Below are positions 1-64,000 of a stretch of DNA of 64,000 nt, piece by piece. The DNA is from Lachnospiraceae bacterium. Lineage in GTDB: Bacteria; Bacillota_A; Clostridia; Lachnospirales; Lachnospiraceae. The translations under genes and the position numbers were made by a program. The stretch spans positions 55,127 through 119,126 of the forward strand of contig JAQUUB010000009.1 of NCBI GenBank assembly GCA_028694115.1, written 5' to 3'. The first letter of the stretch is position 1; each line of letters begins with the position of its first letter. Under the pieces are notes generated by a model. The model was not told the origin of the DNA. It made no database searches and saw only the letters and a program-made list of their open reading frames with translations.

Positions 1-52
1 TGCTCGATTTATTTATTTCTTTTGCTAACTCATGAACCTTCACTTTAGCCAT
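1..52 (-). CDS. infB: Translation initiation factor IF-2, N-terminal fragment
   Basis: Only the first 17 codons lie in the window; the gene runs off the left edge. The visible start reads MAKVKVHELAKEINKSS, the typical opening of the IF-2 N-terminal domain (known family: the GTPase that delivers initiator tRNA to the 30S ribosome). A GGAGG ribosome site lies a few bases upstream in the 19-base gap after ylxQ. The position after nusA-ylxR-ylxQ is the conserved place for infB. Identity rests on this short N-terminus plus gene order. Confidence 0.85.
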   Translation of the reverse strand, partial: MAKVKVHELAKEINKSS

Positions 53-71
53 CTATTCTATTACCTCCAAA

Positions 72-398
72 TTATTCTTCTGATGCAGAGCCCAAAGCAT
101 CGAGATGTTTTCTTATGGAATCTGCAAACCCTTGATTCGTAATGGCAAGAGATGCTCTTAATTCTTTTCCCATAGCATGCCCAAGTTCTTCTTTTGTTCC
201 ATATTCATACATTGGAACTTTATAAAAACTGCACATATTAGAAAACATTTTTTTTGTATTATCTGAGGCATCAATGCTTATAAGAACTAAAAAGGTCTTG
301 TAAGACTTTATTGCTTTTTCTGTACTAAATTCTCCACTTTTCACACATCCTGCTTTTGTAGCAAGACCAAGCATGGAATATACTTTATTCGGTTTCAT
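72..398 (-). CDS. ylxQ: YlxQ, L7Ae-family RNA-binding protein
   Basis: A protein of 108 residues of the L7Ae/L30e/S12e/Gadd45 superfamily, whose members bind kink-turn RNA (known family). The visible signature is the N-terminal SMLGLATKAGCVKSG stretch, followed by a strand rich in VLIS and a Lys/Asp-rich loop. The ATG at 398 is chosen because GGGAG lies about ten bases upstream; an in-frame upstream start at 428 would add ten residues and lacks such a site. The start overlaps the end of ylxR by 14 bases, indicating translational coupling. Its cellular role in this operon is not established. Confidence 0.85.
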   Translation of the reverse strand: MKPNKVYSMLGLATKAGCVKSGEFSTEKAIKSYKTFLVLISIDASDNTKKMFSNMCSFYKVPMYEYGTKEELGHAMGKELRASLAITNQGFADSIRKHLDALGSASEE

Positions 399-660
399 TA
401 GCCTCAAACTCCCTATTAAGGTTTTCATATACTTCCTTTTGAATTGTCATTTTAAAGGAACGTTCCAACCCTCTTTGCTTTATGGCTTTCTTTAGGCACT
501 CTTTATTGTTACAAATATAAGCACCCCTGCCATTCTTTTTTCCTGTTACGTCTAATAAAATTTCATTTTCTGCAGTTTTTAGAATCCGAACCATTTCTTT
601 TTTGCTCTTCATCTCACCACATCCAATACACTGTCTCATAGGAATTTTCTTAATACTCAT
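385..660 (-). CDS. ylxR: YlxR family RNA-binding protein
   Basis: A small basic protein of 91 residues. It carries the family's hallmark motifs: RQCIGCGEMKSK near residues 9-20 and NGRGAYIC near residues 44-51, with a later Cys. The family fold is known as a putative RNA-binding domain, and members are found between nusA and ylxQ, as here. The stop overlaps the start of ylxQ. In other Firmicutes YlxR has been connected to RNase P and to global expression effects; nothing in this sequence tests that. Confidence 0.88.
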   Translation of the reverse strand: MSIKKIPMRQCIGCGEMKSKKEMVRILKTAENEILLDVTGKKNGRGAYICNNKECLKKAIKQRGLERSFKMTIQKEVYENLNREFEANETE

Positions 661-677
661 GATAACAGCTCCTCGTT

Positions 678-1829
678 CTATTCTTCTGAAGAGTTTGCCT
701 CAGCTAAAGAGTTTTCCTCTTCATATTCGCCATCATACTCTTCATCATCATAATCTTCGTCGTCGTAATAATCCTCCATACGGAACCCTTTCGCATCTTT
801 CGCCTGAGTCTCACTCTTGATGTCGATTTTGAATCCAGTAAGTCTTGCTGCCAGCCTTGCGTTCTGTCCTTCTTTTCCGATAGCAAGCGATAATTGATAA
901 TCAGGAACAACGACTTTTGCAGTTTTTTCATCCCCATCAGCAATTACAGAAATAACCTTTGCTGGTGATAATGCATTTTCAATTAAGATCGCTGGATTTT
1001 CATCCCAATTAATAATATCAATTTTTTCACCACGGAGTTCATCAACTATCATATTTACTCTTGCGCCGTTAATTCCTACGCATGCACCAACTGGATCAAC
1101 ATCTGGATTATTAGACCATACTGCAATCTTTGTTCTGCTTCCTGCTTCACGACTGATACTCTTAATTTCTACTGTACCATCTTGAACTTCTGCGACTTCT
1201 GCTTCAAAAAGGCGTTTTACCAATTCTGGATGCGTTCTACTTACTAAAATCTTAGGTCCCTTTGTCGTATTCTTAACTTCTAAGATATATACCTTAATTC
1301 TTTCCGTTGGTTTATATATCTCACCTTTAACCTGCTCATTCTCACCAAGAAGAGCATCTACTTTTCCAAGATTTACGCTTACATTCTTACCAGCGTTTCT
1401 TTGAATAATTCCTGTTACAACGTCCTTCTCTTTTCCATAGAATTGATTAAATAATACATTTCTTTCTTCTTCACGGATTTTTTGTAAGATAACATTTTTT
1501 GCATTCTGTGTAGCAATACGTCCAAATTCTTTACTCTTAATCTCAACTTTAACAACTCCGCCGATTTCAGCTTTCTTACTAATTTCTCTTGCATCCTCTA
1601 ATGTGATTTCCATACAAGGATCTTCTACTTCTTCTACAACAGTTTTTTCGGCATAAACCATGAAATCACATGTTTCTCTATTAATTTCTACCTGTATATT
1701 ATCAGATTTTCCAAAGTGATTTTTACATGCAGTTATCAAGGAATTTTCAATCGCCTCAAACAAGGTTTCTTTACTAATATCCTTTTCCTTTTCGAGAATA
1801 TTAAGTGCTTCCATTAATTCTTTATTCAT
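678..1829 (-). CDS. nusA: Transcription termination/antitermination factor NusA
   Basis: A protein of 383 residues that binds RNA polymerase and nascent RNA to modulate pausing, termination and antitermination. It has an N-terminal RNAP-binding domain (about 1-125), an S1 domain (about 130-200) and two KH domains (about 225-345; note VGINGARVNMIVDEL and IGKEGQNARLAARL). It ends in a very acidic Asp/Glu/Tyr tail in place of the AR repeats of proteobacterial NusA. The ATG at 1829 is preferred over an in-frame TTG at 1838, because AAGGAG lies only 2 bases before the TTG but about 11 before the ATG. It follows rimP by 52 bases. Confidence 0.95.
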   Translation of the reverse strand: MNKELMEALNILEKEKDISKETLFEAIENSLITACKNHFGKSDNIQVEINRETCDFMVYAEKTVVEEVEDPCMEITLEDAREISKKAEIGGVVKVEIKSKEFGRIATQNAKNVILQKIREEERNVLFNQFYGKEKDVVTGIIQRNAGKNVSVNLGKVDALLGENEQVKGEIYKPTERIKVYILEVKNTTKGPKILVSRTHPELVKRLFEAEVAEVQDGTVEIKSISREAGSRTKIAVWSNNPDVDPVGACVGINGARVNMIVDELRGEKIDIINWDENPAILIENALSPAKVISVIADGDEKTAKVVVPDYQLSLAIGKEGQNARLAARLTGFKIDIKSETQAKDAKGFRMEDYYDDEDYDDEEYDGEYEEENSLAEANSSEE

Positions 1830-1881
1830 TTTCTTCAAGACTCCTTTTCTTTAGGGAGGTGTCCTCCTATTTTATGTTTTG

Positions 1882-2367
1882 TTAAAAATCAAATGCTAAT
1901 CTTATTAATGAAATTTCAGACTTTTCAAATGTAATTACTACCTGTTCCTCTGTTTCAATGGTAACTCTTTCATTTTCATAATTCGTTAGAATTCCTGTGA
2001 ATTCCTTTTGTTTTCTTTTTTGACCTTCTACTTCCTTCATGGCATAGGTTTTCACTTCTACTTCTTCTCCCATACTCCTCAGAAAATCTTTTTCCTTTTT
2101 CAATGGTCTGCCTAATCCTGGTGAACTTACTTCTAATATATAAGCTTCACTAATAAAATCTTTCGCATCCATTAATTCGGATAATGCTCTGCTTACTATT
2201 TCACAGTCATCAATAGTTATTCCCCCGGGTTTATCTATATACGCTCTCAAATAGTAATTTGATGCCTCTTTCACATATTCAATATCTACTAGTTCAAATT
2301 TATGTTCTGTTATCATAGGTAGCAATAACTCTTCTGTCTTTCTTTCTATGTCTTCTCTCTTTGACAT
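1882..2367 (-). CDS. rimP: Ribosome maturation factor RimP
   Basis: A protein of 161 residues. The RimP N-terminal alpha/beta domain (EHKFELVDIEYVKEASNYYLR, DDCEIVSRALSELMD, YILEVSSPGLGRPL) is followed by a C-terminal SH3-like barrel (GILTNYENERVTIETE). Known role: a late assembly factor of the 30S subunit. The motif EVSSPGLGRPL is diagnostic. It heads the rimP-nusA-ylxR-ylxQ-infB operon, with a good promoter at 2464-2492 and a leader of about 90 bases that contains a hairpin. Confidence 0.93.
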   Translation of the reverse strand: MSKREDIERKTEELLLPMITEHKFELVDIEYVKEASNYYLRAYIDKPGGITIDDCEIVSRALSELMDAKDFISEAYILEVSSPGLGRPLKKEKDFLRSMGEEVEVKTYAMKEVEGQKRKQKEFTGILTNYENERVTIETEEQVVITFEKSEISLIRLAFDF

Positions 2368-2406
2368 ATTCCCATATTTCTCCTCTCATCATTCTATCGC
2401 AAAATT

Positions 2407-2432
2407 AAGGAGTGGACCTCCGCCCACTCCTT
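2407..2432 (-). terminator. Hairpin in rimP leader / end of PTS gene
   Basis: A perfect 9-bp stem (AAGGAGTGG / CCACTCCTT) with an 8-base loop. In the minus direction it is followed by TTAATTTTG, only a weak T tract. It lies downstream of the PTS permease stop and also downstream of the predicted rimP start site, so it may be the permease terminator, a leader attenuator for rimP-nusA, or both. Confidence 0.5.
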
Positions 2433-2463
2433 ATCATCTAGCATTATTTATATCATCTTTCGT

Positions 2464-2492
2464 ATTGTAACACTTCTCATTGATTTTTGCAA
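2464..2492 (-). promoter_or_regulatory. Putative housekeeping promoter of rimP-nusA operon
   Basis: Reading on the minus strand, TTGCAA (2492-2487) and TACAAT (2469-2464) are separated by 17 bases. Start of transcription would be near 2457, giving a leader of about 90 bases. The elements sit just after the stop codon of the PTS permease gene. Confidence 0.6.
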
Positions 2493-2498
2493 GTTTAT

Positions 2499-3545
2499 TT
2501 AAACATTTAATTTCATATCGCCAAATTTTATAAGTCCTTTTTTTCTCATGAATTCAGAAAAAAGTAATGTTAGTATTGCTGGTAAAAGAATTTGCATGAT
2601 TAATATTTCTAGTAAAGCGGCAGCTGGACTCATGCTCTCTACCATTGTTTGATAAGATGCAATCTGCCCCACAAGCCCAGAAGAGCCCATTCCAGATCCT
2701 ACAGGAGTACTTTGCATTTTCAATACAGCAGCAGCAATAGGTCCAAGGATTGCGCTAGACAAAATAGAAGGAATCCAAATAATCGGATTCTTTACAATAT
2801 TAGGAATTTGCAACATAGAAGTTCCAACACCTTGTGCAATCAATCCACCCACTTTGTTTTCTCTAAAGCTCGCAACAGCAAATCCAATCATTTGACAACA
2901 GCACCCAATCGTAGCTGCCCCTGCTGCCAATCCTGTAATACCCATTGATATTCCTATTGCAGCGGAGCTAATCGGCAATGTAAGTACAATACCCATTAAT
3001 ACAGAAACGATGATACCACCTAAAATTGGATGTAACTCTACATTAAAATTAATAACGGCGCCAAGCCAAGTCATAAACGATGTGATAGGAGGTCCAGCTA
3101 TCACCCCTGCAACAGCGCCAGTACAAATTGCTACAAATGGAGTAACAATAATATCTACTTTTGTCTTACCTGCAACAAGTCTTCCAATTTCAATCGCCAC
3201 AAGTGCTGCAATAAACGCGCCCAATGGTTCACCAGGTTTTCCAATTGTATATCCTTCTAGAGCAGTAATAGTTGGAAAAGCTCCAATCATACCGGTAACT
3301 GCAGCAGAAACGGATACAAGTGGACTTTGTTTAAATTTGCATGCAACTCCAATACCTATTCCTGCACCAGTTAACGTCTTTGCCACATTCGCCATAGCAA
3401 TTAGATAAGTACCAATTGTCCCTCCAATTAAAGTTCCAAGTTGGGCAATAATTGTTCCAATAATTAATGTCGAAAATAAACCAAGTGCCATTCCACTTAA
3501 ACCATCAATAAAAATCTCCTGCATAACCTTCTTGAATTTTTCCAT
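2499..3545 (-). CDS. PTS-type sugar transporter subunit IIC-like membrane protein
   Basis: A very hydrophobic, glycine-rich protein of 348 residues with about eight to ten predicted membrane spans. It resembles the family of stand-alone 'PTS sugar transporter subunit IIC' proteins (PTS_EIIC_2-like); visible features include MALGLFSTLIIGTI, GAFPTITALEG, GGIIVSVLMGIVLTLP and a C-terminal RKKGLIKFGDMKLN tail. No EIIA or EIIB domain is fused or encoded nearby, so the phosphotransfer partner and the substrate are unknown, and it may not act as a classical PTS. The gene is probably monocistronic, with its own promoter at 3633-3660. Confidence 0.75.
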   Translation of the reverse strand: MEKFKKVMQEIFIDGLSGMALGLFSTLIIGTIIAQLGTLIGGTIGTYLIAMANVAKTLTGAGIGIGVACKFKQSPLVSVSAAVTGMIGAFPTITALEGYTIGKPGEPLGAFIAALVAIEIGRLVAGKTKVDIIVTPFVAICTGAVAGVIAGPPITSFMTWLGAVINFNVELHPILGGIIVSVLMGIVLTLPISSAAIGISMGITGLAAGAATIGCCCQMIGFAVASFRENKVGGLIAQGVGTSMLQIPNIVKNPIIWIPSILSSAILGPIAAAVLKMQSTPVGSGMGSSGLVGQIASYQTMVESMSPAAALLEILIMQILLPAILTLLFSEFMRKKGLIKFGDMKLNV

Positions 3546-3632
3546 TTTTATTCTCCATTCTTTTGTAAAAGTGCTTTGTATCTGTAGTATGTATTAATAA
3601 TAATCTATGTATACACATTAACAATGACAAAT

Positions 3633-3660
3633 ACTATAGCATTTACAGCTGTCTTGTCAG
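3633..3660 (-). promoter_or_regulatory. Putative promoter of the PTS IIC-like gene
   Basis: On the minus strand CTGACA (3660-3655) and TATAGT (3638-3633) are spaced by 16 bases. This lies just downstream of the tRNA-Glu terminator and about 90 bases before the permease start codon. Confidence 0.6.
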
Positions 3661-3670
3661 TTTATCCTTT

Positions 3671-3701
3671 AAAAAAATCTTAAGTCTTAACAGACCTAAG
3701 A
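3671..3701 (-). terminator. Intrinsic terminator of tRNA-Glu
   Basis: On the minus strand a 10-bp stem (TCTTAGGTCT / AGACTTAAGA, one G-U) with loop GTTA is followed directly by seven T. It is a strong Rho-independent terminator about 30 bases after the tRNA 3' end. Confidence 0.85.
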
Positions 3702-3731
3702 TATTCGGGTTAGACTATATGAAACAGTCAA

Positions 3732-3803
3732 CAGCTCGTAGGGGAATCGAACCCCTGTTTCCGCCGTGAGAGGGCGGCGTCTTAACCGCTTGACCAACGA
3801 GCC
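3732..3803 (-). tRNA. tRNA-Glu (anticodon CTC)
   Basis: A cloverleaf of 72 bases. It has a 7-bp acceptor stem (GGCTCGT with ACGAGCT, the first pair being G-U), a D arm with GGTCAAGCGGTTAAGAC, an anticodon stem CCGCC/GGCGG closing the loop CTCTCAC (anticodon CTC, reading GAG), and a T arm GGGG TTCGATT CCCC. The discriminator base is G and CCA is not encoded. Glu identity follows from the anticodon. Confidence 0.93.
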
Positions 3804-3806
3804 AAA

Positions 3807-3828
3807 AGTGTCACTCACAAGTGACACT
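3807..3828 (-). other. Hairpin in the pre-tRNA-Glu leader
   Basis: A perfect 9-bp inverted repeat (AGTGTCACT / AGTGACACT) with a 4-base loop. It ends three bases before the mature 5' end of tRNA-Glu and starts at the transcription start predicted from the promoter at 3834-3862. It is followed by TTTT, so it could alternatively be a weak terminator for polC. Confidence 0.5.
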
Positions 3829-3833
3829 ATTGT

Positions 3834-3862
3834 ATTTTAATATATAACTTATAAAATTGCAA
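3834..3862 (-). promoter_or_regulatory. Putative promoter of tRNA-Glu
   Basis: On the minus strand TTGCAA (3862-3857) and TAAAAT (3839-3834) are 17 bases apart in a very AT-rich context. Initiation about seven bases downstream would place the leader hairpin at the extreme 5' end of the precursor. Confidence 0.55.
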
Positions 3863-3904
3863 GATATTTTTTTATTAAGCAACAAATATTTTATTAAACA
3901 CCTA

Positions 3905-6900
3905 TTAGGCGCCAAAATCAAACAGTGAAAGTTGATTTGATTCTGGAATTTTTCCTAACAGATGCATCTCATCAAGTAAATCCACTACTGTTTTTGAGAC
4001 TTTTGTTCTTTGTCTAAAATCATCCTTTGATAAAAAAGGTCCCTTGTGTGCTTCTTCAACAATTGCATCCGCAGCTTTCTCACCTAGCCCATCAATACTA
4101 CTTAAGGATGGCATGATTTTATCATCGATTATTTTAAAATACTTTGCATCCACTACCTCAAGATCAATTTTTAAGAATTCGAATCCTCTTGCATATAACT
4201 CTTGGACAATTTTCATATCTTTCATGGTATCTTGCTCTTTATTTGTAAGTGTATCCGATCGTTTTCTATAATCATCCATATAATATTCTAATTTTTCGCG
4301 TCCCTGACACATAATGACATAGGAAAATCCCGATGCACGGATACTAAAATATGCACAATAGTAAGCAAGTGGATAATTCACTTTACAATAAGCAATTCTC
4401 CAGGCCATCATTACATAGGCAGCTGCATGAGCCTTGGGAAACATGTACTTAATCTTTTTACAAGACCATATGTACCAATCAGGAACGCCTTCCTTTTTCA
4501 TTGCTTCTTCCCACTCTGGTTTTAATCCTTTTCCTTTACGGACTGATTCCATAATAGTAAATGAAAGACTGCTCTCCACCCCTTGATTAATCAAATAAGT
4601 CATAATATCATCACGCGTACAGATTGCCGTTGAAATTGTGGCTTTCCCTTCTTCAATTAGTGTCTGCGCATTGCCAAGCCAAACATCGGTACCATGTGAA
4701 AGTCCAGAAATACGTATCAAATCAGAAAAAGTGTTAGGTTTGGTATCCACAAGCATCTGAATTACAAAATCTGTTCCAAATTCTGGTATCCCGAGTGCTC
4801 CTAAAGGGCAGCCTCCAATGTCCTCTGGTTTAATTCCAAGTGCTTCCGTGCTCCGAAACAACGACATAACACCTTGATCATCCAATGGTATCTTTTGTGG
4901 ATCAATACCCGTCAAATCCTGTAGCATACGTATCATGGTTGGATCGTCATGTCCTAGAATATCTAGCTTTAATAAGTTGTGATCAATTGAGTGATAATCA
5001 AAATGTGTTGTAATAATATCCGTTGTCATATCATTCGCAGGATGTTGAACCGGCGTAAAGCTATTGATTTCCTCACCATGCGGCAATACAATAATACCTC
5101 CCGGGTGCTGGCCCGAGGTACGTCTTACACCCGTACATCCTTTTACAATACGATTGATTTCACAATTTCTTTTTCGTTCTCCATGCTCCTCGAAATAATT
5201 CTTAACATATCCAAAAGCAGTTTTATCTGCCAAGGTTCCTATTGTTCCTGCACGAAATGTATGTCCTGCTCCAAAAATAACCTCTGTATATTTGTGTGCT
5301 TTTGACTGATAATCTCCCGAAAAGTTCAGATCAATATCAGGCTCCTTATCTCCTTTAAATCCAAGAAATGTTTCAAACGGAATGTCAAACCCATCCTTTT
5401 GGAGTTTTGTCCCACACTTCGGACAAACTTTATCAGGCATATCACAGCCTGCCATACCTGAATATGATTTCACTTCTTCTGAATCAAAATCATAGTAATG
5501 GCACTCATTACAATAATAGTGTGGAGATAATGAATTAACCTCTGTAATACCCGCCATATTTGCAACAAAAGAAGATCCAACAGAACCTCTTGATCCCACT
5601 AGATACCCATCCTCCATGGACTTCCATACGAGCTTCTGTGCAATAATATACATAACTGCAAATCCATTTGTGATAATTGAGTGTAATTCCTTTTCTAATC
5701 GGTCCTCCACTGGTTTTGGTAATACCTCACCATAAACCTCATGTGCCTTATTGTAACAAATTTCACGAAGCGTCTGATCTGAGTTTTCAATGACTGGAGG
5801 ACATTTATCAGGCCGCACTGGTGTAATTCTCTCAATCATGTCTGAAATTAGATTTGTATTTTTTATAACCACTTCTTCTGCTTTTTCAGAACCAAGATAT
5901 TGAAATTCTGCCAACATTTCATCTGTTGTTCTAAGGTATAGCGGTGCCTGGTCATCTGCATCTTTAAAACCTTTACCAGTCATAATAATTCTTCGGTAAA
6001 TCTCATCCTCAGGATCTAAAAAATGAACATCACAAGTAGCCACTACTGGCTTTTTAAATTCCTCTCCATACTTTACAATCCGACGATTACAGTTTCTTAA
6101 ATCCTCCACTGTTTTAATATCAGTTCTCTCTTGGCGAATTAAAAATTCATTGTTTCCAGTTGGTTGGATTTCCAAATAGTCATAGAAGTTTATAATTCTT
6201 GCAATCTCCTCCTGAGATTTCCCATCAAGCATCGCTCGAAATAGTTCCCCCGCCTCACAGGCTGATCCTATAATTAATCCCTCTCTATAGTATTTTAACC
6301 GACTCTTAGGAATTCGCGGTCTCTGATGATAATACTCTAAATGAGATTCTGATATCAATCGGTAGAGATTCACCCTGCCTGTTTCATTTTTTGCTAATAT
6401 AATCACGTGATAGGAAGGCATCTTTTTAATCGCATTTTTAGATTGTGCCCCCAGAGAATTAACCATATCCAAATTGGTAATCTGGTCAGCCTTTAATTGT
6501 TCTACCAGTTTCAGAAAGATATTCGCTGTTGCTTCTGCATCATCCACTGCCCTATGGTGGTTCTGAAGTGATACTCCCAAGGCTTTTGCAACATGATCCA
6601 GTTTGTATTTTGATATGTCTGGAAGCATAACTCTAGATAAAGCAACCGTATCTAAAACCGTATATTCAGATTCATACCCGAGATCTTTTGCATTTTTATA
6701 AATGAAACTCATATCAAATCCAGCATTATGAGCTACCATAATTGCACCTTCACAAAAGGCTAAAAATCTTATTAATACTTTTTCTATGATATCTGCCTCC
6801 ATAACCATTGCATCATTGATCCCAGTCAGATTTTCAATATGAAACGGAATTGGTGTTAAAGGATTTACAAATTCAGAGAATCTATCTATTATTTTCCCGT

Positions 6901-8344
6901 TTTCGACCTTAACTGCACCAATTTCAATAATCTTATTTTTAACAGCAGAAAATCCTGTAGTTTCTAAATCAAAGATAACATAAGTATCATCTAAACTCTG
7001 CCCTTTGGAATTCTCAACTACTTGCTTTAGATCATCCACTAAATATCCTTCTAATCCATAAATAATCTTAAACGGATCATCCTTCTCAATGGCATGGTTA
7101 GCCTCTGTGAATCCTTGCACTACACCATGATCTGTAATAGCAATGGCTTCGTGCCCCCATGCTTTCGCACGCCTAATGATATCTTTTGCCTCTGCAACAC
7201 CATCCATTTCACTCATCTTCGTATGACAGTGAAGCTCTACCCTCTTAATTGGACTATGATCCATCCTTGAAGTTGTGAAATCTGGTATTTTCTTTACTCC
7301 AGCAATTGATGCAACAGTTAACTCATGATCAAATTTATCAATCGTTGTAACGCCCTTTAACTTAACAAATGCCCCTTCCTTAATTTTATCAGTCACCTCT
7401 GGTAATTGTTCATTTTTCATAAACATTTTAACTGTAATCGTATCTGTAAAGTCAGTAAGGTCGAAAATTAGTATTGTTTTATCTGAGCGAATTGCTCTTG
7501 AATCAAAGAAAATGATTTTACCGCGGATAACAATCTCTCCCATCTCCCCTTGAATATTATCAATAGTAATCGGTTCCTCTTCAAAATCTCTTCCATAAAT
7601 AACATCTGGATTATCCGATTTTTTAAATTTACCGTATCCTACATTTCCTTTGAATGCAGGTTTACCTGATTCTTTCTTTTCAAAGGAAACTTTTTCCTTT
7701 TCATCCTTCTTTTCCTTTTTCTCATCATCTGTATGTTCTACTATTGCATCTTCATTTGTTGCAAGAAAAGCACGATCAACAATTGCTTTTATTTCTTGTT
7801 GAACTCGAATTTCTGTGTGATTGTTTAATTTTTCTTTCTTCTCTTCGCTATAAGCAATCTGAATATCCGTTGATAAATTGCAGCGCTCATTTATAATTTT
7901 ATTCAAAATTCTAAGTAATTCTTTAGATAAATTTTTAGCAACAATAGTTTCTTCCATCGTAAGTAACATGCTTTTAGGTTCTGGAAAAGTTATGTTGGCA
8001 TGACGAAATAAATTATAAATGATTTGATTATACTCTTTTATTTCCATCATGATACTATCTTTATAAATATCCAAAATACTCTCTGGCGTATATTGTCCCG
8101 AAAGCTCGAAAGATTCATAAATTGTGAATTTAATATTGCGATTATCAAATAACTGCTTTCCCAATTCCTCTTCTATTTTTTTGATATCCGGTTTTTGAAT
8201 AAGTCTATTACAAAATAGATAGACTTTTATATGATTCTTATTTTCAGTTGTAGTAATTCTTCGAACCTCTGCTTCTTTTAATAAGCTTCCTAACTCATTC
8301 TCTAAATGAAAGGTCGGAAAAACATCAAAAAATAGTTTAGACAT
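3905..8344 (-). CDS. polC: DNA polymerase III alpha subunit, PolC type
   Basis: The Gram-positive replicative polymerase of 1479 residues, with built-in 3'-5' proofreading. Order of parts: N-terminal tau-binding type region; a Lys/Glu-rich linker (about 205-240); an OB fold (about 265-350); a PHP domain split by the exonuclease (ELHCHTKMSEMDG near 373); an exonuclease with FDLETTGF near 456, HNAGFDMSF near 543 and HHRAVDDAEA near 598; a four-Cys zinc site (CNECH...CPKCG, about 945-980); and the polymerase core with DIDLNFSGD near 1005. All expected catalytic acids are visible, and length is near the family norm of about 1440. Its ATG overlaps the ispG stop by one base (TAATG). Confidence 0.97.
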   Translation of the reverse strand: MSKLFFDVFPTFHLENELGSLLKEAEVRRITTTENKNHIKVYLFCNRLIQKPDIKKIEEELGKQLFDNRNIKFTIYESFELSGQYTPESILDIYKDSIMMEIKEYNQIIYNLFRHANITFPEPKSMLLTMEETIVAKNLSKELLRILNKIINERCNLSTDIQIAYSEEKKEKLNNHTEIRVQQEIKAIVDRAFLATNEDAIVEHTDDEKKEKKDEKEKVSFEKKESGKPAFKGNVGYGKFKKSDNPDVIYGRDFEEEPITIDNIQGEMGEIVIRGKIIFFDSRAIRSDKTILIFDLTDFTDTITVKMFMKNEQLPEVTDKIKEGAFVKLKGVTTIDKFDHELTVASIAGVKKIPDFTTSRMDHSPIKRVELHCHTKMSEMDGVAEAKDIIRRAKAWGHEAIAITDHGVVQGFTEANHAIEKDDPFKIIYGLEGYLVDDLKQVVENSKGQSLDDTYVIFDLETTGFSAVKNKIIEIGAVKVENGKIIDRFSEFVNPLTPIPFHIENLTGINDAMVMEADIIEKVLIRFLAFCEGAIMVAHNAGFDMSFIYKNAKDLGYESEYTVLDTVALSRVMLPDISKYKLDHVAKALGVSLQNHHRAVDDAEATANIFLKLVEQLKADQITNLDMVNSLGAQSKNAIKKMPSYHVIILAKNETGRVNLYRLISESHLEYYHQRPRIPKSRLKYYREGLIIGSACEAGELFRAMLDGKSQEEIARIINFYDYLEIQPTGNNEFLIRQERTDIKTVEDLRNCNRRIVKYGEEFKKPVVATCDVHFLDPEDEIYRRIIMTGKGFKDADDQAPLYLRTTDEMLAEFQYLGSEKAEEVVIKNTNLISDMIERITPVRPDKCPPVIENSDQTLREICYNKAHEVYGEVLPKPVEDRLEKELHSIITNGFAVMYIIAQKLVWKSMEDGYLVGSRGSVGSSFVANMAGITEVNSLSPHYYCNECHYYDFDSEEVKSYSGMAGCDMPDKVCPKCGTKLQKDGFDIPFETFLGFKGDKEPDIDLNFSGDYQSKAHKYTEVIFGAGHTFRAGTIGTLADKTAFGYVKNYFEEHGERKRNCEINRIVKGCTGVRRTSGQHPGGIIVLPHGEEINSFTPVQHPANDMTTDIITTHFDYHSIDHNLLKLDILGHDDPTMIRMLQDLTGIDPQKIPLDDQGVMSLFRSTEALGIKPEDIGGCPLGALGIPEFGTDFVIQMLVDTKPNTFSDLIRISGLSHGTDVWLGNAQTLIEEGKATISTAICTRDDIMTYLINQGVESSLSFTIMESVRKGKGLKPEWEEAMKKEGVPDWYIWSCKKIKYMFPKAHAAAYVMMAWRIAYCKVNYPLAYYCAYFSIRASGFSYVIMCQGREKLEYYMDDYRKRSDTLTNKEQDTMKDMKIVQELYARGFEFLKIDLEVVDAKYFKIIDDKIMPSLSSIDGLGEKAADAIVEEAHKGPFLSKDDFRQRTKVSKTVVDLLDEMHLLGKIPESNQLSLFDFGA

Positions 8345-9399
8345 TACTTACCCCAGTTTTCTAATTCATATTTTAACGTGGAAAGGAGTTCCGATTCCGG
8401 AACCTTCTTAATAATTTCACCTTTTTTAATTAATAATCCTTCCGAAACACCACCAGCTATTCCTATATCTGCTTCTTTGGCTTCTCCTGGACCATTTACA
8501 GCGCAGCCCATTACGGCTACCTTAATGTCTAAATCAAATTCTTCCACCAGTTTTTCAGTCTGTTTTGCAAGATTGATCAGATTGATTTTTGTTCTCCCGC
8601 ATGTGGGACAAGAAACTACTTCTATGCCACCTTTTCTCAGTCCTAACGTTCTAAGAATTAATTTAGCTGAGCGGATTTCCTCAACGGGATCATCCGTAAG
8701 GGAAACACGTATGGTATCACCAATCCCCTGATGTAATATAATTCCTAGTCCAATACCTGATTTAATATTACCAGACGTAATGGTTCCCGATTCTGTGATT
8801 CCAACATGTAATGGGTAATTCATTTTTGGTGCCAGTAATTCGTGAGCCTTTACACACATTAAAACATCGGAAGATTTGATACTGACTACCAAATTATCAT
8901 AACCTAAATCCTCTATTATTTTAACCTTATCAAGAGCGCTTTCCAGGATTCCCTCTGCAGTCACTCCACCATATTTTTCTACTAGATTTTTTTCAAGTGA
9001 ACCGCTATTCACTCCGACTCTGATGGGTATATTTTTATCCTTAGCAACCTTAACAACTGCTGCAACTTTATCTATCCCTCCAATATTTCCTGGATTAATT
9101 CTAATTTTATCTGCACCAAATTCCATTGATGCAATTGCCATTTTATAATCAAAGTGAATATCTGCAACAATTGGTATATGAATTTGCTTTTTTATTTCTG
9201 CAATTGCTTTTGCCGCTTCCATAGTCGGAACTGTACACCGAATAATTTCGCAGCCTGCCTGCTCTAGTTTTATAATCTGTTCTACTGTAGCATTTACATC
9301 TTCCGTAGGAGTATTTGTCATAGACTGAATTAGAATAGGGTTCCCGCCACCGATACAACGATTACCTATTTGTACAACCTTTGTATAATCTCTATACAT
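8344..9399 (-). CDS. ispG: 4-hydroxy-3-methylbut-2-en-1-yl diphosphate synthase (IspG/GcpE)
   Basis: A [4Fe-4S] enzyme of 351 residues that carries out the penultimate step of the MEP isoprenoid pathway, turning ME-cPP into HMBPP. The N-terminal TIM barrel shows GNPILIQSMTNT and ADIHFDYKMA. The C-terminal cluster-binding part has SCPTCGRT near residue 266 and MGCAVNGPGEA near residue 300, which supply the three Cys ligands and the conserved Glu. It forms a two-gene unit with polC. The other MEP gene in the window is dxr. Confidence 0.96.
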   Translation of the reverse strand: MYRDYTKVVQIGNRCIGGGNPILIQSMTNTPTEDVNATVEQIIKLEQAGCEIIRCTVPTMEAAKAIAEIKKQIHIPIVADIHFDYKMAIASMEFGADKIRINPGNIGGIDKVAAVVKVAKDKNIPIRVGVNSGSLEKNLVEKYGGVTAEGILESALDKVKIIEDLGYDNLVVSIKSSDVLMCVKAHELLAPKMNYPLHVGITESGTITSGNIKSGIGLGIILHQGIGDTIRVSLTDDPVEEIRSAKLILRTLGLRKGGIEVVSCPTCGRTKINLINLAKQTEKLVEEFDLDIKVAVMGCAVNGPGEAKEADIGIAGGVSEGLLIKKGEIIKKVPESELLSTLKYELENWGK

Positions 9400-9460
9400 A
9401 ATTTTGCCTCATCTTTCTATCATTCTAAATTTTTCAAATAAATTAAAATACACTTATATC

Positions 9461-9489
9461 AGTCTATCATACCATTTTTTCAGTGTCAA
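9461..9489 (-). promoter_or_regulatory. Putative promoter of ispG-polC
   Basis: On the minus strand TTGACA (9489-9484) is followed 17 bases later by TAGACT (9466-9461). An overlapping TGGTATGAT extended -10 (TATGAT at 9471-9466) is an alternative. Either reading places the start about 60 bases upstream of ispG, after the Ig-like protein gene. Confidence 0.5.
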
Positions 9490-9513
9490 TTTGCACTAAA
9501 TCGCAGAAAATAA

Positions 9514-11538
9514 TTATAGTTCTTTCCATTTATGTATCTGGTTAGATGCTTGATCTGTAGCTTCTACATATACAGTCACTTTATCCAAATTCTTTACTAC
9601 ATATGAAAAAGTATGTTTTTTTTGGGCTGACATAACTTCTTTTCCATCGATTATTACAGAGCTGATAATATCTTGTTTATTTTCTAAATTAATAAAAATT
9701 TCCTTTCCCTTTCTAGAAATAGAAATGGTTGGTGGAATTCGATCAATTATAAATTCTGCTTTCTCCACTTTCTCATTTCCCATTTGATCCACCGCCTCTA
9801 TTTTTAATAGATATTTCCCCTGTTCTGTTACAATGAATTTTTCATCAAAATCCTTTCCATTTAAATATGCTCGATAGCGAATCATAGAATAGTCCGCTAA
9901 CATGCTCTGTAGACTATTAGCAAGAGAAAATTCCTTTAAATATTTTCCTTGATATTGTGAAAGACCCGAAATAGTAGGTGCTGATAAATCAATCGTAAAA
10001 TTAATACAAGCATTTGATTGGTTTTGATAAGTATCTTTTGCTTTTACTAAAACAGAATAATTTCCTTCTTCTTTTAAAGTAATAAGATTATTTTGAAAAG
10101 GAACTATGCTTTTAATGTTTCCATATTCGTCCATTCTGATTACTTGTTTTTGTATTGATGAGTTATCAAGGTGTTTATCTGATATAAGAATTTGTAAAGA
10201 AACTGGTTCTTGCTTTACTTCATAATTTGTGCAACCCGTAAATTGGATCATTGGTGCACGTTCATCGATTAGATAGAAATTAGTTTCACTTATTAATTGA
10301 TTACCTGCCAGATCTGAAACAACTACCTTTAAGAGATTCCCCTCCTGTTTGAATTGTGTTCGTTCAAGTTTTAAATTTTGTAGAATACTTTCTAACCCCT
10401 CTTGTATTTTTTCTTCACTCTCAAATATTCTTTGATTGTTAAAATAACATTCCATCTTTTCAATACCTGATTCATCGTCCAATGCATGTAATTGAATATT
10501 GATGATATCCTCTTCTTCACTAGTAATCATAGTTACCTCTGGACTTTCATCCTCTACCATAAATGATTCTAAGCATTGTATCCAAGGAGATTCATTACCA
10601 GCCAGGTCGATTGCTTTCGCATAGACATTCCCCTTAAAGCCTTTTGATAAAAAAAGCGTATCTCCCTTTTCTTTCATTTTTCCTTCATACTTAAAAACTA
10701 TTTTATCAATTCCGGACAAAGAATCTTCTGCTTTCACCTGTATTTCAATTTCATCATTTGACCTATATTGGTATTCACTAAATTCAGAATAATTTCCACC
10801 ACCAGCTAATTTAACAAAAAAACTGGGATTCGTTGGTTCACTACAATCGTAGCAGATTTTCGCAGGATACCCCCCCACTAAAATCTTTTCATTAACTGAA
10901 TTAATATAATAAACTTTAATACCATAATTACCTTCGTTAAAGTAGACAGTTTGACTTTTATTTCTAATATAGTACAATCGTTTTTCAATCTCATTTTCAA
11001 TTTCAATATAGGTATCATATGCTTGTGCGGCTTTCACTGTTAATTTTGGTTTTTTACCCCTAATATAGGTAATCCCATCTACTACCTTACCACCATCAGA
11101 TGCAAAGGTAGCCTTTGCATTTTGCTCTTCGAATATAACCGTATAGGCTCTTTCACCCTCGATTAGTGTTCTAATTTCCCCTGTTTGAATTTGATAACAA
11201 TAAAAAAGTATTTGATTCACTTCATACTCCCCACTATTAGAGGGAACCATTTCATATATTCCATTGGACACCGGATTAAGTGTACTAAATGTGACCCCTC
11301 CGTCGGTACTTAATCGAAATACAAAGCATTCTCCTTCTCTAAGCTCCTCATTATTCAAATAGAAATAAAGGGAATTCATGGTTTGAATTATCTCATTCTC
11401 ATCTTGAGTAATTACCATACCATTTTGATCTTTAATCACAACAGATGACTCTGTCGCATAAATTGTTTTTGTCTTAACTATCCCACAAAACAATGCAATA
11501 CTTATTAAAAACATAAACTGATATTTTTTATTTTTCAT
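9514..11538 (-). CDS. Secreted Ig-like/OmpL47-type repeat protein
   Basis: A protein of 674 residues with an N-terminal signal-like segment (hydrophobic residues about 8-22, then TIYA), so probably exported. The rest is a chain of beta-rich repeats. At least five show the closing motif of bacterial Ig-like modules: AIDLAGNESPW, VVSDLAGNQL, VKAKDTYQNQSN, EAVDQMGNEKVEKA and EATDQASNQ, each following a G-Y/L-x-x-V/I-x-A stretch, with IDRIPPTI-like linkers. No enzyme motif, LPXTG anchor or C-terminal membrane helix is seen. The start overlaps the end of the kinase gene by 11 bases, implying coupled translation. It may act as an extracellular ligand or partner of the kinase; that is inference. Confidence 0.7.
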   Translation of the reverse strand: MKNKKYQFMFLISIALFCGIVKTKTIYATESSVVIKDQNGMVITQDENEIIQTMNSLYFYLNNEELREGECFVFRLSTDGGVTFSTLNPVSNGIYEMVPSNSGEYEVNQILFYCYQIQTGEIRTLIEGERAYTVIFEEQNAKATFASDGGKVVDGITYIRGKKPKLTVKAAQAYDTYIEIENEIEKRLYYIRNKSQTVYFNEGNYGIKVYYINSVNEKILVGGYPAKICYDCSEPTNPSFFVKLAGGGNYSEFSEYQYRSNDEIEIQVKAEDSLSGIDKIVFKYEGKMKEKGDTLFLSKGFKGNVYAKAIDLAGNESPWIQCLESFMVEDESPEVTMITSEEEDIINIQLHALDDESGIEKMECYFNNQRIFESEEKIQEGLESILQNLKLERTQFKQEGNLLKVVVSDLAGNQLISETNFYLIDERAPMIQFTGCTNYEVKQEPVSLQILISDKHLDNSSIQKQVIRMDEYGNIKSIVPFQNNLITLKEEGNYSVLVKAKDTYQNQSNACINFTIDLSAPTISGLSQYQGKYLKEFSLANSLQSMLADYSMIRYRAYLNGKDFDEKFIVTEQGKYLLKIEAVDQMGNEKVEKAEFIIDRIPPTISISRKGKEIFINLENKQDIISSVIIDGKEVMSAQKKHTFSYVVKNLDKVTVYVEATDQASNQIHKWKEL

Positions 11539-13435
11539 ACTTGTTTTTCTCCCTTTCCTTCATTCTACGACTAATTTTAAGAAAATTTTGATTATCCATA
11601 ATATTCTCAAATTTTAGTAATTGAATATAAATCTTTTCAATTTCGCTTTCTCTAGCATTTTTATCTAATAAAAAATTTAAGTGTTCTATATAAAGATCTG
11701 CCCCACTTTCTGGATGTTCCTTTTCCCACTCTCTATAGCAGGCTTCTGCCTTTTCTTTTTCTCCCATTTCCTGATACATATATGCCATATCAGAAAGTTT
11801 TCTTTGATAAACAGACTCTTCCTTCACTCCTTCACAACTAAATAATTCTTTGCTATATTGGATTGATTTTCTATAATATTCATTCCTAAGCTTGCTATCT
11901 CTTTTACCAAGCATGCGATAAATCGTAGATAACATTGTTAATGATTCCTTTTGGTATATTTCTTTATCTTCCCCTTGATAAATTCCAAGCATTTTTTGTT
12001 GTTCCATAAGTAGTTCAATAGCCGTAAATAATCCTTTCGGCAATTCCTCCTCATACATCATGTATATATCTGCAATACTTTGACTGTTTTTGATTTTTTG
12101 CGAGAGATTCGCGAGATTTTGATTCATTTCACTGAATTCAATAAGAGTTTTTTGTAAATCTTGTTTCTCCCAATTAAAACTTAATAGGATTTCACAAATA
12201 GATTGATAATAATAAGCTTCTGCTTGATAGGCCTCCCCCGACTTTTCAAAAAATCCATTTGCTTTATAGTAATCTTTTAAATCATAAAAGCTCAAAATAC
12301 CTAATTCATAAAAAATTTCAGGGTTTTTTTCTGATTCTAATAGTCCTCTATCTTCATACTCCTCCATTTTTTGAATTAGTTCCTTAAATTCATGTTCCCT
12401 TTGATAAAGTCTTATTAATTTCTGATATGCTAGTTTATTCGTTGAATCATATTCTGTAATCAGTATTTCATATCCCAAAGAAGCTTCAACAATATTACCA
12501 TCCAGAAATTTTGCATCACTTTCTTCTAATAATCGTTGATACTCGACTTGCTTCATATCATCACGTTCTTTACTAATTTGAGATCCATAAAAAATGGAAA
12601 TTGCAATTAAAATTGTAAGAAATGCAATTAAAAAAATTATCACTTTTTTCTTTTTATTAGTCTCTAAATTATTTAGCTCTTGCTGTAGCATTCTCATATC
12701 TTGTATTCTTTGATCTGGATTCTTTACGATACACTTCTTAATTACTTTTTCCCATGCTCCCATTCCTCTCCAATTAATGAACGTCTTTTTTTCAAGAAAA
12801 CTTTTCTGCGGTCTTTCGCCAATTAAGCATTGATAAAGAGTAATTCCTAAACTATAAATATCACTTCTCTCGTCAACATAACCCTGATATTGTTCTGGCG
12901 CACAATATCCCTTTGTACCATAGGTAACGCATTTTTTATTCGATAACGTGCGTTCAATTGTTGATCCAAAATCAATTAATTGCACCTTACCGTCAGGTTT
13001 TATAATTACATTTGAAGGTTTCATATCGCCATAAATAATGGGTGGATCTAGATGATGTAAATAATTCAAAGTATCTACTAGTTCAAATGCAATCCTTAGC
13101 ACTTCTTTTGCTGGAAGCTTCTGCTGTGTCTTTAGTAGCTCTTTCAGTGATGTCCCCTCAATATAATCCATAATAACAATTACAGCGTTTTTATCACAAA
13201 AAGCATCTACAATTCTTGGCAGATTTCTATGTTGGGCTCGTCTCAATAGCATGATTTCTGCTCTAATTGACTTCTTATCATAGATTTCCGTATCTTTGTG
13301 TATCCTGATTTCTTTCGCTGCCCACTTGATATGTAATTTTTGATCTATCGCCAGATAAACTGTACTCATACCACCACTACCAATCACTCTATCAAGCAGA
13401 TATTTATCTCCCAATAGTCTCTTTTCTTCTTGCAA
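11528..13435 (-). CDS. Transmembrane Ser/Thr protein kinase with C-terminal TPR-like region
   Basis: A protein of 635 residues. The Hanks-type kinase domain (about 1-260) has a glycine loop IGSGGMSTVY (18-27), catalytic Lys41, the loop YGDMKPSN near 135, DFGS near 155 and CAPEQY near 172. The usual HRD Arg is replaced by Gly, making it a non-RD type seen in clostridial kinases. One membrane helix follows (about 262-282), then some 350 helical residues with TPR-like repeats, predicted outside the cell. It starts with TTG after AGGTGG. There are no PASTA domains, so it is not PrkC. It is co-expressed with the secreted Ig-like protein downstream. Confidence 0.85.
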   Translation of the reverse strand: MQEEKRLLGDKYLLDRVIGSGGMSTVYLAIDQKLHIKWAAKEIRIHKDTEIYDKKSIRAEIMLLRRAQHRNLPRIVDAFCDKNAVIVIMDYIEGTSLKELLKTQQKLPAKEVLRIAFELVDTLNYLHHLDPPIIYGDMKPSNVIIKPDGKVQLIDFGSTIERTLSNKKCVTYGTKGYCAPEQYQGYVDERSDIYSLGITLYQCLIGERPQKSFLEKKTFINWRGMGAWEKVIKKCIVKNPDQRIQDMRMLQQELNNLETNKKKKVIIFLIAFLTILIAISIFYGSQISKERDDMKQVEYQRLLEESDAKFLDGNIVEASLGYEILITEYDSTNKLAYQKLIRLYQREHEFKELIQKMEEYEDRGLLESEKNPEIFYELGILSFYDLKDYYKANGFFEKSGEAYQAEAYYYQSICEILLSFNWEKQDLQKTLIEFSEMNQNLANLSQKIKNSQSIADIYMMYEEELPKGLFTAIELLMEQQKMLGIYQGEDKEIYQKESLTMLSTIYRMLGKRDSKLRNEYYRKSIQYSKELFSCEGVKEESVYQRKLSDMAYMYQEMGEKEKAEACYREWEKEHPESGADLYIEHLNFLLDKNARESEIEKIYIQLLKFENIMDNQNFLKISRRMKEREKNKYEK

Positions 13436-13516
13436 TGACCCACCTGCCTATCCTATATGAAATTAAATTTTGGAAATATCGATGATGAATATCATCTCTT
13501 AGAATTGTGTAATAAT

Positions 13517-13544
13517 CTTATATCAAATAAACTTACCTTGTCAA
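13517..13544 (-). promoter_or_regulatory. Putative promoter of the kinase operon
   Basis: On the minus strand a consensus TTGACA (13544-13539) lies 16 bases from TATAAG (13522-13517). Transcription would start about 75 bases upstream of the kinase TTG start. Confidence 0.65.
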
Positions 13545-13565
13545 TCACTATTTCTTAATAATAAA

Positions 13566-13612
13566 ACAAAAAGTTTTGCAATTGTATACAAATCCTTACA
13601 ACAATTGCAAAA
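13566..13612 (-). terminator. Intrinsic terminator after rseP
   Basis: On the minus strand a perfect 12-bp stem (TTTTGCAATTGT / ACAATTGCAAAA) with a 15-base loop is followed by CTTTTTGTTTTATT. It closes the pyrH-to-rseP operon ahead of the kinase promoter. Confidence 0.8.
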
Positions 13613-13647
13613 CCACTTTATCCTTAAACAGCAGTGTTTAACACTTT

Positions 13648-14682
13648 TTATCTAAAAAATTTCGAAATATCATTGAACATAATAAATACCATCAAAGCCA
13701 TCAAGGCCATCAAGCCTACAAAATGTACCATTCCTTCTTTTTGAGGATCAACTCGCTTCCTTCTAATTGCCTCAATGATTAAAAATACAAGGCGCCCTCC
13801 ATCTAAAGCTGGCAAAGGAAGTAAATTCATAACTCCAAGGTTGGCAGTTAACAAAATTGCAATATTCATCATGTTTAACCATACATAATATGCCCCGTCT
13901 GTCTTGGATGCATCATATACATCACCTACTACCTTTGCAACACCAACCGGACCTGAAATATCATCCCTGCTTACCTTTCCAGAGACTAACATTCCAAGAC
14001 TTTTAAAGGTAATAGTAATCCAATACTTTACTTCATAAGCACTGTATTGAATTACTTGCAAAGGATTTCCCTTTACGCGTCCTATGGAACCATTAAACCC
14101 AAATAAATATCTTCCTTCTTCTTTATTATATTGAGGTGTCAAAGTTGTTTGATAGTTTTTCCCATCTCTTTTATAGGTTACTTCAACCGAATTTCCCTCA
14201 TGAAATTGTGTATACATACTAATTTCACGATAAACATTAATTTTTGAATGATCTAATTTCACAATTTGATCCCCAGCCTGAATACCTGCTTGTGATGCTG
14301 GATATCCTTCCATCACATCTGCAATAATAGGAGCATCATAGCCCATGCTTCCAATCACAAAAAGAGATAGAAAAAAAGCTAAGATAAAATTGAAAATAGG
14401 TCCTGCTGCAACCGTTGCTATTCTTCCCCACACACTTACATTTGGAAATGCGGTAGAAGAATCTGAAATCCCATCCTCTCCCTCAAACATACACGCACCA
14501 CCAAATGGTAATAATTTCAATGAATATTTCGTACCATTTCTTGTGAATCCACAAATTGTAGGACCTAACCCTAGACTAAATTCTACAACACCAATTCCAT
14601 TCTTTTTTCCCAACAAAAAGTGTCCCATTTCATGCACTAATATAATTACAGTAAAAATAATTAGAAATAAAAAAATTTTCAA
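13648..14682 (-). CDS. rseP: RseP/RasP site-2 intramembrane metalloprotease
   Basis: An integral membrane zinc protease of 344 residues that cuts substrates inside the membrane. It shows HEMGHF (the HExxH zinc site) in the first membrane helix, one PDZ domain in the middle (GYPASQAGIQAGDQIVKLD) and NLLPLPALDGGRL, which supplies the third zinc ligand. The TTG at 14682 is preferred because it gives the family-typical short N-terminus beginning KIFLFLIIFTVIIL and follows the dxr stop and an AGGTGG. Another TTG at 14730 would add 16 basic residues and overlap dxr. It is the last gene of the operon. Confidence 0.9.
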   Translation of the reverse strand: MKIFLFLIIFTVIILVHEMGHFLLGKKNGIGVVEFSLGLGPTICGFTRNGTKYSLKLLPFGGACMFEGEDGISDSSTAFPNVSVWGRIATVAAGPIFNFILAFFLSLFVIGSMGYDAPIIADVMEGYPASQAGIQAGDQIVKLDHSKINVYREISMYTQFHEGNSVEVTYKRDGKNYQTTLTPQYNKEEGRYLFGFNGSIGRVKGNPLQVIQYSAYEVKYWITITFKSLGMLVSGKVSRDDISGPVGVAKVVGDVYDASKTDGAYYVWLNMMNIAILLTANLGVMNLLPLPALDGGRLVFLIIEAIRRKRVDPQKEGMVHFVGLMALMALMVFIMFNDISKFFR

Positions 14683-14683
14683 A

Positions 14684-15826
14684 CTACCACCTACTCTCGA
14701 TAAAATCGTATGTTTCCTTTTCTGTTGCAAGGATCTGTTCTATATTTGGATTAGCTGATACCTTATGGTTCTTCATTGCACCTTCTATAATTTCTGGTAT
14801 TTGTAAGAACTTTATCTGATGCTTTAGCAATAATTTAACTGCCATTTCATTGGCTGCATTAAAGACAGTAGGCATTGTTCCACCAGTTCTAGCAGATTCA
14901 TAAGCTAGTTTTAATCCGGTAAACGTTTCTATATCTGGTTTCTCAAAAGTTAAATTTGCCAAATCATAAAAATCAAGGCGCCTGCCCCTTAGAAATCTTC
15001 TGTCTGGGTAAAACAAAGCATACTGAATAGGAAGTTTCATATCTGGTACACCTAATTGAGCTATCACAGCCCCGTCCACATACTCAACCATAGAATGAAT
15101 AATACTCTGAGGATGGACTACAACCTGAATATCCTCTAGTGACACATCAAAGAGCCACCTTGCTTCCATTACCTCAAGTCCCTTGTTAACAAGACTTGCA
15201 GAATCAATGGTCACCTTTTGGCCCATTGACCAGTTTGGATGTTTTAAGGCATCTTCTACACTCATTGTATCCAATTCTTTTCTCGTTCTTCCTCGAAATG
15301 GTCCACCTGAGGCAGTTAACAGTATTTTATTAATCTGTTGTCTATTTTCTCCATTCATTGATTGAAAAATAGCACTATGTTCACTATCTACCGGTAAAAT
15401 AGATACTCCTTTTTCGGTTGCAAGCTTCATAATAATGTGTCCGGCCGTAACTAGTGTTTCTTTATTTGCAAGAGCAATATCTTTTCCAGCCTCAATCGCT
15501 GCAATCGTAGGTTTAATTCCTATCATTCCCACAATGGCAGTTACTAATACTTGTGAATCCTTATGCACACTTACTTCCGTTAAGCCTTCCATACCACTAA
15601 CTACTTTCACTGAAAGATCTTTTACTCTTTCTTGCAAATCATGTGCAGCTTTCTCATCCCACATGGCCACAAGCTTTGGATGAAACTCTCTAATTTGCTC
15701 CTCCATCAATGTGACATTTGTTCCTGCTGCTAATGCAACAACCTGTAAATCACTATTCTCTCGAACAATATCAAGTGTCTGGGTTCCAATGGATCCTGTA
15801 GAACCTAGAATTGCAATTTTCTTCAT
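14684..15826 (-). CDS. dxr: 1-deoxy-D-xylulose 5-phosphate reductoisomerase
   Basis: An NADPH-dependent enzyme of 380 residues that makes MEP from DXP, the second step of the MEP pathway. The N-terminal Rossmann motif IAILGSTGSIGTQTL is clear. The active-site stretch PVDSEHSAIFQ and the catalytic loop (LTASGGPFRG, LKHPNWSMGQKVTIDSASLVNKGLE) are intact. The ATG at 15826 has AGGAG just upstream; an in-frame ATG at 15850 would fall at the edge of the 123-bp repeat and is less likely. The repeat separates dxr from cdsA. Confidence 0.95.
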   Translation of the reverse strand: MKKIAILGSTGSIGTQTLDIVRENSDLQVVALAAGTNVTLMEEQIREFHPKLVAMWDEKAAHDLQERVKDLSVKVVSGMEGLTEVSVHKDSQVLVTAIVGMIGIKPTIAAIEAGKDIALANKETLVTAGHIIMKLATEKGVSILPVDSEHSAIFQSMNGENRQQINKILLTASGGPFRGRTRKELDTMSVEDALKHPNWSMGQKVTIDSASLVNKGLEVMEARWLFDVSLEDIQVVVHPQSIIHSMVEYVDGAVIAQLGVPDMKLPIQYALFYPDRRFLRGRRLDFYDLANLTFEKPDIETFTGLKLAYESARTGGTMPTVFNAANEMAVKLLLKHQIKFLQIPEIIEGAMKNHKVSANPNIEQILATEKETYDFIESRW

Positions 15827-15848
15827 AAGTCTCCTATCTAATTCAATC

Positions 15849-15971
15849 ATGCCGCTACAGCAGGCACAAATAATTAATGAGAAGAAGGCGCTTGCGACTT
15901 CTTCAGGTGTGAGATTTAGTAATTCTTAGGAGCTGTATTTTTGCTCCTTAGAATTAGTTCTCACACTTCAC
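15849..15971 (-). repeat. 123-bp triple-hairpin intergenic repeat, copy 1
   Basis: This aligns without gaps over its full 123 bases to 51458-51580, same orientation. Hairpin A is about 15851-15865 (GCCGC/GCGGC type, with a bulged A here). Hairpin B is 15881-15904 (GAAGAAG...CTTCTTC). Hairpin C is about 15908-15966 (GTGTGAGA...TCTCACAC enclosing AATTCT..AGGAG with CTCCTTAGAATT). It fills the whole cdsA-dxr gap and its end overlaps the cdsA TGA stop. There is no coding potential. The strand is given as that of the surrounding transcription. Confidence 0.9.
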
Positions 15972-16789
15972 ATAAAAAGAACTGCCAAAATATATATCAT
16001 AGGTGCAGTTACTATTACACTATCGAATCGGTCAAGTATCCCTCCATGACCCGGTATTAAGTTGCCAAAGTCTTTAATACTATGATTTCTTTTTAATGCC
16101 GATGCCGTCAAATCGCCAATCTGTGAAACAACTGCACCAATACCTCCTATACATACAAAGATACCAATAATAACAAAATCCAAAGATCTTATTTGCGTTA
16201 ATGCGTACCCATATAAACCACCTACAAGTGCAGATCCAACTACCCCACCAATTGCTCCTTCTATTGATTTTTTTGGTGAGAGTTTTGGTGCAAGCTTGTG
16301 TTTACCAATAAGCATCCCTACACAATAAGCACAAGTGTCACAAATCCACGAGCTAATAAAGATAAGCCAAACAAGATAATTCCCATCTGTATACATTCTT
16401 GTTAAATAAATAAATGATAACATGACTGGAATATAGAGCACTCCAAAAACAGTTGACATCATATAACTGGAATGGAATCTAGGATAGTTAAACACATATA
16501 CAAACATTGTAGCAATTAATATACCAATCAATAACAGAAATAATCTCTGCGCATCAAAATCAAGTAAAAGTAGTCCATAATAAATCATTGTACCTATATA
16601 TCCTATAAATTCCAAACAATTAATTCTATTTTCTTTTTCTTCATCTGGTTTGACTGCACGATAAAATTCGAATTGACCTACTAATGAAATACCTAGAAGT
16701 AATCCCCACAATATCAAATCTCCCTGTAATAAGGAAAAAGCCAAAACAATTACCAGCACAATACTACTCATTAATCTGGTCTTAAACAT
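15968..16789 (-). CDS. cdsA: Phosphatidate cytidylyltransferase
   Basis: A polytopic membrane enzyme of 273 residues that makes CDP-diacylglycerol from phosphatidic acid and CTP. The C-terminal family signature is clear: SALKRNHSIKDFGNLIPGHGG and ILDRFDS, with CVGMLIGKHKLAPKLSPKKSIEG before it. About seven membrane helices are visible. The stop codon lies inside the end of the 123-bp repeat. Gene order uppS-cdsA-dxr is the conserved one. Confidence 0.95.
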   Translation of the reverse strand: MFKTRLMSSIVLVIVLAFSLLQGDLILWGLLLGISLVGQFEFYRAVKPDEEKENRINCLEFIGYIGTMIYYGLLLLDFDAQRLFLLLIGILIATMFVYVFNYPRFHSSYMMSTVFGVLYIPVMLSFIYLTRMYTDGNYLVWLIFISSWICDTCAYCVGMLIGKHKLAPKLSPKKSIEGAIGGVVGSALVGGLYGYALTQIRSLDFVIIGIFVCIGGIGAVVSQIGDLTASALKRNHSIKDFGNLIPGHGGILDRFDSVIVTAPMIYILAVLFM

Positions 16790-16804
16790 AGGTATACTCC
16801 TTTA

Positions 16805-17521
16805 CTATTTTACTCCGCCGTATCTTCTATCTCTATTATTATATGCTTCTACTGCCTTCATCAATTCATCTTTAGAAAAATCAGGCCAATGAACGTCACA
16901 AAAATAAAGTTCTGCATAAGCAAGCTGCCAGCATAAAAAATTTGATAATCTCTGTTCCCCACTAGTACGTATCAACAAATCCGGATCGGGCATTCCATTT
17001 GTATCTAAATATTCTTCAAACACTTCTTTTGTAATCGTATCACTTAAAAGCTTATTACTATTTTTATCAATAATTATATGATTCACTGCACGTAGAATTT
17101 CATCCCTACTTCCATAATTTAATGCTACCTGAAAATGTAATCCATCATTTTGTGCAGTTGCTTCTTCAAGTTCAGCAATTCTTAACTGTAAGTCCTCATC
17201 AAGCCCAGACTTATCTCCTATTACTTTCACACACATATTATTTTTTGCAGCTGTTTTTAAACATGTTTTCATATAACTTCTTAAAAGTTTCATAAGCGCT
17301 GATATTTCATCATCAGGTCTTGACCAATTCTCCGTTGAAAATGCATATACCGTCAGATAATTAATTCCCATTTTATAAGCTTCTTCACAAATGACTTCTA
17401 CATTTTTACTACCGGCAGAATGTCCATAATTTCTAGGCATCCCCTTGGCTTTTGCCCACCTGCCATTTCCATCTAGAATTATCGCTACATGATTAGGAAT
17501 TTTTAAATTCATTCCATCCAT
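16805..17521 (-). CDS. uppS: Undecaprenyl diphosphate synthase
   Basis: A cis-prenyltransferase of 238 residues that makes the C55 lipid carrier precursor for cell wall synthesis. Motifs: NHVAIILDGNGRWAKAKG (catalytic Asp near residue 18), TVYAFSTENWSRP, and RTSGEQRLSNFLCWQLAYAELYF. The ATG at 17521 is chosen for the GGAGG site 11 bases upstream; the frame stays open upstream to 17572, but that part contains the frr-uppS hairpin and is unlikely to be translated. Confidence 0.95.
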   Translation of the reverse strand: MDGMNLKIPNHVAIILDGNGRWAKAKGMPRNYGHSAGSKNVEVICEEAYKMGINYLTVYAFSTENWSRPDDEISALMKLLRSYMKTCLKTAAKNNMCVKVIGDKSGLDEDLQLRIAELEEATAQNDGLHFQVALNYGSRDEILRAVNHIIIDKNSNKLLSDTITKEVFEEYLDTNGMPDPDLLIRTSGEQRLSNFLCWQLAYAELYFCDVHWPDFSKDELMKAVEAYNNRDRRYGGVK

Positions 17522-17546
17522 AAGATTCACTTCCTCCAAAACCACA

Positions 17547-17569
17547 AGAAACACGAAATTCGTGTTTCT
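17547..17569. other. Perfect hairpin between frr and uppS
   Basis: An 11-bp inverted repeat (AGAAACACGAA / TTCGTGTTTCT) with a one-base centre, so realistically a 9-bp stem with a short loop. There is no T tract on either side, so it is not an obvious terminator. It ends ten bases before the uppS ribosome site and could stabilise or process the mRNA. Confidence 0.5.
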
Positions 17570-17590
17570 CATCAGATCGCATTCTGCGTT

Positions 17591-18142
17591 TTATACAGTT
17601 AAGATTTCTTTTGACTTATCTTCAACAAGTTTATCGATATCCTTAATAAAGTTATCTGTTACTTTTTGAAGAATACCTTCTAATTCTTTTATTTCATCCT
17701 CAGAGACTTCTGATTTCGCAAGCTTTTTAAACGCATCATTTCCATCTCTTCTTGCATTTCGAATAGCAATTTTATTATTCTCGCCCTTCTTCTTAATTTC
17801 CTTTACTAATTCCCTTCTACGATCTTCCGTTAATTCTGGAAAAACTAATCTGATTGCTACTCCATCATTATTAGGATTAATGCCAATGTCAGAAGTCATA
17901 ATTGCTTTTTCTATTTCTTTAATCAAGGATTTTTCCCAAGGTTGAATCAAAATAATTCTAGCTTCTGGAACTGAAATATTTCCTACCTGTTGGATGGGAG
18001 TTGGCGTTCCATAATAATCCACCTTGATTTTATCTAAAATATGAGGATTGGCACGTCCAGCTCGAATGGCCGCAAATTCTGCTACTAGATTATCATATGC
18101 TTTTTGCATTTTTGCTTCATATTGTGTTATTCTCTCGTCCAT
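17591..18142 (-). CDS. frr: Ribosome recycling factor
   Basis: A protein of 183 residues, close to the family's usual 185. It splits post-termination ribosomes together with EF-G. Diagnostic segments: ITQYEAKMQKAYDNLVAEFAAIRAGRANPHILDKI, YYGTPTPIQQVGNISVPEAR, and the coiled-coil region TEDRRRELVKEIKKKGENNKIAIRNARRDG. It follows pyrH by 25 bases. Confidence 0.97.
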   Translation of the reverse strand: MDERITQYEAKMQKAYDNLVAEFAAIRAGRANPHILDKIKVDYYGTPTPIQQVGNISVPEARIILIQPWEKSLIKEIEKAIMTSDIGINPNNDGVAIRLVFPELTEDRRRELVKEIKKKGENNKIAIRNARRDGNDAFKKLAKSEVSEDEIKELEGILQKVTDNFIKDIDKLVEDKSKEILTV

Positions 18143-18167
18143 ATTAATCTCCTAAACTATTATTTTT

Positions 18168-18863
18168 TTATACAGTTACTTTTGTACCACAAAAAGTTCC
18201 TTGAACTGTATTTACAATACTATTCTCATCATTTAAACAGAATACCCTCATTGGCATTCTATTTTCCATTGCTAAAATAGAGGCAGTTAAGTCTACTACT
18301 TGTAATTTTTTTTCAATTACTTCTTCAATAGAAACTTCATCGTATTTCTTAGCATTAGGATTTTTCTTTGGATCAGAATCATAAACGCCATCAATTGCTT
18401 TGGCTAATAAAATTTCATCCGCATCCACTTCAATTGCTCTGAGCAAAACTCCTGTATCAGTTGAGAAATAAGGGTGTCCAGTTCCTCCTGCAAAGAAAAC
18501 AACCATTCCTTTATCAAAATATTTGTTTGCTCTGTCCTTAGAAAATAGTTTGGTAAATGATCCACACTCAAACGGTGTCAAAACATTTGTTTCCATTCCA
18601 ACAGAACGAAAAATCTCAGATACATAAATACAATTCATAATTGTAGCCAGCATCCCAATCTGATCAGCCTTTGTACGATCAATGTTTTCACTAGAACGCC
18701 CTCTCCAAAAATTACCGCCACCTATCACAATACCTACTTGGATATTGCTATTCATGATTGTTTTTACTTGTAAAGCAACATTTCTTACCGTATCCTCGTC
18801 AAAACCTGTTTTTTTATCTCCTGCCAGAGCTTCTCCACTTAATTTCAATAAAATTCTTTTCAT
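18168..18863 (-). CDS. pyrH: UMP kinase
   Basis: A protein of 231 residues of the amino acid kinase fold that phosphorylates UMP to UDP. It shows RILLKLSGEALAG at the N-terminus, GIVIGGGNFWRGR, the UMP-binding region FFAGGTGHPYFSTDTGVLLRA, and AKAIDGVYDSDPKKNP. The gene sits directly after the bactofilin gene (28 bases) instead of after tsf. Confidence 0.97.
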   Translation of the reverse strand: MKRILLKLSGEALAGDKKTGFDEDTVRNVALQVKTIMNSNIQVGIVIGGGNFWRGRSSENIDRTKADQIGMLATIMNCIYVSEIFRSVGMETNVLTPFECGSFTKLFSKDRANKYFDKGMVVFFAGGTGHPYFSTDTGVLLRAIEVDADEILLAKAIDGVYDSDPKKNPNAKKYDEVSIEEVIEKKLQVVDLTASILAMENRMPMRVFCLNDENSIVNTVQGTFCGTKVTV

Positions 18864-18891
18864 TGAATTATCACCTTTCTATGAACTGAAA

Positions 18892-19782
18892 TTATTTTAT
18901 ATCACTGAAAAATGATGTTGGGCTAACTTCAGCGTAGCATTGTGAACAATGTCCCTCGATTACTGCACCATTATTGATTTGTACTGATTTCGATTTAATA
19001 TTTCCCATTACAATTGCAGAGGTATCTAATATTACTGGTCCATGAACATCAATATCGCCCTTTACAGCACCTGCAATCACTGCTGAAGTAGCTGTAACAT
19101 TTCCTACAATTACAGAACTCTGTCCAACCTTAACAGGTCCCTCACTTACGATTTCTCCCGTAATTTTAGCTGAATCCGCAAAAATCTCAGCAGCTTTAGA
19201 ATTTCCATGTATAACACCAGAAATATTTAACTTACCTTTCAATTCTATATTACCAATAATACAACCAACTACATCCATTGAGCCTTTTGAAGTAATATCT
19301 CCATTAATGGTCATTCCTTCCGTAATGATACTGTTTTCATCTGTTGCTGGTCCATCCCCTAAGTTTGACATTTGTTCCTTATTCATTGTTTTGTCTTCCT
19401 TTTCTACATGTATTTTTTCAATTTGCTCTTCTAGTATTGCATATTCTTCAACAAATTCTTGTTCTGTCTCTATAGGAAATGCTTCTATAGGAAGCTCTTC
19501 TTGAGGTACTTCTTCTTGAGCTGATTCCTCATGCACCATTTCTTCTATTTTAATGTCTTCTTCAATAATCTCTTCCTCCATAGGTTCCTCTATTGAGAAT
19601 TCTTCTTTATCCATTGTTATTTCCTCTGGAGCTTCAGTGAAAATGCTTTCCGCATTAGTACTGTCCTTTTCTGTAATGGTATCGACCATTTCTACTTCTT
19701 CAAATCCCTCTGTGTGTTCTTCTGGCAAGAGTTCACTTACTGCCTGTGACAAATCTTCTTTAAAATCCTTGAAAAAACTCAT
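18892..19782 (-). CDS. Bactofilin family cytoskeletal protein with long acidic N-terminal arm
   Basis: A protein of 296 residues. The bactofilin beta-helix (about 150-285) has regular short repeats: GDITSKGSMDVVGCIIGNI, LNISGVIHGNSKA, SAKITGEIVSEGPVKVG and VILDTSAIVMGNIKSKS. Before it lies a Glu-rich, low-complexity arm of about 130 residues. Bactofilins polymerise without nucleotide and often place cell wall enzymes. The upstream neighbour is a polysaccharide deacetylase 18 bases away, which fits a wall-related scaffold role (inference). Two late Cys (GHCSQCYAEV) are visible. Confidence 0.88.
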   Translation of the reverse strand: MSFFKDFKEDLSQAVSELLPEEHTEGFEEVEMVDTITEKDSTNAESIFTEAPEEITMDKEEFSIEEPMEEEIIEEDIKIEEMVHEESAQEEVPQEELPIEAFPIETEQEFVEEYAILEEQIEKIHVEKEDKTMNKEQMSNLGDGPATDENSIITEGMTINGDITSKGSMDVVGCIIGNIELKGKLNISGVIHGNSKAAEIFADSAKITGEIVSEGPVKVGQSSVIVGNVTATSAVIAGAVKGDIDVHGPVILDTSAIVMGNIKSKSVQINNGAVIEGHCSQCYAEVSPTSFFSDIK

Positions 19783-19800
19783 TTTATTATCCTCCGTTCT

Positions 19801-20715
19801 TTATCCCTCTATTTTAATATGTTGAACTAAATCAGTACTATCACTTATTGGCAAAAGTTCAACTCCAAGTTCCTGATATTTCTCAATAATCTGGGGCAAT
19901 GCATCAACCGTCATTCTTCGATTTCCATTATCATGCATTAATAAAACTGTTGTATTGAACTGACCGTACGTTTTAAAGGTATTCTCCATAATTTCCTCAG
20001 TACTAAGGTTTGTACTCGTTGCATCTCCTGTGGAAGCATTCCAGTCAAAATACTCTACGTTTTCATGCTTTATATATTTTATGTATTCCCTCATATCTAA
20101 TTTGCTAACCTGATTACTACTTCCTCCGGGAAACCGATAATACTTTGCCCTTATACCAGTTTCGTTATAAATTAAGTTATTTATCTTTTGAAAATCTTCT
20201 TGAAAACTTTCTACCGATTCATAAATATTCTGATACTGATGAGAATATGAATGCATCCCAATGGTATGTCCATTTTCAACAATCTCTTTATACATGGGTT
20301 TTAAGTTTTCGTCTTCTTTCCCTACCACAAAAAATGTTGCTTTCACATGATATCTATCCAAAATGGAAAGAATTTCCTCCGTCAAAAGGCTGGGTCCATC
20401 ATCAAAGGTAATGTATACTTTTCTTACATTTCTATCTTGCCCTGCATCACTAATCAACTCTCCATCATCCATTGATACGATCTTTGACTCCTCAATATTT
20501 AAATTCTCCTGAGGCGGAATCGCTGCCAAAGTCTCCTGCTCGCTTCTTAGTACTTCAATCCTTGTCTGATACAAGTCTTTCATTTCTCGTTCCAGACTAT
20601 ATACTTTAATCAACAGAAATATACATAACACGATTGGAATTAATATAGCAATAATCAGAGTTAATATGATGGTTCTTTTTAACCGTTTCACACGGTCTTG
20701 ACGATTCACACTCAT
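19801..20715 (-). CDS. Membrane-anchored polysaccharide deacetylase (NodB domain)
   Basis: A protein of 304 residues. A basic N-terminus and one membrane helix (about 13-33) suggest a type II anchor with the catalytic part outside. A short coiled coil precedes the NodB domain: YITFDDGPS (catalytic and metal Asp), IGMHSYSHQY (metal His pair), YRFPGGSSN, and LLMHDNGNRR near the end. It probably removes acetyl groups from peptidoglycan or another wall glycan; the substrate cannot be read from sequence. It heads the pyrH operon with a promoter at 20739-20766. Confidence 0.9.
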   Translation of the reverse strand: MSVNRQDRVKRLKRTIILTLIIAILIPIVLCIFLLIKVYSLEREMKDLYQTRIEVLRSEQETLAAIPPQENLNIEESKIVSMDDGELISDAGQDRNVRKVYITFDDGPSLLTEEILSILDRYHVKATFFVVGKEDENLKPMYKEIVENGHTIGMHSYSHQYQNIYESVESFQEDFQKINNLIYNETGIRAKYYRFPGGSSNQVSKLDMREYIKYIKHENVEYFDWNASTGDATSTNLSTEEIMENTFKTYGQFNTTVLLMHDNGNRRMTVDALPQIIEKYQELGVELLPISDSTDLVQHIKIEG

Positions 20716-20738
20716 AATTCCTCCGTTAAACCTTTTCT

Positions 20739-20766
20739 ATTGTACCACATTTTTATCTATTTGTAA
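20739..20766 (-). promoter_or_regulatory. Putative promoter of the deacetylase-bactofilin-pyrH operon
   Basis: On the minus strand TTACAA (20766-20761) and TACAAT (20744-20739) are 16 bases apart, with the start codon about 23 bases after the -10. No strong internal terminator follows until 13612, so it may drive all eight genes to rseP. Confidence 0.6.
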
Positions 20767-20817
20767 CAGAGATTTTTTACTATTACATATACCATTTTAT
20801 TTTACATCACACTACAT

Positions 20818-20855
20818 AAAAAAGCGAGTACAAATGTTTCCATTTACTCGCTTTT
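20818..20855 (-). terminator. Intrinsic terminator after the aldo/keto reductase
   Basis: On the minus strand the stem AAAAGCGAGTA / TACTCGCTTTT, extended by AATG/CATT, ends in six T. It lies just after the reductase stop and isolates it from the deacetylase promoter. Confidence 0.85.
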
Positions 20856-20861
20856 CTCAAA

Positions 20862-21851
20862 TTATTTATTTAGTATTTTTTCTATTGCAACTAACTCTTC
20901 TTCTGTGAATTCTAAATTTTCAATTATCTTTGCATTGTCTTCAATCTGTTCCACTTTACTAGCACCAATCAGCACTGTCGTTACTCTATCTCTTCTAAGC
21001 ACCCAGCTAAGTGCCATTTCTGCAAGCGTCTGATTTCTACCTAATGCTATTTCATTTAGTTGTGAAACCTTTTCTAAAACTTCATTTGTAATACTTGATT
21101 CCTTTAAGAAATGATTTCTTGTTGCCCTGCTACCGTCTGGAATACCATGTAAATATCTATTCGTAAGCATTCCTTGTGCCAAGGGACTAAAACATATTGA
21201 TCCAGCTCCTATTTCATCTAAGGTATCTAGTAAACCATCCTCCTCCACATAACGATCAAACATATTATATCTGCACTGGTGAATGAGCAACGGTGTACCA
21301 TTTTCCTTTAATATCTTTGCTGCTGCTTTTGTCTGTTCGGAATTGTAATTTGATATTCCAACATATAATGCTTTTCCTTGCCGAACAATATCTGACAAAG
21401 CACCCATTGTTTCTTCTAATGGTGTATCTGGATCTGGTCTATGATGATAGAAAATATCTACATACTCTAAATTCATTCTTTTGAGGCTCTGATCAAGACT
21501 TGCCATCATGTACTTTCTAGAGCCATGATCACCATATGGTCCTGGCCACATATCATAACCTGCTTTTGTAGAAATAATCATTTCATCTCGATAGGAAAAT
21601 AAATCGCTCTTCATAATTTTTCCAAAATTCTCTTCGGCTGATCCATAAACAGGTCCATAATTATTTGCCAAATCAAAATGCGTGATTCCCAAATCAAATG
21701 CACGAAAAGCCATATTTTTTTGGTTCTCATATGAATCAACGGAACCAAAGTTATGCCAGAATCCAAGCGCAACTCTTGGTAATAAAATCCCACTCTTCCC
21801 ACATCTTAAATATTTCATATTCTCATATCGTTTGCTATCTGCTTGATACAT
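20862..21851 (-). CDS. Aldo/keto reductase, YghZ (L-glyceraldehyde 3-phosphate reductase)-like
   Basis: An NADPH-dependent oxidoreductase of 329 residues with a TIM-barrel fold. The N-terminus (KRYENMKYLRCGKSGILLP, then LGFWHNFG) matches the YghZ subgroup. Catalytic residues are visible: Asp/Tyr in HFDLANNYGP, Lys in STKAGYDMWPGPYG, and His in DIFYHHRPD. The C-terminal NADP site is VLIGASKVEQIEDN. The physiological substrate is uncertain; YghZ-type enzymes reduce methylglyoxal and related aldehydes. The start overlaps the MATE gene end by 17 bases, so the two are co-translated. Confidence 0.88.
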   Translation of the reverse strand: MYQADSKRYENMKYLRCGKSGILLPRVALGFWHNFGSVDSYENQKNMAFRAFDLGITHFDLANNYGPVYGSAEENFGKIMKSDLFSYRDEMIISTKAGYDMWPGPYGDHGSRKYMMASLDQSLKRMNLEYVDIFYHHRPDPDTPLEETMGALSDIVRQGKALYVGISNYNSEQTKAAAKILKENGTPLLIHQCRYNMFDRYVEEDGLLDTLDEIGAGSICFSPLAQGMLTNRYLHGIPDGSRATRNHFLKESSITNEVLEKVSQLNEIALGRNQTLAEMALSWVLRRDRVTTVLIGASKVEQIEDNAKIIENLEFTEEELVAIEKILNK

Positions 21852-23232
21852 ACTTTTTCCCCATTCCTTTTTCTAAATTTGTTTTTTCCTTCGGAAAACT
21901 AATGGATAATTTTTTCATTATGATAACATACATTGGTATTAGTATCACATTAGCTGCAATCCATGCCGTAGGATTTGCAAAACAGATTGCTTGAAATCCG
22001 AAATATCCAACCGCTACAAAAGCGACCACTGATCGTCCCACCATTTCAAACAGACCTGCTCCCATTGCAATTACACTGTGTCCCAATCCTTGAAGTGTAT
22101 TACGATAAACACTCAACGTTCCTAATGGAATATAGAGGCAGCTATTAATAAATAATAGTTGTTTAATACATGCTTTAATATATGGATTCATTTCCTCCTG
22201 CTTAATAAATAAGGCTGTCATTGGTATTGACAAAAAGTTGCTTACAATAAAAGCTATTAATGATCCAAACACGGAAATAATCAAAGCTACCTTTACTCCA
22301 TCCTTTATTCGTTTTATTTTTCCAGCACCCAAATTTTGTCCAGCATAGGTAGCCATCGTGATTCCTAAAGAATCTAATGGTTGAATTGCCACCATTTGAA
22401 TCTTCATAGCAGCATTGACAGCAGCCACAGTATCAGATCCCAATGTATTTACCGCACTTTGTAAAACAACACTTCCTATTGCAGTAATAGAAAATTGCAA
22501 TCCCATGGGGGCACCAATTCCTAATGAGTGCTTACAGGAATTAGAATCATACTTCCATTCTTCTTTCTCAAATTGTAGAATTCTATATTTTTTCTTCATA
22601 AATAGAATACATAAAGCACCGGATACCACCTGCGAAATAACTGTTGCAATTGCGGTTCCTGACACTCCCATTGAGAATACAATTACAAATAGTAAATCTA
22701 GTATAACATTTAAAAGTGCTGATACAATTAAGAAATATAGAGGCGTCTTACTATCTCCTAGTGCTCTTGAAATATTGGCAGGCAAATTGTATAAAATTGT
22801 AGCTGGAATCCCCAAAAATATAATAAATATATAGGTATGTGCATCATAATATATAATTTCTGGTGTTTTCATAATACGAAGCAAGCTTCCAGAACCCCAG
22901 CTCGTAATAAATGCTAATGAAACCCCTAGTGCGATTGCTACATAAATGGCGGCAACAATTTTTTTCCTCATTCCTGATAAATCACCTGCTCCATATTTTT
23001 GTGCAACGGGAACTGTTAGTCCTGTACATAAACCTAATATAAAACCAATAATTAAAAAGTTCAAGGATCCTGTCGATCCAACGGCTGCAAATGCTTCCTT
23101 TCCTATAAATCTTCCAACAATCACACTATCAGCCATGCTATATAATTGTTGCAATAAGCTTGCCATAAAAACAGGAAATAGAAATGTCAATAATTTATTT
23201 GGAATGTTTCCTGATGTCATGTCTTTCGTCAT
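21835..23232 (-). CDS. MATE family multidrug exporter
   Basis: A polytopic protein of 465 residues with about twelve membrane helices and the pseudo-twofold layout of MATE transporters. The first half begins NKLLTFLFPVFMASLLQQLYSMADSVIVGRFIG; the second half begins GAPMGLQFSITAIGSVVLQSAVNTLG. These proteins export cationic compounds using Na+ or H+ gradients (known family). It is divergent from the AraC regulator at 23409, which is the likely controller of MATE and the reductase. Confidence 0.9.
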   Translation of the reverse strand: MTKDMTSGNIPNKLLTFLFPVFMASLLQQLYSMADSVIVGRFIGKEAFAAVGSTGSLNFLIIGFILGLCTGLTVPVAQKYGAGDLSGMRKKIVAAIYVAIALGVSLAFITSWGSGSLLRIMKTPEIIYYDAHTYIFIIFLGIPATILYNLPANISRALGDSKTPLYFLIVSALLNVILDLLFVIVFSMGVSGTAIATVISQVVSGALCILFMKKKYRILQFEKEEWKYDSNSCKHSLGIGAPMGLQFSITAIGSVVLQSAVNTLGSDTVAAVNAAMKIQMVAIQPLDSLGITMATYAGQNLGAGKIKRIKDGVKVALIISVFGSLIAFIVSNFLSIPMTALFIKQEEMNPYIKACIKQLLFINSCLYIPLGTLSVYRNTLQGLGHSVIAMGAGLFEMVGRSVVAFVAVGYFGFQAICFANPTAWIAANVILIPMYVIIMKKLSISFPKEKTNLEKGMGKKYVSSR

Positions 23233-23408
23233 TTTCCTGTCCTCCTTCTCTATATAGTACTTCCTATTTCAATTCACAAAATATATCATTTTCCACTATA
23301 CAATAATAGTAGAATATGCTATATAAATTGTATATATCTATTTTATATATTAATTCTTCCCACATTAGTCATGTTTACATAATATGATTTCTATTGAAAG
23401 GAGCACTT

Positions 23409-24293
23409 ATGAACTCTTTATATGAGGCAACCGATACCTTAGATACCCCCTATGAAGGATTTCTCATGGATAGCGAGACCATGGGGTTTCCTATTCGACC
23501 ACATTGGCATTATTTTATGGAAATCATCTATATGCTAGAAGGTTCCGCACTTATTAATTGTGATAATAAAACCTATACCGTTGTTCCTAATGAAATGATT
23601 CTTTTTCATCCGCAATCAGTTCATTCCATTTTTAAAGCGGAAGAAAAACCATTAAAATATTATGTCCTGAAATTTGATATTAATCGCTTAAATATCACAA
23701 GTAACTATGCTCCTAAGTTCCGTACTATTTTTCATAACGCATATGGTCTTGAATCTGCTCCGATTCATTTCACTCACTCAACTTTAATTCCTACATCTGT
23801 TTCACATAATATTTCCTGCTATGTTGAAGAGTTAAAAAACAAACAATATGGCTATGATATGCTGGTCAATTCAGAGCTTTGTGCTTTACTTACTACCATG
23901 ATACGAATATGGAAGAAAATGGGTTTTGATGTGGAAAAATCTCTTCCGCTTAATGCCGATGTCATTACGATATCTATGATTACAGAATATATAGATAAGC
24001 ATTCTGATAGTCCAATTAAAGTTGGGGAGATTGCAAAGCTTTGTAATATGAGTTACTCGCATTTTGCCAAAAGTTTTCGTGAGATATATGGACAGTCCTG
24101 TAAAGACTTTATTGAATATATCCGAATCTGTAAGGTGGAAGACTTTTTATTATTTACAGAATGTGATCTGAATTACATAAGTCAGGAAACCGGATTTTCT
24201 GACTGTAGTCATTTAATCAAAACTTTTAAACGACTAAGGGGAATCACACCAAAGCAGTTTAAATTACAACGAAAAAACGAAAATCGTTTATAA
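23409..24293 (+). CDS. AraC family transcriptional regulator
   Basis: This is the only clearly real gene on the plus strand. It encodes 294 residues: an N-terminal cupin sensor region (HWHYFMEIIYMLEGSALINC, FHPQSVHSIFKAEE) and a C-terminal double helix-turn-helix (IKVGEIAKLCNMSYSHFAKSFREIYG ... LNYISQETGFSDCSHLIKTFKRLRGITPKQFK). The ATG at 23409 follows AAAGGAG by five bases; an in-frame TTG at 23394 overlaps that site and is less likely. It is divergent from MATE-reductase across about 175 AT-rich bases. Its stop overlaps the converging gene by six bases. Confidence 0.92.
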   Translation: MNSLYEATDTLDTPYEGFLMDSETMGFPIRPHWHYFMEIIYMLEGSALINCDNKTYTVVPNEMILFHPQSVHSIFKAEEKPLKYYVLKFDINRLNITSNYAPKFRTIFHNAYGLESAPIHFTHSTLIPTSVSHNISCYVEELKNKQYGYDMLVNSELCALLTTMIRIWKKMGFDVEKSLPLNADVITISMITEYIDKHSDSPIKVGEIAKLCNMSYSHFAKSFREIYGQSCKDFIEYIRICKVEDFLLFTECDLNYISQETGFSDCSHLIKTFKRLRGITPKQFKLQRKNENRL

Positions 24294-25559
24294 AGATTTC
24301 CAAAAAACCGGTTCAAATATAGATTTTATTGATTTTACAACTAGATTATCATCTCCATTTTGAATAACAACATCATACGTTCCATCGATACTACCATACG
24401 TAATGATTTGACGTATTTTCAAGCAATCTGCTAAGTATCGGTTCATCTTACTTTTCATTGCTTTATTACTATATATCTTTAGATATGAGCTACCTGCATA
24501 TTCTCGTTCTTCCCCATCTACAATTCGGATGTTCAATGATAAGTTTTCTAAGAGATTCTTCAATCGTTCTATTTTTTCTTTGCTATCTATTATATAAATA
24601 TATACGGCTTCTAAATTCTCAGGAATCTCGCCACAAATATAATTTCTAAGTGGATTCTTTCTTAATTTCCTATAAACCTCTCTCATATTTTCATTGCAGA
24701 ATTCTTCAAAATAAATCATTAACGTATCCTGAATAATAAAATTAAAAAAGCCTTGCATTTGTTCTTCTTTTAAAACTTCTCTAATTTTCTTAACGATAGG
24801 AATGGGAATCGTCTCTTTTTTAATATATTTATTATTTTCAATATCATAAAGCGCCGCACCATTCATTGTGATAACTGGTAAATTCATATGAATGTCTCTT
24901 AATGGCACTATTAAGGATGCTGGAGTTTGTTCTGTTGATACTGTAAAATGAATTCCTTGTTCTAACATCCGATTCATTTCCACAATGCTGTAAGCATTCA
25001 ATTCCCCATTCCTATTAAGCAATGTATCATCAAGACCAGAAACAAAAAGAATATCTTTATTTTTCTTTCTAGGAAGATGAACCCAGTTTACAACAAGTGA
25101 GACAAACACACCAACCAGAGTATCAATTACTCGATTTGCCACAAATAGATATGGCACCTCATCAGTTCTATGATTCGAAACAATACTCAAAAAAACAACA
25201 CATGAGAAATAAGCGATTGCAGATTTATTAAAATCGACTGCAGTCTTTATAACAGGAATAACAAAAATAGAAATCAGGATTAAAATTGTAAATTCAGAAA
25301 AATCTAAATAGTGACAAAGTAAAAGCACTACTAATCCATATATGGCACCTATCAAGGTTCCTATGACCCGATTCTTAGCGACTTTTCCACTATGTCCTAC
25401 ATATGGCTGCATACAAAGAATTGCAGCAATTGCTGAATAGAATGGAATTCCTTGCTTGCCTCTTAACAAATAAATAATAAAGCAAATTAGAACTGCTACA
25501 GCTGTTTTTACCATACGCTGTCCTATATGCATTTGCATTTTTAAGTTATTCTTTATCAT
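24288..25559 (-). CDS. FUSC/ArAE-like membrane domain fused to a degenerate HAD (Cof-type) domain
   Basis: A protein of 423 residues. Residues about 1-165 form five or six membrane helices like small aromatic-acid exporter (FUSC) proteins: AILCMQPYVGHSGKVAKNRVIGTLIGA, then VANRVIDTLVGVFVSLVVNW. Residues about 168-423 resemble a Cof-type HAD phosphatase, but key positions are altered. Motif I reads GLDDT at 175-179, with Gly where the nucleophile Asp belongs. Motif IV reads GSIDGT at 389-394 instead of GDxxND. The phosphatase is therefore probably inactive and may serve as a sensor or binding module. Function unknown. Confidence 0.7.
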   Translation of the reverse strand: MIKNNLKMQMHIGQRMVKTAVAVLICFIIYLLRGKQGIPFYSAIAAILCMQPYVGHSGKVAKNRVIGTLIGAIYGLVVLLLCHYLDFSEFTILILISIFVIPVIKTAVDFNKSAIAYFSCVVFLSIVSNHRTDEVPYLFVANRVIDTLVGVFVSLVVNWVHLPRKKNKDILFVSGLDDTLLNRNGELNAYSIVEMNRMLEQGIHFTVSTEQTPASLIVPLRDIHMNLPVITMNGAALYDIENNKYIKKETIPIPIVKKIREVLKEEQMQGFFNFIIQDTLMIYFEEFCNENMREVYRKLRKNPLRNYICGEIPENLEAVYIYIIDSKEKIERLKNLLENLSLNIRIVDGEEREYAGSSYLKIYSNKAMKSKMNRYLADCLKIRQIITYGSIDGTYDVVIQNGDDNLVVKSIKSIFEPVFWKSL

Positions 25560-25587
25560 ATATAGGATCCTTTCAGTTAATTGAGTA

Positions 25588-25617
25588 AGAAAAGGAGATT
25601 GCTTGTAAGCAATCCCC
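25588..25617 (-). terminator. Intrinsic terminator after the HD-GYP gene
   Basis: On the minus strand GGGGATTGCTT pairs with AAGCAATCTCC (one G-U), followed by TTTTCTT. The first base of the stem falls inside the stop codon of the HD-GYP gene. Confidence 0.8.
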
Positions 25618-26666
25618 TACGTATTTAAAATTGTAACATTTAATTCTTTCATTAAATCTAAATCATATAATTTAACAGGTTCTCCATTTCTGTCGTCAAT
25701 AACACGTATCAGAGGACGAAATGGCATGGAAGAATTTTGTGATTTAACGATTCCTCTCGTTCCATTTGATAACTTAACCGTCATTCCATTTGGATATATT
25801 GCTATATTCTTAAGAAAAATTGTTAAAAGCTCTTTATCTACCTTTTCACCAGCATCCTCCATTAAAATTTTGTATGCTTCATAATTAGACAAACTACTTC
25901 TATAACATCTCTCCGCAGTTAATGCATCATACATATCCGCAATTGCTACGATTCTAGAAAACAAATGAATTTCACTTCCAACCAATCCATAGGGATAACC
26001 CGACCCATCATTCCTTTCATGATGTTGTAAGGCAATCAATCGCGTCAACTCTGTAAAATGTACATTTTTCTTTAAAGCCGCATATCCTACAACGGTATGC
26101 TTTTTAATATAATTATATTCTTCATCCGTAAGACGATCTTTTTTATATAATATTTCAGGTCTAATTAAAGTTTTTCCAATATCATGCAGTAAAGCACCCT
26201 CAGCAAGTTTCTTTAATTTCAATTTTGTAAAATTTAATTTATTTGCAATCATAAGTGAAAAAACAGTTGTATTGACTGAATGAACTAAGGTACTATCATC
26301 TGTAGTTCCAATATCATTTAAACTAACAAGAATATCTTCACTCTTTAGTATATCTTGCAATAAGATTTCTACAGTTTCGGATAACTCACCAACATCTACA
26401 TTTCCTTGAGAAGATATACTACGGATTGTATTCTGTAATGTAACCTTACATTTTGAACGAGTCTCCTGGGTAATCGCATCCTGAATTTCAATATCCTCGG
26501 ATATTCCATCATCAACATACACAAACGGAATCCCCAAATTTTTAAAATTAGAGATATATCTGTTTAAATTATCTGTTCCCTCCGCTAAAAGCAGGCTGTT
26601 AAAATGATATAAAGATTTTCCCAACCTCATGGAAGGGGTCAAATCCTCAATTCGTACTCTTCTCAT
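25617..26666 (-). CDS. HD-GYP domain protein, probable c-di-GMP phosphodiesterase
   Basis: A protein of 349 residues. An N-terminal region without a recognised sensor (about 1-125) is followed by an HD-GYP domain with GALLHDIGKTL near residue 159 and HHERNDGSGYPYG near 215-226, the two hallmark motifs, then IVAIADMYDALTAERCYR. Family members hydrolyse c-di-GMP to GMP. A PilZ effector is encoded 11 kb away in the flagellar cluster, so a motility link is reasonable, though not shown. It is probably a single-gene unit, closed by its own terminator. Confidence 0.88.
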   Translation of the reverse strand: MRRVRIEDLTPSMRLGKSLYHFNSLLLAEGTDNLNRYISNFKNLGIPFVYVDDGISEDIEIQDAITQETRSKCKVTLQNTIRSISSQGNVDVGELSETVEILLQDILKSEDILVSLNDIGTTDDSTLVHSVNTTVFSLMIANKLNFTKLKLKKLAEGALLHDIGKTLIRPEILYKKDRLTDEEYNYIKKHTVVGYAALKKNVHFTELTRLIALQHHERNDGSGYPYGLVGSEIHLFSRIVAIADMYDALTAERCYRSSLSNYEAYKILMEDAGEKVDKELLTIFLKNIAIYPNGMTVKLSNGTRGIVKSQNSSMPFRPLIRVIDDRNGEPVKLYDLDLMKELNVTILNT

Positions 26667-26758
26667 AGTTTATCCTACGTTTCAAATTGATGTATTCCGT
26701 TATATTATGTTAACACAATGCGTATTCTTAGGCAACTATTAATTTATCAATATTCAAC

Positions 26759-26818
26759 AAAAAAGCTCCATAAAACCTGCACTTTTAAACAATCATAATC
26801 GCAAGTCCTACAGAGCCT
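26759..26818 (-). terminator. Intrinsic terminator after tsf
   Basis: On the minus strand a 17-bp stem with several G-U pairs (outer GGCTC/GAGC, inner ACTTGC/GCAGGT) encloses a loop of about 18 bases and is followed by TTTTTT. It closes the rpsB-tsf operon. Confidence 0.8.
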
Positions 26819-26843
26819 AATATTAAAAAAATAAATTTTGGAA

Positions 26844-27776
26844 TTAATTGCCCATCTGTTTTGCAACTTCTGCTGCAAAATCTTCACTCTTTTTCTCCAT
26901 ACCTTCGCCAGTTTCAAAACGAACGAATTTTTTAATTACAATTTTTGCATTGTTAGCTTTTGCTACTTCTTCTACATATTTAGAAACAACCTGTTTTCCA
27001 TCCTCAGCTTTTACATAAATCTGATCTAATAAACAGATTTCTTTTAATTCTTTGTTGATACGTCCCATTACCATACCATCAATAATCTTATCATTTGCAT
27101 CTGGCTTTTCATTTTTAGCCTGAACTGTTAAGATTTCCTTTTCTTTGGCAATATAATCTGCATCAACTTCATTTCTACTTGTGTATAAAGGCTTTAAAGC
27201 AGCTGCCTGCATAGCTACATTTTTACCCATCTCTTTAATATCATCATTTACTACATCAGATTCAACATCAATTAAAACACCGATTTTTCCACCAGCATGA
27301 ATATAAGAAGCAACAAATCCATTTTCTTCTTCTATCTGTTCAAATCGTCTGATATTCATATTTTCGCCAATAATTGAAATCTGGGAAGCTAAAGCTTCTT
27401 TCACTGTGAGAGAAGAATCTTTATCCCACTTTTCAGCAAAAAACTCATCCATATCTTTTGCAGTTGTTTTCACCGCCTGTGCTGCAACATCTGCAACATA
27501 AGTCTGAAACTTTTCATTCTTAGCAACGAAATCTGTTTCTGCATTAACTTCAACAACTACTGCTTTTTTATCATCATTAACCAAGCAAGTTGCAACAATA
27601 CCTTCTGCCGCAATACGTCCAGCTTTTTTAGCTGCTCCAGCAAGACCTTTTTCTCTCAAAAAATCAATTGCTGCCTCCATATTTCCGTCAGTTTCTGCAA
27701 GTGCCTTTTTACAATCCATCATACCGGCTCCGGTTGTTTCACGTAATTCTTTTACCATTGCTGCTGTAATAGCCAT
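26844..27776 (-). CDS. tsf: Elongation factor Ts
   Basis: A protein of 310 residues, the nucleotide exchange factor for EF-Tu. It starts MAITAAMVKELRETTGAGMMDCKKAL, the conserved UBA-like N-terminus, followed by VEVNAETDFVAKNEKF. The ATG at 27776 follows GGAGG by eight bases; an upstream in-frame start at 27791 would sit on the ribosome site. It is paired with rpsB, 23 bases away. Confidence 0.97.
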   Translation of the reverse strand: MAITAAMVKELRETTGAGMMDCKKALAETDGNMEAAIDFLREKGLAGAAKKAGRIAAEGIVATCLVNDDKKAVVVEVNAETDFVAKNEKFQTYVADVAAQAVKTTAKDMDEFFAEKWDKDSSLTVKEALASQISIIGENMNIRRFEQIEEENGFVASYIHAGGKIGVLIDVESDVVNDDIKEMGKNVAMQAAALKPLYTSRNEVDADYIAKEKEILTVQAKNEKPDANDKIIDGMVMGRINKELKEICLLDQIYVKAEDGKQVVSKYVEEVAKANNAKIVIKKFVRFETGEGMEKKSEDFAAEVAKQMGN

Positions 27777-27799
27777 CTTCATTTCCTCCAAATCTATAA

Positions 27800-28540
27800 T
27801 TATTCTGCCTGAGCTTCTTCTGCTTCAGCTGCTTCTACATCATAAGCTTCGCCTGTCTGTCCCTGATTTGCTTCAATAACAGCATCTGCCATTTTAGCAA
27901 CAATTAATTTAACAGCTCTAATAGCATCATCATTACCAGGAATTACAAAATCAAGTTCTTCTGGATCACAGTTCGTATCAGCGATACCAATAAGAGGAAT
28001 TCCAAGTGTGTGTGCTTCCTGAACACAAATTCTTTCCTTTTTAGGATCAACAACAAAAATTGCATCAGGAATTTTTTTCATATCTTTAATTCCACCTAAG
28101 TTTTTCTCAAGTTTATCCCATTCTTTCTTTAACTGGATAACTTCTTTCTTAGGAAGAACATCAAATGTTCCATCTTGTGACATTGTTTCGATTTGTTTTA
28201 ATCTAGCAACTCTTGATTTAATGGTTTTGAAGTTTGTAAGCATACCACCTAACCATCTTTCATTTACATAATACATTCCGCAACGTTCAGCTTCTGATTT
28301 TACAGCATCCTGAGCCTGCTTTTTTGTTCCAACAAAAAGAACAGTTCCGCCATTCTGAGCAATATCAGAAATTGCATTATAAGCATCATCAACTTTACCT
28401 ACCGATTTCTGTAAATCGATAATGTAAATACCGTTTCTTTCTGTGTAAATATAAGGAGCCATTTTAGGGTTCCATCTTCTTGTCTGATGTCCAAAATGAA
28501 CACCTGCTTCTAATAATTGTTTCATTGAAATAACGCTCAT
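27800..28540 (-). CDS. rpsB: 30S ribosomal protein S2
   Basis: A protein of 246 residues, usual for S2. Motifs: [70 protein letters not shown] and [22 protein letters not shown]. The ATG at 28540 follows GGAGG at seven bases. The frame is open 38 codons further upstream, but that part overlaps the promoter and lacks a ribosome site. The C-terminus is acidic. Confidence 0.97.
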
Positions 28541-28642
28541 GTTTTTACCTCCATTTGGTTTGTTTCTTCCATATGCTTCCTCTTTGCGGGTTACCTGAAA
28601 TCTTATAGAAGCATTTCTGAGCCTGGCACCATCCACAAATCC

Positions 28643-28671
28643 ACATATGTGCAATTTTTTTAATTAGTCAA
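28643..28671 (-). promoter_or_regulatory. Putative promoter of rpsB-tsf
   Basis: On the minus strand TTGACT (28671-28666) is followed 17 bases later by ATATGT (28648-28643), a weaker -10. The resulting leader of about 95 bases is long enough to hold a regulatory structure, but none was identified with confidence. Confidence 0.5.
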
Positions 28672-28688
28672 CTATGGTAGTTTAACAC

Positions 28689-28714
28689 AAAACCCTTGCC
28701 AAAGCAAGGGTTTC
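28689..28714 (-). terminator. Intrinsic terminator at the end of the flagellar cluster
   Basis: On the minus strand a perfect 10-bp stem (AAACCCTTGC / GCAAGGGTTT) with a four-base loop, followed by TGTGTT. It separates the flagellar genes from rpsB. Confidence 0.75.
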
Positions 28715-28749
28715 TTAGAGAATTTCATTTTCTAAATTTCATTATTTCG

Positions 28750-29361
28750 TTACTTCTTTGTAATTGCTTGGCCAATTTCATCCTCTGTAGCTCCAATAGT
28801 AATCTCATGAGTTCCTGCAACAATTCTTCTATCATATCCCTTTGAGCATAAAAAACGATCGAATTCAGCTGCATCTTTAATTAATCCAAGTTCTTTGCAT
28901 GCCTTTGCAACACTTACGGAACTTTGACCTGATGCAATCACAATTGAAACCGTATTGTCTGTTTGATCCGTTTTTTCTTTGTTTTCATCCTTACTTGCCT
29001 GGCCGTCCTCTGCCTCATCCTCTTTATTTCCTATTTCAGGTAGTTCTAGCTTCTTATCTGTATCTAAGCCATTAGAATTGTTCTGTGATAACGCATCTGC
29101 CTTTTGATTAGAGGATATACTATTTGTTGATACTATCTGTTTCTCCTGCTTTGTACTGTTAGGTGATATTTCTTTTATTTCTTCTGTATTAGAATCATGC
29201 TCTACCAGAACACTATTTTCTGAAACCATACCCAATTGTATTGCTCGTTCTTTAATCTCTGCATCTGTTAAATGTTCTTTTTTTCCTAATACGATTCCTA
29301 AAACCAGAGTTGCTACAAAAATTCCTATTCCCAATCCTCTCAGATAATATTTCAATTTCAT
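28750..29361 (-). CDS. Membrane-anchored protein with MltG-like C-terminal domain
   Basis: A protein of 203 residues. One N-terminal membrane helix (about 9-26, followed by GKKEHLTDAEIKERAIQLGMV) is followed by a polar, Ser/Asn/Glu-rich linker (about 55-140). A final domain of about 65 residues (SIVIASGQSSVSVAKACKELGLI ... FLCSKGYDRRIVAGTHEI) resembles the LysM-like N-terminal part of MltG/YceG. The catalytic transglycosylase domain is absent. It is therefore not an MltG enzyme; a wall-sensing or binding role is possible. It is the last gene before the cluster terminator and overlaps the preceding gene by four bases. Confidence 0.6.
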   Translation of the reverse strand: MKLKYYLRGLGIGIFVATLVLGIVLGKKEHLTDAEIKERAIQLGMVSENSVLVEHDSNTEEIKEISPNSTKQEKQIVSTNSISSNQKADALSQNNSNGLDTDKKLELPEIGNKEDEAEDGQASKDENKEKTDQTDNTVSIVIASGQSSVSVAKACKELGLIKDAAEFDRFLCSKGYDRRIVAGTHEITIGATEDEIGQAITKK

Positions 29362-30020
29362 TTCTGTACTCCTTCAAATAAATCAATGACTAGCTTTACT
29401 TCTCCGACACCTAATCCAAGTTCTTTTGCAATAGCCACATTTGATTTTCCTTGTTTTCGAAGGCTCAATATCTTTTCATTTTTATTTTTTCCATTATCCT
29501 CTGATACTTCAAATTTAATTTCTACTTTATTTTCTTTTATCGGATTCATATTTTTTTTCATTTGACGATTGATGCTTTTTTCATTTGGTTCCATAGGGTT
29601 TTCAGAAATCGCCTTTGCTACAACCTTGGCATCTATTTTTGTTTGCTCTACTTTTCTGACAGTATTTTTTAAATCCACCTGCTTATTGCTTAACATATCA
29701 TATAAGAAAATTACTTCTTTGTGATTCTTATTTATTTCTGACAAAACGGTATCGGAATATTCGTTTACAGCCATTATTTTTTCATTTGAAAGTTTATCAA
29801 GTGCTCTTTCTGTGTTTTCAATTGCATGAGTAACTGTTTCGTCAACAATTACTTGTACAGATGTCTTTATTGTCCCCATCTGAGCATCAATTGCTTTTTT
29901 TATTTCTTCCTGATTACTTTCCGAATTTTCGTTGCTTCCACTCTTTATTTCAGGAATTATAAAGCTTGCAAAAAAAACAACAGCTCCCAAAACTAAAAGA
30001 GTTATTTCCATTGCCGTCAT
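29358..30020 (-). CDS. SwrB-like protein (N-terminal helix, coiled coil, C-terminal HTH-like motif)
   Basis: A protein of 220 residues. The N-terminus is one membrane helix (MEITLLVLGAVVFFASFIIP); residues about 35-130 are helical and charged; the C-terminus has an HTH-like motif (ILSLRKQGKSNVAIAKELGLGVGEVKLVIDL). This architecture and its position between fliA and rpsB match SwrB of Bacillus subtilis, an activator of flagellar type III export. Sequence similarity outside the HTH-like part is not evident, so the assignment is by architecture and synteny. The ATG at 30020 follows GGGAG by five bases. Confidence 0.6.
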   Translation of the reverse strand: MTAMEITLLVLGAVVFFASFIIPEIKSGSNENSESNQEEIKKAIDAQMGTIKTSVQVIVDETVTHAIENTERALDKLSNEKIMAVNEYSDTVLSEINKNHKEVIFLYDMLSNKQVDLKNTVRKVEQTKIDAKVVAKAISENPMEPNEKSINRQMKKNMNPIKENKVEIKFEVSEDNGKNKNEKILSLRKQGKSNVAIAKELGLGVGEVKLVIDLFEGVQK

Positions 30021-30039
30021 AACTACTCCCATCTGTATC

Positions 30040-30360
30040 CTAGATTTTAATATCAAAACCGCCTTTGTTTTTTAGAATAACATTATCACTTTGTTTCATA
30101 TTTCCTTGGTTTTTGCGCTTATTCCCGCCGTCACCAGAATACTGCCCATCGCCTTTCTCTTTTGCATCAAACTTCTTATTTCTATTTTCTGTATCATCTG
30201 CTTCTCTAACCGTAGAGATATGTTGATTCACTTTATGTTCAAATTGGTTATGAGCATTGGAGTGATCAACTAAATATTTATTATCTTCATTTTGTTTTAT
30301 TGTAGAATAATCCTGTGTTCTTCCTACAATTCCATTCATTAACAATGGACTAACTCCCAT
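30040..30360 (-). CDS. Small charged protein of the flagellar cluster, function unknown
   Basis: A protein of 106 residues with no membrane segment. It is rich in Asn, Asp, Lys and Gly and probably largely disordered. Regions that stand out are the N-terminal MGVSPLLMNGIVGRTQDYS, the middle AHNQFEHKVNQHI, and a Gly/Lys-rich tail ending GGFDIKI. It lies 14 bases after fapA and 19 before the SwrB-like gene, so it is clearly part of the operon. No known family was recognised; FliK-like or chaperone-like roles cannot be argued from sequence. Confidence 0.6.
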   Translation of the reverse strand: MGVSPLLMNGIVGRTQDYSTIKQNEDNKYLVDHSNAHNQFEHKVNQHISTVREADDTENRNKKFDAKEKGDGQYSGDGGNKRKNQGNMKQSDNVILKNKGGFDIKI

Positions 30361-30374
30361 ACCATCACTTCCTT

Positions 30375-31967
30375 TTATAGTGCTGCCATAACAATATCAC
30401 CACCATCGCGAACAAATCTGCAATAATGGTACTGGGTTTTAAGTACTAAGCTAGATTCTGAAATTACAATTCTAGTACCGGGATGAGCTTCTCCCGTTAC
30501 ACGCGCAAATGCATTTGTGTCTTGATCAAATTGAAGGCTAAGCTGTGTTATTTCAATTGTATCGTTCTTTAATTTCTCCTTTTGAGCAATTAAATTCTGG
30601 GATAGTATCTTCATTTTTTGAATTTGATCAGATGGTAATTTTTCTCCTCTGCTCAATCTCTGGCCTACGGCCATAATGACAGGCTCTGTTGTAGCTATAC
30701 TTTTCTTGATTTCTAATACTTCCTTTTGCAACATAGAAAATCGCTCTCGCAATTCAGGATCAGTACCTACTTCTAACACAGTATCAACTCCCATGGTTGA
30801 TCCTAGCGTTTTTGCCTCAATTAAAGAACCCGCTCTCACTACCCCACCAGTGATAAATCCTCTTTTTCCCTGCACGATTACCTGTGTTCTTGCAGAAACC
30901 CTACTATGTAGGATAGAATCCGTTTGTACATAACCATTTGCAAAAACAACCGCATTTTCAATATATTTTGCAATTATATTTGTTCCTGCATGTAGTTCGC
31001 CTCTACTCATACCATTGATTCCCCGTGCTAATATGATTTGTCCTCCAGCTTCTAATTTAGCACCTTCGACAACACCGCGAACCTCAACATTTCCTGAACA
31101 ACGAATAGAAAAACCAGTCATAACATTACCGTTTACTAAAACATTGCCTTCATAATTTATATTCCCTGTAGATGTATCCACGTTGGCTAATTCCAAAACA
31201 CCAGATACAAATACTTTATCATCTATAAGTAATACATGCCCGTCAATATCAGCAGTAATCATTGTTCTATCCTCTGATAAAGTAATATTTCTTCCGAACT
31301 GTAATTTTAATCGTTGTACATCTTTCGGTTTAATGATTTCTCCTAAAACTGTTTTACCTGGAGTTCCAACATCCTCTTTAATCAATTTTGCAAGTAATTG
31401 ACCCTTTTTACAATGACATACTGTGTTTAAATTAAAAAAATCTACTGTTCCGTCATCCTTTTGTAAGGGCTTTGTATCTAAATTAGAATCAAAAAAATAT
31501 TCGATTTTTGCATCATGTCCTTCTATTGCCTTTTGTCCCTCTGCAATAACATAATCACGACAATACTCTCGATTATTAAGAAAACCGTCAATCACATCTT
31601 CTTTTATACCAACGTTCACTTTATTGATAGCTAATTCTCTCTTGATTTCATCCTTACTCATAAGGCTGCCACCTGTATATGGCGGATAAAATCTTGCAAT
31701 TACTTTCATACTGCCGTCAGCCAAAGAAAGCTTCATCATTTCCTGCTCTGAATATAATTTGTCCTCATTAATTTTAATTTCAGATTCCTCAGCACTCAGA
31801 ATTAATTTATTAATTTTAACAATATCAAAGCTAATACTCTTATATGTTAAATATTCAGCCACCTCATTAACCGCAAGTATCTGGCCCCCGTTCATCGGTG
31901 GATAAACCTTTAAATAATTTCCATCGCTTTTTAGAACAAGTTGAAAATACCCATTTTTAGCTGACAT
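30375..31967 (-). CDS. fapA: FapA family (DUF342) protein
   Basis: A protein of 530 residues. A long N-terminal region leads into a right-handed beta-helix with repeats such as GNINYEGNVLVNGNVMTGFSI, GNVEVRGVVEGAKLEAGG and VVRAGSLIEAKTLGS (about 250-400). A C-terminal coiled coil follows (about 410-490). The DUF342/FapA family includes polar flagellar assembly factors in other bacteria and is often found in flagellar operons. The ATG at 31967 is six bases after GGTAGGG; an ATG at 31973 abuts that site. The gene sits directly after fliA. Confidence 0.85.
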   Translation of the reverse strand: MSAKNGYFQLVLKSDGNYLKVYPPMNGGQILAVNEVAEYLTYKSISFDIVKINKLILSAEESEIKINEDKLYSEQEMMKLSLADGSMKVIARFYPPYTGGSLMSKDEIKRELAINKVNVGIKEDVIDGFLNNREYCRDYVIAEGQKAIEGHDAKIEYFFDSNLDTKPLQKDDGTVDFFNLNTVCHCKKGQLLAKLIKEDVGTPGKTVLGEIIKPKDVQRLKLQFGRNITLSEDRTMITADIDGHVLLIDDKVFVSGVLELANVDTSTGNINYEGNVLVNGNVMTGFSIRCSGNVEVRGVVEGAKLEAGGQIILARGINGMSRGELHAGTNIIAKYIENAVVFANGYVQTDSILHSRVSARTQVIVQGKRGFITGGVVRAGSLIEAKTLGSTMGVDTVLEVGTDPELRERFSMLQKEVLEIKKSIATTEPVIMAVGQRLSRGEKLPSDQIQKMKILSQNLIAQKEKLKNDTIEITQLSLQFDQDTNAFARVTGEAHPGTRIVISESSLVLKTQYHYCRFVRDGGDIVMAAL

Positions 31968-31975
31968 ATTCATCC

Positions 31976-32743
31976 CTACCCTTCTGTTAAGTATCCCATA
32001 TAACACCCAAGTTTCGTTTTCATCTTCTGTAATGCTTTTGTATGAAGTTGTGAAATTCTTGATTCTGATACTTCTAATATATTACTAATTTCTTTCAAAG
32101 TTAATTCTTCATAATAATAAAGTAAAATTACTTTTCTTTCCTTTTCTGTTAATAACTCCAAAGAATCTGCTAATGTTTTTTTTAGTTCTCCCTGCTCAAC
32201 AACCTCCTCAGGGGCATCGAATTTCTTGGGACTATTTTGTTCAACTGGCACTTCACTTCCTTGTTCCATAAATTCATTTAGAGAAACAACATTTGTAACC
32301 ATCATCTGCGATTGCCAATCATTATACTCATCTTCTGTAATTCCAAGCTTATTTGCTACCTCTTCGTCTGTAGCGTTTCTTCCCTGAAGGGATTCAATCT
32401 CTTTAATTGCTCCATCGATTTTCTTTTGTTTCTGTCTAATTGTCCGAGGAATCCAATCCATCTTTCTGATTTGATCAAGAATTGCACCTCTAATCCTCAG
32501 ACTTGCATATGTTTCAAATTTCACTGCCTTAGTAGGATCAAATTTATCAATAGCATCTATCAATCCAAATACACCATATCCTACCAAATCATCATATTCT
32601 ACATTGTATCCCAAATACATGGAAAGACGCCCTGCTACAACCTTAACAAGAGGAGCATATTCAATAATAATTTTCTCTCTAAGTTCCAGTGTTCTTTGTT
32701 TCGCATATTCATTCCACATCCTAGTTCTTCCAGTTTCGTCCAT
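31976..32743 (-). CDS. fliA: Flagellar/motility sigma factor (sigma-28, FliA/SigD/WhiG)
   Basis: A protein of 255 residues. It has sigma region 2 (EYAPLVKVVAGRLSMYLGYNVEYDDLVGYGVFGLIDAIDKFDP), region 3 (NATDEEVANKLGITEDEY) and region 4 (LPLTEKER-type stretch LTEKERKVILLYYYEELTLKEISNILEVSESRISQLHTKAL). It directs RNA polymerase to late flagellar and chemotaxis promoters. The position after cheD and before the swrB-like gene equals sigD in Bacillus. No FlgM anti-sigma gene is seen in the window. Confidence 0.95.
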   Translation of the reverse strand: MDETGRTRMWNEYAKQRTLELREKIIIEYAPLVKVVAGRLSMYLGYNVEYDDLVGYGVFGLIDAIDKFDPTKAVKFETYASLRIRGAILDQIRKMDWIPRTIRQKQKKIDGAIKEIESLQGRNATDEEVANKLGITEDEYNDWQSQMMVTNVVSLNEFMEQGSEVPVEQNSPKKFDAPEEVVEQGELKKTLADSLELLTEKERKVILLYYYEELTLKEISNILEVSESRISQLHTKALQKMKTKLGCYMGYLTEG

Positions 32744-32758
32744 AAATTCCTCCGACTA

Positions 32759-33070
32759 TTATTCGGTAGTTTTTTTAATTTCAGGCTGTCCCCCATTGTC
32801 TGTATCTTCGCTTTTACCATTTTCCTCGGTACTTTTTTCAATTACTTCGCCATCTTTATTAGCATCTTCCTTATTTAATATTTCAATTCTATCAAGAATC
32901 ATCTTCACAATCTGGCCTAAAACAAGAAAAATTATCATTACCGTTAAAATTGTTACTAACGATTCCTTTACGGAACACCTTTTATAAAAAGTCATAATTG
33001 CTGTAATTGCCATGGCAATTAGCATTATGATGGCAGGAATTGATTTTGTTTTCAACTTTTTCACAAGCAT
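32759..33070 (-). CDS. Small two-helix membrane protein, function unknown
   Basis: A protein of 103 residues with two membrane segments (about 12-28 and 38-58) and a highly charged Glu/Asp/Lys tail on the far side. No family was recognised. It lies 20 bases after cheD and 15 before fliA, so it is co-transcribed with them. The ATG at 33070 is preferred over an in-frame GTG at 33076 that overlaps the AAGGTGG site. It resembles poorly characterised membrane proteins near sigma-28 genes only in layout. Confidence 0.6.
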   Translation of the reverse strand: MLVKKLKTKSIPAIIMLIAMAITAIMTFYKRCSVKESLVTILTVMIIFLVLGQIVKMILDRIEILNKEDANKDGEVIEKSTEENGKSEDTDNGGQPEIKKTTE

Positions 33071-33090
33071 TTCCACCTTTACAGTAGCTT

Positions 33091-33576
33091 CTATATTGTC
33101 CTTAGTTGTTTACCTACTGATTTAATAATAAAATCTCCATTTTCCGGATAAAATTCAACAGTCCGACCGTAATTCAAACCTGTATCCTGAGATAATACTG
33201 GAATTCTCATTTCTTTTAATTTTTGCAATGTTGCCTCAACATTTCGATCGCCAACTCTTACTAATTCAGAATTATTCTGAAAGGCAAACATTTGTGCCCC
33301 ACCAGCAATTTTTGCAACTAATCTACTTCTTACTGCGCCTTCTGAAATCACTTGTCTAACTAATTCTTCAATTCCCGTATCAGCAAATTTTGCAACGTTG
33401 GAATTATTTCTAATCTGTGTACTATCAGGTAGCATAATATGAGCTAATCCACCAATCTTCGTTTGTGGATCTCTAATTGCAATCCCAACGCAAGATCCAA
33501 GTCCCAAAGTAGTAATTCCATCTGGACTCTTACATAGCTTTAAATCTGCCATCCCTACCTTAATCATTTCTCCCAT
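33091..33576 (-). CDS. cheD: Chemoreceptor glutamine deamidase CheD
   Basis: A protein of 161 residues. CheD deamidates Gln side chains on chemoreceptors and regulates CheC. The catalytic Cys29 lies in LGLGSCVGIAI; the His is in GGLAHIMLPDS; and VGDRNVEATLQKLKEMRIPVLSQDTGLNYGRTVEFYPENG completes the family core. It follows cheC by 15 bases, the typical pairing. Confidence 0.96.
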   Translation of the reverse strand: MGEMIKVGMADLKLCKSPDGITTLGLGSCVGIAIRDPQTKIGGLAHIMLPDSTQIRNNSNVAKFADTGIEELVRQVISEGAVRSRLVAKIAGGAQMFAFQNNSELVRVGDRNVEATLQKLKEMRIPVLSQDTGLNYGRTVEFYPENGDFIIKSVGKQLRTI

Positions 33577-33591
33577 GTTTTCTCCAACCTA

Positions 33592-34206
33592 TTATAATCC
33601 TAGTGATCCTAGTAACTTATCATAAGACTGAAGATCAGGAACCAAAATAAAATATCCGTTTAATTCCATATCATCAGTAAATGCTGTCTGTATCATTAAA
33701 ATCTTATCTCCAAGTACACCAAACTCAATTGCCGGAACGCTTAAAATTGCCGCTGCCATATCAATGCTCAAATCCGGAACTGATGCTATAATAGTAAGAT
33801 TTGTCAAGGAGGATAAAGAAGATAGATAAGATCCTGTAATAATATTACCTATTTCTTTTAATGCAGAAATCTCCATCTCATTAAACTCTTCATTATTTTC
33901 TATTTTTGTTCCCATGAGTTTTGAAACTAAATCATGGGCTGATCTTTCTTCAAGTAGAAACATAATACTTCCTGTAATGTCTCCTTGAACACCCAGATAA
34001 ATGCCAGCCATAATCTGTTCTTCGCCGCCCATTGCTTCACCTACTTGATTAAAATCAAGTAAGTCAACTTTAGGTACTTTCATGTCAACCTTTGTCTGTA
34101 ACAGCTGTGCTAAAGCAGTTGCTGCATTACCAGCACCAATATTACCAATTTCTCTGAGGACATCATAATAGATGCCCTCAACATGATTTAAGTCAAAATT
34201 TGCCAT
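33592..34206 (-). CDS. cheC: CheY-P phosphatase CheC
   Basis: A protein of 204 residues. Two phosphatase signatures with the ExxxN pattern are visible: LREIGNIGAGNAATAL near 17-32 and LKEIGNIITGSYLSSL near 112-128. CheC removes phosphate from CheY-P and is stimulated by CheD in Bacillus-type chemotaxis. It is placed between cheW and cheD. Confidence 0.96.
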   Translation of the reverse strand: MANFDLNHVEGIYYDVLREIGNIGAGNAATALAQLLQTKVDMKVPKVDLLDFNQVGEAMGGEEQIMAGIYLGVQGDITGSIMFLLEERSAHDLVSKLMGTKIENNEEFNEMEISALKEIGNIITGSYLSSLSSLTNLTIIASVPDLSIDMAAAILSVPAIEFGVLGDKILMIQTAFTDDMELNGYFILVPDLQSYDKLLGSLGL

Positions 34207-34220
34207 AGAAATCCTTTCTA

Positions 34221-34688
34221 TTATGCTTCCTTCTCCCCAATTACGGTATATAAATCTAAGAGTGAAATTAAACCACCATTGATTTTTCCAACACCCTTAA
34301 TAAAATTCTGCTTTTCTTCTTTTGCATCGTAACCCACTTTTTCAATACATGAATCATCTAAAGTAACTACTTCTTTTACTTCATCAACAATTATGCCAAT
34401 AGATGCACCTGACTCCAATTTTAAGATAATAATTCTGCTGGAATTTGTAATAACATCTTCTGGCAATTCCATCTTAAGTCGAATACTCATAACGGGAATT
34501 ACTTCTCCACGAAGATTAATAACTCCTTTAAAGTAAGACTGCACTTTAGGAACTCGCGTTATGTGTTGCATACGAACTATATTATCGATATATTTTATAT
34601 CAATTCCATATTGTTCGTTTCCTAATCCTACTACAATAAACTGGGTAGAATCATACTCTACCTTTTTACCTAAAATATCTTCAGCCAT
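34221..34688 (-). CDS. cheW: Chemotaxis adaptor protein CheW
   Basis: A protein of 155 residues with the CheW SH3-like double barrel: QFIVVGLGNEQYGIDIKYI, then VPKVQSYFKGVINLRGEVIPVMSIRLKM, GIIVDEVKEVV and the C-terminal FIKGVGKINGGLISLLDL. It couples chemoreceptors to CheA. It is 12 bases after cheA. Confidence 0.96.
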   Translation of the reverse strand: MAEDILGKKVEYDSTQFIVVGLGNEQYGIDIKYIDNIVRMQHITRVPKVQSYFKGVINLRGEVIPVMSIRLKMELPEDVITNSSRIIILKLESGASIGIIVDEVKEVVTLDDSCIEKVGYDAKEEKQNFIKGVGKINGGLISLLDLYTVIGEKEA

Positions 34689-34700
34689 AATGAACCCCTC

Positions 34701-36797
34701 CTATATCAAAGCATTCGCATCAAGAATCAATGCCACTTCACCATCACCAAGTATTGTTGCACCGCTGATAATTCTACTGCTGTTTATGTACTTACCTAAA
34801 GACTTAATTACTATTTCCTGTTGTCCCATAAGTTCATCAACAACTAAACCAGCCTGACTATCACCTTTTTTCACAATTACAACAACCAGGTTTTCTTCAG
34901 GACGCTTATCAGATTCAATATCTAAGACTCTGTTTAAGCGAATTAATGGAATAACACTTCCTCTCAGCTGGATTACTTCTTTATTCTGTACTAATTTAAC
35001 TTCTGAAGCTTCAATATCTTCAATCGTTTGTATTGATCCAAGAGATATTGCATATTTTTCTTTGCCTACTTCAACCATTAATGCTTGAATGATTGCAAGT
35101 GTAAGTGGAAGTCTAATAATAAAGGTACTACCTTCCCCTAATTTTGTTTTAACTTCAACATCTCCACCTAAGGCTTCAATCTTTGATTTAACAACATCAA
35201 GACCAACACCACGTCCTGAAACATCTGAAACCACTTTTGCAGTTGAGAAACTAGGCAGGAATAATAAGTCAACAATTTCCTTGTCTGACATTATCTCTGC
35301 TTGATCTGGGGTAATTGTTCCTCGCTCAATTGCTTTCTGTTTTATTGCCTGAACATCAATACCATTACCATCATCCTTAACTTCAATGACAACGTTATTT
35401 CCATCCTGATATGCATTTAAGAATATTGATCCAACTTCAGGCTTACCTCTTTGAATACGAACCTCATTCGTTTCCAAACCATGATCTGCACTATTTCTCA
35501 AAAGATGCATTAGTGGATCACCAATTTCATCTACAACCGTTCTATCAAGCTCTGTTTCCTCACCTGACATATACAATTCCATTTTTTTATCAAGTTTTTT
35601 ACATAAATCCCGAATCATACGAGGGAATTTTTGAACAACACTCTCGATAGGCACCATACGAACTTTCATAACAGACTCATGAAGATTTGTTGTTACGCTT
35701 TCAAGATATTCTATTTGTTCATTAAAGGTTGTATTTCCGTTATCTCTACTGGTACTTGCTGAAACTAAACTGTTCTTTGCAATAATTAATTCACTTACTA
35801 AATTCATCAATACATCTAATTTTTCAATATCAACACGTACCGTTCTATTAACGACTGGTTTATTTGTTGCTTTTTTAGAAGCATTTTGATTTTGCTGATT
35901 TTGTTTCTTTTGTTGCTCGATTCGTTCCTTTTCAACATTAGCAGAATTGTTTTCATTTTTTACTATATCCGTAGCCTCATCATTTTCTACTTTTGCTGTG
36001 TTTAAATTTATTTCCTCACCAATAACTGTTTCAATTTCTGATACATTCTTAGCTGCTGCAATAATAGTACTCAAATCTGCATCAGCAATCACATAAACGC
36101 TAAAATCTATATCAAATTTTTCATCTTCAATATCTTGTGTACTTGGTCTTGAGATAATAATTTCACCATATTCTTCTATCGCTTTAAAAACCAAAAAAGC
36201 CCTGGCTGCTTTTAATATACAAGTTTCCTGAACAACTACTGTCAATCCGTATACATGTTTTCCTTGTATTATTGCCTCTGTAATAACATGCTGTTCTATC
36301 TCGCCCAACACAACATCCTGCCATTTTCCTTTTATCTCTGTATGTATAGGTGCAGCGACAGCTTGAGCTTTCACTTCAATCTTAGGTTCTTCCTTTCCTA
36401 CTGATTTACCAAGTCCCTCCTCTAAAATCTGATTCAAAGCCGTAATAATAGGTTCATTATCATTCGTCCCCTCTTCTGAAGTTTCTTGAATTGACTGAAG
36501 ATATTCTTCTAATGCATCCAATGTTTGAAAAAGTACATCTACAAGACTACTTTCCACTCGCATTTTTCCATTACGCACTTCTGAAAACACATTCTCCATA
36601 TCATGTGTTAATCTCTGCATTCTCTTAAATCCCATAGTACCTGCCATACCCTTTAAGGAATGGGCCGCACGGAAAATCTCATTAATTGTAGCCTCATTTT
36701 CTGGCTCTTGTTCAAGAATCATTAAATGATCGCTTAAGCTTTGAATATGTTCCTTTGTTTCGTCGAGAAAAATCTCTAAGTATTGGCTAACATCCAT
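34701..36797 (-). CDS. cheA: Chemotaxis histidine kinase CheA
   Basis: A protein of 698 residues. The P1 HPt domain carries the phosphorylated His46 (RAAHSLKGMAGTMGF). A P2-like CheY-binding region and a Gln/Asn-rich linker (about 275-315) follow. Next come the P3 dimerisation helices, the P4 kinase domain (N box LLRNSADHGLE, G1 DDGNGID, GRGVGLDVV) and the P5 CheW-like domain to the end. It senses receptor state and phosphorylates CheY and CheB. It starts one base after cheB ends, with strong operon linkage. Confidence 0.97.
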   Translation of the reverse strand: MDVSQYLEIFLDETKEHIQSLSDHLMILEQEPENEATINEIFRAAHSLKGMAGTMGFKRMQRLTHDMENVFSEVRNGKMRVESSLVDVLFQTLDALEEYLQSIQETSEEGTNDNEPIITALNQILEEGLGKSVGKEEPKIEVKAQAVAAPIHTEIKGKWQDVVLGEIEQHVITEAIIQGKHVYGLTVVVQETCILKAARAFLVFKAIEEYGEIIISRPSTQDIEDEKFDIDFSVYVIADADLSTIIAAAKNVSEIETVIGEEINLNTAKVENDEATDIVKNENNSANVEKERIEQQKKQNQQNQNASKKATNKPVVNRTVRVDIEKLDVLMNLVSELIIAKNSLVSASTSRDNGNTTFNEQIEYLESVTTNLHESVMKVRMVPIESVVQKFPRMIRDLCKKLDKKMELYMSGEETELDRTVVDEIGDPLMHLLRNSADHGLETNEVRIQRGKPEVGSIFLNAYQDGNNVVIEVKDDGNGIDVQAIKQKAIERGTITPDQAEIMSDKEIVDLLFLPSFSTAKVVSDVSGRGVGLDVVKSKIEALGGDVEVKTKLGEGSTFIIRLPLTLAIIQALMVEVGKEKYAISLGSIQTIEDIEASEVKLVQNKEVIQLRGSVIPLIRLNRVLDIESDKRPEENLVVVIVKKGDSQAGLVVDELMGQQEIVIKSLGKYINSSRIISGATILGDGEVALILDANALI

Positions 36798-36798
36798 T

Positions 36799-37860
36799 TC
36801 AACTTACCCCCACGTTTCTTATAATAGCTTCTGCTATTTTGTCAATTGTAACCACATCATTTACTAAACCTGTAGCCACGATACATTTTGGCATTCCATA
36901 AACTGCACATGACTCTTCATCTTGAGCAATTATATGTACCTTTTTTTTAGTTTCTAAGTTTCTAATTCCTTCTGTGCCATCAGCACCCATTCCAGTTAAG
37001 ACAACACAACTAATTTCATCATAACTTGACTCCATCAAAGATTCAAATAGATAGTTTGCGCAAGGTTTAACACCCTCTCTAGTAGGCTCATCCGTATAAT
37101 AAATACGGTAATTTGTCCCACTTTTTGCAACCTTCATATGTCTCCCGCCTGCTGCCACATAAACCCAGCCTTTTTGAACCAGATCACCTTCTTCTGCTTC
37201 TTTTACATTCAACTGGCTCATGGAGTTCAAGCGTTCAGCCAGAGATTGCGTGAAACCTGCTGGCATATGTTGAACTAAAAGAACTGGTGCATTTAGTCTT
37301 CCTGGAAGTTTAGGTATCACCTGCTGTAATGCTTTAGGGCCTCCTGTTGAGCAGGCAATCGCAACAATTTTATTTCCAGTTACCTTTGTGTCTTTCCTCA
37401 ATTTCAGTGGCTCTCTTGTTATAGCAGTTTTAGGAAAAACCATTGCAGATTTACTTTTCTGTAACTTTGTGACAATACAGAGAAGTTTAATAAACTTCTC
37501 TTTGAACTTGCTTTCATTCGCATCTATAGCATTGTTGGGTTTTTGGATAAAATCTAATGCTCCAAGCTCTAATGCTTCTAGGGTTTCTCTTGTTCCCTCT
37601 GATGTCGTTGTAGAAAACATGAGGACATTTGCTTTTATCCTATGTTTCTGCAGTTCTCTCAGAAGATTAAGTCCATCCATTCTAGGCATATTTACATCTA
37701 AAATCACGGCATCATAAGATTTTTTCTTTAATAATTCTAATGCATCAAACCCGTTGCGCGCGAAATCTTCTACCTCAAATCTGCTATCTGACTCTATTAT
37801 ATCACAAGCCAGTCTTCTCATGAGTGCAGAGTCATCAACTATTAGGATTTTTTTCGACAT
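36799..37860 (-). CDS. cheB: Chemotaxis-specific protein-glutamate methylesterase CheB
   Basis: A protein of 353 residues: an N-terminal receiver (KILIVDDSALMRR; phosphoacceptor Asp55 in VILDVNMPRMDG) and a C-terminal methylesterase with the catalytic Ser in ACSTGGPKALQ, the His in LLVQHMPAGFTQSLAERLN, and the Asp in TGMGADGTEG. The ATG at 37860 gives the standard MSKKILIVDD start; an in-frame upstream start at 37971 would overlap the PilZ gene by over 100 bases. No CheR gene is present in the window. Confidence 0.95.
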   Translation of the reverse strand: MSKKILIVDDSALMRRLACDIIESDSRFEVEDFARNGFDALELLKKKSYDAVILDVNMPRMDGLNLLRELQKHRIKANVLMFSTTTSEGTRETLEALELGALDFIQKPNNAIDANESKFKEKFIKLLCIVTKLQKSKSAMVFPKTAITREPLKLRKDTKVTGNKIVAIACSTGGPKALQQVIPKLPGRLNAPVLLVQHMPAGFTQSLAERLNSMSQLNVKEAEEGDLVQKGWVYVAAGGRHMKVAKSGTNYRIYYTDEPTREGVKPCANYLFESLMESSYDEISCVVLTGMGADGTEGIRNLETKKKVHIIAQDEESCAVYGMPKCIVATGLVNDVVTIDKIAEAIIRNVGVS

Positions 37861-37864
37861 ATTT

Positions 37865-38584
37865 TTAACCCTTTTCTCTTCTACGTATTTTTCTTTCTTC
37901 TTCAAATATAAATTTGATAATTCCCTCTCGGTCGTCATTGTTAAGATTTGAAAATTGTACTCTATTTTCAAACTCTCCTGGTCTTTGCTCTATTTCTTCT
38001 GAGTTAATAATTTTCCCTTTTATCTGATAAGGAACATTTTCTTCACTAATTTTTAAATTGAATTTAAAAAGAATATAAGTATCTTTTTCAAATTGCACAG
38101 TGGATATGAATCTAGCACCACCACCACTTATATCAACGATAATTCCATCTTGCATCATGAAATCTGCTTCCACAAATTCAACTTTTTCGCAAGGATTATC
38201 TTGATTAGAATCATCGATACTCATACATTTCATGTCCAGAATACAGTTTAAGCAATAGTATTCTCTTCTCTGATATTTTCTTAAATTTGATGTTATTTGC
38301 ATCGATAATACAAATACGCTATTTGCCTTATATCTTTCGATTACTTTGGCGTAGCACTGATAAAGATTACCCGTTGAATAAAAAGTTAAATCATATTCTC
38401 CTTCAACGGGAAGTAAAATTAGTTTTCCCTTTTCCATAGGCATTGTAATTTTGATTTCATCATCAGAAACCACATCATAAACAACTGTTTTGTAAACTCT
38501 TTCCTCTACCTTATTTTCAAGTTGTTCCCCTTTAACTGCCATAATATCTATTTTGTCCCCAGGGGCTACATATTTTGAAATCAT
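37865..38584 (-). CDS. PilZ domain flagellar brake protein (YcgR/YpfA type)
   Basis: A protein of 239 residues. The N-terminal YcgR-like domain (about 1-90) is followed by a PilZ domain starting with the c-di-GMP-binding RxxxR-type stretch (KYQRREYYCLNC, about 100-112) and containing VDISGGGARF. Such proteins slow or stop the motor when c-di-GMP is high (YcgR in E. coli, YpfA/MotI in Bacillus). Location between flhG and cheB supports this role. The binding residues look intact. Confidence 0.88.
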   Translation of the reverse strand: MISKYVAPGDKIDIMAVKGEQLENKVEERVYKTVVYDVVSDDEIKITMPMEKGKLILLPVEGEYDLTFYSTGNLYQCYAKVIERYKANSVFVLSMQITSNLRKYQRREYYCLNCILDMKCMSIDDSNQDNPCEKVEFVEADFMMQDGIIVDISGGGARFISTVQFEKDTYILFKFNLKISEENVPYQIKGKIINSEEIEQRPGEFENRVQFSNLNNDDREGIIKFIFEEERKIRRREKG

Positions 38585-38612
38585 ATTCTCCCTCTCCCCA
38601 CATTGTGATATT

Positions 38613-39515
38613 TTATAATAATTTTTTTCCGGTTACAAAATTTGAAAAAAATCCTGCCATACCTCTTCGTTTGTGTACTTGTTCTTCATTTTTGGCCATA
38701 AGAGTTGCTGTAAGTGTCTCAAATGCTTTTGAGGATCTTGCACTTGGATTTTGTATTGACACGGGGCTTTGCTGCATCACCGCTCTACTTAGCAATTGAT
38801 CTTGCGGTACTGCACCTAAATACTCTATTGGTATTTTGAGATATCTCGTTACAACCATATTCAATTTATTAAACAATAGCAATCCTTCATCAAGGGACTC
38901 TACTTTATTAGATATTACTTTAATCGTAGTATTATCTCGATCATATCTAGAATGTCGATTTAATGTCTTTAGCAAAGAGTAGGAATCTGTAATTGATGTC
39001 GGTTCCGGCGTTGTTACTAACAATACTTCATCACTAGCAACTAAGAACTCCAGTACAGCATCTGAAATACCTGCCCCTGTGTCAATGATAATCACATCTG
39101 CAAGAGTATCTAATTCTGCAAGATTATGAATCAAATAGTTGATATGATCTTTTCTTAGATTAGATAGCCCTGCAATTCCTGATCCTCCAGATATAAAGCC
39201 AATTCCCATAGGTCCCCATGTAATGACATCTCTAATATTTTTCCCCTGATAAATTAAATCTGCAAGATTGTGATTAGGCACTGCTCCAAACATTACCTCA
39301 ATATTGGCCAAGCCAAAGTCTGCATCAAAAATTATTACGTTTAATCCCATCTTTTTAAATTGAACAGCGAGATTAATTGACACATTTGATTTACCAACAC
39401 CACCCTTGCCACTTGTGACAGTGATGACTCTTGCAACAGGTCTGGGACCCTGATTATTCATTTTTATAATATTTCTTAGTTGTTCTGCCTGATCCAAAAT
39501 AACCCTACTTTCCAT
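38613..39515 (-). CDS. flhG: Flagellar number regulator FlhG (MinD-like ATPase)
   Basis: A protein of 300 residues. The deviant Walker A motif TSGKGGVGKSNVSINLAVQ lies near residues 33-51; the Walker B region is VIIIDTGAGIS. An N-terminal QAEQLRNIIK helix matches the FlhF-activating segment of FlhG/YlxH. It regulates flagellar number and position with FlhF. It starts inside the last codons of flhF (11-base overlap). Confidence 0.95.
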   Translation of the reverse strand: MESRVILDQAEQLRNIIKMNNQGPRPVARVITVTSGKGGVGKSNVSINLAVQFKKMGLNVIIFDADFGLANIEVMFGAVPNHNLADLIYQGKNIRDVITWGPMGIGFISGGSGIAGLSNLRKDHINYLIHNLAELDTLADVIIIDTGAGISDAVLEFLVASDEVLLVTTPEPTSITDSYSLLKTLNRHSRYDRDNTTIKVISNKVESLDEGLLLFNKLNMVVTRYLKIPIEYLGAVPQDQLLSRAVMQQSPVSIQNPSARSSKAFETLTATLMAKNEEQVHKRRGMAGFFSNFVTGKKLL

Positions 39516-40677
39516 CTAAAAGCTGTTTTACAGTTGTTTGTGGGTTGAATTTTTCTATATCATCAGGTACATTTTGTCCACACGTCACATAGGACAAATC
39601 AGCCTTTGTGTATAGTCTTAAATTTAATAAATTACCCATCGTTGTTGTTTCATCCAACTTTGTAAAAATTAACTTATAATTTATCATCTGTGTATAGGTG
39701 TCTGTAATACTTAGTAAATCGCGATACTTTGTAGTGGCACTCACAACAAGATAAACCTCGACCTCTGCCTTCGAATCCAGCGAATGAACATAAAGATTCA
39801 TGCTTTCTTTTTGGGACTCATTCTGATGTGAATGTCCAGCAGTATCTACTAAAATATAATCATATTCTTTATATGATTGAAATGCATTTTCTATCTCATC
39901 TATAGAATAGATAATATGAAAAGGCACTGAAAGAATTTCAGCATATGTTCTTAACTGTTCTGCTGCTGCAATACGGTAGGTATCTGTTGTTAATAAAACC
40001 ACCTTTTTCTTCTCATTAACACTAAATCTTGACGCTATTTTCGCTATTGTGGTTGTTTTTCCCACACCAGTAGGTCCAATAAAGAATACAACTTTGGGAC
40101 CGTTTTGTGCTGGTTCAATTACTTTTGGTTGGCCAAATTTTAGAATCATCTTTTGATAGATATTAGAAATCATATAATCAATTGACATTCCTGACATATT
40201 CATTTTTCCTATCTCATCAAGGAGTTCATTTGCATATTTTTCATCAACCTCATTATCAACTAATGTATTGTATATTAACTTCATGAATTGAACCGTTTCA
40301 TTTGAAGTATCTTCTATTTCTTCTTCCTTCTCACTACCATCTCTTTCTCTTACCAGATTGGATTGAATGAGCGAATGCAATTTTTCCAATTTTTCCTCGA
40401 TTGCCCTACTTTCTTTTTCATCAATAACCTCTTTGGGTGGGTCTTTTATAATTTGAGCATTCTGAATTGGATTAAACACAGTATTCTTAACTGGTATTTT
40501 ATCTGGCTCATCTTCCAATGCAACGGTAACTTCAACTAACGTTGGTTTAAAGAGCCTGAAAAACCCCTTCTTTTTCAGAGTCTTTACATTCATAACTACA
40601 ACATTTTGACCAAGCTCTGCTCTCGCAGAATCCGTTGCTTCTACTTCTGTCTTTCCTTGAAATTTTTTTATTATCAT
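39505..40677 (-). CDS. flhF: Flagellar SRP-like GTPase FlhF
   Basis: A protein of 390 residues: a basic N-terminal B domain (MIIKKFQGKTEVEA), helical N domain, and a GTPase G domain with GPTGVGKTTTIAKIAS near 198-213, DTYRIAAAEQLRTYAEIL, ILVDTAGHSHQN and FTKLDETTTMGNLLNL. FlhF marks the site of flagellar assembly. Its ATG overlaps the flhA stop by one base (TAATG). Confidence 0.96.
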   Translation of the reverse strand: MIIKKFQGKTEVEATDSARAELGQNVVVMNVKTLKKKGFFRLFKPTLVEVTVALEDEPDKIPVKNTVFNPIQNAQIIKDPPKEVIDEKESRAIEEKLEKLHSLIQSNLVRERDGSEKEEEIEDTSNETVQFMKLIYNTLVDNEVDEKYANELLDEIGKMNMSGMSIDYMISNIYQKMILKFGQPKVIEPAQNGPKVVFFIGPTGVGKTTTIAKIASRFSVNEKKKVVLLTTDTYRIAAAEQLRTYAEILSVPFHIIYSIDEIENAFQSYKEYDYILVDTAGHSHQNESQKESMNLYVHSLDSKAEVEVYLVVSATTKYRDLLSITDTYTQMINYKLIFTKLDETTTMGNLLNLRLYTKADLSYVTCGQNVPDDIEKFNPQTTVKQLLDGK

Positions 40678-42719
40678 TAGCCAGTCACCATCCCTACGGA
40701 TTGCAATTCAATATTGTTGTCTATTTCATTATATGAGACAACTATTAGGTCTTTGAAATAGTCTTCCGTTAATTTTTTAAAATACATTCTAACAATGGGA
40801 GAAGTAATTATAATTGCGTTTTTCCCAAGATTTTCAAGTTTCGCAATCTCATTTTCTACTGACGACATGATTGCTTTCGTTCTATCTGGATCTAATGTAA
40901 GATAAGCACCTTGCTCTGTTTGTTTTACACTTGCCATGATATCTTGTTCAACCTTAGGGTCAAGTGTAACTACGCTTGTTGCTTCATTAGGCATAAAATA
41001 TTTGGCTGAAATTGCTCTTTTTAAACTTTGTCTACCATATTCAGTAAGTACATCCGTATCTCTCGTTACCGTTGCATAATCAGCAAGTGTTTCAAATATC
41101 GTTAATAAATCTCTGATGGAAATACCTTCTTTTAGTAAATTCTGCAATACTTTTTGAATTTCCCCAAGTCCTAATTGTTTTGGAGTTAATTCTTCTACAA
41201 GGGATGGATTTGTTTCCTTTAGATTATTTACCAGGTTCTGAACATCTTGCCTTGTTAGTAATTCACTAATATGCTGACGAATTACTTCTGTTAAATGTGT
41301 TGCAATAATAGATGGCGGGTCAACAACTGTATATCCCATACTTTCAGCCCGTTCTCTTTGGCCCTCCGTAATCCATATTGCTGGCAAGTGAAAGGAAGGT
41401 TCAAAAGTCGGAATACCCGTGATTTCTTCCTCTACAAATCCAGGATTCATCGCCATATAATGATCAAAAAGAATTTCTCCTTCACTGACTTGGATTCCCT
41501 TTATCTTAATAATATACTGATTCGGATTTAACTGTATATTATCCCTTAAACGAATAATTGGAACAACTGTACCAAGTTCAAGCGCTACCTGCCTACGAAT
41601 CATAACAACACGATCAAGTAAATCACCACCCTGGTTAACATCTGCTAAAGGAATGATTCCATATCCAAATTCCAGTTCAATTGGATCTACCTGTAATAAG
41701 GATACAACATTTTCTGGTTTTCTAATTTCTTCTGCTGAAATCTCATCTCTATCAACTTCTGATTCAATTTGTTTTACCTCTACCTGATTTGCAATTATTC
41801 TGCCTGTGACTATAAATAGCATACCAAGGGTAACAAAAATAACTGGATTTAGCGGAGTTACAATTCCAAGAAAAGAAATTGTTGCGCCAACAAAATATAA
41901 AACTTTTGGTACACCAAATAATTGACTAATTAATACAGAACCAAAATCCGCATCCTTGCTTGCCTTCGTAACAAGGATACCTGTTGACAAAGATATCAGC
42001 AATGAAGGGATTTGAGATACTAATCCATCACCAATTGTCAAAACAGAATATTTATTCATTGCATCAGTAAATGATAAACCCTGACGTAAAACGCCCATCG
42101 CTAGACCGCCAATAATATTGACTGCTGTAATAATAAGACCTGCGGTAGCATCTCCTTTTACATACTTTACAGCACCATCCATTGATCCAAAAAAGGATGC
42201 TTCCTGCTGTATTTTTTCTCTTCGTTTTTTTGCTTCTGCATCATCAATTGCACCAGTATTCAAATCAGCATCAATTGCCATTTGTTTTCCTGGCATCGCA
42301 TCTAGCGTAAATCTGGCTGTTACTTCTGCAACTCTTTCAGATCCTTTATTAATTACCATAAACTGAATGACAATCAAGATAATAAATACAATTGCGCCTA
42401 CAATTAAGTCATTTCCTCCAACATATTCACCAAATGTCTGTACAACATTTCCCGGATTTCCTGTAGTTAGGATAAGTTTTGTGGAGGATACATTCAATGC
42501 AATTCGAAAAATGGTTGTAAATAATAAAATGGTTGGAAAAAGTGACATATCCAATACTTCATTTGAAAAAATGGTTCTAAATAATATTGTAAATGCAATT
42601 GCTATATTAATAGCCAAGCAAATATCCAACATCCATGAAGGAATGGAAACAATTAGAAATACAAATGCAGCTAATAAATATAAAGCAATGCCTAAATCTT
42701 GAATCTTTATTGACTTCAC
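40677..42719 (-). CDS. flhA: Flagellar type III export gate protein FlhA
   Basis: A protein of 680 residues. The N-terminal half has about eight membrane helices with the conserved cytoplasmic FHIPEP-type loop (VARFTLDAMPGKQMAIDADLNTG, about 145-168). The C-terminal half is the soluble nonameric ring that docks chaperones and substrates. It is an energy-transducing component of flagellar protein export. It lies between flhB and flhF in the usual order. Confidence 0.97.
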   Translation of the reverse strand: MKSIKIQDLGIALYLLAAFVFLIVSIPSWMLDICLAINIAIAFTILFRTIFSNEVLDMSLFPTILLFTTIFRIALNVSSTKLILTTGNPGNVVQTFGEYVGGNDLIVGAIVFIILIVIQFMVINKGSERVAEVTARFTLDAMPGKQMAIDADLNTGAIDDAEAKKRREKIQQEASFFGSMDGAVKYVKGDATAGLIITAVNIIGGLAMGVLRQGLSFTDAMNKYSVLTIGDGLVSQIPSLLISLSTGILVTKASKDADFGSVLISQLFGVPKVLYFVGATISFLGIVTPLNPVIFVTLGMLFIVTGRIIANQVEVKQIESEVDRDEISAEEIRKPENVVSLLQVDPIELEFGYGIIPLADVNQGGDLLDRVVMIRRQVALELGTVVPIIRLRDNIQLNPNQYIIKIKGIQVSEGEILFDHYMAMNPGFVEEEITGIPTFEPSFHLPAIWITEGQRERAESMGYTVVDPPSIIATHLTEVIRQHISELLTRQDVQNLVNNLKETNPSLVEELTPKQLGLGEIQKVLQNLLKEGISIRDLLTIFETLADYATVTRDTDVLTEYGRQSLKRAISAKYFMPNEATSVVTLDPKVEQDIMASVKQTEQGAYLTLDPDRTKAIMSSVENEIAKLENLGKNAIIITSPIVRMYFKKLTEDYFKDLIVVSYNEIDNNIELQSVGMVTG

Positions 42720-42748
42720 TTTGTTTCCCCTCCTATCGTATTTTCAGG

Positions 42749-43879
42749 TTATTCAACCCGTTCTTTCAAATTATATACAAATGCTAATACTTCCGCTACT
42801 GATTGGTACAATTCTGGAGGCACCATTTCTCCTATATTGACATTATGATAAAGCATTCTGGCTAGTGGTTTATTCTCTACAATTTCAATATTATTTTCTT
42901 TTGCAATTCCCTTAATTTTCTGTGCAAGAAAATCTTGACCCTTGGCGGTTACAATTGGTGCATCGGCCACTTTACTATCGTATTTGATTGCTACAGCAAA
43001 ATGTGTTGGGTTTGTGATTACAACATCTGCCTCGGGAATACTCTGCATCATCCTTCTTTGAGATGCTTCTCTCATTCTTTGTTTTATTTTATTTTTAACC
43101 TGTGGATCACCCTCTGAATTCTTCCACTCATCTTTAATTTCTTGCTTTGTCATTTTCATATCATCATGAAATTTCCATTTCTGATAGGCAAAATCTGCAA
43201 GACCTAAAATAAAATAAATAGTGCTGATTTTTAAGCCAACATTAATCGCTATTTTCCCAACAGTTAAAACAGCCTGAGTTAATGGAATATCGTATAGAAG
43301 ATAAATAACACCTATTTGTTCCTTCAATGTATTATATGCTACATAAGCTATAATACCTATTTTTATAATTGATTGAAATAATTCCATCAATTTCTCTTTT
43401 GAAAAAAGTCTTTTTACACCTTTTAATGGATTTAAGTTCTTGAATTTAGGTTTTAAAGGCTTTGTAGTTGGTTTCCATTTTACCTGTACAATATCACAAA
43501 GAAAAGCAACCACAACACCAATCAAAAAAACTGGAAGTAACATCATTACGATTTTGAGAATTACTTGACCAATTAGTGCTGAAAAATCTTTACTTGATAA
43601 TGTTCCTTCCGTAAATGTTGCATAATCTGGTATCTTATTGTAAATCATATGAAATGTTTCTAAAAATTGAGTAGCTAAATATCCAACACCATATTTTAAC
43701 ACAAGAAATAGCGCAATCAAGCTAACAGAATTCCCTAGTTCCTTACTTTTTGCAACCTGCCCTTCTTTTCTGGCATCGGTTAATTTTTTTTCAGTAGGCT
43801 CCTCTGTTTTTTCGCCTCCCGGACCCTCCTTAGCAAAAAACTGAAGGTCAAGGGTGAGTAGATATTTCATCTCATCCAT
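42749..43879 (-). CDS. flhB: Flagellar export switch protein FlhB
   Basis: A protein of 376 residues. A family-typical start, KTEEPTEKKLTDARKEGQVAKSKE, is followed by four membrane helices and the cytoplasmic domain with the self-cleaving NPTH motif (ITNPTHFAVAIKYD, near residue 288). Cleavage there switches export from hook to filament proteins together with FliK. The ATG overlaps the fliR stop by one base and follows GGAGG. Confidence 0.97.
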   Translation of the reverse strand: MDEMKYLLTLDLQFFAKEGPGGEKTEEPTEKKLTDARKEGQVAKSKELGNSVSLIALFLVLKYGVGYLATQFLETFHMIYNKIPDYATFTEGTLSSKDFSALIGQVILKIVMMLLPVFLIGVVVAFLCDIVQVKWKPTTKPLKPKFKNLNPLKGVKRLFSKEKLMELFQSIIKIGIIAYVAYNTLKEQIGVIYLLYDIPLTQAVLTVGKIAINVGLKISTIYFILGLADFAYQKWKFHDDMKMTKQEIKDEWKNSEGDPQVKNKIKQRMREASQRRMMQSIPEADVVITNPTHFAVAIKYDSKVADAPIVTAKGQDFLAQKIKGIAKENNIEIVENKPLARMLYHNVNIGEMVPPELYQSVAEVLAFVYNLKERVE

Positions 43880-44664
43880 TAATAAAGACCTCCTATAAAT
43901 GATACCATCATCTTTTTCATTTCAGTAAAAATAAAGTCCGAAATACCAGGGAGCAAACGTACTGTTAAAAATAAAATGGTAAGTCCTACCAATATTTTTA
44001 ACTGCATACCAACAGAAAACATATTCATTTGCGGTGCGACCTTAGCTAATATACCAAGAATTGAATTTAACAATAAAATTGTAGCAAAAACGGGTAGGCA
44101 AATTCTGAATCCAATCACACAGTAATCTGTCATAAACTGTACCATTGATTCCATTAAATGATCTGATTTTAAAATAATACCAGCTGTAGGAATCAGTTGA
44201 TAGGAATCAATAAACGCTCTCAAAATAAATTGATGCATGTCCGTTACAATTAACAATAATAGGACACTATACTCATATAGGACACCGGTAAATCCTACCT
44301 GCTCTTTAGTGACTGGATCAAAAAGACTAACCATTGATAGTCCAATTTCCATATCCATAATTTTCCCTGAAAATAATATAATTGTATTACAAATATTTGC
44401 ACCGAATCCTATGAGAAGCCCCGCAATAGCTTCTTTTAAAACCAAAACTGCGAAGCCAAGTACTGTCGAATAATCTAATATCTGATGTGGAACAATAAAT
44501 TGATAGATTAAAATGGAAATGAAAATGCCGAGTCCAACCTTAATTCTAGATGGAGTATTTGGCATTCCAAAAAAAGGAGCAATATAAATAAAGCAAGTTA
44601 CTCTTACAAAAATCAATAAAAAAAACTCTAAATCTTGAACTGAAAATGCATAATTAATTGGCAT
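43879..44664 (-). CDS. fliR: Flagellar export gate protein FliR
   Basis: A membrane protein of 261 residues with about six helices (RVTCFIYIAPFFGMPNTPSRIKVGLG; KEAIAGLLIGFGANICNTIILFSGKIMDMEIGLSM; LGILAKVAPQMNMFSVGMQLKILVGL). It forms the export pore with FliP and FliQ. The ATG at 44664 follows AGGTGA by five bases; an in-frame GTG at 44673 touches the fliQ stop and overlaps that site. Confidence 0.95.
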   Translation of the reverse strand: MPINYAFSVQDLEFFLLIFVRVTCFIYIAPFFGMPNTPSRIKVGLGIFISILIYQFIVPHQILDYSTVLGFAVLVLKEAIAGLLIGFGANICNTIILFSGKIMDMEIGLSMVSLFDPVTKEQVGFTGVLYEYSVLLLLIVTDMHQFILRAFIDSYQLIPTAGIILKSDHLMESMVQFMTDYCVIGFRICLPVFATILLLNSILGILAKVAPQMNMFSVGMQLKILVGLTILFLTVRLLPGISDFIFTEMKKMMVSFIGGLY

Positions 44665-44673
44665 TTCATTCAC

Positions 44674-44943
44674 CTACTTAATATAAATTGAAAAATCCGA
44701 CCAAAGCTCTACCATAAACGATACCATATTATTTAGCATCCAATGACCTAATAACATGATTCCAAAAAAAACTGCTAGAATCTTTGGTACGAAAGTAAGT
44801 GTTTGCTCCTGAATGGAAGTAACCGTTTGAAAAATACTTATAATGAGACCAATGACCAATGAAATAAGTAGTAATGGTGCTGCCGTAATAATAATGGTGT
44901 ATAAAGTTTTCGTAGTGATATCTGTAACGGTTTCTATCGTCAT
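44674..44943 (-). CDS. fliQ: Flagellar export gate protein FliQ
   Basis: A protein of 89 residues with two membrane helices: TIIITAAPLLLISLVIGLIISIFQTVTSIQEQTLTFVPKI is the family core, then GIMLLGHWMLNNMVSFMVELW. It is a pore component with FliP and FliR. Length is as expected. Confidence 0.96.
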   Translation of the reverse strand: MTIETVTDITTKTLYTIIITAAPLLLISLVIGLIISIFQTVTSIQEQTLTFVPKILAVFFGIMLLGHWMLNNMVSFMVELWSDFSIYIK

Positions 44944-44966
44944 TTAGTACTCTCCTTTCTGTCAGG

Positions 44967-45857
44967 TCAATAAAATGTTTTGACCAAATTACCAATCACC
45001 AAATTCCATCCATCTGCAAGAATAAATAGTAGTATTTTGAATGGCATTGAAATTGTAGTTGGTGGGAGCATCATCATACCCATAGACATCAACGTTGAGG
45101 CAACTACCATATCAATTACAATAAACGGAATATAGATTAGAAATCCAATGATAAATGATGTTCTTAATTCACTTATGATAAAAGCTGGAATCAGAACCAT
45201 ATTCGGAATATCCTTTAAAGTTTCTACATTTTCCATTTTTGCAATATCTAAAAACAATCGGACATCTTTTGTCTGTGTTTGTTCATACATAAATTCACGC
45301 AAAGGCTCCATCGCTGTATCCATAAATTCCTGCTGCGTTATTTCACCTGCATCAAATGGCTTAATTGCTGTATCATTAATTTGTGTGATGACTGGATTCA
45401 TTATAAAGAAAGTCAAAAACAAAGTTAACCCAATCAGCACTTGATTAGGTGGCGCTGTCTGGGTACCAATGGCTGCTCTGGTAAAATGTAACACGATCAG
45501 AATTCGTGTAAACGAGGTTAGCATTATAATCAGAGTAGGTGCAATTGCAATTAGTGTTAAAATAATTAAGATTCGAAGAGAACCTGATAAATTACCATTC
45601 CCATCATCATAAGTAACCGACAAATTATTACCTACATTTAATTCTTTCAAATCGTCTGCGGTATCTGATTCCCCCGGTTGTGTTATGACGGTAGATGGAT
45701 TGGACCCTTCTTCCGAAAGACCTATACGATCATAATTTCCAGTAGTATCTGTTGCATATACACGACAGCTGCTAAAAATCGTCAATATTCCTATACAAAA
45801 TACAAGGCATAAAGATTTCCATAAAACCATATGCCCTTTTTCTAATTTATAAAACAT
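44967..45857 (-). CDS. fliP: Flagellar export gate protein FliP
   Basis: A protein of 296 residues with a cleavable-signal-like N-terminus (about 10-36), then four membrane helices with the family signatures LTLIAIAPTLIIMLTSFTRILIVLHFTRAA, QTAPPNQVLIGLTLFLTFFIMNPV and FIIGFLIYIPFIVIDMVVAS. It ends in PFKILLFILADGWNLVIGNLV. The start at 45857 is uncertain; an ATG at 45830 after AAGGG would give a more usual signal peptide. Confidence 0.95.
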   Translation of the reverse strand: MFYKLEKGHMVLWKSLCLVFCIGILTIFSSCRVYATDTTGNYDRIGLSEEGSNPSTVITQPGESDTADDLKELNVGNNLSVTYDDGNGNLSGSLRILIILTLIAIAPTLIIMLTSFTRILIVLHFTRAAIGTQTAPPNQVLIGLTLFLTFFIMNPVITQINDTAIKPFDAGEITQQEFMDTAMEPLREFMYEQTQTKDVRLFLDIAKMENVETLKDIPNMVLIPAFIISELRTSFIIGFLIYIPFIVIDMVVASTLMSMGMMMLPPTTISMPFKILLFILADGWNLVIGNLVKTFY

Positions 45858-45865
45858 AGCACCGC

Positions 45866-46234
45866 CTACTTCTTAGGTAAAATTTGCTTTGCTTTCTCTA
45901 ATAAATCTTTAAATGATTCATTTACATTTAGAGAATCCTTGATTTCTGAAACAATGATAGCATCCTTATCTACTTCAGTCAGCATTGTAATAGAATCCTT
46001 ACAGATTGCAATAGCAATATATTTATCACCAATTTTTACAATTTGAAGAAACTTATTATTTGTTACCTTATATGTCTCAATTACTTGAATGTTACCACCA
46101 GAGAGTTGAGTTTTTTGAAAATTTCCTATCCATCTTGTCGTTACATAAGTAACAATCAGGACAAATATAAATATAATAAAAACGGTAACAAGCTGTAGGA
46201 TACTTTCCCATCCAGATAATAGAATTCCATCCAT
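45866..46234 (-). CDS. fliO: Flagellar biosynthesis protein FliO
   Basis: A protein of 122 residues: one N-terminal membrane helix (QLVTVFIIFIFVLIVTYVTTRWI) and a small soluble part with the FliO-type core QVIETYKVTNNKFLQIVKIGDKYIAIAICKDS. The family is divergent, so the call also leans on position between cheY and fliP. FliO helps assemble the FliP ring. Confidence 0.85.
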   Translation of the reverse strand: MDGILLSGWESILQLVTVFIIFIFVLIVTYVTTRWIGNFQKTQLSGGNIQVIETYKVTNNKFLQIVKIGDKYIAIAICKDSITMLTEVDKDAIIVSEIKDSLNVNESFKDLLEKAKQILPKK

Positions 46235-46238
46235 TGAG

Positions 46239-46601
46239 TTATCCTACGACTTTTTTGACTGCTTCAAGTACTCTTTCAGCCTGAAATGGCTTAACAATAA
46301 AATCTTTTGCTCCAGCTTGGATGGCTTCTATTACCATTGCTTGTTGACCCATAGCTGAACACATAATCACCATTGCACTGCTATCACTTGCTTTGATTTT
46401 CTTAAGTGCCATGATTCCATCCATTTCTGGCATTGTAATATCCATTAATACTAAATCCGGATTTAATTCCGCATATTTCTCTACTGCTTTCGCTCCATTT
46501 TCAGCTTCTCCAGCAACATTATAACCATTCTTGGTTAATATATCCTTGATCATCATTCGCATAAATGCGGCATCATCACAAACTAAAATATTTTTTGCCA
46601 T
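46239..46601 (-). CDS. cheY: Chemotaxis response regulator CheY
   Basis: A stand-alone receiver of 120 residues: acidic pocket Asp9/Asp10, phosphoacceptor Asp54 (VLMDITMPEMDG), Thr/Ser switch region (VIMCSAMGQQ) and Lys near 104 (FIVKPF). Phosphorylated CheY binds FliM/FliY at the motor. The position between fliY and fliO is the same as in Bacillus. Confidence 0.95.
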   Translation of the reverse strand: MAKNILVCDDAAFMRMMIKDILTKNGYNVAGEAENGAKAVEKYAELNPDLVLMDITMPEMDGIMALKKIKASDSSAMVIMCSAMGQQAMVIEAIQAGAKDFIVKPFQAERVLEAVKKVVG

Positions 46602-46626
46602 GTTTTTTCACTCCTATTTTTTCCTC

Positions 46627-47877
46627 TTATTTAATAATTTCAGTTACCCTTACTCCAAAACTTTCTTCAATAACAACTACTTCACCCTTTGCAACATATT
46701 TTCCATTCACTAAAACATCGATTGGTTCACCGGCTATTTTATCAAGCTCTACAATGGTACCTGGTGCAAATTCTAATATTTCACTTATTGACTTATGTGT
46801 ACGTCCAAGTTCCACTGTCACTTCCAATGGTACATCTTTAATTAAATTTATGTTTTCTTGACTTTGCAACATGTTAATATCACTAGAAAAACTCTGAAAC
46901 TGAGCTGGTTGAATATTAACGTTCTGCATTGGCATCATTTGCTGTTGCATCATTGGCTGCTGCATCATCGGTTGCTGCATCATGGGTTGCTGCATCATCG
47001 GCTGTTGCATCATCGGCTGTTGCATCATGGGTTGCTGCATCATCGGCTGTTGCATCATGGGTTGTGTCTGATAAGCTGGCTCTGGTTGCATAATACTTGG
47101 TGCTGGTTCCTTTTTAGCCTCACTTGACTCTAGTGCACCCTGGTTATGAATAAAGTGATCGTACAATGATCTGGCAAAGTCAATTGGATAAAGCTGCATG
47201 ATTGTACTATCTACTAATTCATCAATCTGCATACGAAAAGAAATTTTCACAAATGTTCCTGATAAAAATGGTGCAATATCATCTGCCTTCATAAAACTAG
47301 ACATATCAATTAAACTTGCTTCTGGTGGGCTGATATCTATCATTCTACCAAGCATGGAAGAAAGAGAAGTGGCTGAAGATCCCATCATCTGGTTCATCGC
47401 TTCTGATATAGCACTTAAATGAAGTTCTCCCAATTCACCCTCGATGTTTGTACCATCACCATCCATCATAAGATCCGTAATGATTTTTACATCGGATTCT
47501 TTCAAAACTAAAATATTGGTTCCATCTAATCCTAATTTGTATTTGATTTGTATAAATACACACGGCTTTTCATACTCACTTGTTACAGTATCCCATGTAG
47601 CCAATGTAACAACAGGTGTTGTAATATTTACTTTTCTATTTACCAAGGAATAAAGAGTTGTAGCCGAAGTACCCATACTGATATTAGCTACTTCCCCAAT
47701 CGCATCTTTTTCCACATCTGTTAAGTATGCATCTTCACTACTGATTGGCTGTGCTTGATTCGAATCATCGGCTAATTTTGATTCTGTATTACTCACCGCC
47801 GGTTCTTCTATCGTTTCTCCATTTGCCATACCATTCAGTAATGCATTTATCTCATCTTGAGATAACATTCCATCCAT
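46627..47877 (-). CDS. fliY: Flagellar switch protein FliY with CheC-type phosphatase and FliN domains
   Basis: A protein of 416 residues. The N-terminal CheY-binding peptide (LSQDEINALLNGM) leads to a CheC-like domain with two phosphatase motifs (IGEVANISMGTSATTL near 64-79, ISEAMNQMMGSSATSL near 160-176). A low-complexity linker with eight tandem PMMQQ units (about 272-312) follows, then the C-terminal FliN/SpoA domain (LEVTVELGRTHKSISEILEFAPGTIVELD). It removes phosphate from CheY-P at the motor and builds the C ring. Both ExxxN motifs look intact. Confidence 0.95.
   Translation of the reverse strand: MDGMLSQDEINALLNGMANGETIEEPAVSNTESKLADDSNQAQPISSEDAYLTDVEKDAIGEVANISMGTSATTLYSLVNRKVNITTPVVTLATWDTVTSEYEKPCVFIQIKYKLGLDGTNILVLKESDVKIITDLMMDGDGTNIEGELGELHLSAISEAMNQMMGSSATSLSSMLGRMIDISPPEASLIDMSSFMKADDIAPFLSGTFVKISFRMQIDELVDSTIMQLYPIDFARSLYDHFIHNQGALESSEAKKEPAPSIMQPEPAYQTQPMMQQPMMQQPMMQQPMMQQPMMQQPMMQQPMMQQPMMQQQMMPMQNVNIQPAQFQSFSSDINMLQSQENINLIKDVPLEVTVELGRTHKSISEILEFAPGTIVELDKIAGEPIDVLVNGKYVAKGEVVVIEESFGVRVTEIIK
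46941..47059. repeat. Tandem 15-bp repeat within fliY
   Basis: Eight head-to-tail units of 15 bases (plus-strand unit GGYTGYTGCATCATB; the first, at the left edge, is 14 bases and more divergent) encode PMMQQ repeated eight times. Units differ only at synonymous positions, so the peptide is held constant while the DNA drifts. The array lies in the linker between the phosphatase and FliN domains. Confidence 0.95.
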
Positions 47878-47881
47878 CCAA

Positions 47882-48862
47882 TTATTCCTCCTCTCTAATT
47901 ACTGACGTAACTCTGACTGCATATGCATCCTTTGATGCACCTGGTAACGCAGTAAATTTTTTTATATTTCCAACATAAATATTTAATTCTTCATCTACCT
48001 TTGTATCTAATCGAATAATATCTCCAAGTTGTAGATTAATAAAATCGTTTACAGAGATAGAACTAGAACCAAGTACCGCCTTAATGGGCATATTCACTCT
48101 TTTAATTAAATATTCGATGTGTTCCTGATACTTCTCATCCGTCTTATCCTGCATTGTTGAAAACCAGTACTTTGTATTGAGCTTGTCCATAATACTTTCC
48201 AAAGTAAAATATGGAAGACATATATTCATCAGACCTTCTACATCACCAACCTTCATATCGAGTGTAACTATGGATATCATTTCAGTTGGAGCAATGATCT
48301 GGGCAAACTGCGGATTTGTTTCTACTCTTTCCAAAACGGGACCAATTTCAATTACATTCTTCCACGGTTCCCTTAAAAGTCTCACACATATCACAATTAT
48401 CTTTTCAATAATGGAAAGCTCTATTTCTGAAAATTCTCTACTTTTTTCTAACGGCAAACCCTGACCACCTAACATCCTATCAATCATAGCATATCCTAAG
48501 TTCGCTGCCAACTCTATCATAATATTACCATTCAATGGTGCGAAATTGACAATTCCAAGAAGTACCGGATTTGACAATGAATTAGTGAATTCTGAAAAAG
48601 TTAATGCTTCTGAGTTTACCACACTGACTTGAATATTTTTTCGTAAATATACTGGCAAGTTTGTAGATAAAAGTCTGCTATAGTGTTCAAAAATAATTTC
48701 CAAAGTACGTAAATGTTCTTTTGAAAATTTTGCAGGACGTTTAAAATCATAATTTTTAACTTGTCGATCCGAATTTTCTTTTATATCGTCTACATCTAGT
48801 TCTCCAGTACTTAACGCCTGTAATAAACTATCAATCTCATTTTGGGACAACACCTCGCCCAT
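47882..48862 (-). CDS. fliM: Flagellar motor switch protein FliM
   Basis: A protein of 326 residues. The N-terminal CheY-P binding segment reads LSQNEIDSLLQALSTGE. The CheC-like middle domain follows (YDFKRPAKFSKEHLRTLEIIFEHYSRLLST ... GYAMIDRMLGGQG), then a C-terminal SpoA domain (VLGSSSISVNDFINLQLGDIIRLDTKVDEEL). It connects CheY-P binding to the switch of rotation. It lies four bases upstream of fliY. Confidence 0.97.
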   Translation of the reverse strand: MGEVLSQNEIDSLLQALSTGELDVDDIKENSDRQVKNYDFKRPAKFSKEHLRTLEIIFEHYSRLLSTNLPVYLRKNIQVSVVNSEALTFSEFTNSLSNPVLLGIVNFAPLNGNIMIELAANLGYAMIDRMLGGQGLPLEKSREFSEIELSIIEKIIVICVRLLREPWKNVIEIGPVLERVETNPQFAQIIAPTEMISIVTLDMKVGDVEGLMNICLPYFTLESIMDKLNTKYWFSTMQDKTDEKYQEHIEYLIKRVNMPIKAVLGSSSISVNDFINLQLGDIIRLDTKVDEELNIYVGNIKKFTALPGASKDAYAVRVTSVIREEE

Positions 48863-48895
48863 TTCAAATTCACCTCCCTGATTAAGTACTATTTT

Positions 48896-49420
48896 TTACT
48901 GTGTATTTATATCACGGAAGGCAACTTTATATATAAATTGAGAATCATAGACAGATTGAATTTTTTTAAGTACTTCATTCTGTATATCATCTGTTTCTAA
49001 CGCTTGCATCTCTTCATATGTATAATTTCCGATTACATCAATGATTTCACTTTTAATTAAGCTTTCCTTGGTTGCAATGTCAGCTCCATAAGTTTTATAA
49101 TCTTCATCTTTTGTATTCATACATAACGATACTGATACAAGAGCATAATGATTTTTCTGATCTTCGCCTTTTTTTAATGTAATAGTGAGTTGATCTGCTA
49201 TATCATACATTGCAGTATCATCAACACTGACCTCCGTATTCGTTTCAGCTGTACCCTCCAGCGAATTTGTCAACTCCAGGTTCATGACACTGGCAATATC
49301 TCCCACCAAAGAAATTGTTTTCTTATTTGCTGGAATAATTGTAAACATCATAATAGCCGTCATAACAATATTTACAATAAGTAAAGCCAGAATAACAATT
49401 GAAATTAAATTCTTTTTCAT
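48896..49420 (-). CDS. fliL: Flagellar basal body-associated protein FliL
   Basis: A protein of 174 residues with one membrane helix right after the N-terminal MKKN (about 5-27) and a periplasm-side domain ending YEEMQALETDDIQNEVLKKIQSVYDSQFIYKVAFRDINTQ, the usual FliL C-terminus. It stabilises the stator/motor. The ATG at 49420 follows GTGGGG; an in-frame start at 49438 is less well supported. Confidence 0.92.
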   Translation of the reverse strand: MKKNLISIVILALLIVNIVMTAIMMFTIIPANKKTISLVGDIASVMNLELTNSLEGTAETNTEVSVDDTAMYDIADQLTITLKKGEDQKNHYALVSVSLCMNTKDEDYKTYGADIATKESLIKSEIIDVIGNYTYEEMQALETDDIQNEVLKKIQSVYDSQFIYKVAFRDINTQ

Positions 49421-49493
49421 ATTTTTCCCCACTCTCACTAAAACTTTCTTTCCATATTTTTATATATTAAACTTATAATCATTCTATTATATC

Positions 49494-50294
49494 TTACTCT
49501 GTGCTCAGGGTATGATAAATTTTAATTTCAACTCTTCTGTTTTTTGCTCTGCCTTCTACTGTAGAATTATCTGCTATAGGAACGTATTCTCCTCTGCCAG
49601 AATGTTTTATCATTGCTGGATTAAGGGTTGTATTTTTCAAAAAATAATCAAAAACCGCAAGAGCACGGAAGCTTGATAGTTCATCATTATTTGCAAATCG
49701 GCTGTTACTGATTGGTACATTGTCTGTATGTCCCTCAATTTCAATAACACTTTCTGCATATCGTTGTAAAATCAGTCCAACCTTATCTAACACTGGTACT
49801 GCATCCTCCCTAATATCCGACTCACCTGAGTCAAACAACAATGCACCATTCATTGTAAGCAAAACATATTGAGAAGTAAAATTAATATCTACTTCCTTTT
49901 CCAACTTTTGTTCATCAATTGATTCTTTAATTTTTTCTGCCAGTTCCTCAGATTTTTTAAGTTGCTCTTCCGCAATTTCATCTAATTTGTTTTCTGAATC
50001 AGAATCAGATTCAGCTGCTTTTCCCATACTACTTATATATTGATCCAATTCACTTAACTGACTTACTCCGTTGCTAATCATAACTCCATCGCCAACAGAT
50101 GCTCCTCCTGCTGGCAGAATGCTAAAGCTTTGCGCAAAAGAAGCTGCAATCATTTCAAACTTTTGAGCGTCCACCGTTGACATTGAGAACAAAAGAACAA
50201 AAAAGCATAATAGAAGATTCATCATATCTCCAAAGGTCGACATCCATGCCGGGGATCCTGGTGGTGGAGTATCTTCCTGTCTTTTCCTTGCCAT
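49494..50294 (-). CDS. motB: Flagellar stator protein MotB
   Basis: A protein of 266 residues. The N-terminal helix has the ion-binding Asp23 (FGDMMNLLLCFFVLLFS), then a plug/linker region with Ser/Asp/Glu-rich coiled coil (about 85-125), and a C-terminal OmpA-like peptidoglycan-binding domain (IEIEGHTDNVPISNSRFANNDELSSFRA ... NRRVEIKI). With MotA it forms the ion channel that powers rotation. Its ATG overlaps the motA stop. Confidence 0.96.
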   Translation of the reverse strand: MARKRQEDTPPPGSPAWMSTFGDMMNLLLCFFVLLFSMSTVDAQKFEMIAASFAQSFSILPAGGASVGDGVMISNGVSQLSELDQYISSMGKAAESDSDSENKLDEIAEEQLKKSEELAEKIKESIDEQKLEKEVDINFTSQYVLLTMNGALLFDSGESDIREDAVPVLDKVGLILQRYAESVIEIEGHTDNVPISNSRFANNDELSSFRALAVFDYFLKNTTLNPAMIKHSGRGEYVPIADNSTVEGRAKNRRVEIKIYHTLSTE

Positions 50295-51100
50295 CAGACC
50301 TCACCTCCATCATTTTTTTCTCCAATACTGCTTCGTTCCTTAGGGGATAAAAATGATTTCAGTTTTTCCTCAATAACACGTGGGTTTTCTCCTGCCTGTA
50401 TCGATAAAAGACCCTCAATCATAATTTCCTTTACCATTATTTCAGAAGCATTATTTACTTTTAGTTTAGAGGCTACCGGTATACAAATCCAGTTGGCAAG
50501 CATAGATCCATACAGAGTAGTAATAAGAGCTACTGACATAGAAGGTCCAATTGATGCTGCATCATCCATATTGGAAAGCATGTTAATCAGTCCTACTAAA
50601 GTACCTATCATTCCCCAAGCAGGTCCCATACTTCCAACACTCTCCCAAAACCCTATTTTTTGTTTATGTCTACCCTCTATACTCACAAGTTCAGTCTCTA
50701 ATATAGCACGAACCAACTCCGGATCCGTACCATCAACAATTAGCAATATTCCTTTTTTTAAGAATGCATCTTCTAAGTCTGAAGCTGCTTCTTCTAAGGA
50801 CAAAAGTCCTTCTTTACGTGCTACATTGGATAACTCAATAATCTTTTTGATAATTCCAGGTGCATCTATAGCTGGAGTTTTGAAAACCAATGTGATACTC
50901 TTTAATCCTCCAATAAAATCTGACATTGTATTCGAAGCAAGAATTGCACAAAACGAACCACCAATTGTAATTAATACTGATTGAAAATCAGCAAAATCAC
51001 CAAGTGCAGCAAATCCCTTATCACCTGAAACGATTGCAATCACTACCAAAGCAATACATATAATCAATCCCAAAATGGATGCTAAATCCAAATTTGTCAC
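50294..51100 (-). CDS. motA: Flagellar stator protein MotA
   Basis: A protein of 268 residues with four membrane helices: helices 1-2 near the N-terminus (ILGLIICIALVVIAIVSG; SVLITIGGSFCAILAS), helices 3-4 with GSMGPAWGMIGTLVGLINML and MSVALITTLYGSMLANWI. It carries the cytoplasmic loop that contacts FliG. The predicted start is GTG at 51100, with a TTG at 51088 as an alternative. Unlike Bacillus, the stator genes lie inside the main flagellar cluster, between flbD and fliL. Confidence 0.95.
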   Translation of the reverse strand: MTNLDLASILGLIICIALVVIAIVSGDKGFAALGDFADFQSVLITIGGSFCAILASNTMSDFIGGLKSITLVFKTPAIDAPGIIKKIIELSNVARKEGLLSLEEAASDLEDAFLKKGILLIVDGTDPELVRAILETELVSIEGRHKQKIGFWESVGSMGPAWGMIGTLVGLINMLSNMDDAASIGPSMSVALITTLYGSMLANWICIPVASKLKVNNASEIMVKEIMIEGLLSIQAGENPRVIEEKLKSFLSPKERSSIGEKNDGGEV

Positions 51101-51134
51101 CTACCTAATCTTTTATTAATAACTTTAAAACGAA

Positions 51135-51320
51135 TTAATCCGCATAAAGTTCTTTTCTATACGATTTTACAAGATTTTTCAACTCTTGTCTACTTTCTTT
51201 TACAATTATTTTTCTACCCGTTGTAAAAGATATGACTGTATCTGGTGTTTCCTCTATTATTTCAATAACCTGAGGATTTATAAGTATTTTCACATCATTC
51301 AATTTAGTTACTTCTATCAT
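51135..51320 (-). CDS. flbD: FlbD/SwrD family flagellar protein
   Basis: A protein of 61 residues: MIEVTKLNDVKILINPQVIEIIEETPDTVISFTTGRKIIVKES is the full family pattern. In Bacillus the equivalent gene (swrD) raises motor torque by supporting stator function; here motA follows 34 bases later, which fits that role. It is the first gene after the internal terminator at 51381-51408. Confidence 0.93.
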   Translation of the reverse strand: MIEVTKLNDVKILINPQVIEIIEETPDTVISFTTGRKIIVKESRQELKNLVKSYRKELYAD

Positions 51321-51380
51321 ATAAACAACCCTTCCTTTCTTCTACCCTGAAATTACCACTTTTTTTATGGATATTAATGT

Positions 51381-51408
51381 AAAAAAGGGAACCAAAATGT
51401 TCCCTTTT
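51381..51408 (-). terminator. Intrinsic terminator between flgE and flbD
   Basis: On the minus strand AAAAGGGAAC pairs with GTTCCCTTTT around a six-base loop and the T run reaches six. This is a full terminator signature in the middle of the flagellar cluster, about 50 bases after the 123-bp repeat. Confidence 0.85.
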
Positions 51409-51457
51409 ACATATCCCTTAAGGTTGTATAACCCATTATCTTTTCACACTTCTAAAC

Positions 51458-51580
51458 ATGCCGCTTCATGCGGCACAAATAATCAATGAGAAGAATCCGT
51501 TTGCGGATTCTTCCTGTGTGAGATTTAGTAATTCTTAGGAGTAGTATTTTCACTCCTTAGAATTACTTCTCACACTTCAC
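51458..51580 (-). repeat. 123-bp triple-hairpin intergenic repeat, copy 2
   Basis: The same length and orientation as 15849-15971. Hairpin A is 51460-51474 (GCCGC/GCGGC, perfect). Hairpin B is 51490-51513 (a perfect 10-bp stem GAAGAATCCG/CGGATTCTTC). Hairpin C is about 51517-51575 (GTGTGAGA/TCTCACAC outer stem, AGTAATTCT/AGAATTACT and AGGAG/CTCCT inner stem). It lies two bases beyond the flgE stop. No coding potential was seen. Confidence 0.92.
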
Positions 51581-51582
51581 AC

Positions 51583-52953
51583 TTATCTCTTCAGATTTAC
51601 AAGTTCTTCAATCATCGTATCCGATACCGTTATAATTCTACTATTTGCCTGGAATCCACGCTGAGTTGTAATCATCTCCGTAAATTCAGAAGATAAATCA
51701 ACATTACTCATTTCTAATACACCCGTAGAAAACCCTCCGCCATCTTGCGTAATGTCCTTACCAACACCATCGAATTCACCTGAGTTCATCGTTGCAGAAT
51801 AAAGGTTGTCTCCCTCTTTCTTAAGACCCGATGGATTCGCAAAGTTAGCAACAGCAATCTGACCTAACGTCTTTGTCACTCCATTCGTATAGGTAGCAAC
51901 AATCTTACCGTCTGTCTGGATTGCAAGACTATCCATCTCCCCAGTTGTTCGTCCTGCACCAACTGCCTTATTTGCAACCGTACCCGCCTGTCCCGCAATC
52001 GTACTTGTCCCTTTATTATCTACATTCTTTGTCGTGCTAAGATCTACATCTATGTTTGTAGAAAAAGCAGCATTAATACCAGAAAGGCTTGTAGCATTAA
52101 AAATAAATCCAGTTGCGGTTGTTACACCACCTACTGATGTTAATCCGCCTTTTACAGTATCATATTCCACGGTGGTAGAAGCCGCATTACTATTGATTAA
52201 TTTATCCAATGCCGTCTGCTTGTCAGCCGCACTCATACTGGCAAAAATAGACTTTGTATTAGAGTCCAAAATATCAGAGCATTTTAATGTATACTGACCC
52301 TCTGTAGCCGTTTCTGTTACAGAAAATTTAACGGTATAGCTATATCCCTTGGAATCATAAATTGACATTGTTGCAACCTGTCCGGTTGCTAACTGTGAAT
52401 CATTCTTATCGATAATTCCCGTTAAATATCCTTTTGTAGTAGCTTCTGCATCTGATGACATTGTTTTTGTTGACATAATCTGAAGTGGCCCAACATTATT
52501 TTTATTAATACTGCCATCAGCTTCTGCCGTCCATCCCTGTACCGTATATCCATTGGTTTTCATGCAGAGGGTACCGTTTACGTCAACATTAAAAGCACCT
52601 GCTCTTGTAAAATAATTACTCAAACCATCACTCACAATAAAGAAACTGTCTCCATTGATTTGAACATCAAATGGATTTCCTGTATTTTGTGAAGCACCTG
52701 GATCTTCAATAGCTGTAGAAATAGCACCTGCTTTAACACCCAGACCAATCTGTTTGGGGTTAATACCAGCTCTGCCTGTTGCTGCATTTGGACCTGATGC
52801 ATTTTGCGATGTTTGATACATTAATTCACTAAATGTAATGGAGCTTGATTTATAAGCAACTGTATTTACGTTTGCGATGTTATTACCTATAACATCCATT
52901 TTAATCTGATGTGTTTTTAATCCAGACACACCAGCATACAACGATCTCATCAT
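51583..52953 (-). CDS. flgE: Flagellar hook protein FlgE
   Basis: A protein of 456 residues. The N-terminal rod/hook motif is MMRSLYAGVSGLKTHQIKMDVIGNNIANVNTVAYKSS. A variable middle part (D1/D2, about 150-370) is rich in Ser, Thr and Asp. The C-terminal motif is STGVLEMSNVDLSSEFTEMITTQRGFQANSRIITVSDTMIEELVNLKR. The hook is the last structure exported before the FliK-controlled switch; fliK and flgD lie just upstream. Confidence 0.96.
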   Translation of the reverse strand: MMRSLYAGVSGLKTHQIKMDVIGNNIANVNTVAYKSSSITFSELMYQTSQNASGPNAATGRAGINPKQIGLGVKAGAISTAIEDPGASQNTGNPFDVQINGDSFFIVSDGLSNYFTRAGAFNVDVNGTLCMKTNGYTVQGWTAEADGSINKNNVGPLQIMSTKTMSSDAEATTKGYLTGIIDKNDSQLATGQVATMSIYDSKGYSYTVKFSVTETATEGQYTLKCSDILDSNTKSIFASMSAADKQTALDKLINSNAASTTVEYDTVKGGLTSVGGVTTATGFIFNATSLSGINAAFSTNIDVDLSTTKNVDNKGTSTIAGQAGTVANKAVGAGRTTGEMDSLAIQTDGKIVATYTNGVTKTLGQIAVANFANPSGLKKEGDNLYSATMNSGEFDGVGKDITQDGGGFSTGVLEMSNVDLSSEFTEMITTQRGFQANSRIITVSDTMIEELVNLKR

Positions 52954-53042
52954 AATAAATGACCTCCTAAGCCTTATTCCGTAATTTTATTAGAAGTTTT
53001 CTGTCATTCAAACTTCTTTAGCTCCCATTTGCAAAGGTCCAG

Positions 53043-53456
53043 CTAAGCAATTACGGCACCATCAATATTGGTGAATATATTTTTATTTGTTTCTGTCTGA
53101 TCCATTGCTGTGACGACAGTGTTGTTCTTAACATTAACAATAAATGCTAAGTCATCTACTAATACTAAAGACTCGCTGATTCCTTTCTCACTTGCCTTCT
53201 GTGTCCCATCATTCAGCCTCTCTAACTGCTCTTTGGAAAGTTCTATATTTCTGTCACTCAGTCTCATGGAAGCATGCTTAGAAAACTTTACTTCTCCGTT
53301 ATCCACAGAAGTTTTTATCTGCTGACGGGATTTTAATATTTCTTCAAAGGATAATTCCTCTCTCGTACCATTAACAAAAGCATTGCTTTGCTTTCCTTTT
53401 AAATATTGGCTGCTAAGCTGGTCGATGGAAGGTAATCCACTATTTTGAATTTTCAT
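53043..53456 (-). CDS. Flagellar operon protein of the flg_new (TIGR02530) type
   Basis: A protein of 137 residues with the recognisable core KFSKHASMRLSDRNIELSKEQLERLNDGTQKASEKGISESLVLVDDLAFIVNVKNNTVVTAMD. The family is found between flgD and flgE in Gram-positive flagellar operons; its job is not established. The ATG at 53456 follows GGAGGAG; an in-frame ATG at 53495 has no such site and overlaps the flgD end. Confidence 0.85.
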   Translation of the reverse strand: MKIQNSGLPSIDQLSSQYLKGKQSNAFVNGTREELSFEEILKSRQQIKTSVDNGEVKFSKHASMRLSDRNIELSKEQLERLNDGTQKASEKGISESLVLVDDLAFIVNVKNNTVVTAMDQTETNKNIFTNIDGAVIA

Positions 53457-53491
53457 TTCCACTCCTCCTGAATTTCGTGCCTCCATGCATA

Positions 53492-54154
53492 TCATTCACT
53501 TGCGGATTCTGCCTCTGCTATCTTTTTAAGTTCTGCTATCTTTGTCTCTGCTTCTGTCAATTTTTTTACTAAGCTAGCAGCAATAAACGATTTCTGGTAA
53601 GTGCTCATACTGTCATATGTACTTCTAAGTTCCGTAATACTCTTTTCATAACTCAATGTGAGGTTATCTGTAGAAGGTAATGCTGCCAGAGTCGTTGCAA
53701 AAGAACTCGCAAGCTTGTAAGCATCTAAATAATCAGCATCCCATACCGTCTCTAAATCATCAATTGAATAAGGTGAATCGTTAATATATAAGTACGTCTT
53801 TCCATTCTGTGTTTCCACATAATCCACTCTGCCCGATATACTCTCCGTTGCCCCCGTCACTGAATTGGTAATATTCATAGTAACATACTTTCCAACCAGC
53901 GAAGATGCTCTTTGCATATCTAGCGCTGCTGTCACATTCTGCATTTCTTCCAACTGTGAGAATGTTGCAAACTGCGAAATATATTCTGTATTTGATGTTG
54001 GCTCCAATGGGTCTTGGTATTTCATCTGAGCTACTAAAAGATTTAAAAAAGCATTTTTATCAAGGCTTGAAGGATTCGTGTTTGTAGAATTACTGCTTGA
54101 AGATGTTGTGGAGCTTATTTTTCCATTTACTACTGATGCTGCTAAATCACTCAT
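53492..54154 (-). CDS. flgD: Flagellar hook assembly (capping) protein FlgD
   Basis: A protein of 220 residues. The N-terminal FlgD core is LDKNAFLNLLVAQMKYQDPLEPTSNTEYISQFATFSQLEEMQNV. The tail is longer and more helical than usual (about 150-220, ending ETKIAELKKIAEAES). It caps the growing hook. It lies 13 bases after fliK. Confidence 0.94.
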   Translation of the reverse strand: MSDLAASVVNGKISSTTSSSSNSTNTNPSSLDKNAFLNLLVAQMKYQDPLEPTSNTEYISQFATFSQLEEMQNVTAALDMQRASSLVGKYVTMNITNSVTGATESISGRVDYVETQNGKTYLYINDSPYSIDDLETVWDADYLDAYKLASSFATTLAALPSTDNLTLSYEKSITELRSTYDSMSTYQKSFIAASLVKKLTEAETKIAELKKIAEAESASE

Positions 54155-54167
54155 TTATTCTCCTTCC

Positions 54168-55547
54168 TTATGCGGTATAGTCAATGGTGTTTCCATTTTG
54201 TACCATCATATCCTTTACTATTTCTTCTTCCTCTGTAAGTTCCTCTTCGGTGAGACTTAAATTAATTCTTCTTGTACTTTTAGCGTCATTCTTTTGCTCT
54301 TTTCCATTACCACCTTCATTTTGTTGCAAATTTCTTTCAAATTCATGACTTGCAATGGTTACTTCTACTGCGTCTACTTTTATTCCCTGCTCACTCATAC
54401 TATCTTTAAGCAAAGTCATCTGGCTTTCAATTGCAGCTTTTACTGCCTCATTTTGTGCTGTGAACTGAGCGGTTACTGCTCCATTTCTAGCCTCGATTTG
54501 AACACCTACTTTACCTAAACTAGCTGGATTCAATTCCATTTCCATTATGGTCATTTCCGGCTTTAGAGTAATCTTGATTTGATCCACAATCTGTTTCATA
54601 ATCTGTTCTGTATTTGCTTCAGGCAAATTTGATGAAAAAGATGTACTCTCTACAGAAGTGAATATTTCTCTTGTTTCCCCAGAATTTCCACTACCCGAAA
54701 AAAGATTCTGGCCTGACTGACTCATATCTTGCTTTGACTCATTTTTTTCAGTCAGTTCATTCACTGGCTGGCTTTCAACCACTTCACTTTCTTTTGTTTC
54801 TGACTGATTGTGCAGAGATACTATTCTCTCATCCTTGACAATTACGATAGGATCATTTTCGGAATCAGTATTTGTTTCCTGCTCTGACAGCTTCGATTCA
54901 TCCACACTATCTTTAAGTCCTTCAACATTTTTCTCATTTAATTGTGGCTCATCTGTGATTGGTTGATGCATATCATCTAGTATTTGTTTTAATTCATCTG
55001 TTGTAATACTAAATTCACTTTGTAAAGATTCCAAACATTCACTAACGGTATTCAGAATATCCTTATAATTACTATAAAGATTTTCATCCGTCAGGAGCTG
55101 CATGGTATTATCTACTCCTGTTATTTGTAAAACAAGACTAGTAATATTTTCTACTTTTAACAAATCAACCATTTGGAAACCTAACAGTTCCATAGCCTCA
55201 TTTAATTCTTCATCCGTTACACCTAATTTTTCTTTCATTACTTCGGCAATTTCTTCGGTAATTTTCTTTACCTCGCCTCCCAAATCCTGATTTTCATTAA
55301 GCTCCTCTTGACTTTTAGAAGTTTTTTCTAACTTCCTATCAAGACTCTTGGACTTATCTATCATCGTATTGCTTCTGGTTTTCTGTGCATTGTCCTGTTG
55401 CATATCACTTGCGTTTTTTTCATTTGCTGCTGAATTCATCACCTGATGAAATTCATTTGGCTGAACACTTGTGGTACTGCTTGTAGATTTTACATTTGTA
55501 ACATTTCCAATTAGTGAATTTAGTTCTGTTACAGTTCTGCTTGTCAT
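54168..55547 (-). CDS. fliK: Flagellar hook-length control protein FliK
   Basis: A protein of 459 residues. A long, Ser/Glu/Asn-rich N-terminal two-thirds is followed by the FlhB-interacting hook-length domain (about 310-400: LKPEMTIMEMELNPASLGKVGVQIEARNGAVTAQFTAQNEAVKAAI). It measures the hook and triggers the export switch at FlhB. Sequence in the N-terminal part is fast-evolving, as is normal for FliK. Confidence 0.9.
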   Translation of the reverse strand: MTSRTVTELNSLIGNVTNVKSTSSTTSVQPNEFHQVMNSAANEKNASDMQQDNAQKTRSNTMIDKSKSLDRKLEKTSKSQEELNENQDLGGEVKKITEEIAEVMKEKLGVTDEELNEAMELLGFQMVDLLKVENITSLVLQITGVDNTMQLLTDENLYSNYKDILNTVSECLESLQSEFSITTDELKQILDDMHQPITDEPQLNEKNVEGLKDSVDESKLSEQETNTDSENDPIVIVKDERIVSLHNQSETKESEVVESQPVNELTEKNESKQDMSQSGQNLFSGSGNSGETREIFTSVESTSFSSNLPEANTEQIMKQIVDQIKITLKPEMTIMEMELNPASLGKVGVQIEARNGAVTAQFTAQNEAVKAAIESQMTLLKDSMSEQGIKVDAVEVTIASHEFERNLQQNEGGNGKEQKNDAKSTRRINLSLTEEELTEEEEIVKDMMVQNGNTIDYTA

Positions 55548-55684
55548 CTTATTCCTCCTTTCATTTAGTTTTCAATGTGCTCTATAATAACTCCCTCCAT
55601 GGAGATTACTATCAAAGAATATATCGTCATTTTCCAGCGATAAATTTAGTGAATTTTATAACTCAATATTATTTTATTAATTAC

Positions 55685-56551
55685 TTATTTCTCTGGATCC
55701 ATGATTTTAGTTAGTTTTGCTGCAACTTCTGGATCCATAACGCCCAAAATACTTCCTCTTTGATCCGATGACATTTGTAGTAATATTTTTGAGGCAAGAT
55801 CCAAATCATCCGTCATAGCTTCCAGTATGCCAGCTGCCTGTTTGGGCTTCATTGAAGAATATGCTTTTGCATAATCTTCAATTTCTTTATTATATTCCAC
55901 CTGCTCAACTACTTGCTTATACAAAATCTCTGCATTGGTAGGATCAATCTCTTCGTAATATTTCTTATAATTTTCAACATCTGGCGCATTTTCTGCATAA
56001 ACCACTTCATTGTAAAACTCATTTTTAATTTTTTCAAACTCTACCTGATTATCTTCAAAGGTTTTAAGTCTCTTAATTTCAGCTTTTAAATCATCTACAA
56101 CGCTGGTATCTTCATTTTTTGTTGTTTGGACTTCTTGGAGTTCTAATTCAAGTTCCTTTATCCTTTGCACTGCTTCTTCCATAGAGTCATATCCATAATA
56201 GAGATCTGCCTCTCCCTCTTCTCCTTTAGCAGCTGGCAAAATTTTATTAATTACAGGAACATCTTTTAATACCGGTCGTAAAACAGCGGAAGCAAATCCT
56301 CCTACGTCAAGTTTTATCAAAAGGCCGAGAATTGCAAGCCAGATAAGAACAATAAATGCCGTGACAAAAACGATAGATAAAACTCCACCTTTTTCATCGT
56401 CATCCTCTAAAGCAGCTGCTTCCTTGCTTTCCTTTTTGAGAGCCTTCATTTCTGCCTTCAGGCGTTTTTTTTCTTCTTGAATTTTCTTCTTATCTTCCTT
56501 TGTTATTTTCGGAGCTTCTACAGGTGTTTGCTCCTCCTCTTTCCTTGCCAT
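55685..56551 (-). CDS. MotE/YlxF-like membrane protein with MgtE-N-type domain
   Basis: A protein of 288 residues: a basic/acidic coiled coil N-terminus, one membrane helix (about 58-80, VLSIVFVTAFIVLIWLAILGLLI), and a long coiled coil (about 130-215). The C-terminal domain (YAKAYSSMKPKQAAGILEAMTDDLDLASKILLQMSSDQRGSILGVMDPEVAAKLTKIM) resembles MgtE intracellular N and MotE proteins. Its position between fliJ and fliK equals ylxF of Bacillus. Motility role likely, exact role unknown; MotE is known as a chaperone of the stator-associated protein MotC in other bacteria. Confidence 0.8.
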   Translation of the reverse strand: MARKEEEQTPVEAPKITKEDKKKIQEEKKRLKAEMKALKKESKEAAALEDDDEKGGVLSIVFVTAFIVLIWLAILGLLIKLDVGGFASAVLRPVLKDVPVINKILPAAKGEEGEADLYYGYDSMEEAVQRIKELELELQEVQTTKNEDTSVVDDLKAEIKRLKTFEDNQVEFEKIKNEFYNEVVYAENAPDVENYKKYYEEIDPTNAEILYKQVVEQVEYNKEIEDYAKAYSSMKPKQAAGILEAMTDDLDLASKILLQMSSDQRGSILGVMDPEVAAKLTKIMDPEK

Positions 56552-57016
56552 TTAGTTTTCCGTCCCTTTCCGGTCTATCTTTTTACCGTACAAATAGCTT
56601 GTCAGTTCATCAATTTCTTTGCTTTCTTTAGAATTTTCTTCCTTTACAAATTCCTCAAAAGCCTTTTCCTTCAGTTTATCATGCGTTTTTCTTTCTTGCA
56701 TAACTTCCTGTAACCGCAACCTTTGTACTTCTAAGTCTGCTTCTGCTTTTTTTATGTTGACTAATTGATTTTTAATCAGTTGTTTTAAAACTTCTATCGC
56801 ACGATAATTTTCAAAAATATCTTTTAATTTCAATTTGGTTTCTAATAATTTTCTATTTTTTTCTTCATAGTCTATTTTTCTATCTTGAAGTTTTTTTAGT
56901 TTATCTTCCTCTTCATTCAGTTTGACTCTAGCGATTGCATAATCGTTTTTAGCCTGTTCTTCCAGTTTTAATTTAATATTCAATATGTTCTGCATTCGGT
57001 ATTGAAATCTAGCCAT
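56552..57016 (-). CDS. fliJ: Flagellar export chaperone FliJ
   Basis: A protein of 154 residues, almost entirely coiled coil, starting MARFQYRMQNILNIKLKLEEQAKNDYAIARVKLNEEEDKL. FliJ links the FliI ATPase to FlhA. Sequence is low in information, so gene order (fliI-fliJ-MotE-like) carries part of the call. Its stop is one base from the next start. Confidence 0.9.
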   Translation of the reverse strand: MARFQYRMQNILNIKLKLEEQAKNDYAIARVKLNEEEDKLKKLQDRKIDYEEKNRKLLETKLKLKDIFENYRAIEVLKQLIKNQLVNIKKAEADLEVQRLRLQEVMQERKTHDKLKEKAFEEFVKEENSKESKEIDELTSYLYGKKIDRKGTEN

Positions 57017-57030
57017 AAGATCCTCCTGAC

Positions 57031-58341
57031 CTATGATTCTTCAAATATTTTACCAAGAAGATCCTTTACCTCTAAAAAGGTAAATCTTGCTTCTACATCC
57101 TGCAGCAAAAACCCATTTACTTTATCAATTTTTTTAATTGCATAGTCAATATTAGGATTAGAACCGTTCTTATATGCGCCAATGTTAATCAAATCCTCAG
57201 CTTCATTATACGTAGCCATTACATTTTTTAATTTTCCAGCCAGCACTTTATGTTCTTTTGTAGCTATTTGACTCATACATCTTGAGATACTTTGTAAAAT
57301 ATCAATTGCGGGATAATGATTCTTATGTCCAAGCTTCCTACTTAACATAATATGACCATCCAAGATACTTCTTGCAGTATCGGTAATTGGCTCGTTAAAA
57401 TCATCACCATCTACTAATACCGTATATAAGCCCGTTATGGAACCTTTTGTAGCGTTTCCAGCTCGTTCTAAGAGTTTCGGCATTTCTGCATAAACACTTG
57501 GTGGATATCCCCTTGTAACAGGAGGCTCCCCACTCGCAAGTCCTATTTCTCTTTGTGCCATTGAAAATCTAGTCAAGGAATCCATCATAAGTAAAACGTC
57601 TTTTCCTTGATCGCGAAAGTACTCTGCAATTGCGGTAGCCGTTTTAGCTGCCTTATTCCTAACAAGAGCTGGTTTGTCCGAGGTAGCAACGACTACTACA
57701 GAGCGTTTCATACCCTCTTCTCCAAGATCTCTTTCAATGAATTCTCTTACTTCTCTGCCACGCTCTCCAATTAAAGCTATAACGTTAATATCAGCCTTTG
57801 TGTTACGTGCAAACATTCCCAGCAATGTACTTTTTCCAACACCCGAACCTGCAAAGATACCAATTCTTTGACCTTTACCAACCGTAATCAGACCGTCAAC
57901 TGCCTTTACACCTAGTGGAAGTACTTCGTGAATAATTTCTCTTGCCATGGGATCTGGTGGCTTTGCTTCTACTGGATATTCCTCATTGAATATTAATTCA
58001 CTTCCATCCGTTGGTCTTCCAAGTCCATCAAGCGATTTTCCCAAAAGCTGTTCTCCAACCGGAACCATAAGAGGATGTCCAAGATTCTCAACAATACATC
58101 CGCTCCCTATTCCCTCTGTACTTTCATATGGCATTAATAACGTTTTGCTATCTTTAAATCCGACTACCTCAGCTAGAATTGAGGGTTTCGTTTCATCATC
58201 CGGGATAATTTTGCACATATCTGCAAGTCTTGCATCCGGTCCAAGAGATTCTATAGTAAGTCCTACTACATTTACTACTTTCCCAAGCTTTTTATAAAAA
58301 GTTTTTTCTTTAACATTTTGATATTTTTCAAAATCTATCAT
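57031..58341 (-). CDS. fliI: Flagellum-specific ATPase FliI
   Basis: A protein of 436 residues, similar to F1-ATPase beta. Walker A is GIFAGSGVGKSTLLGMFA near residue 164; IALIGERGREVREFIE, LLMMDSLTRFSMAQREIGLASGEPP and ILDGHIMLSRKLGHKNHYPAIDI follow. It energises loading of export substrates together with FliH and FliJ. Confidence 0.97.
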   Translation of the reverse strand: MIDFEKYQNVKEKTFYKKLGKVVNVVGLTIESLGPDARLADMCKIIPDDETKPSILAEVVGFKDSKTLLMPYESTEGIGSGCIVENLGHPLMVPVGEQLLGKSLDGLGRPTDGSELIFNEEYPVEAKPPDPMAREIIHEVLPLGVKAVDGLITVGKGQRIGIFAGSGVGKSTLLGMFARNTKADINVIALIGERGREVREFIERDLGEEGMKRSVVVVATSDKPALVRNKAAKTATAIAEYFRDQGKDVLLMMDSLTRFSMAQREIGLASGEPPVTRGYPPSVYAEMPKLLERAGNATKGSITGLYTVLVDGDDFNEPITDTARSILDGHIMLSRKLGHKNHYPAIDILQSISRCMSQIATKEHKVLAGKLKNVMATYNEAEDLINIGAYKNGSNPNIDYAIKKIDKVNGFLLQDVEARFTFLEVKDLLGKIFEES

Positions 58342-58362
58342 AAACTCTTATACCCTATTATT

Positions 58363-59226
58363 CTAATTTGCTGGTTTTACGTACGATAATAATTTTAGTT
58401 CCTTTGAGAGTCCCTTCAGTTGTGTATCTAAACTACAATCAAAAATTCCTCCTGAAGTTTCAATAAAACATTCATTCGCCTTTAATGTCATATCTTCCAC
58501 AATTTCTGCCGTATCAGAATTTGCAACACCTGCCAAAAGCTCTTTTTTTTGCATGGAAACAAATCCATAGTCTGCTTTTGAAACATGTATGATAAAATTC
58601 TTTGTATTTTCAATTTTACGCACCGCATCTTGTATTAAAAAGAAAATAATTTCTTTGTTACCCGATAACTGAACATGAAAAATATGCTCATAGATACTGG
58701 TTAAATTATCTATGAATAGTGGCTCCAATTCCTCTATTCTCTTTTCGAATTGCTCCTCCAGCTGATTTGATTTCTCACTTAGCTCAGCTTTAATAGCAGA
58801 TACTTCTTTCATTCCGTCATCATAGCCAGCCTGAAATCCTTCCTTATGCGCTTTTTCTAAAATCTGCTGTTTCTGCTCTGAAGCCTCTTCCATAGCATCT
58901 CTAATTATCTGATCTGCTTCCTGTCTTGCTTGTTCCATAATTTCTTCATAGGTTGGTCCTTCCTGTACCGCTGGCGCTTTTATGACACTTCTGTCAATTT
59001 CTATGCCTTCATCCAAAGGTTCAGAGTAATTTTCAAACAATTGACCAACCCGCAATGCATCAAGACCCTCCTGGAAACCATCCTCATTCTGCATACTATC
59101 TTTTGAGGTTTGTTCCATTTCGGTCGCAAGTTTTTCTAATCTCCAAGCGACCAACTCATTAGAATCAATCACTCTTGCTTCTTCTTTTTGATACGAAAAA
59201 TATCCGCCTTTCAATAAATTAGACAA
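58363..59226 (-). CDS. fliH: Flagellar assembly protein FliH
   Basis: A protein of 287 residues. A glutamate-rich N-terminus and a central coiled coil (EEIMEQARQEADQIIRDAMEEASEQKQQILEKAHKEGFQAGYDDGMKE) precede a C-terminal FliH/V-ATPase E-like domain. It regulates FliI. The TTG at 59226 is preferred, nine bases after GGAGGAG; a GTG at 59244 would make 293 residues but overlaps fliG and has no ribosome site. Confidence 0.9.
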   Translation of the reverse strand: MSNLLKGGYFSYQKEEARVIDSNELVAWRLEKLATEMEQTSKDSMQNEDGFQEGLDALRVGQLFENYSEPLDEGIEIDRSVIKAPAVQEGPTYEEIMEQARQEADQIIRDAMEEASEQKQQILEKAHKEGFQAGYDDGMKEVSAIKAELSEKSNQLEEQFEKRIEELEPLFIDNLTSIYEHIFHVQLSGNKEIIFFLIQDAVRKIENTKNFIIHVSKADYGFVSMQKKELLAGVANSDTAEIVEDMTLKANECFIETSGGIFDCSLDTQLKGLSKELKLLSYVKPAN

Positions 59227-60235
59227 CGATTTCGTCTCCTCCACCTCTGGAAATAACGATTTCAGCTGAATCTTCCAGTTTTCTGATTATGTTTACAATC
59301 TTCTGTTGTGCTTCTTCTACATCTTTCATTCGTACTGGTCCCATAAAGTCCATATCTTCTTTAATCATAGCTGCTAAACGCTTTGATAGATTATTAAAGA
59401 TAGCGTTTTGAACTTGTTCATTAGCTCCCTTTAGTGCAACTGCCAAATCATTATTATCAACATCACGTAACACTCTTTGTATCGCTCTGTCATCAAGCAA
59501 CAAAACATCTTCGAAAACAAACATTTTCTTTCTGATTTCATCCGCAAGCTCTGGCTCATCAATTTCAAGAGTTTCCATGATATGTTTTTCGGTTCCTCGG
59601 TCAACGGTATTTAAAATGTCAACAACAGCATCTACACCACCGATAATGGTATAATCCTGATTTACAAGGGATGAAAGTTTTGACTCTAATACTTTTTCAA
59701 TTTCTTTAATAACATCTGGGGAAGTACGATCCATCATAGCCACACGTTTTGCAACATCTGCTTGTCTATCGGGTGGTAGTGCACCTATAATCTGTGCTGC
59801 CTGCGAAGGATTTAAGTATGATAAAATCAGCGCTATTGTCTGAGGATGTTCATCCTGTATGAAATTCAAAAGCTGGGAAGCATCTGTTTTTCTCACAAAT
59901 TCAAATGGTCTTACTTGTAGCGAAGCGGTAAGTCTACTAATTACATCAATTGCCTTATCTGCACCCAAAGCTTTTTCAAGCAATTCTTTTGCATATCCAA
60001 TACCACCTTCTGCAATATACTGCTGTGCCAAACAAATTTGGTAGAATTCATTAATTACATCATCTTTTACCTGCGGTGTAATACTTCTTGTATTAGCGAT
60101 TTCCAATGTTAATTCTTCGATTTCTTCTTCTTTTAAGTGCTTAAAGACTTTCGCGGATTTTTCAGGACCTAATGCGATTAATAAAATGGCCGCTTTCTGA
60201 ATTCCACCGATATCTTCACTCGTTGTCTTGGCCAT
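59219..60235 (-). CDS. fliG: Flagellar motor switch protein FliG
   Basis: A protein of 338 residues: GIQKAAILLIALGPEKSAKVFKHLKEEEIEELTLEIA (N domain), an EHPQTIALILSYLNPSQAAQIIGALP-type middle motif, and the C-terminal charge-bearing domain MFVFEDVLLLDDRAIQRVLRDVDNNDLAVALKG, which contacts MotA. The ATG at 60235 is just after GGGGTAGGAG; a TTG at 60250 would overlap fliF. Confidence 0.96.
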   Translation of the reverse strand: MAKTTSEDIGGIQKAAILLIALGPEKSAKVFKHLKEEEIEELTLEIANTRSITPQVKDDVINEFYQICLAQQYIAEGGIGYAKELLEKALGADKAIDVISRLTASLQVRPFEFVRKTDASQLLNFIQDEHPQTIALILSYLNPSQAAQIIGALPPDRQADVAKRVAMMDRTSPDVIKEIEKVLESKLSSLVNQDYTIIGGVDAVVDILNTVDRGTEKHIMETLEIDEPELADEIRKKMFVFEDVLLLDDRAIQRVLRDVDNNDLAVALKGANEQVQNAIFNNLSKRLAAMIKEDMDFMGPVRMKDVEEAQQKIVNIIRKLEDSAEIVISRGGGDEIVV

Positions 60236-60240
60236 TTCTC

Positions 60241-61839
60241 CTACCCCCAATCATCCGTCAGCCAGTTCCTCAATAAATTTGCAACCGCCTCTGGATTTTC
60301 ATCAACAAATTTTTCTATCATAATACGAACTTCCGATTTGCCCTCCAAATCGATATCTTCTAATTCCTGTGCATTTTGTGTACTCTGTAACAAGGAATTC
60401 AAAGAAAGTTCTTCTTCCATTTCTACTTTCTTTTCTGTACGCATACTTCTAAATACTACAAAACCTAATAACCCAAGAATAATGACGATTAGGGCGATTT
60501 GCAAAATATCCGTAGCACTGATATCAGAGCCTTCATCTTCCACAAAAATCGGCTCATCATATGCTACAATTGAAATATTCTCTGTAGTAATACCAGTTGC
60601 TTTTGCCACAACATTATAGATATCCTCATCTACCTCTGTTTTTACTCTTGCGCTATTTGCCGCCTGATATTCCTTAAAAGAAATCCCATCTAAAAGTCCT
60701 TGTGTTTTCAAATCTGCTTCTTTGTAAACAACATAATGAATTGCAGTTATACCCAGAGAAGAGGTATCATACTTAATTACTCCTCCAGGATTTTCCGTAT
60801 CTGTAATGGTTTCATTTGGCAAATAATCCTTTGACTGTTCTGTTACGGTTGACGAATTAGTAGCATTATCCTGGAGCACATAGGTGTTTTCTGTATTCGT
60901 ATCCGTTCCTGGTACTCCACCATCTCCACCTTGGTTTTCAGATTCATAACTCTCTTCATGACTCAATACTCCTTGGTTCTGTCCCTCTGCTGGCGTATAA
61001 TCATGCTGTGTCTTTTTCATAATTGACCAATCAAGATCAAGATTAGGAACCACTTGAACATTATCATAAATTTTTGATAATACTAATGCATCCTTAATTT
61101 CATTTTTAACTAGGCTTTCATACTGTTGCTCATAAGACAAACGGTTACTAGCACTTCCTGATGTAGAAGCATCGTCTTCACCAGAAAATAAGAGGTTCCC
61201 CACTGCATCTAAAATCACAATATTTTCTGTTGATTTATTGCCTAAAGATGTAGCAATAAACCTTGCAAGCCCTGCTGCTGCTTCTGTTGAAAGTTCTCCA
61301 TTCAAGGTTAACATAACGCTGGCATATGCTTCTTCTTTTTGAGCAAGAAGAGTTCCATCGTCATCTGGCAGAGATATACTAACGCTTGCTGATTCCACAA
61401 CATCATTTGCTTCAATATTTTCAGACAATTTATCTTCTAAATATAGTTTGTATCTTTTATTCTTATCAGACTCTGTAGAAGAAAACCCACCCTCAAATAC
61501 ATTACTAATGTCATATCCATATGTAGGAATGCTATTTGCACCTAGAAGCAAGGTTGCATCAGACAAATTTTCTTTTAATACCTCTATTGTAAATCCATCT
61601 TCTGAAATACGATATTGAAGCTCTTGCTTATCCAAAAGTTCCTTAATCTCAGATGCTTCTTTTGTTGTTTCACATACAATTAAGGTTTCATATTTAGGTG
61701 CTGTTAATATTGTCATTAAAATAGCTAGCGCTACAATAACACCAGCACTTACGCTTATAATGATTGTCTTCTGTTTTGAGTTGAATTTATTCCACCATCC
61801 CAACAGTTTACCTGGTAGTGCTTTCAATCTTTCTGCCAT
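60241..61839 (-). CDS. fliF: Flagellar MS-ring protein FliF
   Basis: A protein of 532 residues with two membrane helices (about 20-42 and near 440-465). The periplasmic ring-building domains include YETLIVCETTKEASEIKELLDKQ and SVSISLPDDDGTL. The C-terminal tail (EKFVDENPEAVANLLRNWLTDDWG) binds FliG. The ATG at 61839 lies nine bases after GAGGAG; an in-frame start at 61875 or 61860 would include that ribosome site in the coding part. Confidence 0.94.
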   Translation of the reverse strand: MAERLKALPGKLLGWWNKFNSKQKTIIISVSAGVIVALAILMTILTAPKYETLIVCETTKEASEIKELLDKQELQYRISEDGFTIEVLKENLSDATLLLGANSIPTYGYDISNVFEGGFSSTESDKNKRYKLYLEDKLSENIEANDVVESASVSISLPDDDGTLLAQKEEAYASVMLTLNGELSTEAAAGLARFIATSLGNKSTENIVILDAVGNLLFSGEDDASTSGSASNRLSYEQQYESLVKNEIKDALVLSKIYDNVQVVPNLDLDWSIMKKTQHDYTPAEGQNQGVLSHEESYESENQGGDGGVPGTDTNTENTYVLQDNATNSSTVTEQSKDYLPNETITDTENPGGVIKYDTSSLGITAIHYVVYKEADLKTQGLLDGISFKEYQAANSARVKTEVDEDIYNVVAKATGITTENISIVAYDEPIFVEDEGSDISATDILQIALIVIILGLLGFVVFRSMRTEKKVEMEEELSLNSLLQSTQNAQELEDIDLEGKSEVRIMIEKFVDENPEAVANLLRNWLTDDWG

Positions 61840-61905
61840 TTTAGGGGACTCCTCATTCATGTTTCTTTTACACATTGAAAGCAGCGTGTTACTACGCTGC
61901 TCCTA

Positions 61906-62220
61906 TTAAATCTGTATCTGCATAATTTCTTTATATGCATCAAGAAATCTATCTCTCATGGCAACCGTATATTGCAATGCAGTAGATGCCTTTGCCTGTG
62001 CAACCGACAAATCATGTGTATTTTCGGTGAGGCCCAATGATAATTTAATTTCTTCTTCCTCTTGATTATTCAAATACGAATTTGTATCATTTACTTGATT
62101 AACCGCAGCATTCAAAAATGTTCCAAAACTACCATCACTTTCTGTCTTTGCTGTAGAACTAGTTTTAGCGGCATCCTTTATTGCCTCCGAGCTCACATTA
62201 TACAATGATGCAATGTTCAT
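61906..62220 (-). CDS. fliE: Flagellar hook-basal body protein FliE
   Basis: A protein of 104 residues with the family C-terminus DLSVAQAKASTALQYTVAMRDRFLDAYKEIMQIQI. FliE joins the MS ring to the rod. It follows flgC by 60 bases, with GGAG before the ATG. Confidence 0.93.
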   Translation of the reverse strand: MNIASLYNVSSEAIKDAAKTSSTAKTESDGSFGTFLNAAVNQVNDTNSYLNNQEEEEIKLSLGLTENTHDLSVAQAKASTALQYTVAMRDRFLDAYKEIMQIQI

Positions 62221-62280
62221 AGTTATCTCCTGTCTTTCCTCATCTTTTATCTATCTTTTATTTCGTTTATCTTTTAATCT

Positions 62281-62739
62281 TTATATCTTACCTATCTCTA
62301 GTCCCTTTAGTGCAATCGATTTACTTGTAGAAAATGCAGTTGCATTCGCTTCATAGGATCTGCTTGCATCTATCATATTGGTCATTTCTGTTACAATATT
62401 AACATTTGGATACCATACATAACCATCATCGTCTGCATCTGGATGAGCGGGATCATATACTTTTGTCATTTCAGAAGTTGTATCCTCATACACCCCTCCA
62501 ACCTTTACACCATCGCCCCCATAACGATTGTACCTACTTTGCGTATTTGCTAATGTGCTGCTAAAGCTTGCACCTGTACTATTCTTTTCATGAAATGTTA
62601 CTACCTTTCTGACATAGGGTGTACCATCTTCTGTACGCGTGGTATTTGCATTTGCAACATTCTCAGAAACAATATCCATACGATATCTTTGAGCCGTCAT
62701 ACCTGATGCATTAATGCCAAATGAACTAAATATACTCAT
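62281..62739 (-). CDS. flgC: Flagellar basal-body rod protein FlgC
   Basis: A protein of 152 residues. It shows the N-terminal rod motif FGINASGMTAQRYRMDIVSENVANANTTRT and the C-terminal NIVTEMTNMIDASRSYEANATAFSTSKSIALKGLEIGK. It forms the proximal rod with FlgB. Confidence 0.96.
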   Translation of the reverse strand: MSIFSSFGINASGMTAQRYRMDIVSENVANANTTRTEDGTPYVRKVVTFHEKNSTGASFSSTLANTQSRYNRYGGDGVKVGGVYEDTTSEMTKVYDPAHPDADDDGYVWYPNVNIVTEMTNMIDASRSYEANATAFSTSKSIALKGLEIGKI

Positions 62740-62807
62740 CCTTTTCCTCCATTTTCAAATACGTGTATATCCTTACCAATTTTTATTACAATTGTTTAAT
62801 AAATTAT

Positions 62808-63197
62808 TTATTTAATAACAGCTTTTAGATTTTTAAATTCTGCATCCATACTTTGAACCAATCCATCATACTTCAATTGGTTTGAGGCTAATTCCACATT
62901 CTCGTTTTCAATATCAACATTATTTCCATCTAATCGATAAGAAAAATTCGCACTATCCGTATAAACAGTTCCAGATAATCTGCTCAATTTAACGCTGTCA
63001 ACCTTGCTATCTAAGCTATCATACCTAGAGTTCTTCAACGCCCTTTGTAAATCCTGTTCAAAAGACACATCTTGACGCTTGAACCCTGGTGTAGATACAT
63101 TTGCTATATTGTTTGCTATAATCTGGTTACGAAGTGCGGACGCATCTGCCGATTTATCTAAAACATTAATATAATCATACACATTGGCATTTATCAT
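62808..63197 (-). CDS. flgB: Flagellar basal-body rod protein FlgB
   Basis: A protein of 129 residues, first gene of the cluster. Rod motif: ASALRNQIIANNIANVSTPGFKRQDVSFEQDL, then ENVELASNQLKYDGLVQSMDAEF at the end. A strong GGAG site precedes the ATG. The promoter lies at 63264-63291. Confidence 0.96.
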   Translation of the reverse strand: MINANVYDYINVLDKSADASALRNQIIANNIANVSTPGFKRQDVSFEQDLQRALKNSRYDSLDSKVDSVKLSRLSGTVYTDSANFSYRLDGNNVDIENENVELASNQLKYDGLVQSMDAEFKNLKAVIK

Positions 63198-63234
63198 ATC
63201 CCCTTCTCCTTTATCACATATTTATTTTAAAACT

Positions 63235-63249
63235 CATTTTCTCAAAAAA
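63235..63249 (+). promoter_or_regulatory. Possible CodY box downstream of the flgB promoter
   Basis: The 15 bases CATTTTCTCAAAAAA match the known CodY consensus AATTTTCWGAAAATT at 11 positions if the central W is allowed to be T. The site lies just downstream of the predicted start of the flgB transcript, where bound CodY would block elongation. AT-rich spacers produce chance matches, so this is tentative. Confidence 0.35.
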
Positions 63250-63263
63250 ATATACCACCTTTT

Positions 63264-63291
63264 ATTATAAAGAATTTAGAAAAAAACACAA
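63264..63291 (-). promoter_or_regulatory. Putative housekeeping promoter of the flagellar cluster
   Basis: On the minus strand TTGTGT (63291-63286) and a perfect TATAAT (63269-63264) are 16 bases apart. Start near 63257 gives a leader of about 60 bases before flgB. No sigma-28 type element was seen here. Confidence 0.65.
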
Positions 63292-63380
63292 GATTTTTTT
63301 ACAAAACAACCCATATATTGTGTTTTTTCAACAAGCCATCTACATTTCTCTTAGATTCCTTTCGTAAATCTCTGTTTAGA

Positions 63381-63423
63381 TTAAAAGGGATTTATAGACA
63401 AATAAGCTCTATAAATCCCTTTA
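63381..63423 (-). terminator. Intrinsic terminator after codY
   Basis: On the minus strand AAAGGGATTTATAGA pairs with TCTATAAATCCCTTTT around a short loop. It lies right after the codY stop and insulates the flagellar promoter. Confidence 0.85.
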
Positions 63424-63457
63424 TCATTTCTACCCGACATCCTTTCGAGTTTTATAA

Positions 63458-64000
63458 TTATGTATGTAAAGTACCTGTTCTTAATTTGATTTCATCAAAA
63501 ATAACATCATTTAAAACCTTTATATAAGTTCCCTTCATACCGGAGGATCTTGACTCAATCACACCAGCACTTTCAAACTTTCTAAGTGCATTAACAATTA
63601 CTGATCTTGTAATTCCTACCCTGTCAGCTATCTTGCTAGCAACTAAAATTCCTTCATTTCCCTTCAACTCACCAAAGATGTGAATAATTGCCTCCATCTC
63701 GGAATAAGAAAGCGTACTGAGCGCTGATTTTACAACCTGTTTTCTTCGCATTTCTTCTGCACTTTCTTCGTTTACAGAACGAAGCATTTCTAATCCTACG
63801 ACTGTCGCTCCATATTCACAAAGAATAATGTCATCAATATTGTATACATCTTTTGTCTTATAGATAAATAAGGTGCCAAGCCGTTCCCCTGCAATATCAA
63901 TCGGAGTAATAATAGCTTGATATCTAACACTATCCTCATTTTCAAATCCCAACGTTTCCAGATTTACATTCTCTTTGGTTGATAAAATACCTAGCAATCT
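63458..64000 (-). CDS. codY: Global regulator CodY, C-terminal part
   Basis: The gene enters from the right edge, so only the last 180 or so residues are present. It shows part of the GAF domain that binds branched-chain amino acids, then the winged [48 protein letters not shown], a well conserved CodY signature. CodY represses nutrient-acquisition and motility genes when GTP and branched-chain amino acids are plentiful. Position directly upstream of flgB equals that in Bacillus. Confidence 0.95.

Follow-up and report, generated by a model that had tools for sequence, protein, structure and literature searches.

The window analysed here, a stretch of DNA of 64,000 nucleotides (64 kb), carries two copies of a non-coding element of 128 nt, which probably belong to a hitherto undescribed family of small, hairpin-forming interspersed repeats, of the ERIC/RUP/BOX kind, in a Lachnospiraceae-like lineage; the element would be transcribed together with its neighbours and perhaps affects the mRNA in which it lies. 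It is placed in the class of interspersed repeats because it is short, non-coding, foldable and sharply bounded, and is found in unrelated places, at gene ends. A repeat search of the window found the two copies to be ungapped and 86% identical, 35.6 kb apart and differing at 18 positions (6 transitions and 12 transversions), that is, a divergence of 14%. When one copy was compared with the whole window by blastn, the other was recovered with an E value of 2.6e-39, while the matches outside the two elements were only 11-32 nt long, with E >= 0.26, and so the repeat cannot be attributed to chance. The flanks of the two copies do not align to each other, in agreement with the original prediction, which had called them unrelated. 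That prediction had also described a 123-bp element in two gapless copies, and its presence and the lack of gaps were borne out, while its extent had to be corrected to 128 nt, with 4 nt more at one end and 1 nt more at the other. As for the three blocks proposed to be near-invariant, the one at 15908-15930 is identical in both copies, that at 15944-15971 has one difference (15957), and that at 15865-15887 has two (15875 and 15887). The copies and the genes around them are the following:

15845-15972, minus strand: copy 1 of the 128-nt element, at the cdsA/dxr junction (repeat search, blastn; cmsearch 147.4 bits, with a model made from the two copies)
15968-16789, minus strand: cdsA (phosphatidate cytidylyltransferase), upstream of copy 1, with its stop inside copy 1 (PF01148; homologue alignment)
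14684-15826, minus strand: dxr (DXP reductoisomerase), downstream of copy 1 (PF02670, PF13288, PF08436)
51454-51581, minus strand: copy 2 of the 128-nt element, at the junction of flgE and a flbD-like ORF (repeat search, blastn; cmsearch 158.5 bits, with the same two-copy model)
51583-52953, minus strand: flgE (flagellar hook protein), upstream of copy 2 (PF06429, PF00460, PF22692; tblastn to annotated FlgE)
51135-51320, minus strand: small ORF of 61 aa, downstream of copy 2 (ORF list), which we take to be flbD-like from gene order and sequence

Housekeeping and flagellar genes, most of them on the minus strand, make up a long series in the window, and the sense direction of the element is likewise the minus strand. 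Both copies have the same orientation, each starts at a gene end and each is flanked by co-directional genes, the order being cdsA, copy 1 and dxr in one case and flgE, copy 2 and the flbD-like ORF in the other. The element had been described as intergenic, and this holds for copy 2, which lies wholly behind the flgE stop and starts one base after it; it does not hold entirely for copy 1, whose start in the sense direction includes the stop codon (TGA) of cdsA together with two bases of its final Met codon. Copy 1 takes up all except 18 nt of the 141-nt gap between cdsA and dxr, a remainder comparable to the 25, 18 and 15 nt that separate pyrH, frr, uppS and cdsA. The same two genes are separated, in three further records from clostridia, by 25 nt, by about 14 nt (both similar to the 18-nt remainder) and, in Monoglobus, by 125-143 nt depending on the start. 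The Monoglobus gap gave no match to R1, a covariance model derived from the two copies alone, and therefore a long cdsA-dxr gap can exist without the element. Copy 2 is separated from the flbD-like ORF by 133 nt, within which a near-symmetrical hairpin with A/T-rich ends was noticed by eye at about 51381-51409; it is absent from the terminator scan and is possibly a terminator.

A first indication of how copy 1 may have reached its place came from the C-terminus of CdsA. The window protein was aligned with 11 homologues taken from the top of the list, ten of them distant, of 118 others listed, and all ten distant homologues extend 2-5 residues past the end of the window CdsA, which points to an insertion. 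The one close relative in the same alignment, P0013, has a C-terminal end identical to that of the window protein; it is a CdsA fragment of 163 residues from a JGI contig of 1571 bases, with 95% identity across 60% of the query. The nearest relatives with a full-length CdsA, among them those named bacterium C-53 and Lachnospiraceae bacterium, reach at most 69% identity. Judging from its CdsA end, P0013 presumably carries the element as well, and the simplest reading of these sequences is that the element would have entered cdsA at its 3' end before these two closely related strains diverged.

Both copies are predicted to fold strongly. The fold energies were -46.8 (plus strand) and -44.7 (minus strand) kcal/mol for copy 1, with z about -5.5, and -55.9 (plus) and -59.3 (minus) kcal/mol for copy 2, with z about -9.9, and none of 200 shuffles matched the fold energy in any of the four folds (two copies, two strands). 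Three hairpins were predicted at the same places in both copies, with no consistent strand preference:

15907-15966, minus strand: hairpin 1 of copy 1, a long stem with an A-A mismatch and a bulge common to copy 2 and a C-C mismatch of its own (whole-copy fold, z -5.5)
51516-51575, minus strand: hairpin 1 of copy 2 (whole-copy fold, z about -9.9)
15881-15904, minus strand: hairpin 2 of copy 1 (fold)
51489-51514, minus strand: hairpin 2 of copy 2, which, when read in sense, conforms to a loose terminator-like rule (fold)
15868-15879, minus strand: linker between hairpins 2 and 3 of copy 1, 12 nt with one difference between the copies (model)
51477-51488, minus strand: linker between hairpins 2 and 3 of copy 2 (model)
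15849-15867, minus strand: hairpin 3 of copy 1 (model columns; the single-strand folds give 15847-15869 and 15850-15866)
51458-51476, minus strand: hairpin 3 of copy 2 (fold)

These folds raise the question of whether the element is a recurrent regulatory RNA module, cis-acting in the 3' UTR or between cistrons, perhaps bound by a protein or a small RNA, and kept by selection at particular genes. The fact that all four folds surpass the 200 shuffles is in line with this idea, as are the same orientation in both places and the conservation of the linker between hairpins 2 and 3 (one change in 12), while the hairpin tips vary. Moreover, among the 41 pairs of the model, 34 are invariant, two have changed on both sides and still pair, and five are broken in one copy; double-sided changes thus affect 3 of the 41 pairs (one of them among the five broken, so that two of the three still pair), which is above random placement (P 0.006 over paired sites and 0.028 over all sites). 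However, the covariation score was equalled in 136 of 500 partner shuffles, the changed sites are adjacent and hence not independent, and covariation from two sequences with adjacent changes is weak evidence. Template switching within palindromes can also yield double changes at hairpin tips, which counts against a selected RNA, as do the five broken pairs, the lack of a strand that folds consistently better, the absence by eye of a built-in ribosome-binding site and the restriction of the terminator-like pattern to hairpin 2 of copy 2. In addition, we know of no regulon common to the downstream genes, which belong to isoprenoid synthesis and to flagella. An RNA module is considered unlikely. 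The near symmetry of hairpin 1, together with the fact that the two strands fold about equally well, would also suit a site acting at the DNA level, bound by a protein or used in recombination and with the potential to form a cruciform, for which RNA folding would be incidental. Such a site is very unlikely: the position at stop codons and the sense orientation of both copies better suit an element that is transcribed or tolerated at 3' ends, no integrase or recombinase family was found among the 58 ORFs of the window that were scanned, and the GT[AG]G foot, which in the cited passages defines REPs (PMC6006769), is absent beside the hairpins on inspection of both copies.

The lack of a coding function, proposed at the outset, was supported as likely. 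An ATG-started frame of 26 codons is present on the plus strand of both copies, in which 10 codons differ, three of them silently (by eye), so that seven of the ten differing codons are non-silent; no ribosome-binding site was seen by eye, and a search with its peptide gave no candidate among proteins of about 33-105 residues. Both copies also have an open sense-strand frame of 22 codons or more, with no start codon near its beginning, and a search among proteins of the same size (about 33-105 residues) with the peptide of the minus-strand frame of copy 2 gave one candidate, with none at E <= 10. A coding role is therefore unlikely, the differences being mostly amino-acid-changing. The view that the element is no recognised, catalogued RNA also stood: at the gathering cut-off, no Rfam 15 family covered either copy, the only hit in the whole window being a tRNA, and the best sub-threshold matches over the copies were Cyano-1 (22.8 bits, cut-off 41) and mir-5911 (20.9 bits, cut-off 84). 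That tRNA (3732-3803) lies in a 359-nt spacer (3546-3904) with a raw predicted fold energy of -90.2 kcal/mol. An intrinsic terminator was rejected, as the terminator scan found none in copy 1, and hairpin 2 of copy 2, which conforms to the loose rule (one found versus 0.3 expected), is followed by the tail CATTGATTAT, with no T run.

The hallmarks of mobile elements were then considered. Of the broad traits of small interspersed repeats, the element shows those of being short, non-coding, at or between genes and foldable; as for dispersal, two copies with unrelated flanks are found in the 64 kb. The two ends do not match, and no terminal inverted repeats were found, the inverted matches in a self-blast being hairpins 1 and 2 only. 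No target duplication was seen by eye at copy 1, and at copy 2 the following match was noticed post hoc:

51444-51452, minus strand: 9-mer just past the 3' end of copy 2, repeating part of the element's own 5' end (equalled by 33 of 5000 random 30-mers)

Because it repeats the element's own 5' end, this 9-mer does not represent a duplicated target site, and it may be the remnant of another copy in tandem. The window has 64 ORFs of at least 120 aa, of which 58 were scanned with Pfam (the other six, on the plus strand, overlap minus-strand ORFs and were omitted), and none of the 58 belonged to a transposase, integrase, recombinase or reverse transcriptase family or was a RAYT gene; only one of the 58 had no Pfam match. 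As neither inverted repeats at the ends nor a parent transposon were seen in the window, and no target duplication was clear, an assignment of the element to the MITEs is not supported. The same ORFs provided two separate observations. The ORF at 46627-47877, with FliN and CheC domains, contains at 46908-47079 a 15-nt tandem repeat, reported in eight overlapping register copies, which by eye would encode a Met/Gln-rich stretch, and the ORF at 24288-25559 joins an aromatic acid exporter-like membrane domain (PF06081) to a HAD-type hydrolase domain (PF08282), a combination that seems unusual in one ORF.

Further copies were sought in several collections. Within the 64 kb window, R1 found no third copy, its two other hits being opposite-strand matches that overlap the known copies; of these matches, one extends past copy 1. 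Eight pattern scans of viral_contigs, with 16-25 fixed bases each, returned 0, 0, 1, 0, 0, 2, 12 and 54 stretches, corresponding to 68 distinct loci (L001 was found twice), and R1 gave no hit at E <= 1 in 72 loci, namely these 68 plus L002, L005, L006 and L007, with L003 and L004 left aside. Plasmids gave no match at E <= 10, and in phages the matches at E <= 10 were limited to fragments in four records, with a query coverage of 15-28%; on these grounds, a phage or plasmid origin was rejected. One strict pattern scan of genome_contigs, which required both inner arms of hairpin 1 in nearly exact form and which relatives with a diverged stem would escape, returned a single stretch, a hairpin in Xenorhabdus accompanied by no other part of the element; the near-exact hairpin 1 was found in no further contig of the species genomes scanned. 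Among the open-licence papers listed in literature searches, none described such a repeat for Lachnospiraceae. That just two copies are known, both in one 64 kb window, counts against a repeat family, and the lack of a third copy in the window or the collections searched is what would be expected if only two copies existed, a single structured spacer having been duplicated ectopically long ago by gene conversion or illegitimate recombination. Yet two sharply bounded copies with unshared flanks in perhaps 2% of the genome (assumed to be of about 3 Mb) would then be a coincidence, and this explanation is regarded as quite improbable. Two copies per 64 kb would scale to tens per genome, a figure biased upward, as the window was noticed for holding two.

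These observations could be integrated by assuming a family of small interspersed hairpin repeats. The original prediction had hesitated between a non-autonomous mobile element and a recurrent RNA module, and the former is better supported, by the unrelated flanks, the 14% divergence and the apparent insertion at cdsA, the latter being weaker. From the sequence, we infer that the element may be mobile, present in more genomic copies, transcribed and able to affect mRNA. A non-coding unit of ~128 nt would be copied by an enzyme acting in trans or by some other copying process, its copies landing at or just behind gene ends, where the element would be transcribed with the upstream gene and three hairpins would form in the mRNA. 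The most likely effect would be local and ligand-free, in that the hairpins might protect the upstream mRNA against 3' exonucleases or be cut as double strands, and as a result, the ratio of upstream to downstream product would shift. A more specific form of this proposal, a mobile 3'-UTR cassette restricted to the lineage, which would target gene ends in fixed orientation, provide its own stop codons and move without terminal inverted repeats, is regarded as highly doubtful. If the repeat family is real, it could be used to type strains of the Lachnospiraceae-like lineage and to study how operon expression is altered there by non-coding repeats; the general view of repeats in bacteria would stay as it is unless the targeting of 3' ends is real.

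Among known repeats, the REP/BIME units associated with a RAYT transposase resemble the 128-nt element in being palindromic and intergenic, but the present unit is longer and has neither the GT[AG]G foot, by inspection, nor a transposase family among the 58 window ORFs; REP classes without the foot are also described in the cited passages (PMC6006769). The enterobacterial ERIC (IRU, RU-1), of about 127 bp, is described in the passages cited as intergenic, with long stem-loops, and as being transcribed along with the adjacent genes, and mRNA decay in Yersinia is changed by its copies at 3' ends (PMC2229807, PMC10969869). It is therefore like the element in size, intergenic position and stem-loop folding, and by analogy a similar effect on mRNA decay might apply here; by description, it differs in that the element has no terminal inverted repeats, three separate hairpins instead of a long one, and an unrelated lineage. 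The Coxiella repeat QMITE2 is found, according to the cited passage, mainly in 3' untranslated regions (PMC10969869). RUP, BOX and SPRITE are small interspersed repeats of Streptococcus pneumoniae with folded transcripts, which the cited passages report to be over-represented between convergent genes; terminal inverted repeats and target duplications are features of RUP and BOX, and SPRITE, which is terminator-like, shows enrichment near the 3' ends of genes (PMC3049150). As small, foldable repeats of Bacillota, and in the case of SPRITE also for their position near gene 3' ends, they resemble the element; by these descriptions, they differ in their inverted repeats, target duplications, terminator form and convergent bias, which are not clear here. 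This preference for convergent genes (PMC3049150), set against the co-directional genes found here, would speak, by analogy and as far as the cited passages go, against viewing the element as a parasite. Finally, clostridial stem-loop families have been listed, namely Clop-1, of 93 bp and 44 copies, in Clostridium perfringens, and Clot-1, of 74 bp and 19 copies, in C. tetani (PMC2267715 Table 3); both are shorter than the 128-nt element and are set apart from it by this tabulated description, not by sequence, and both share with it the character of intergenic stem-loop repeats in clostridia.
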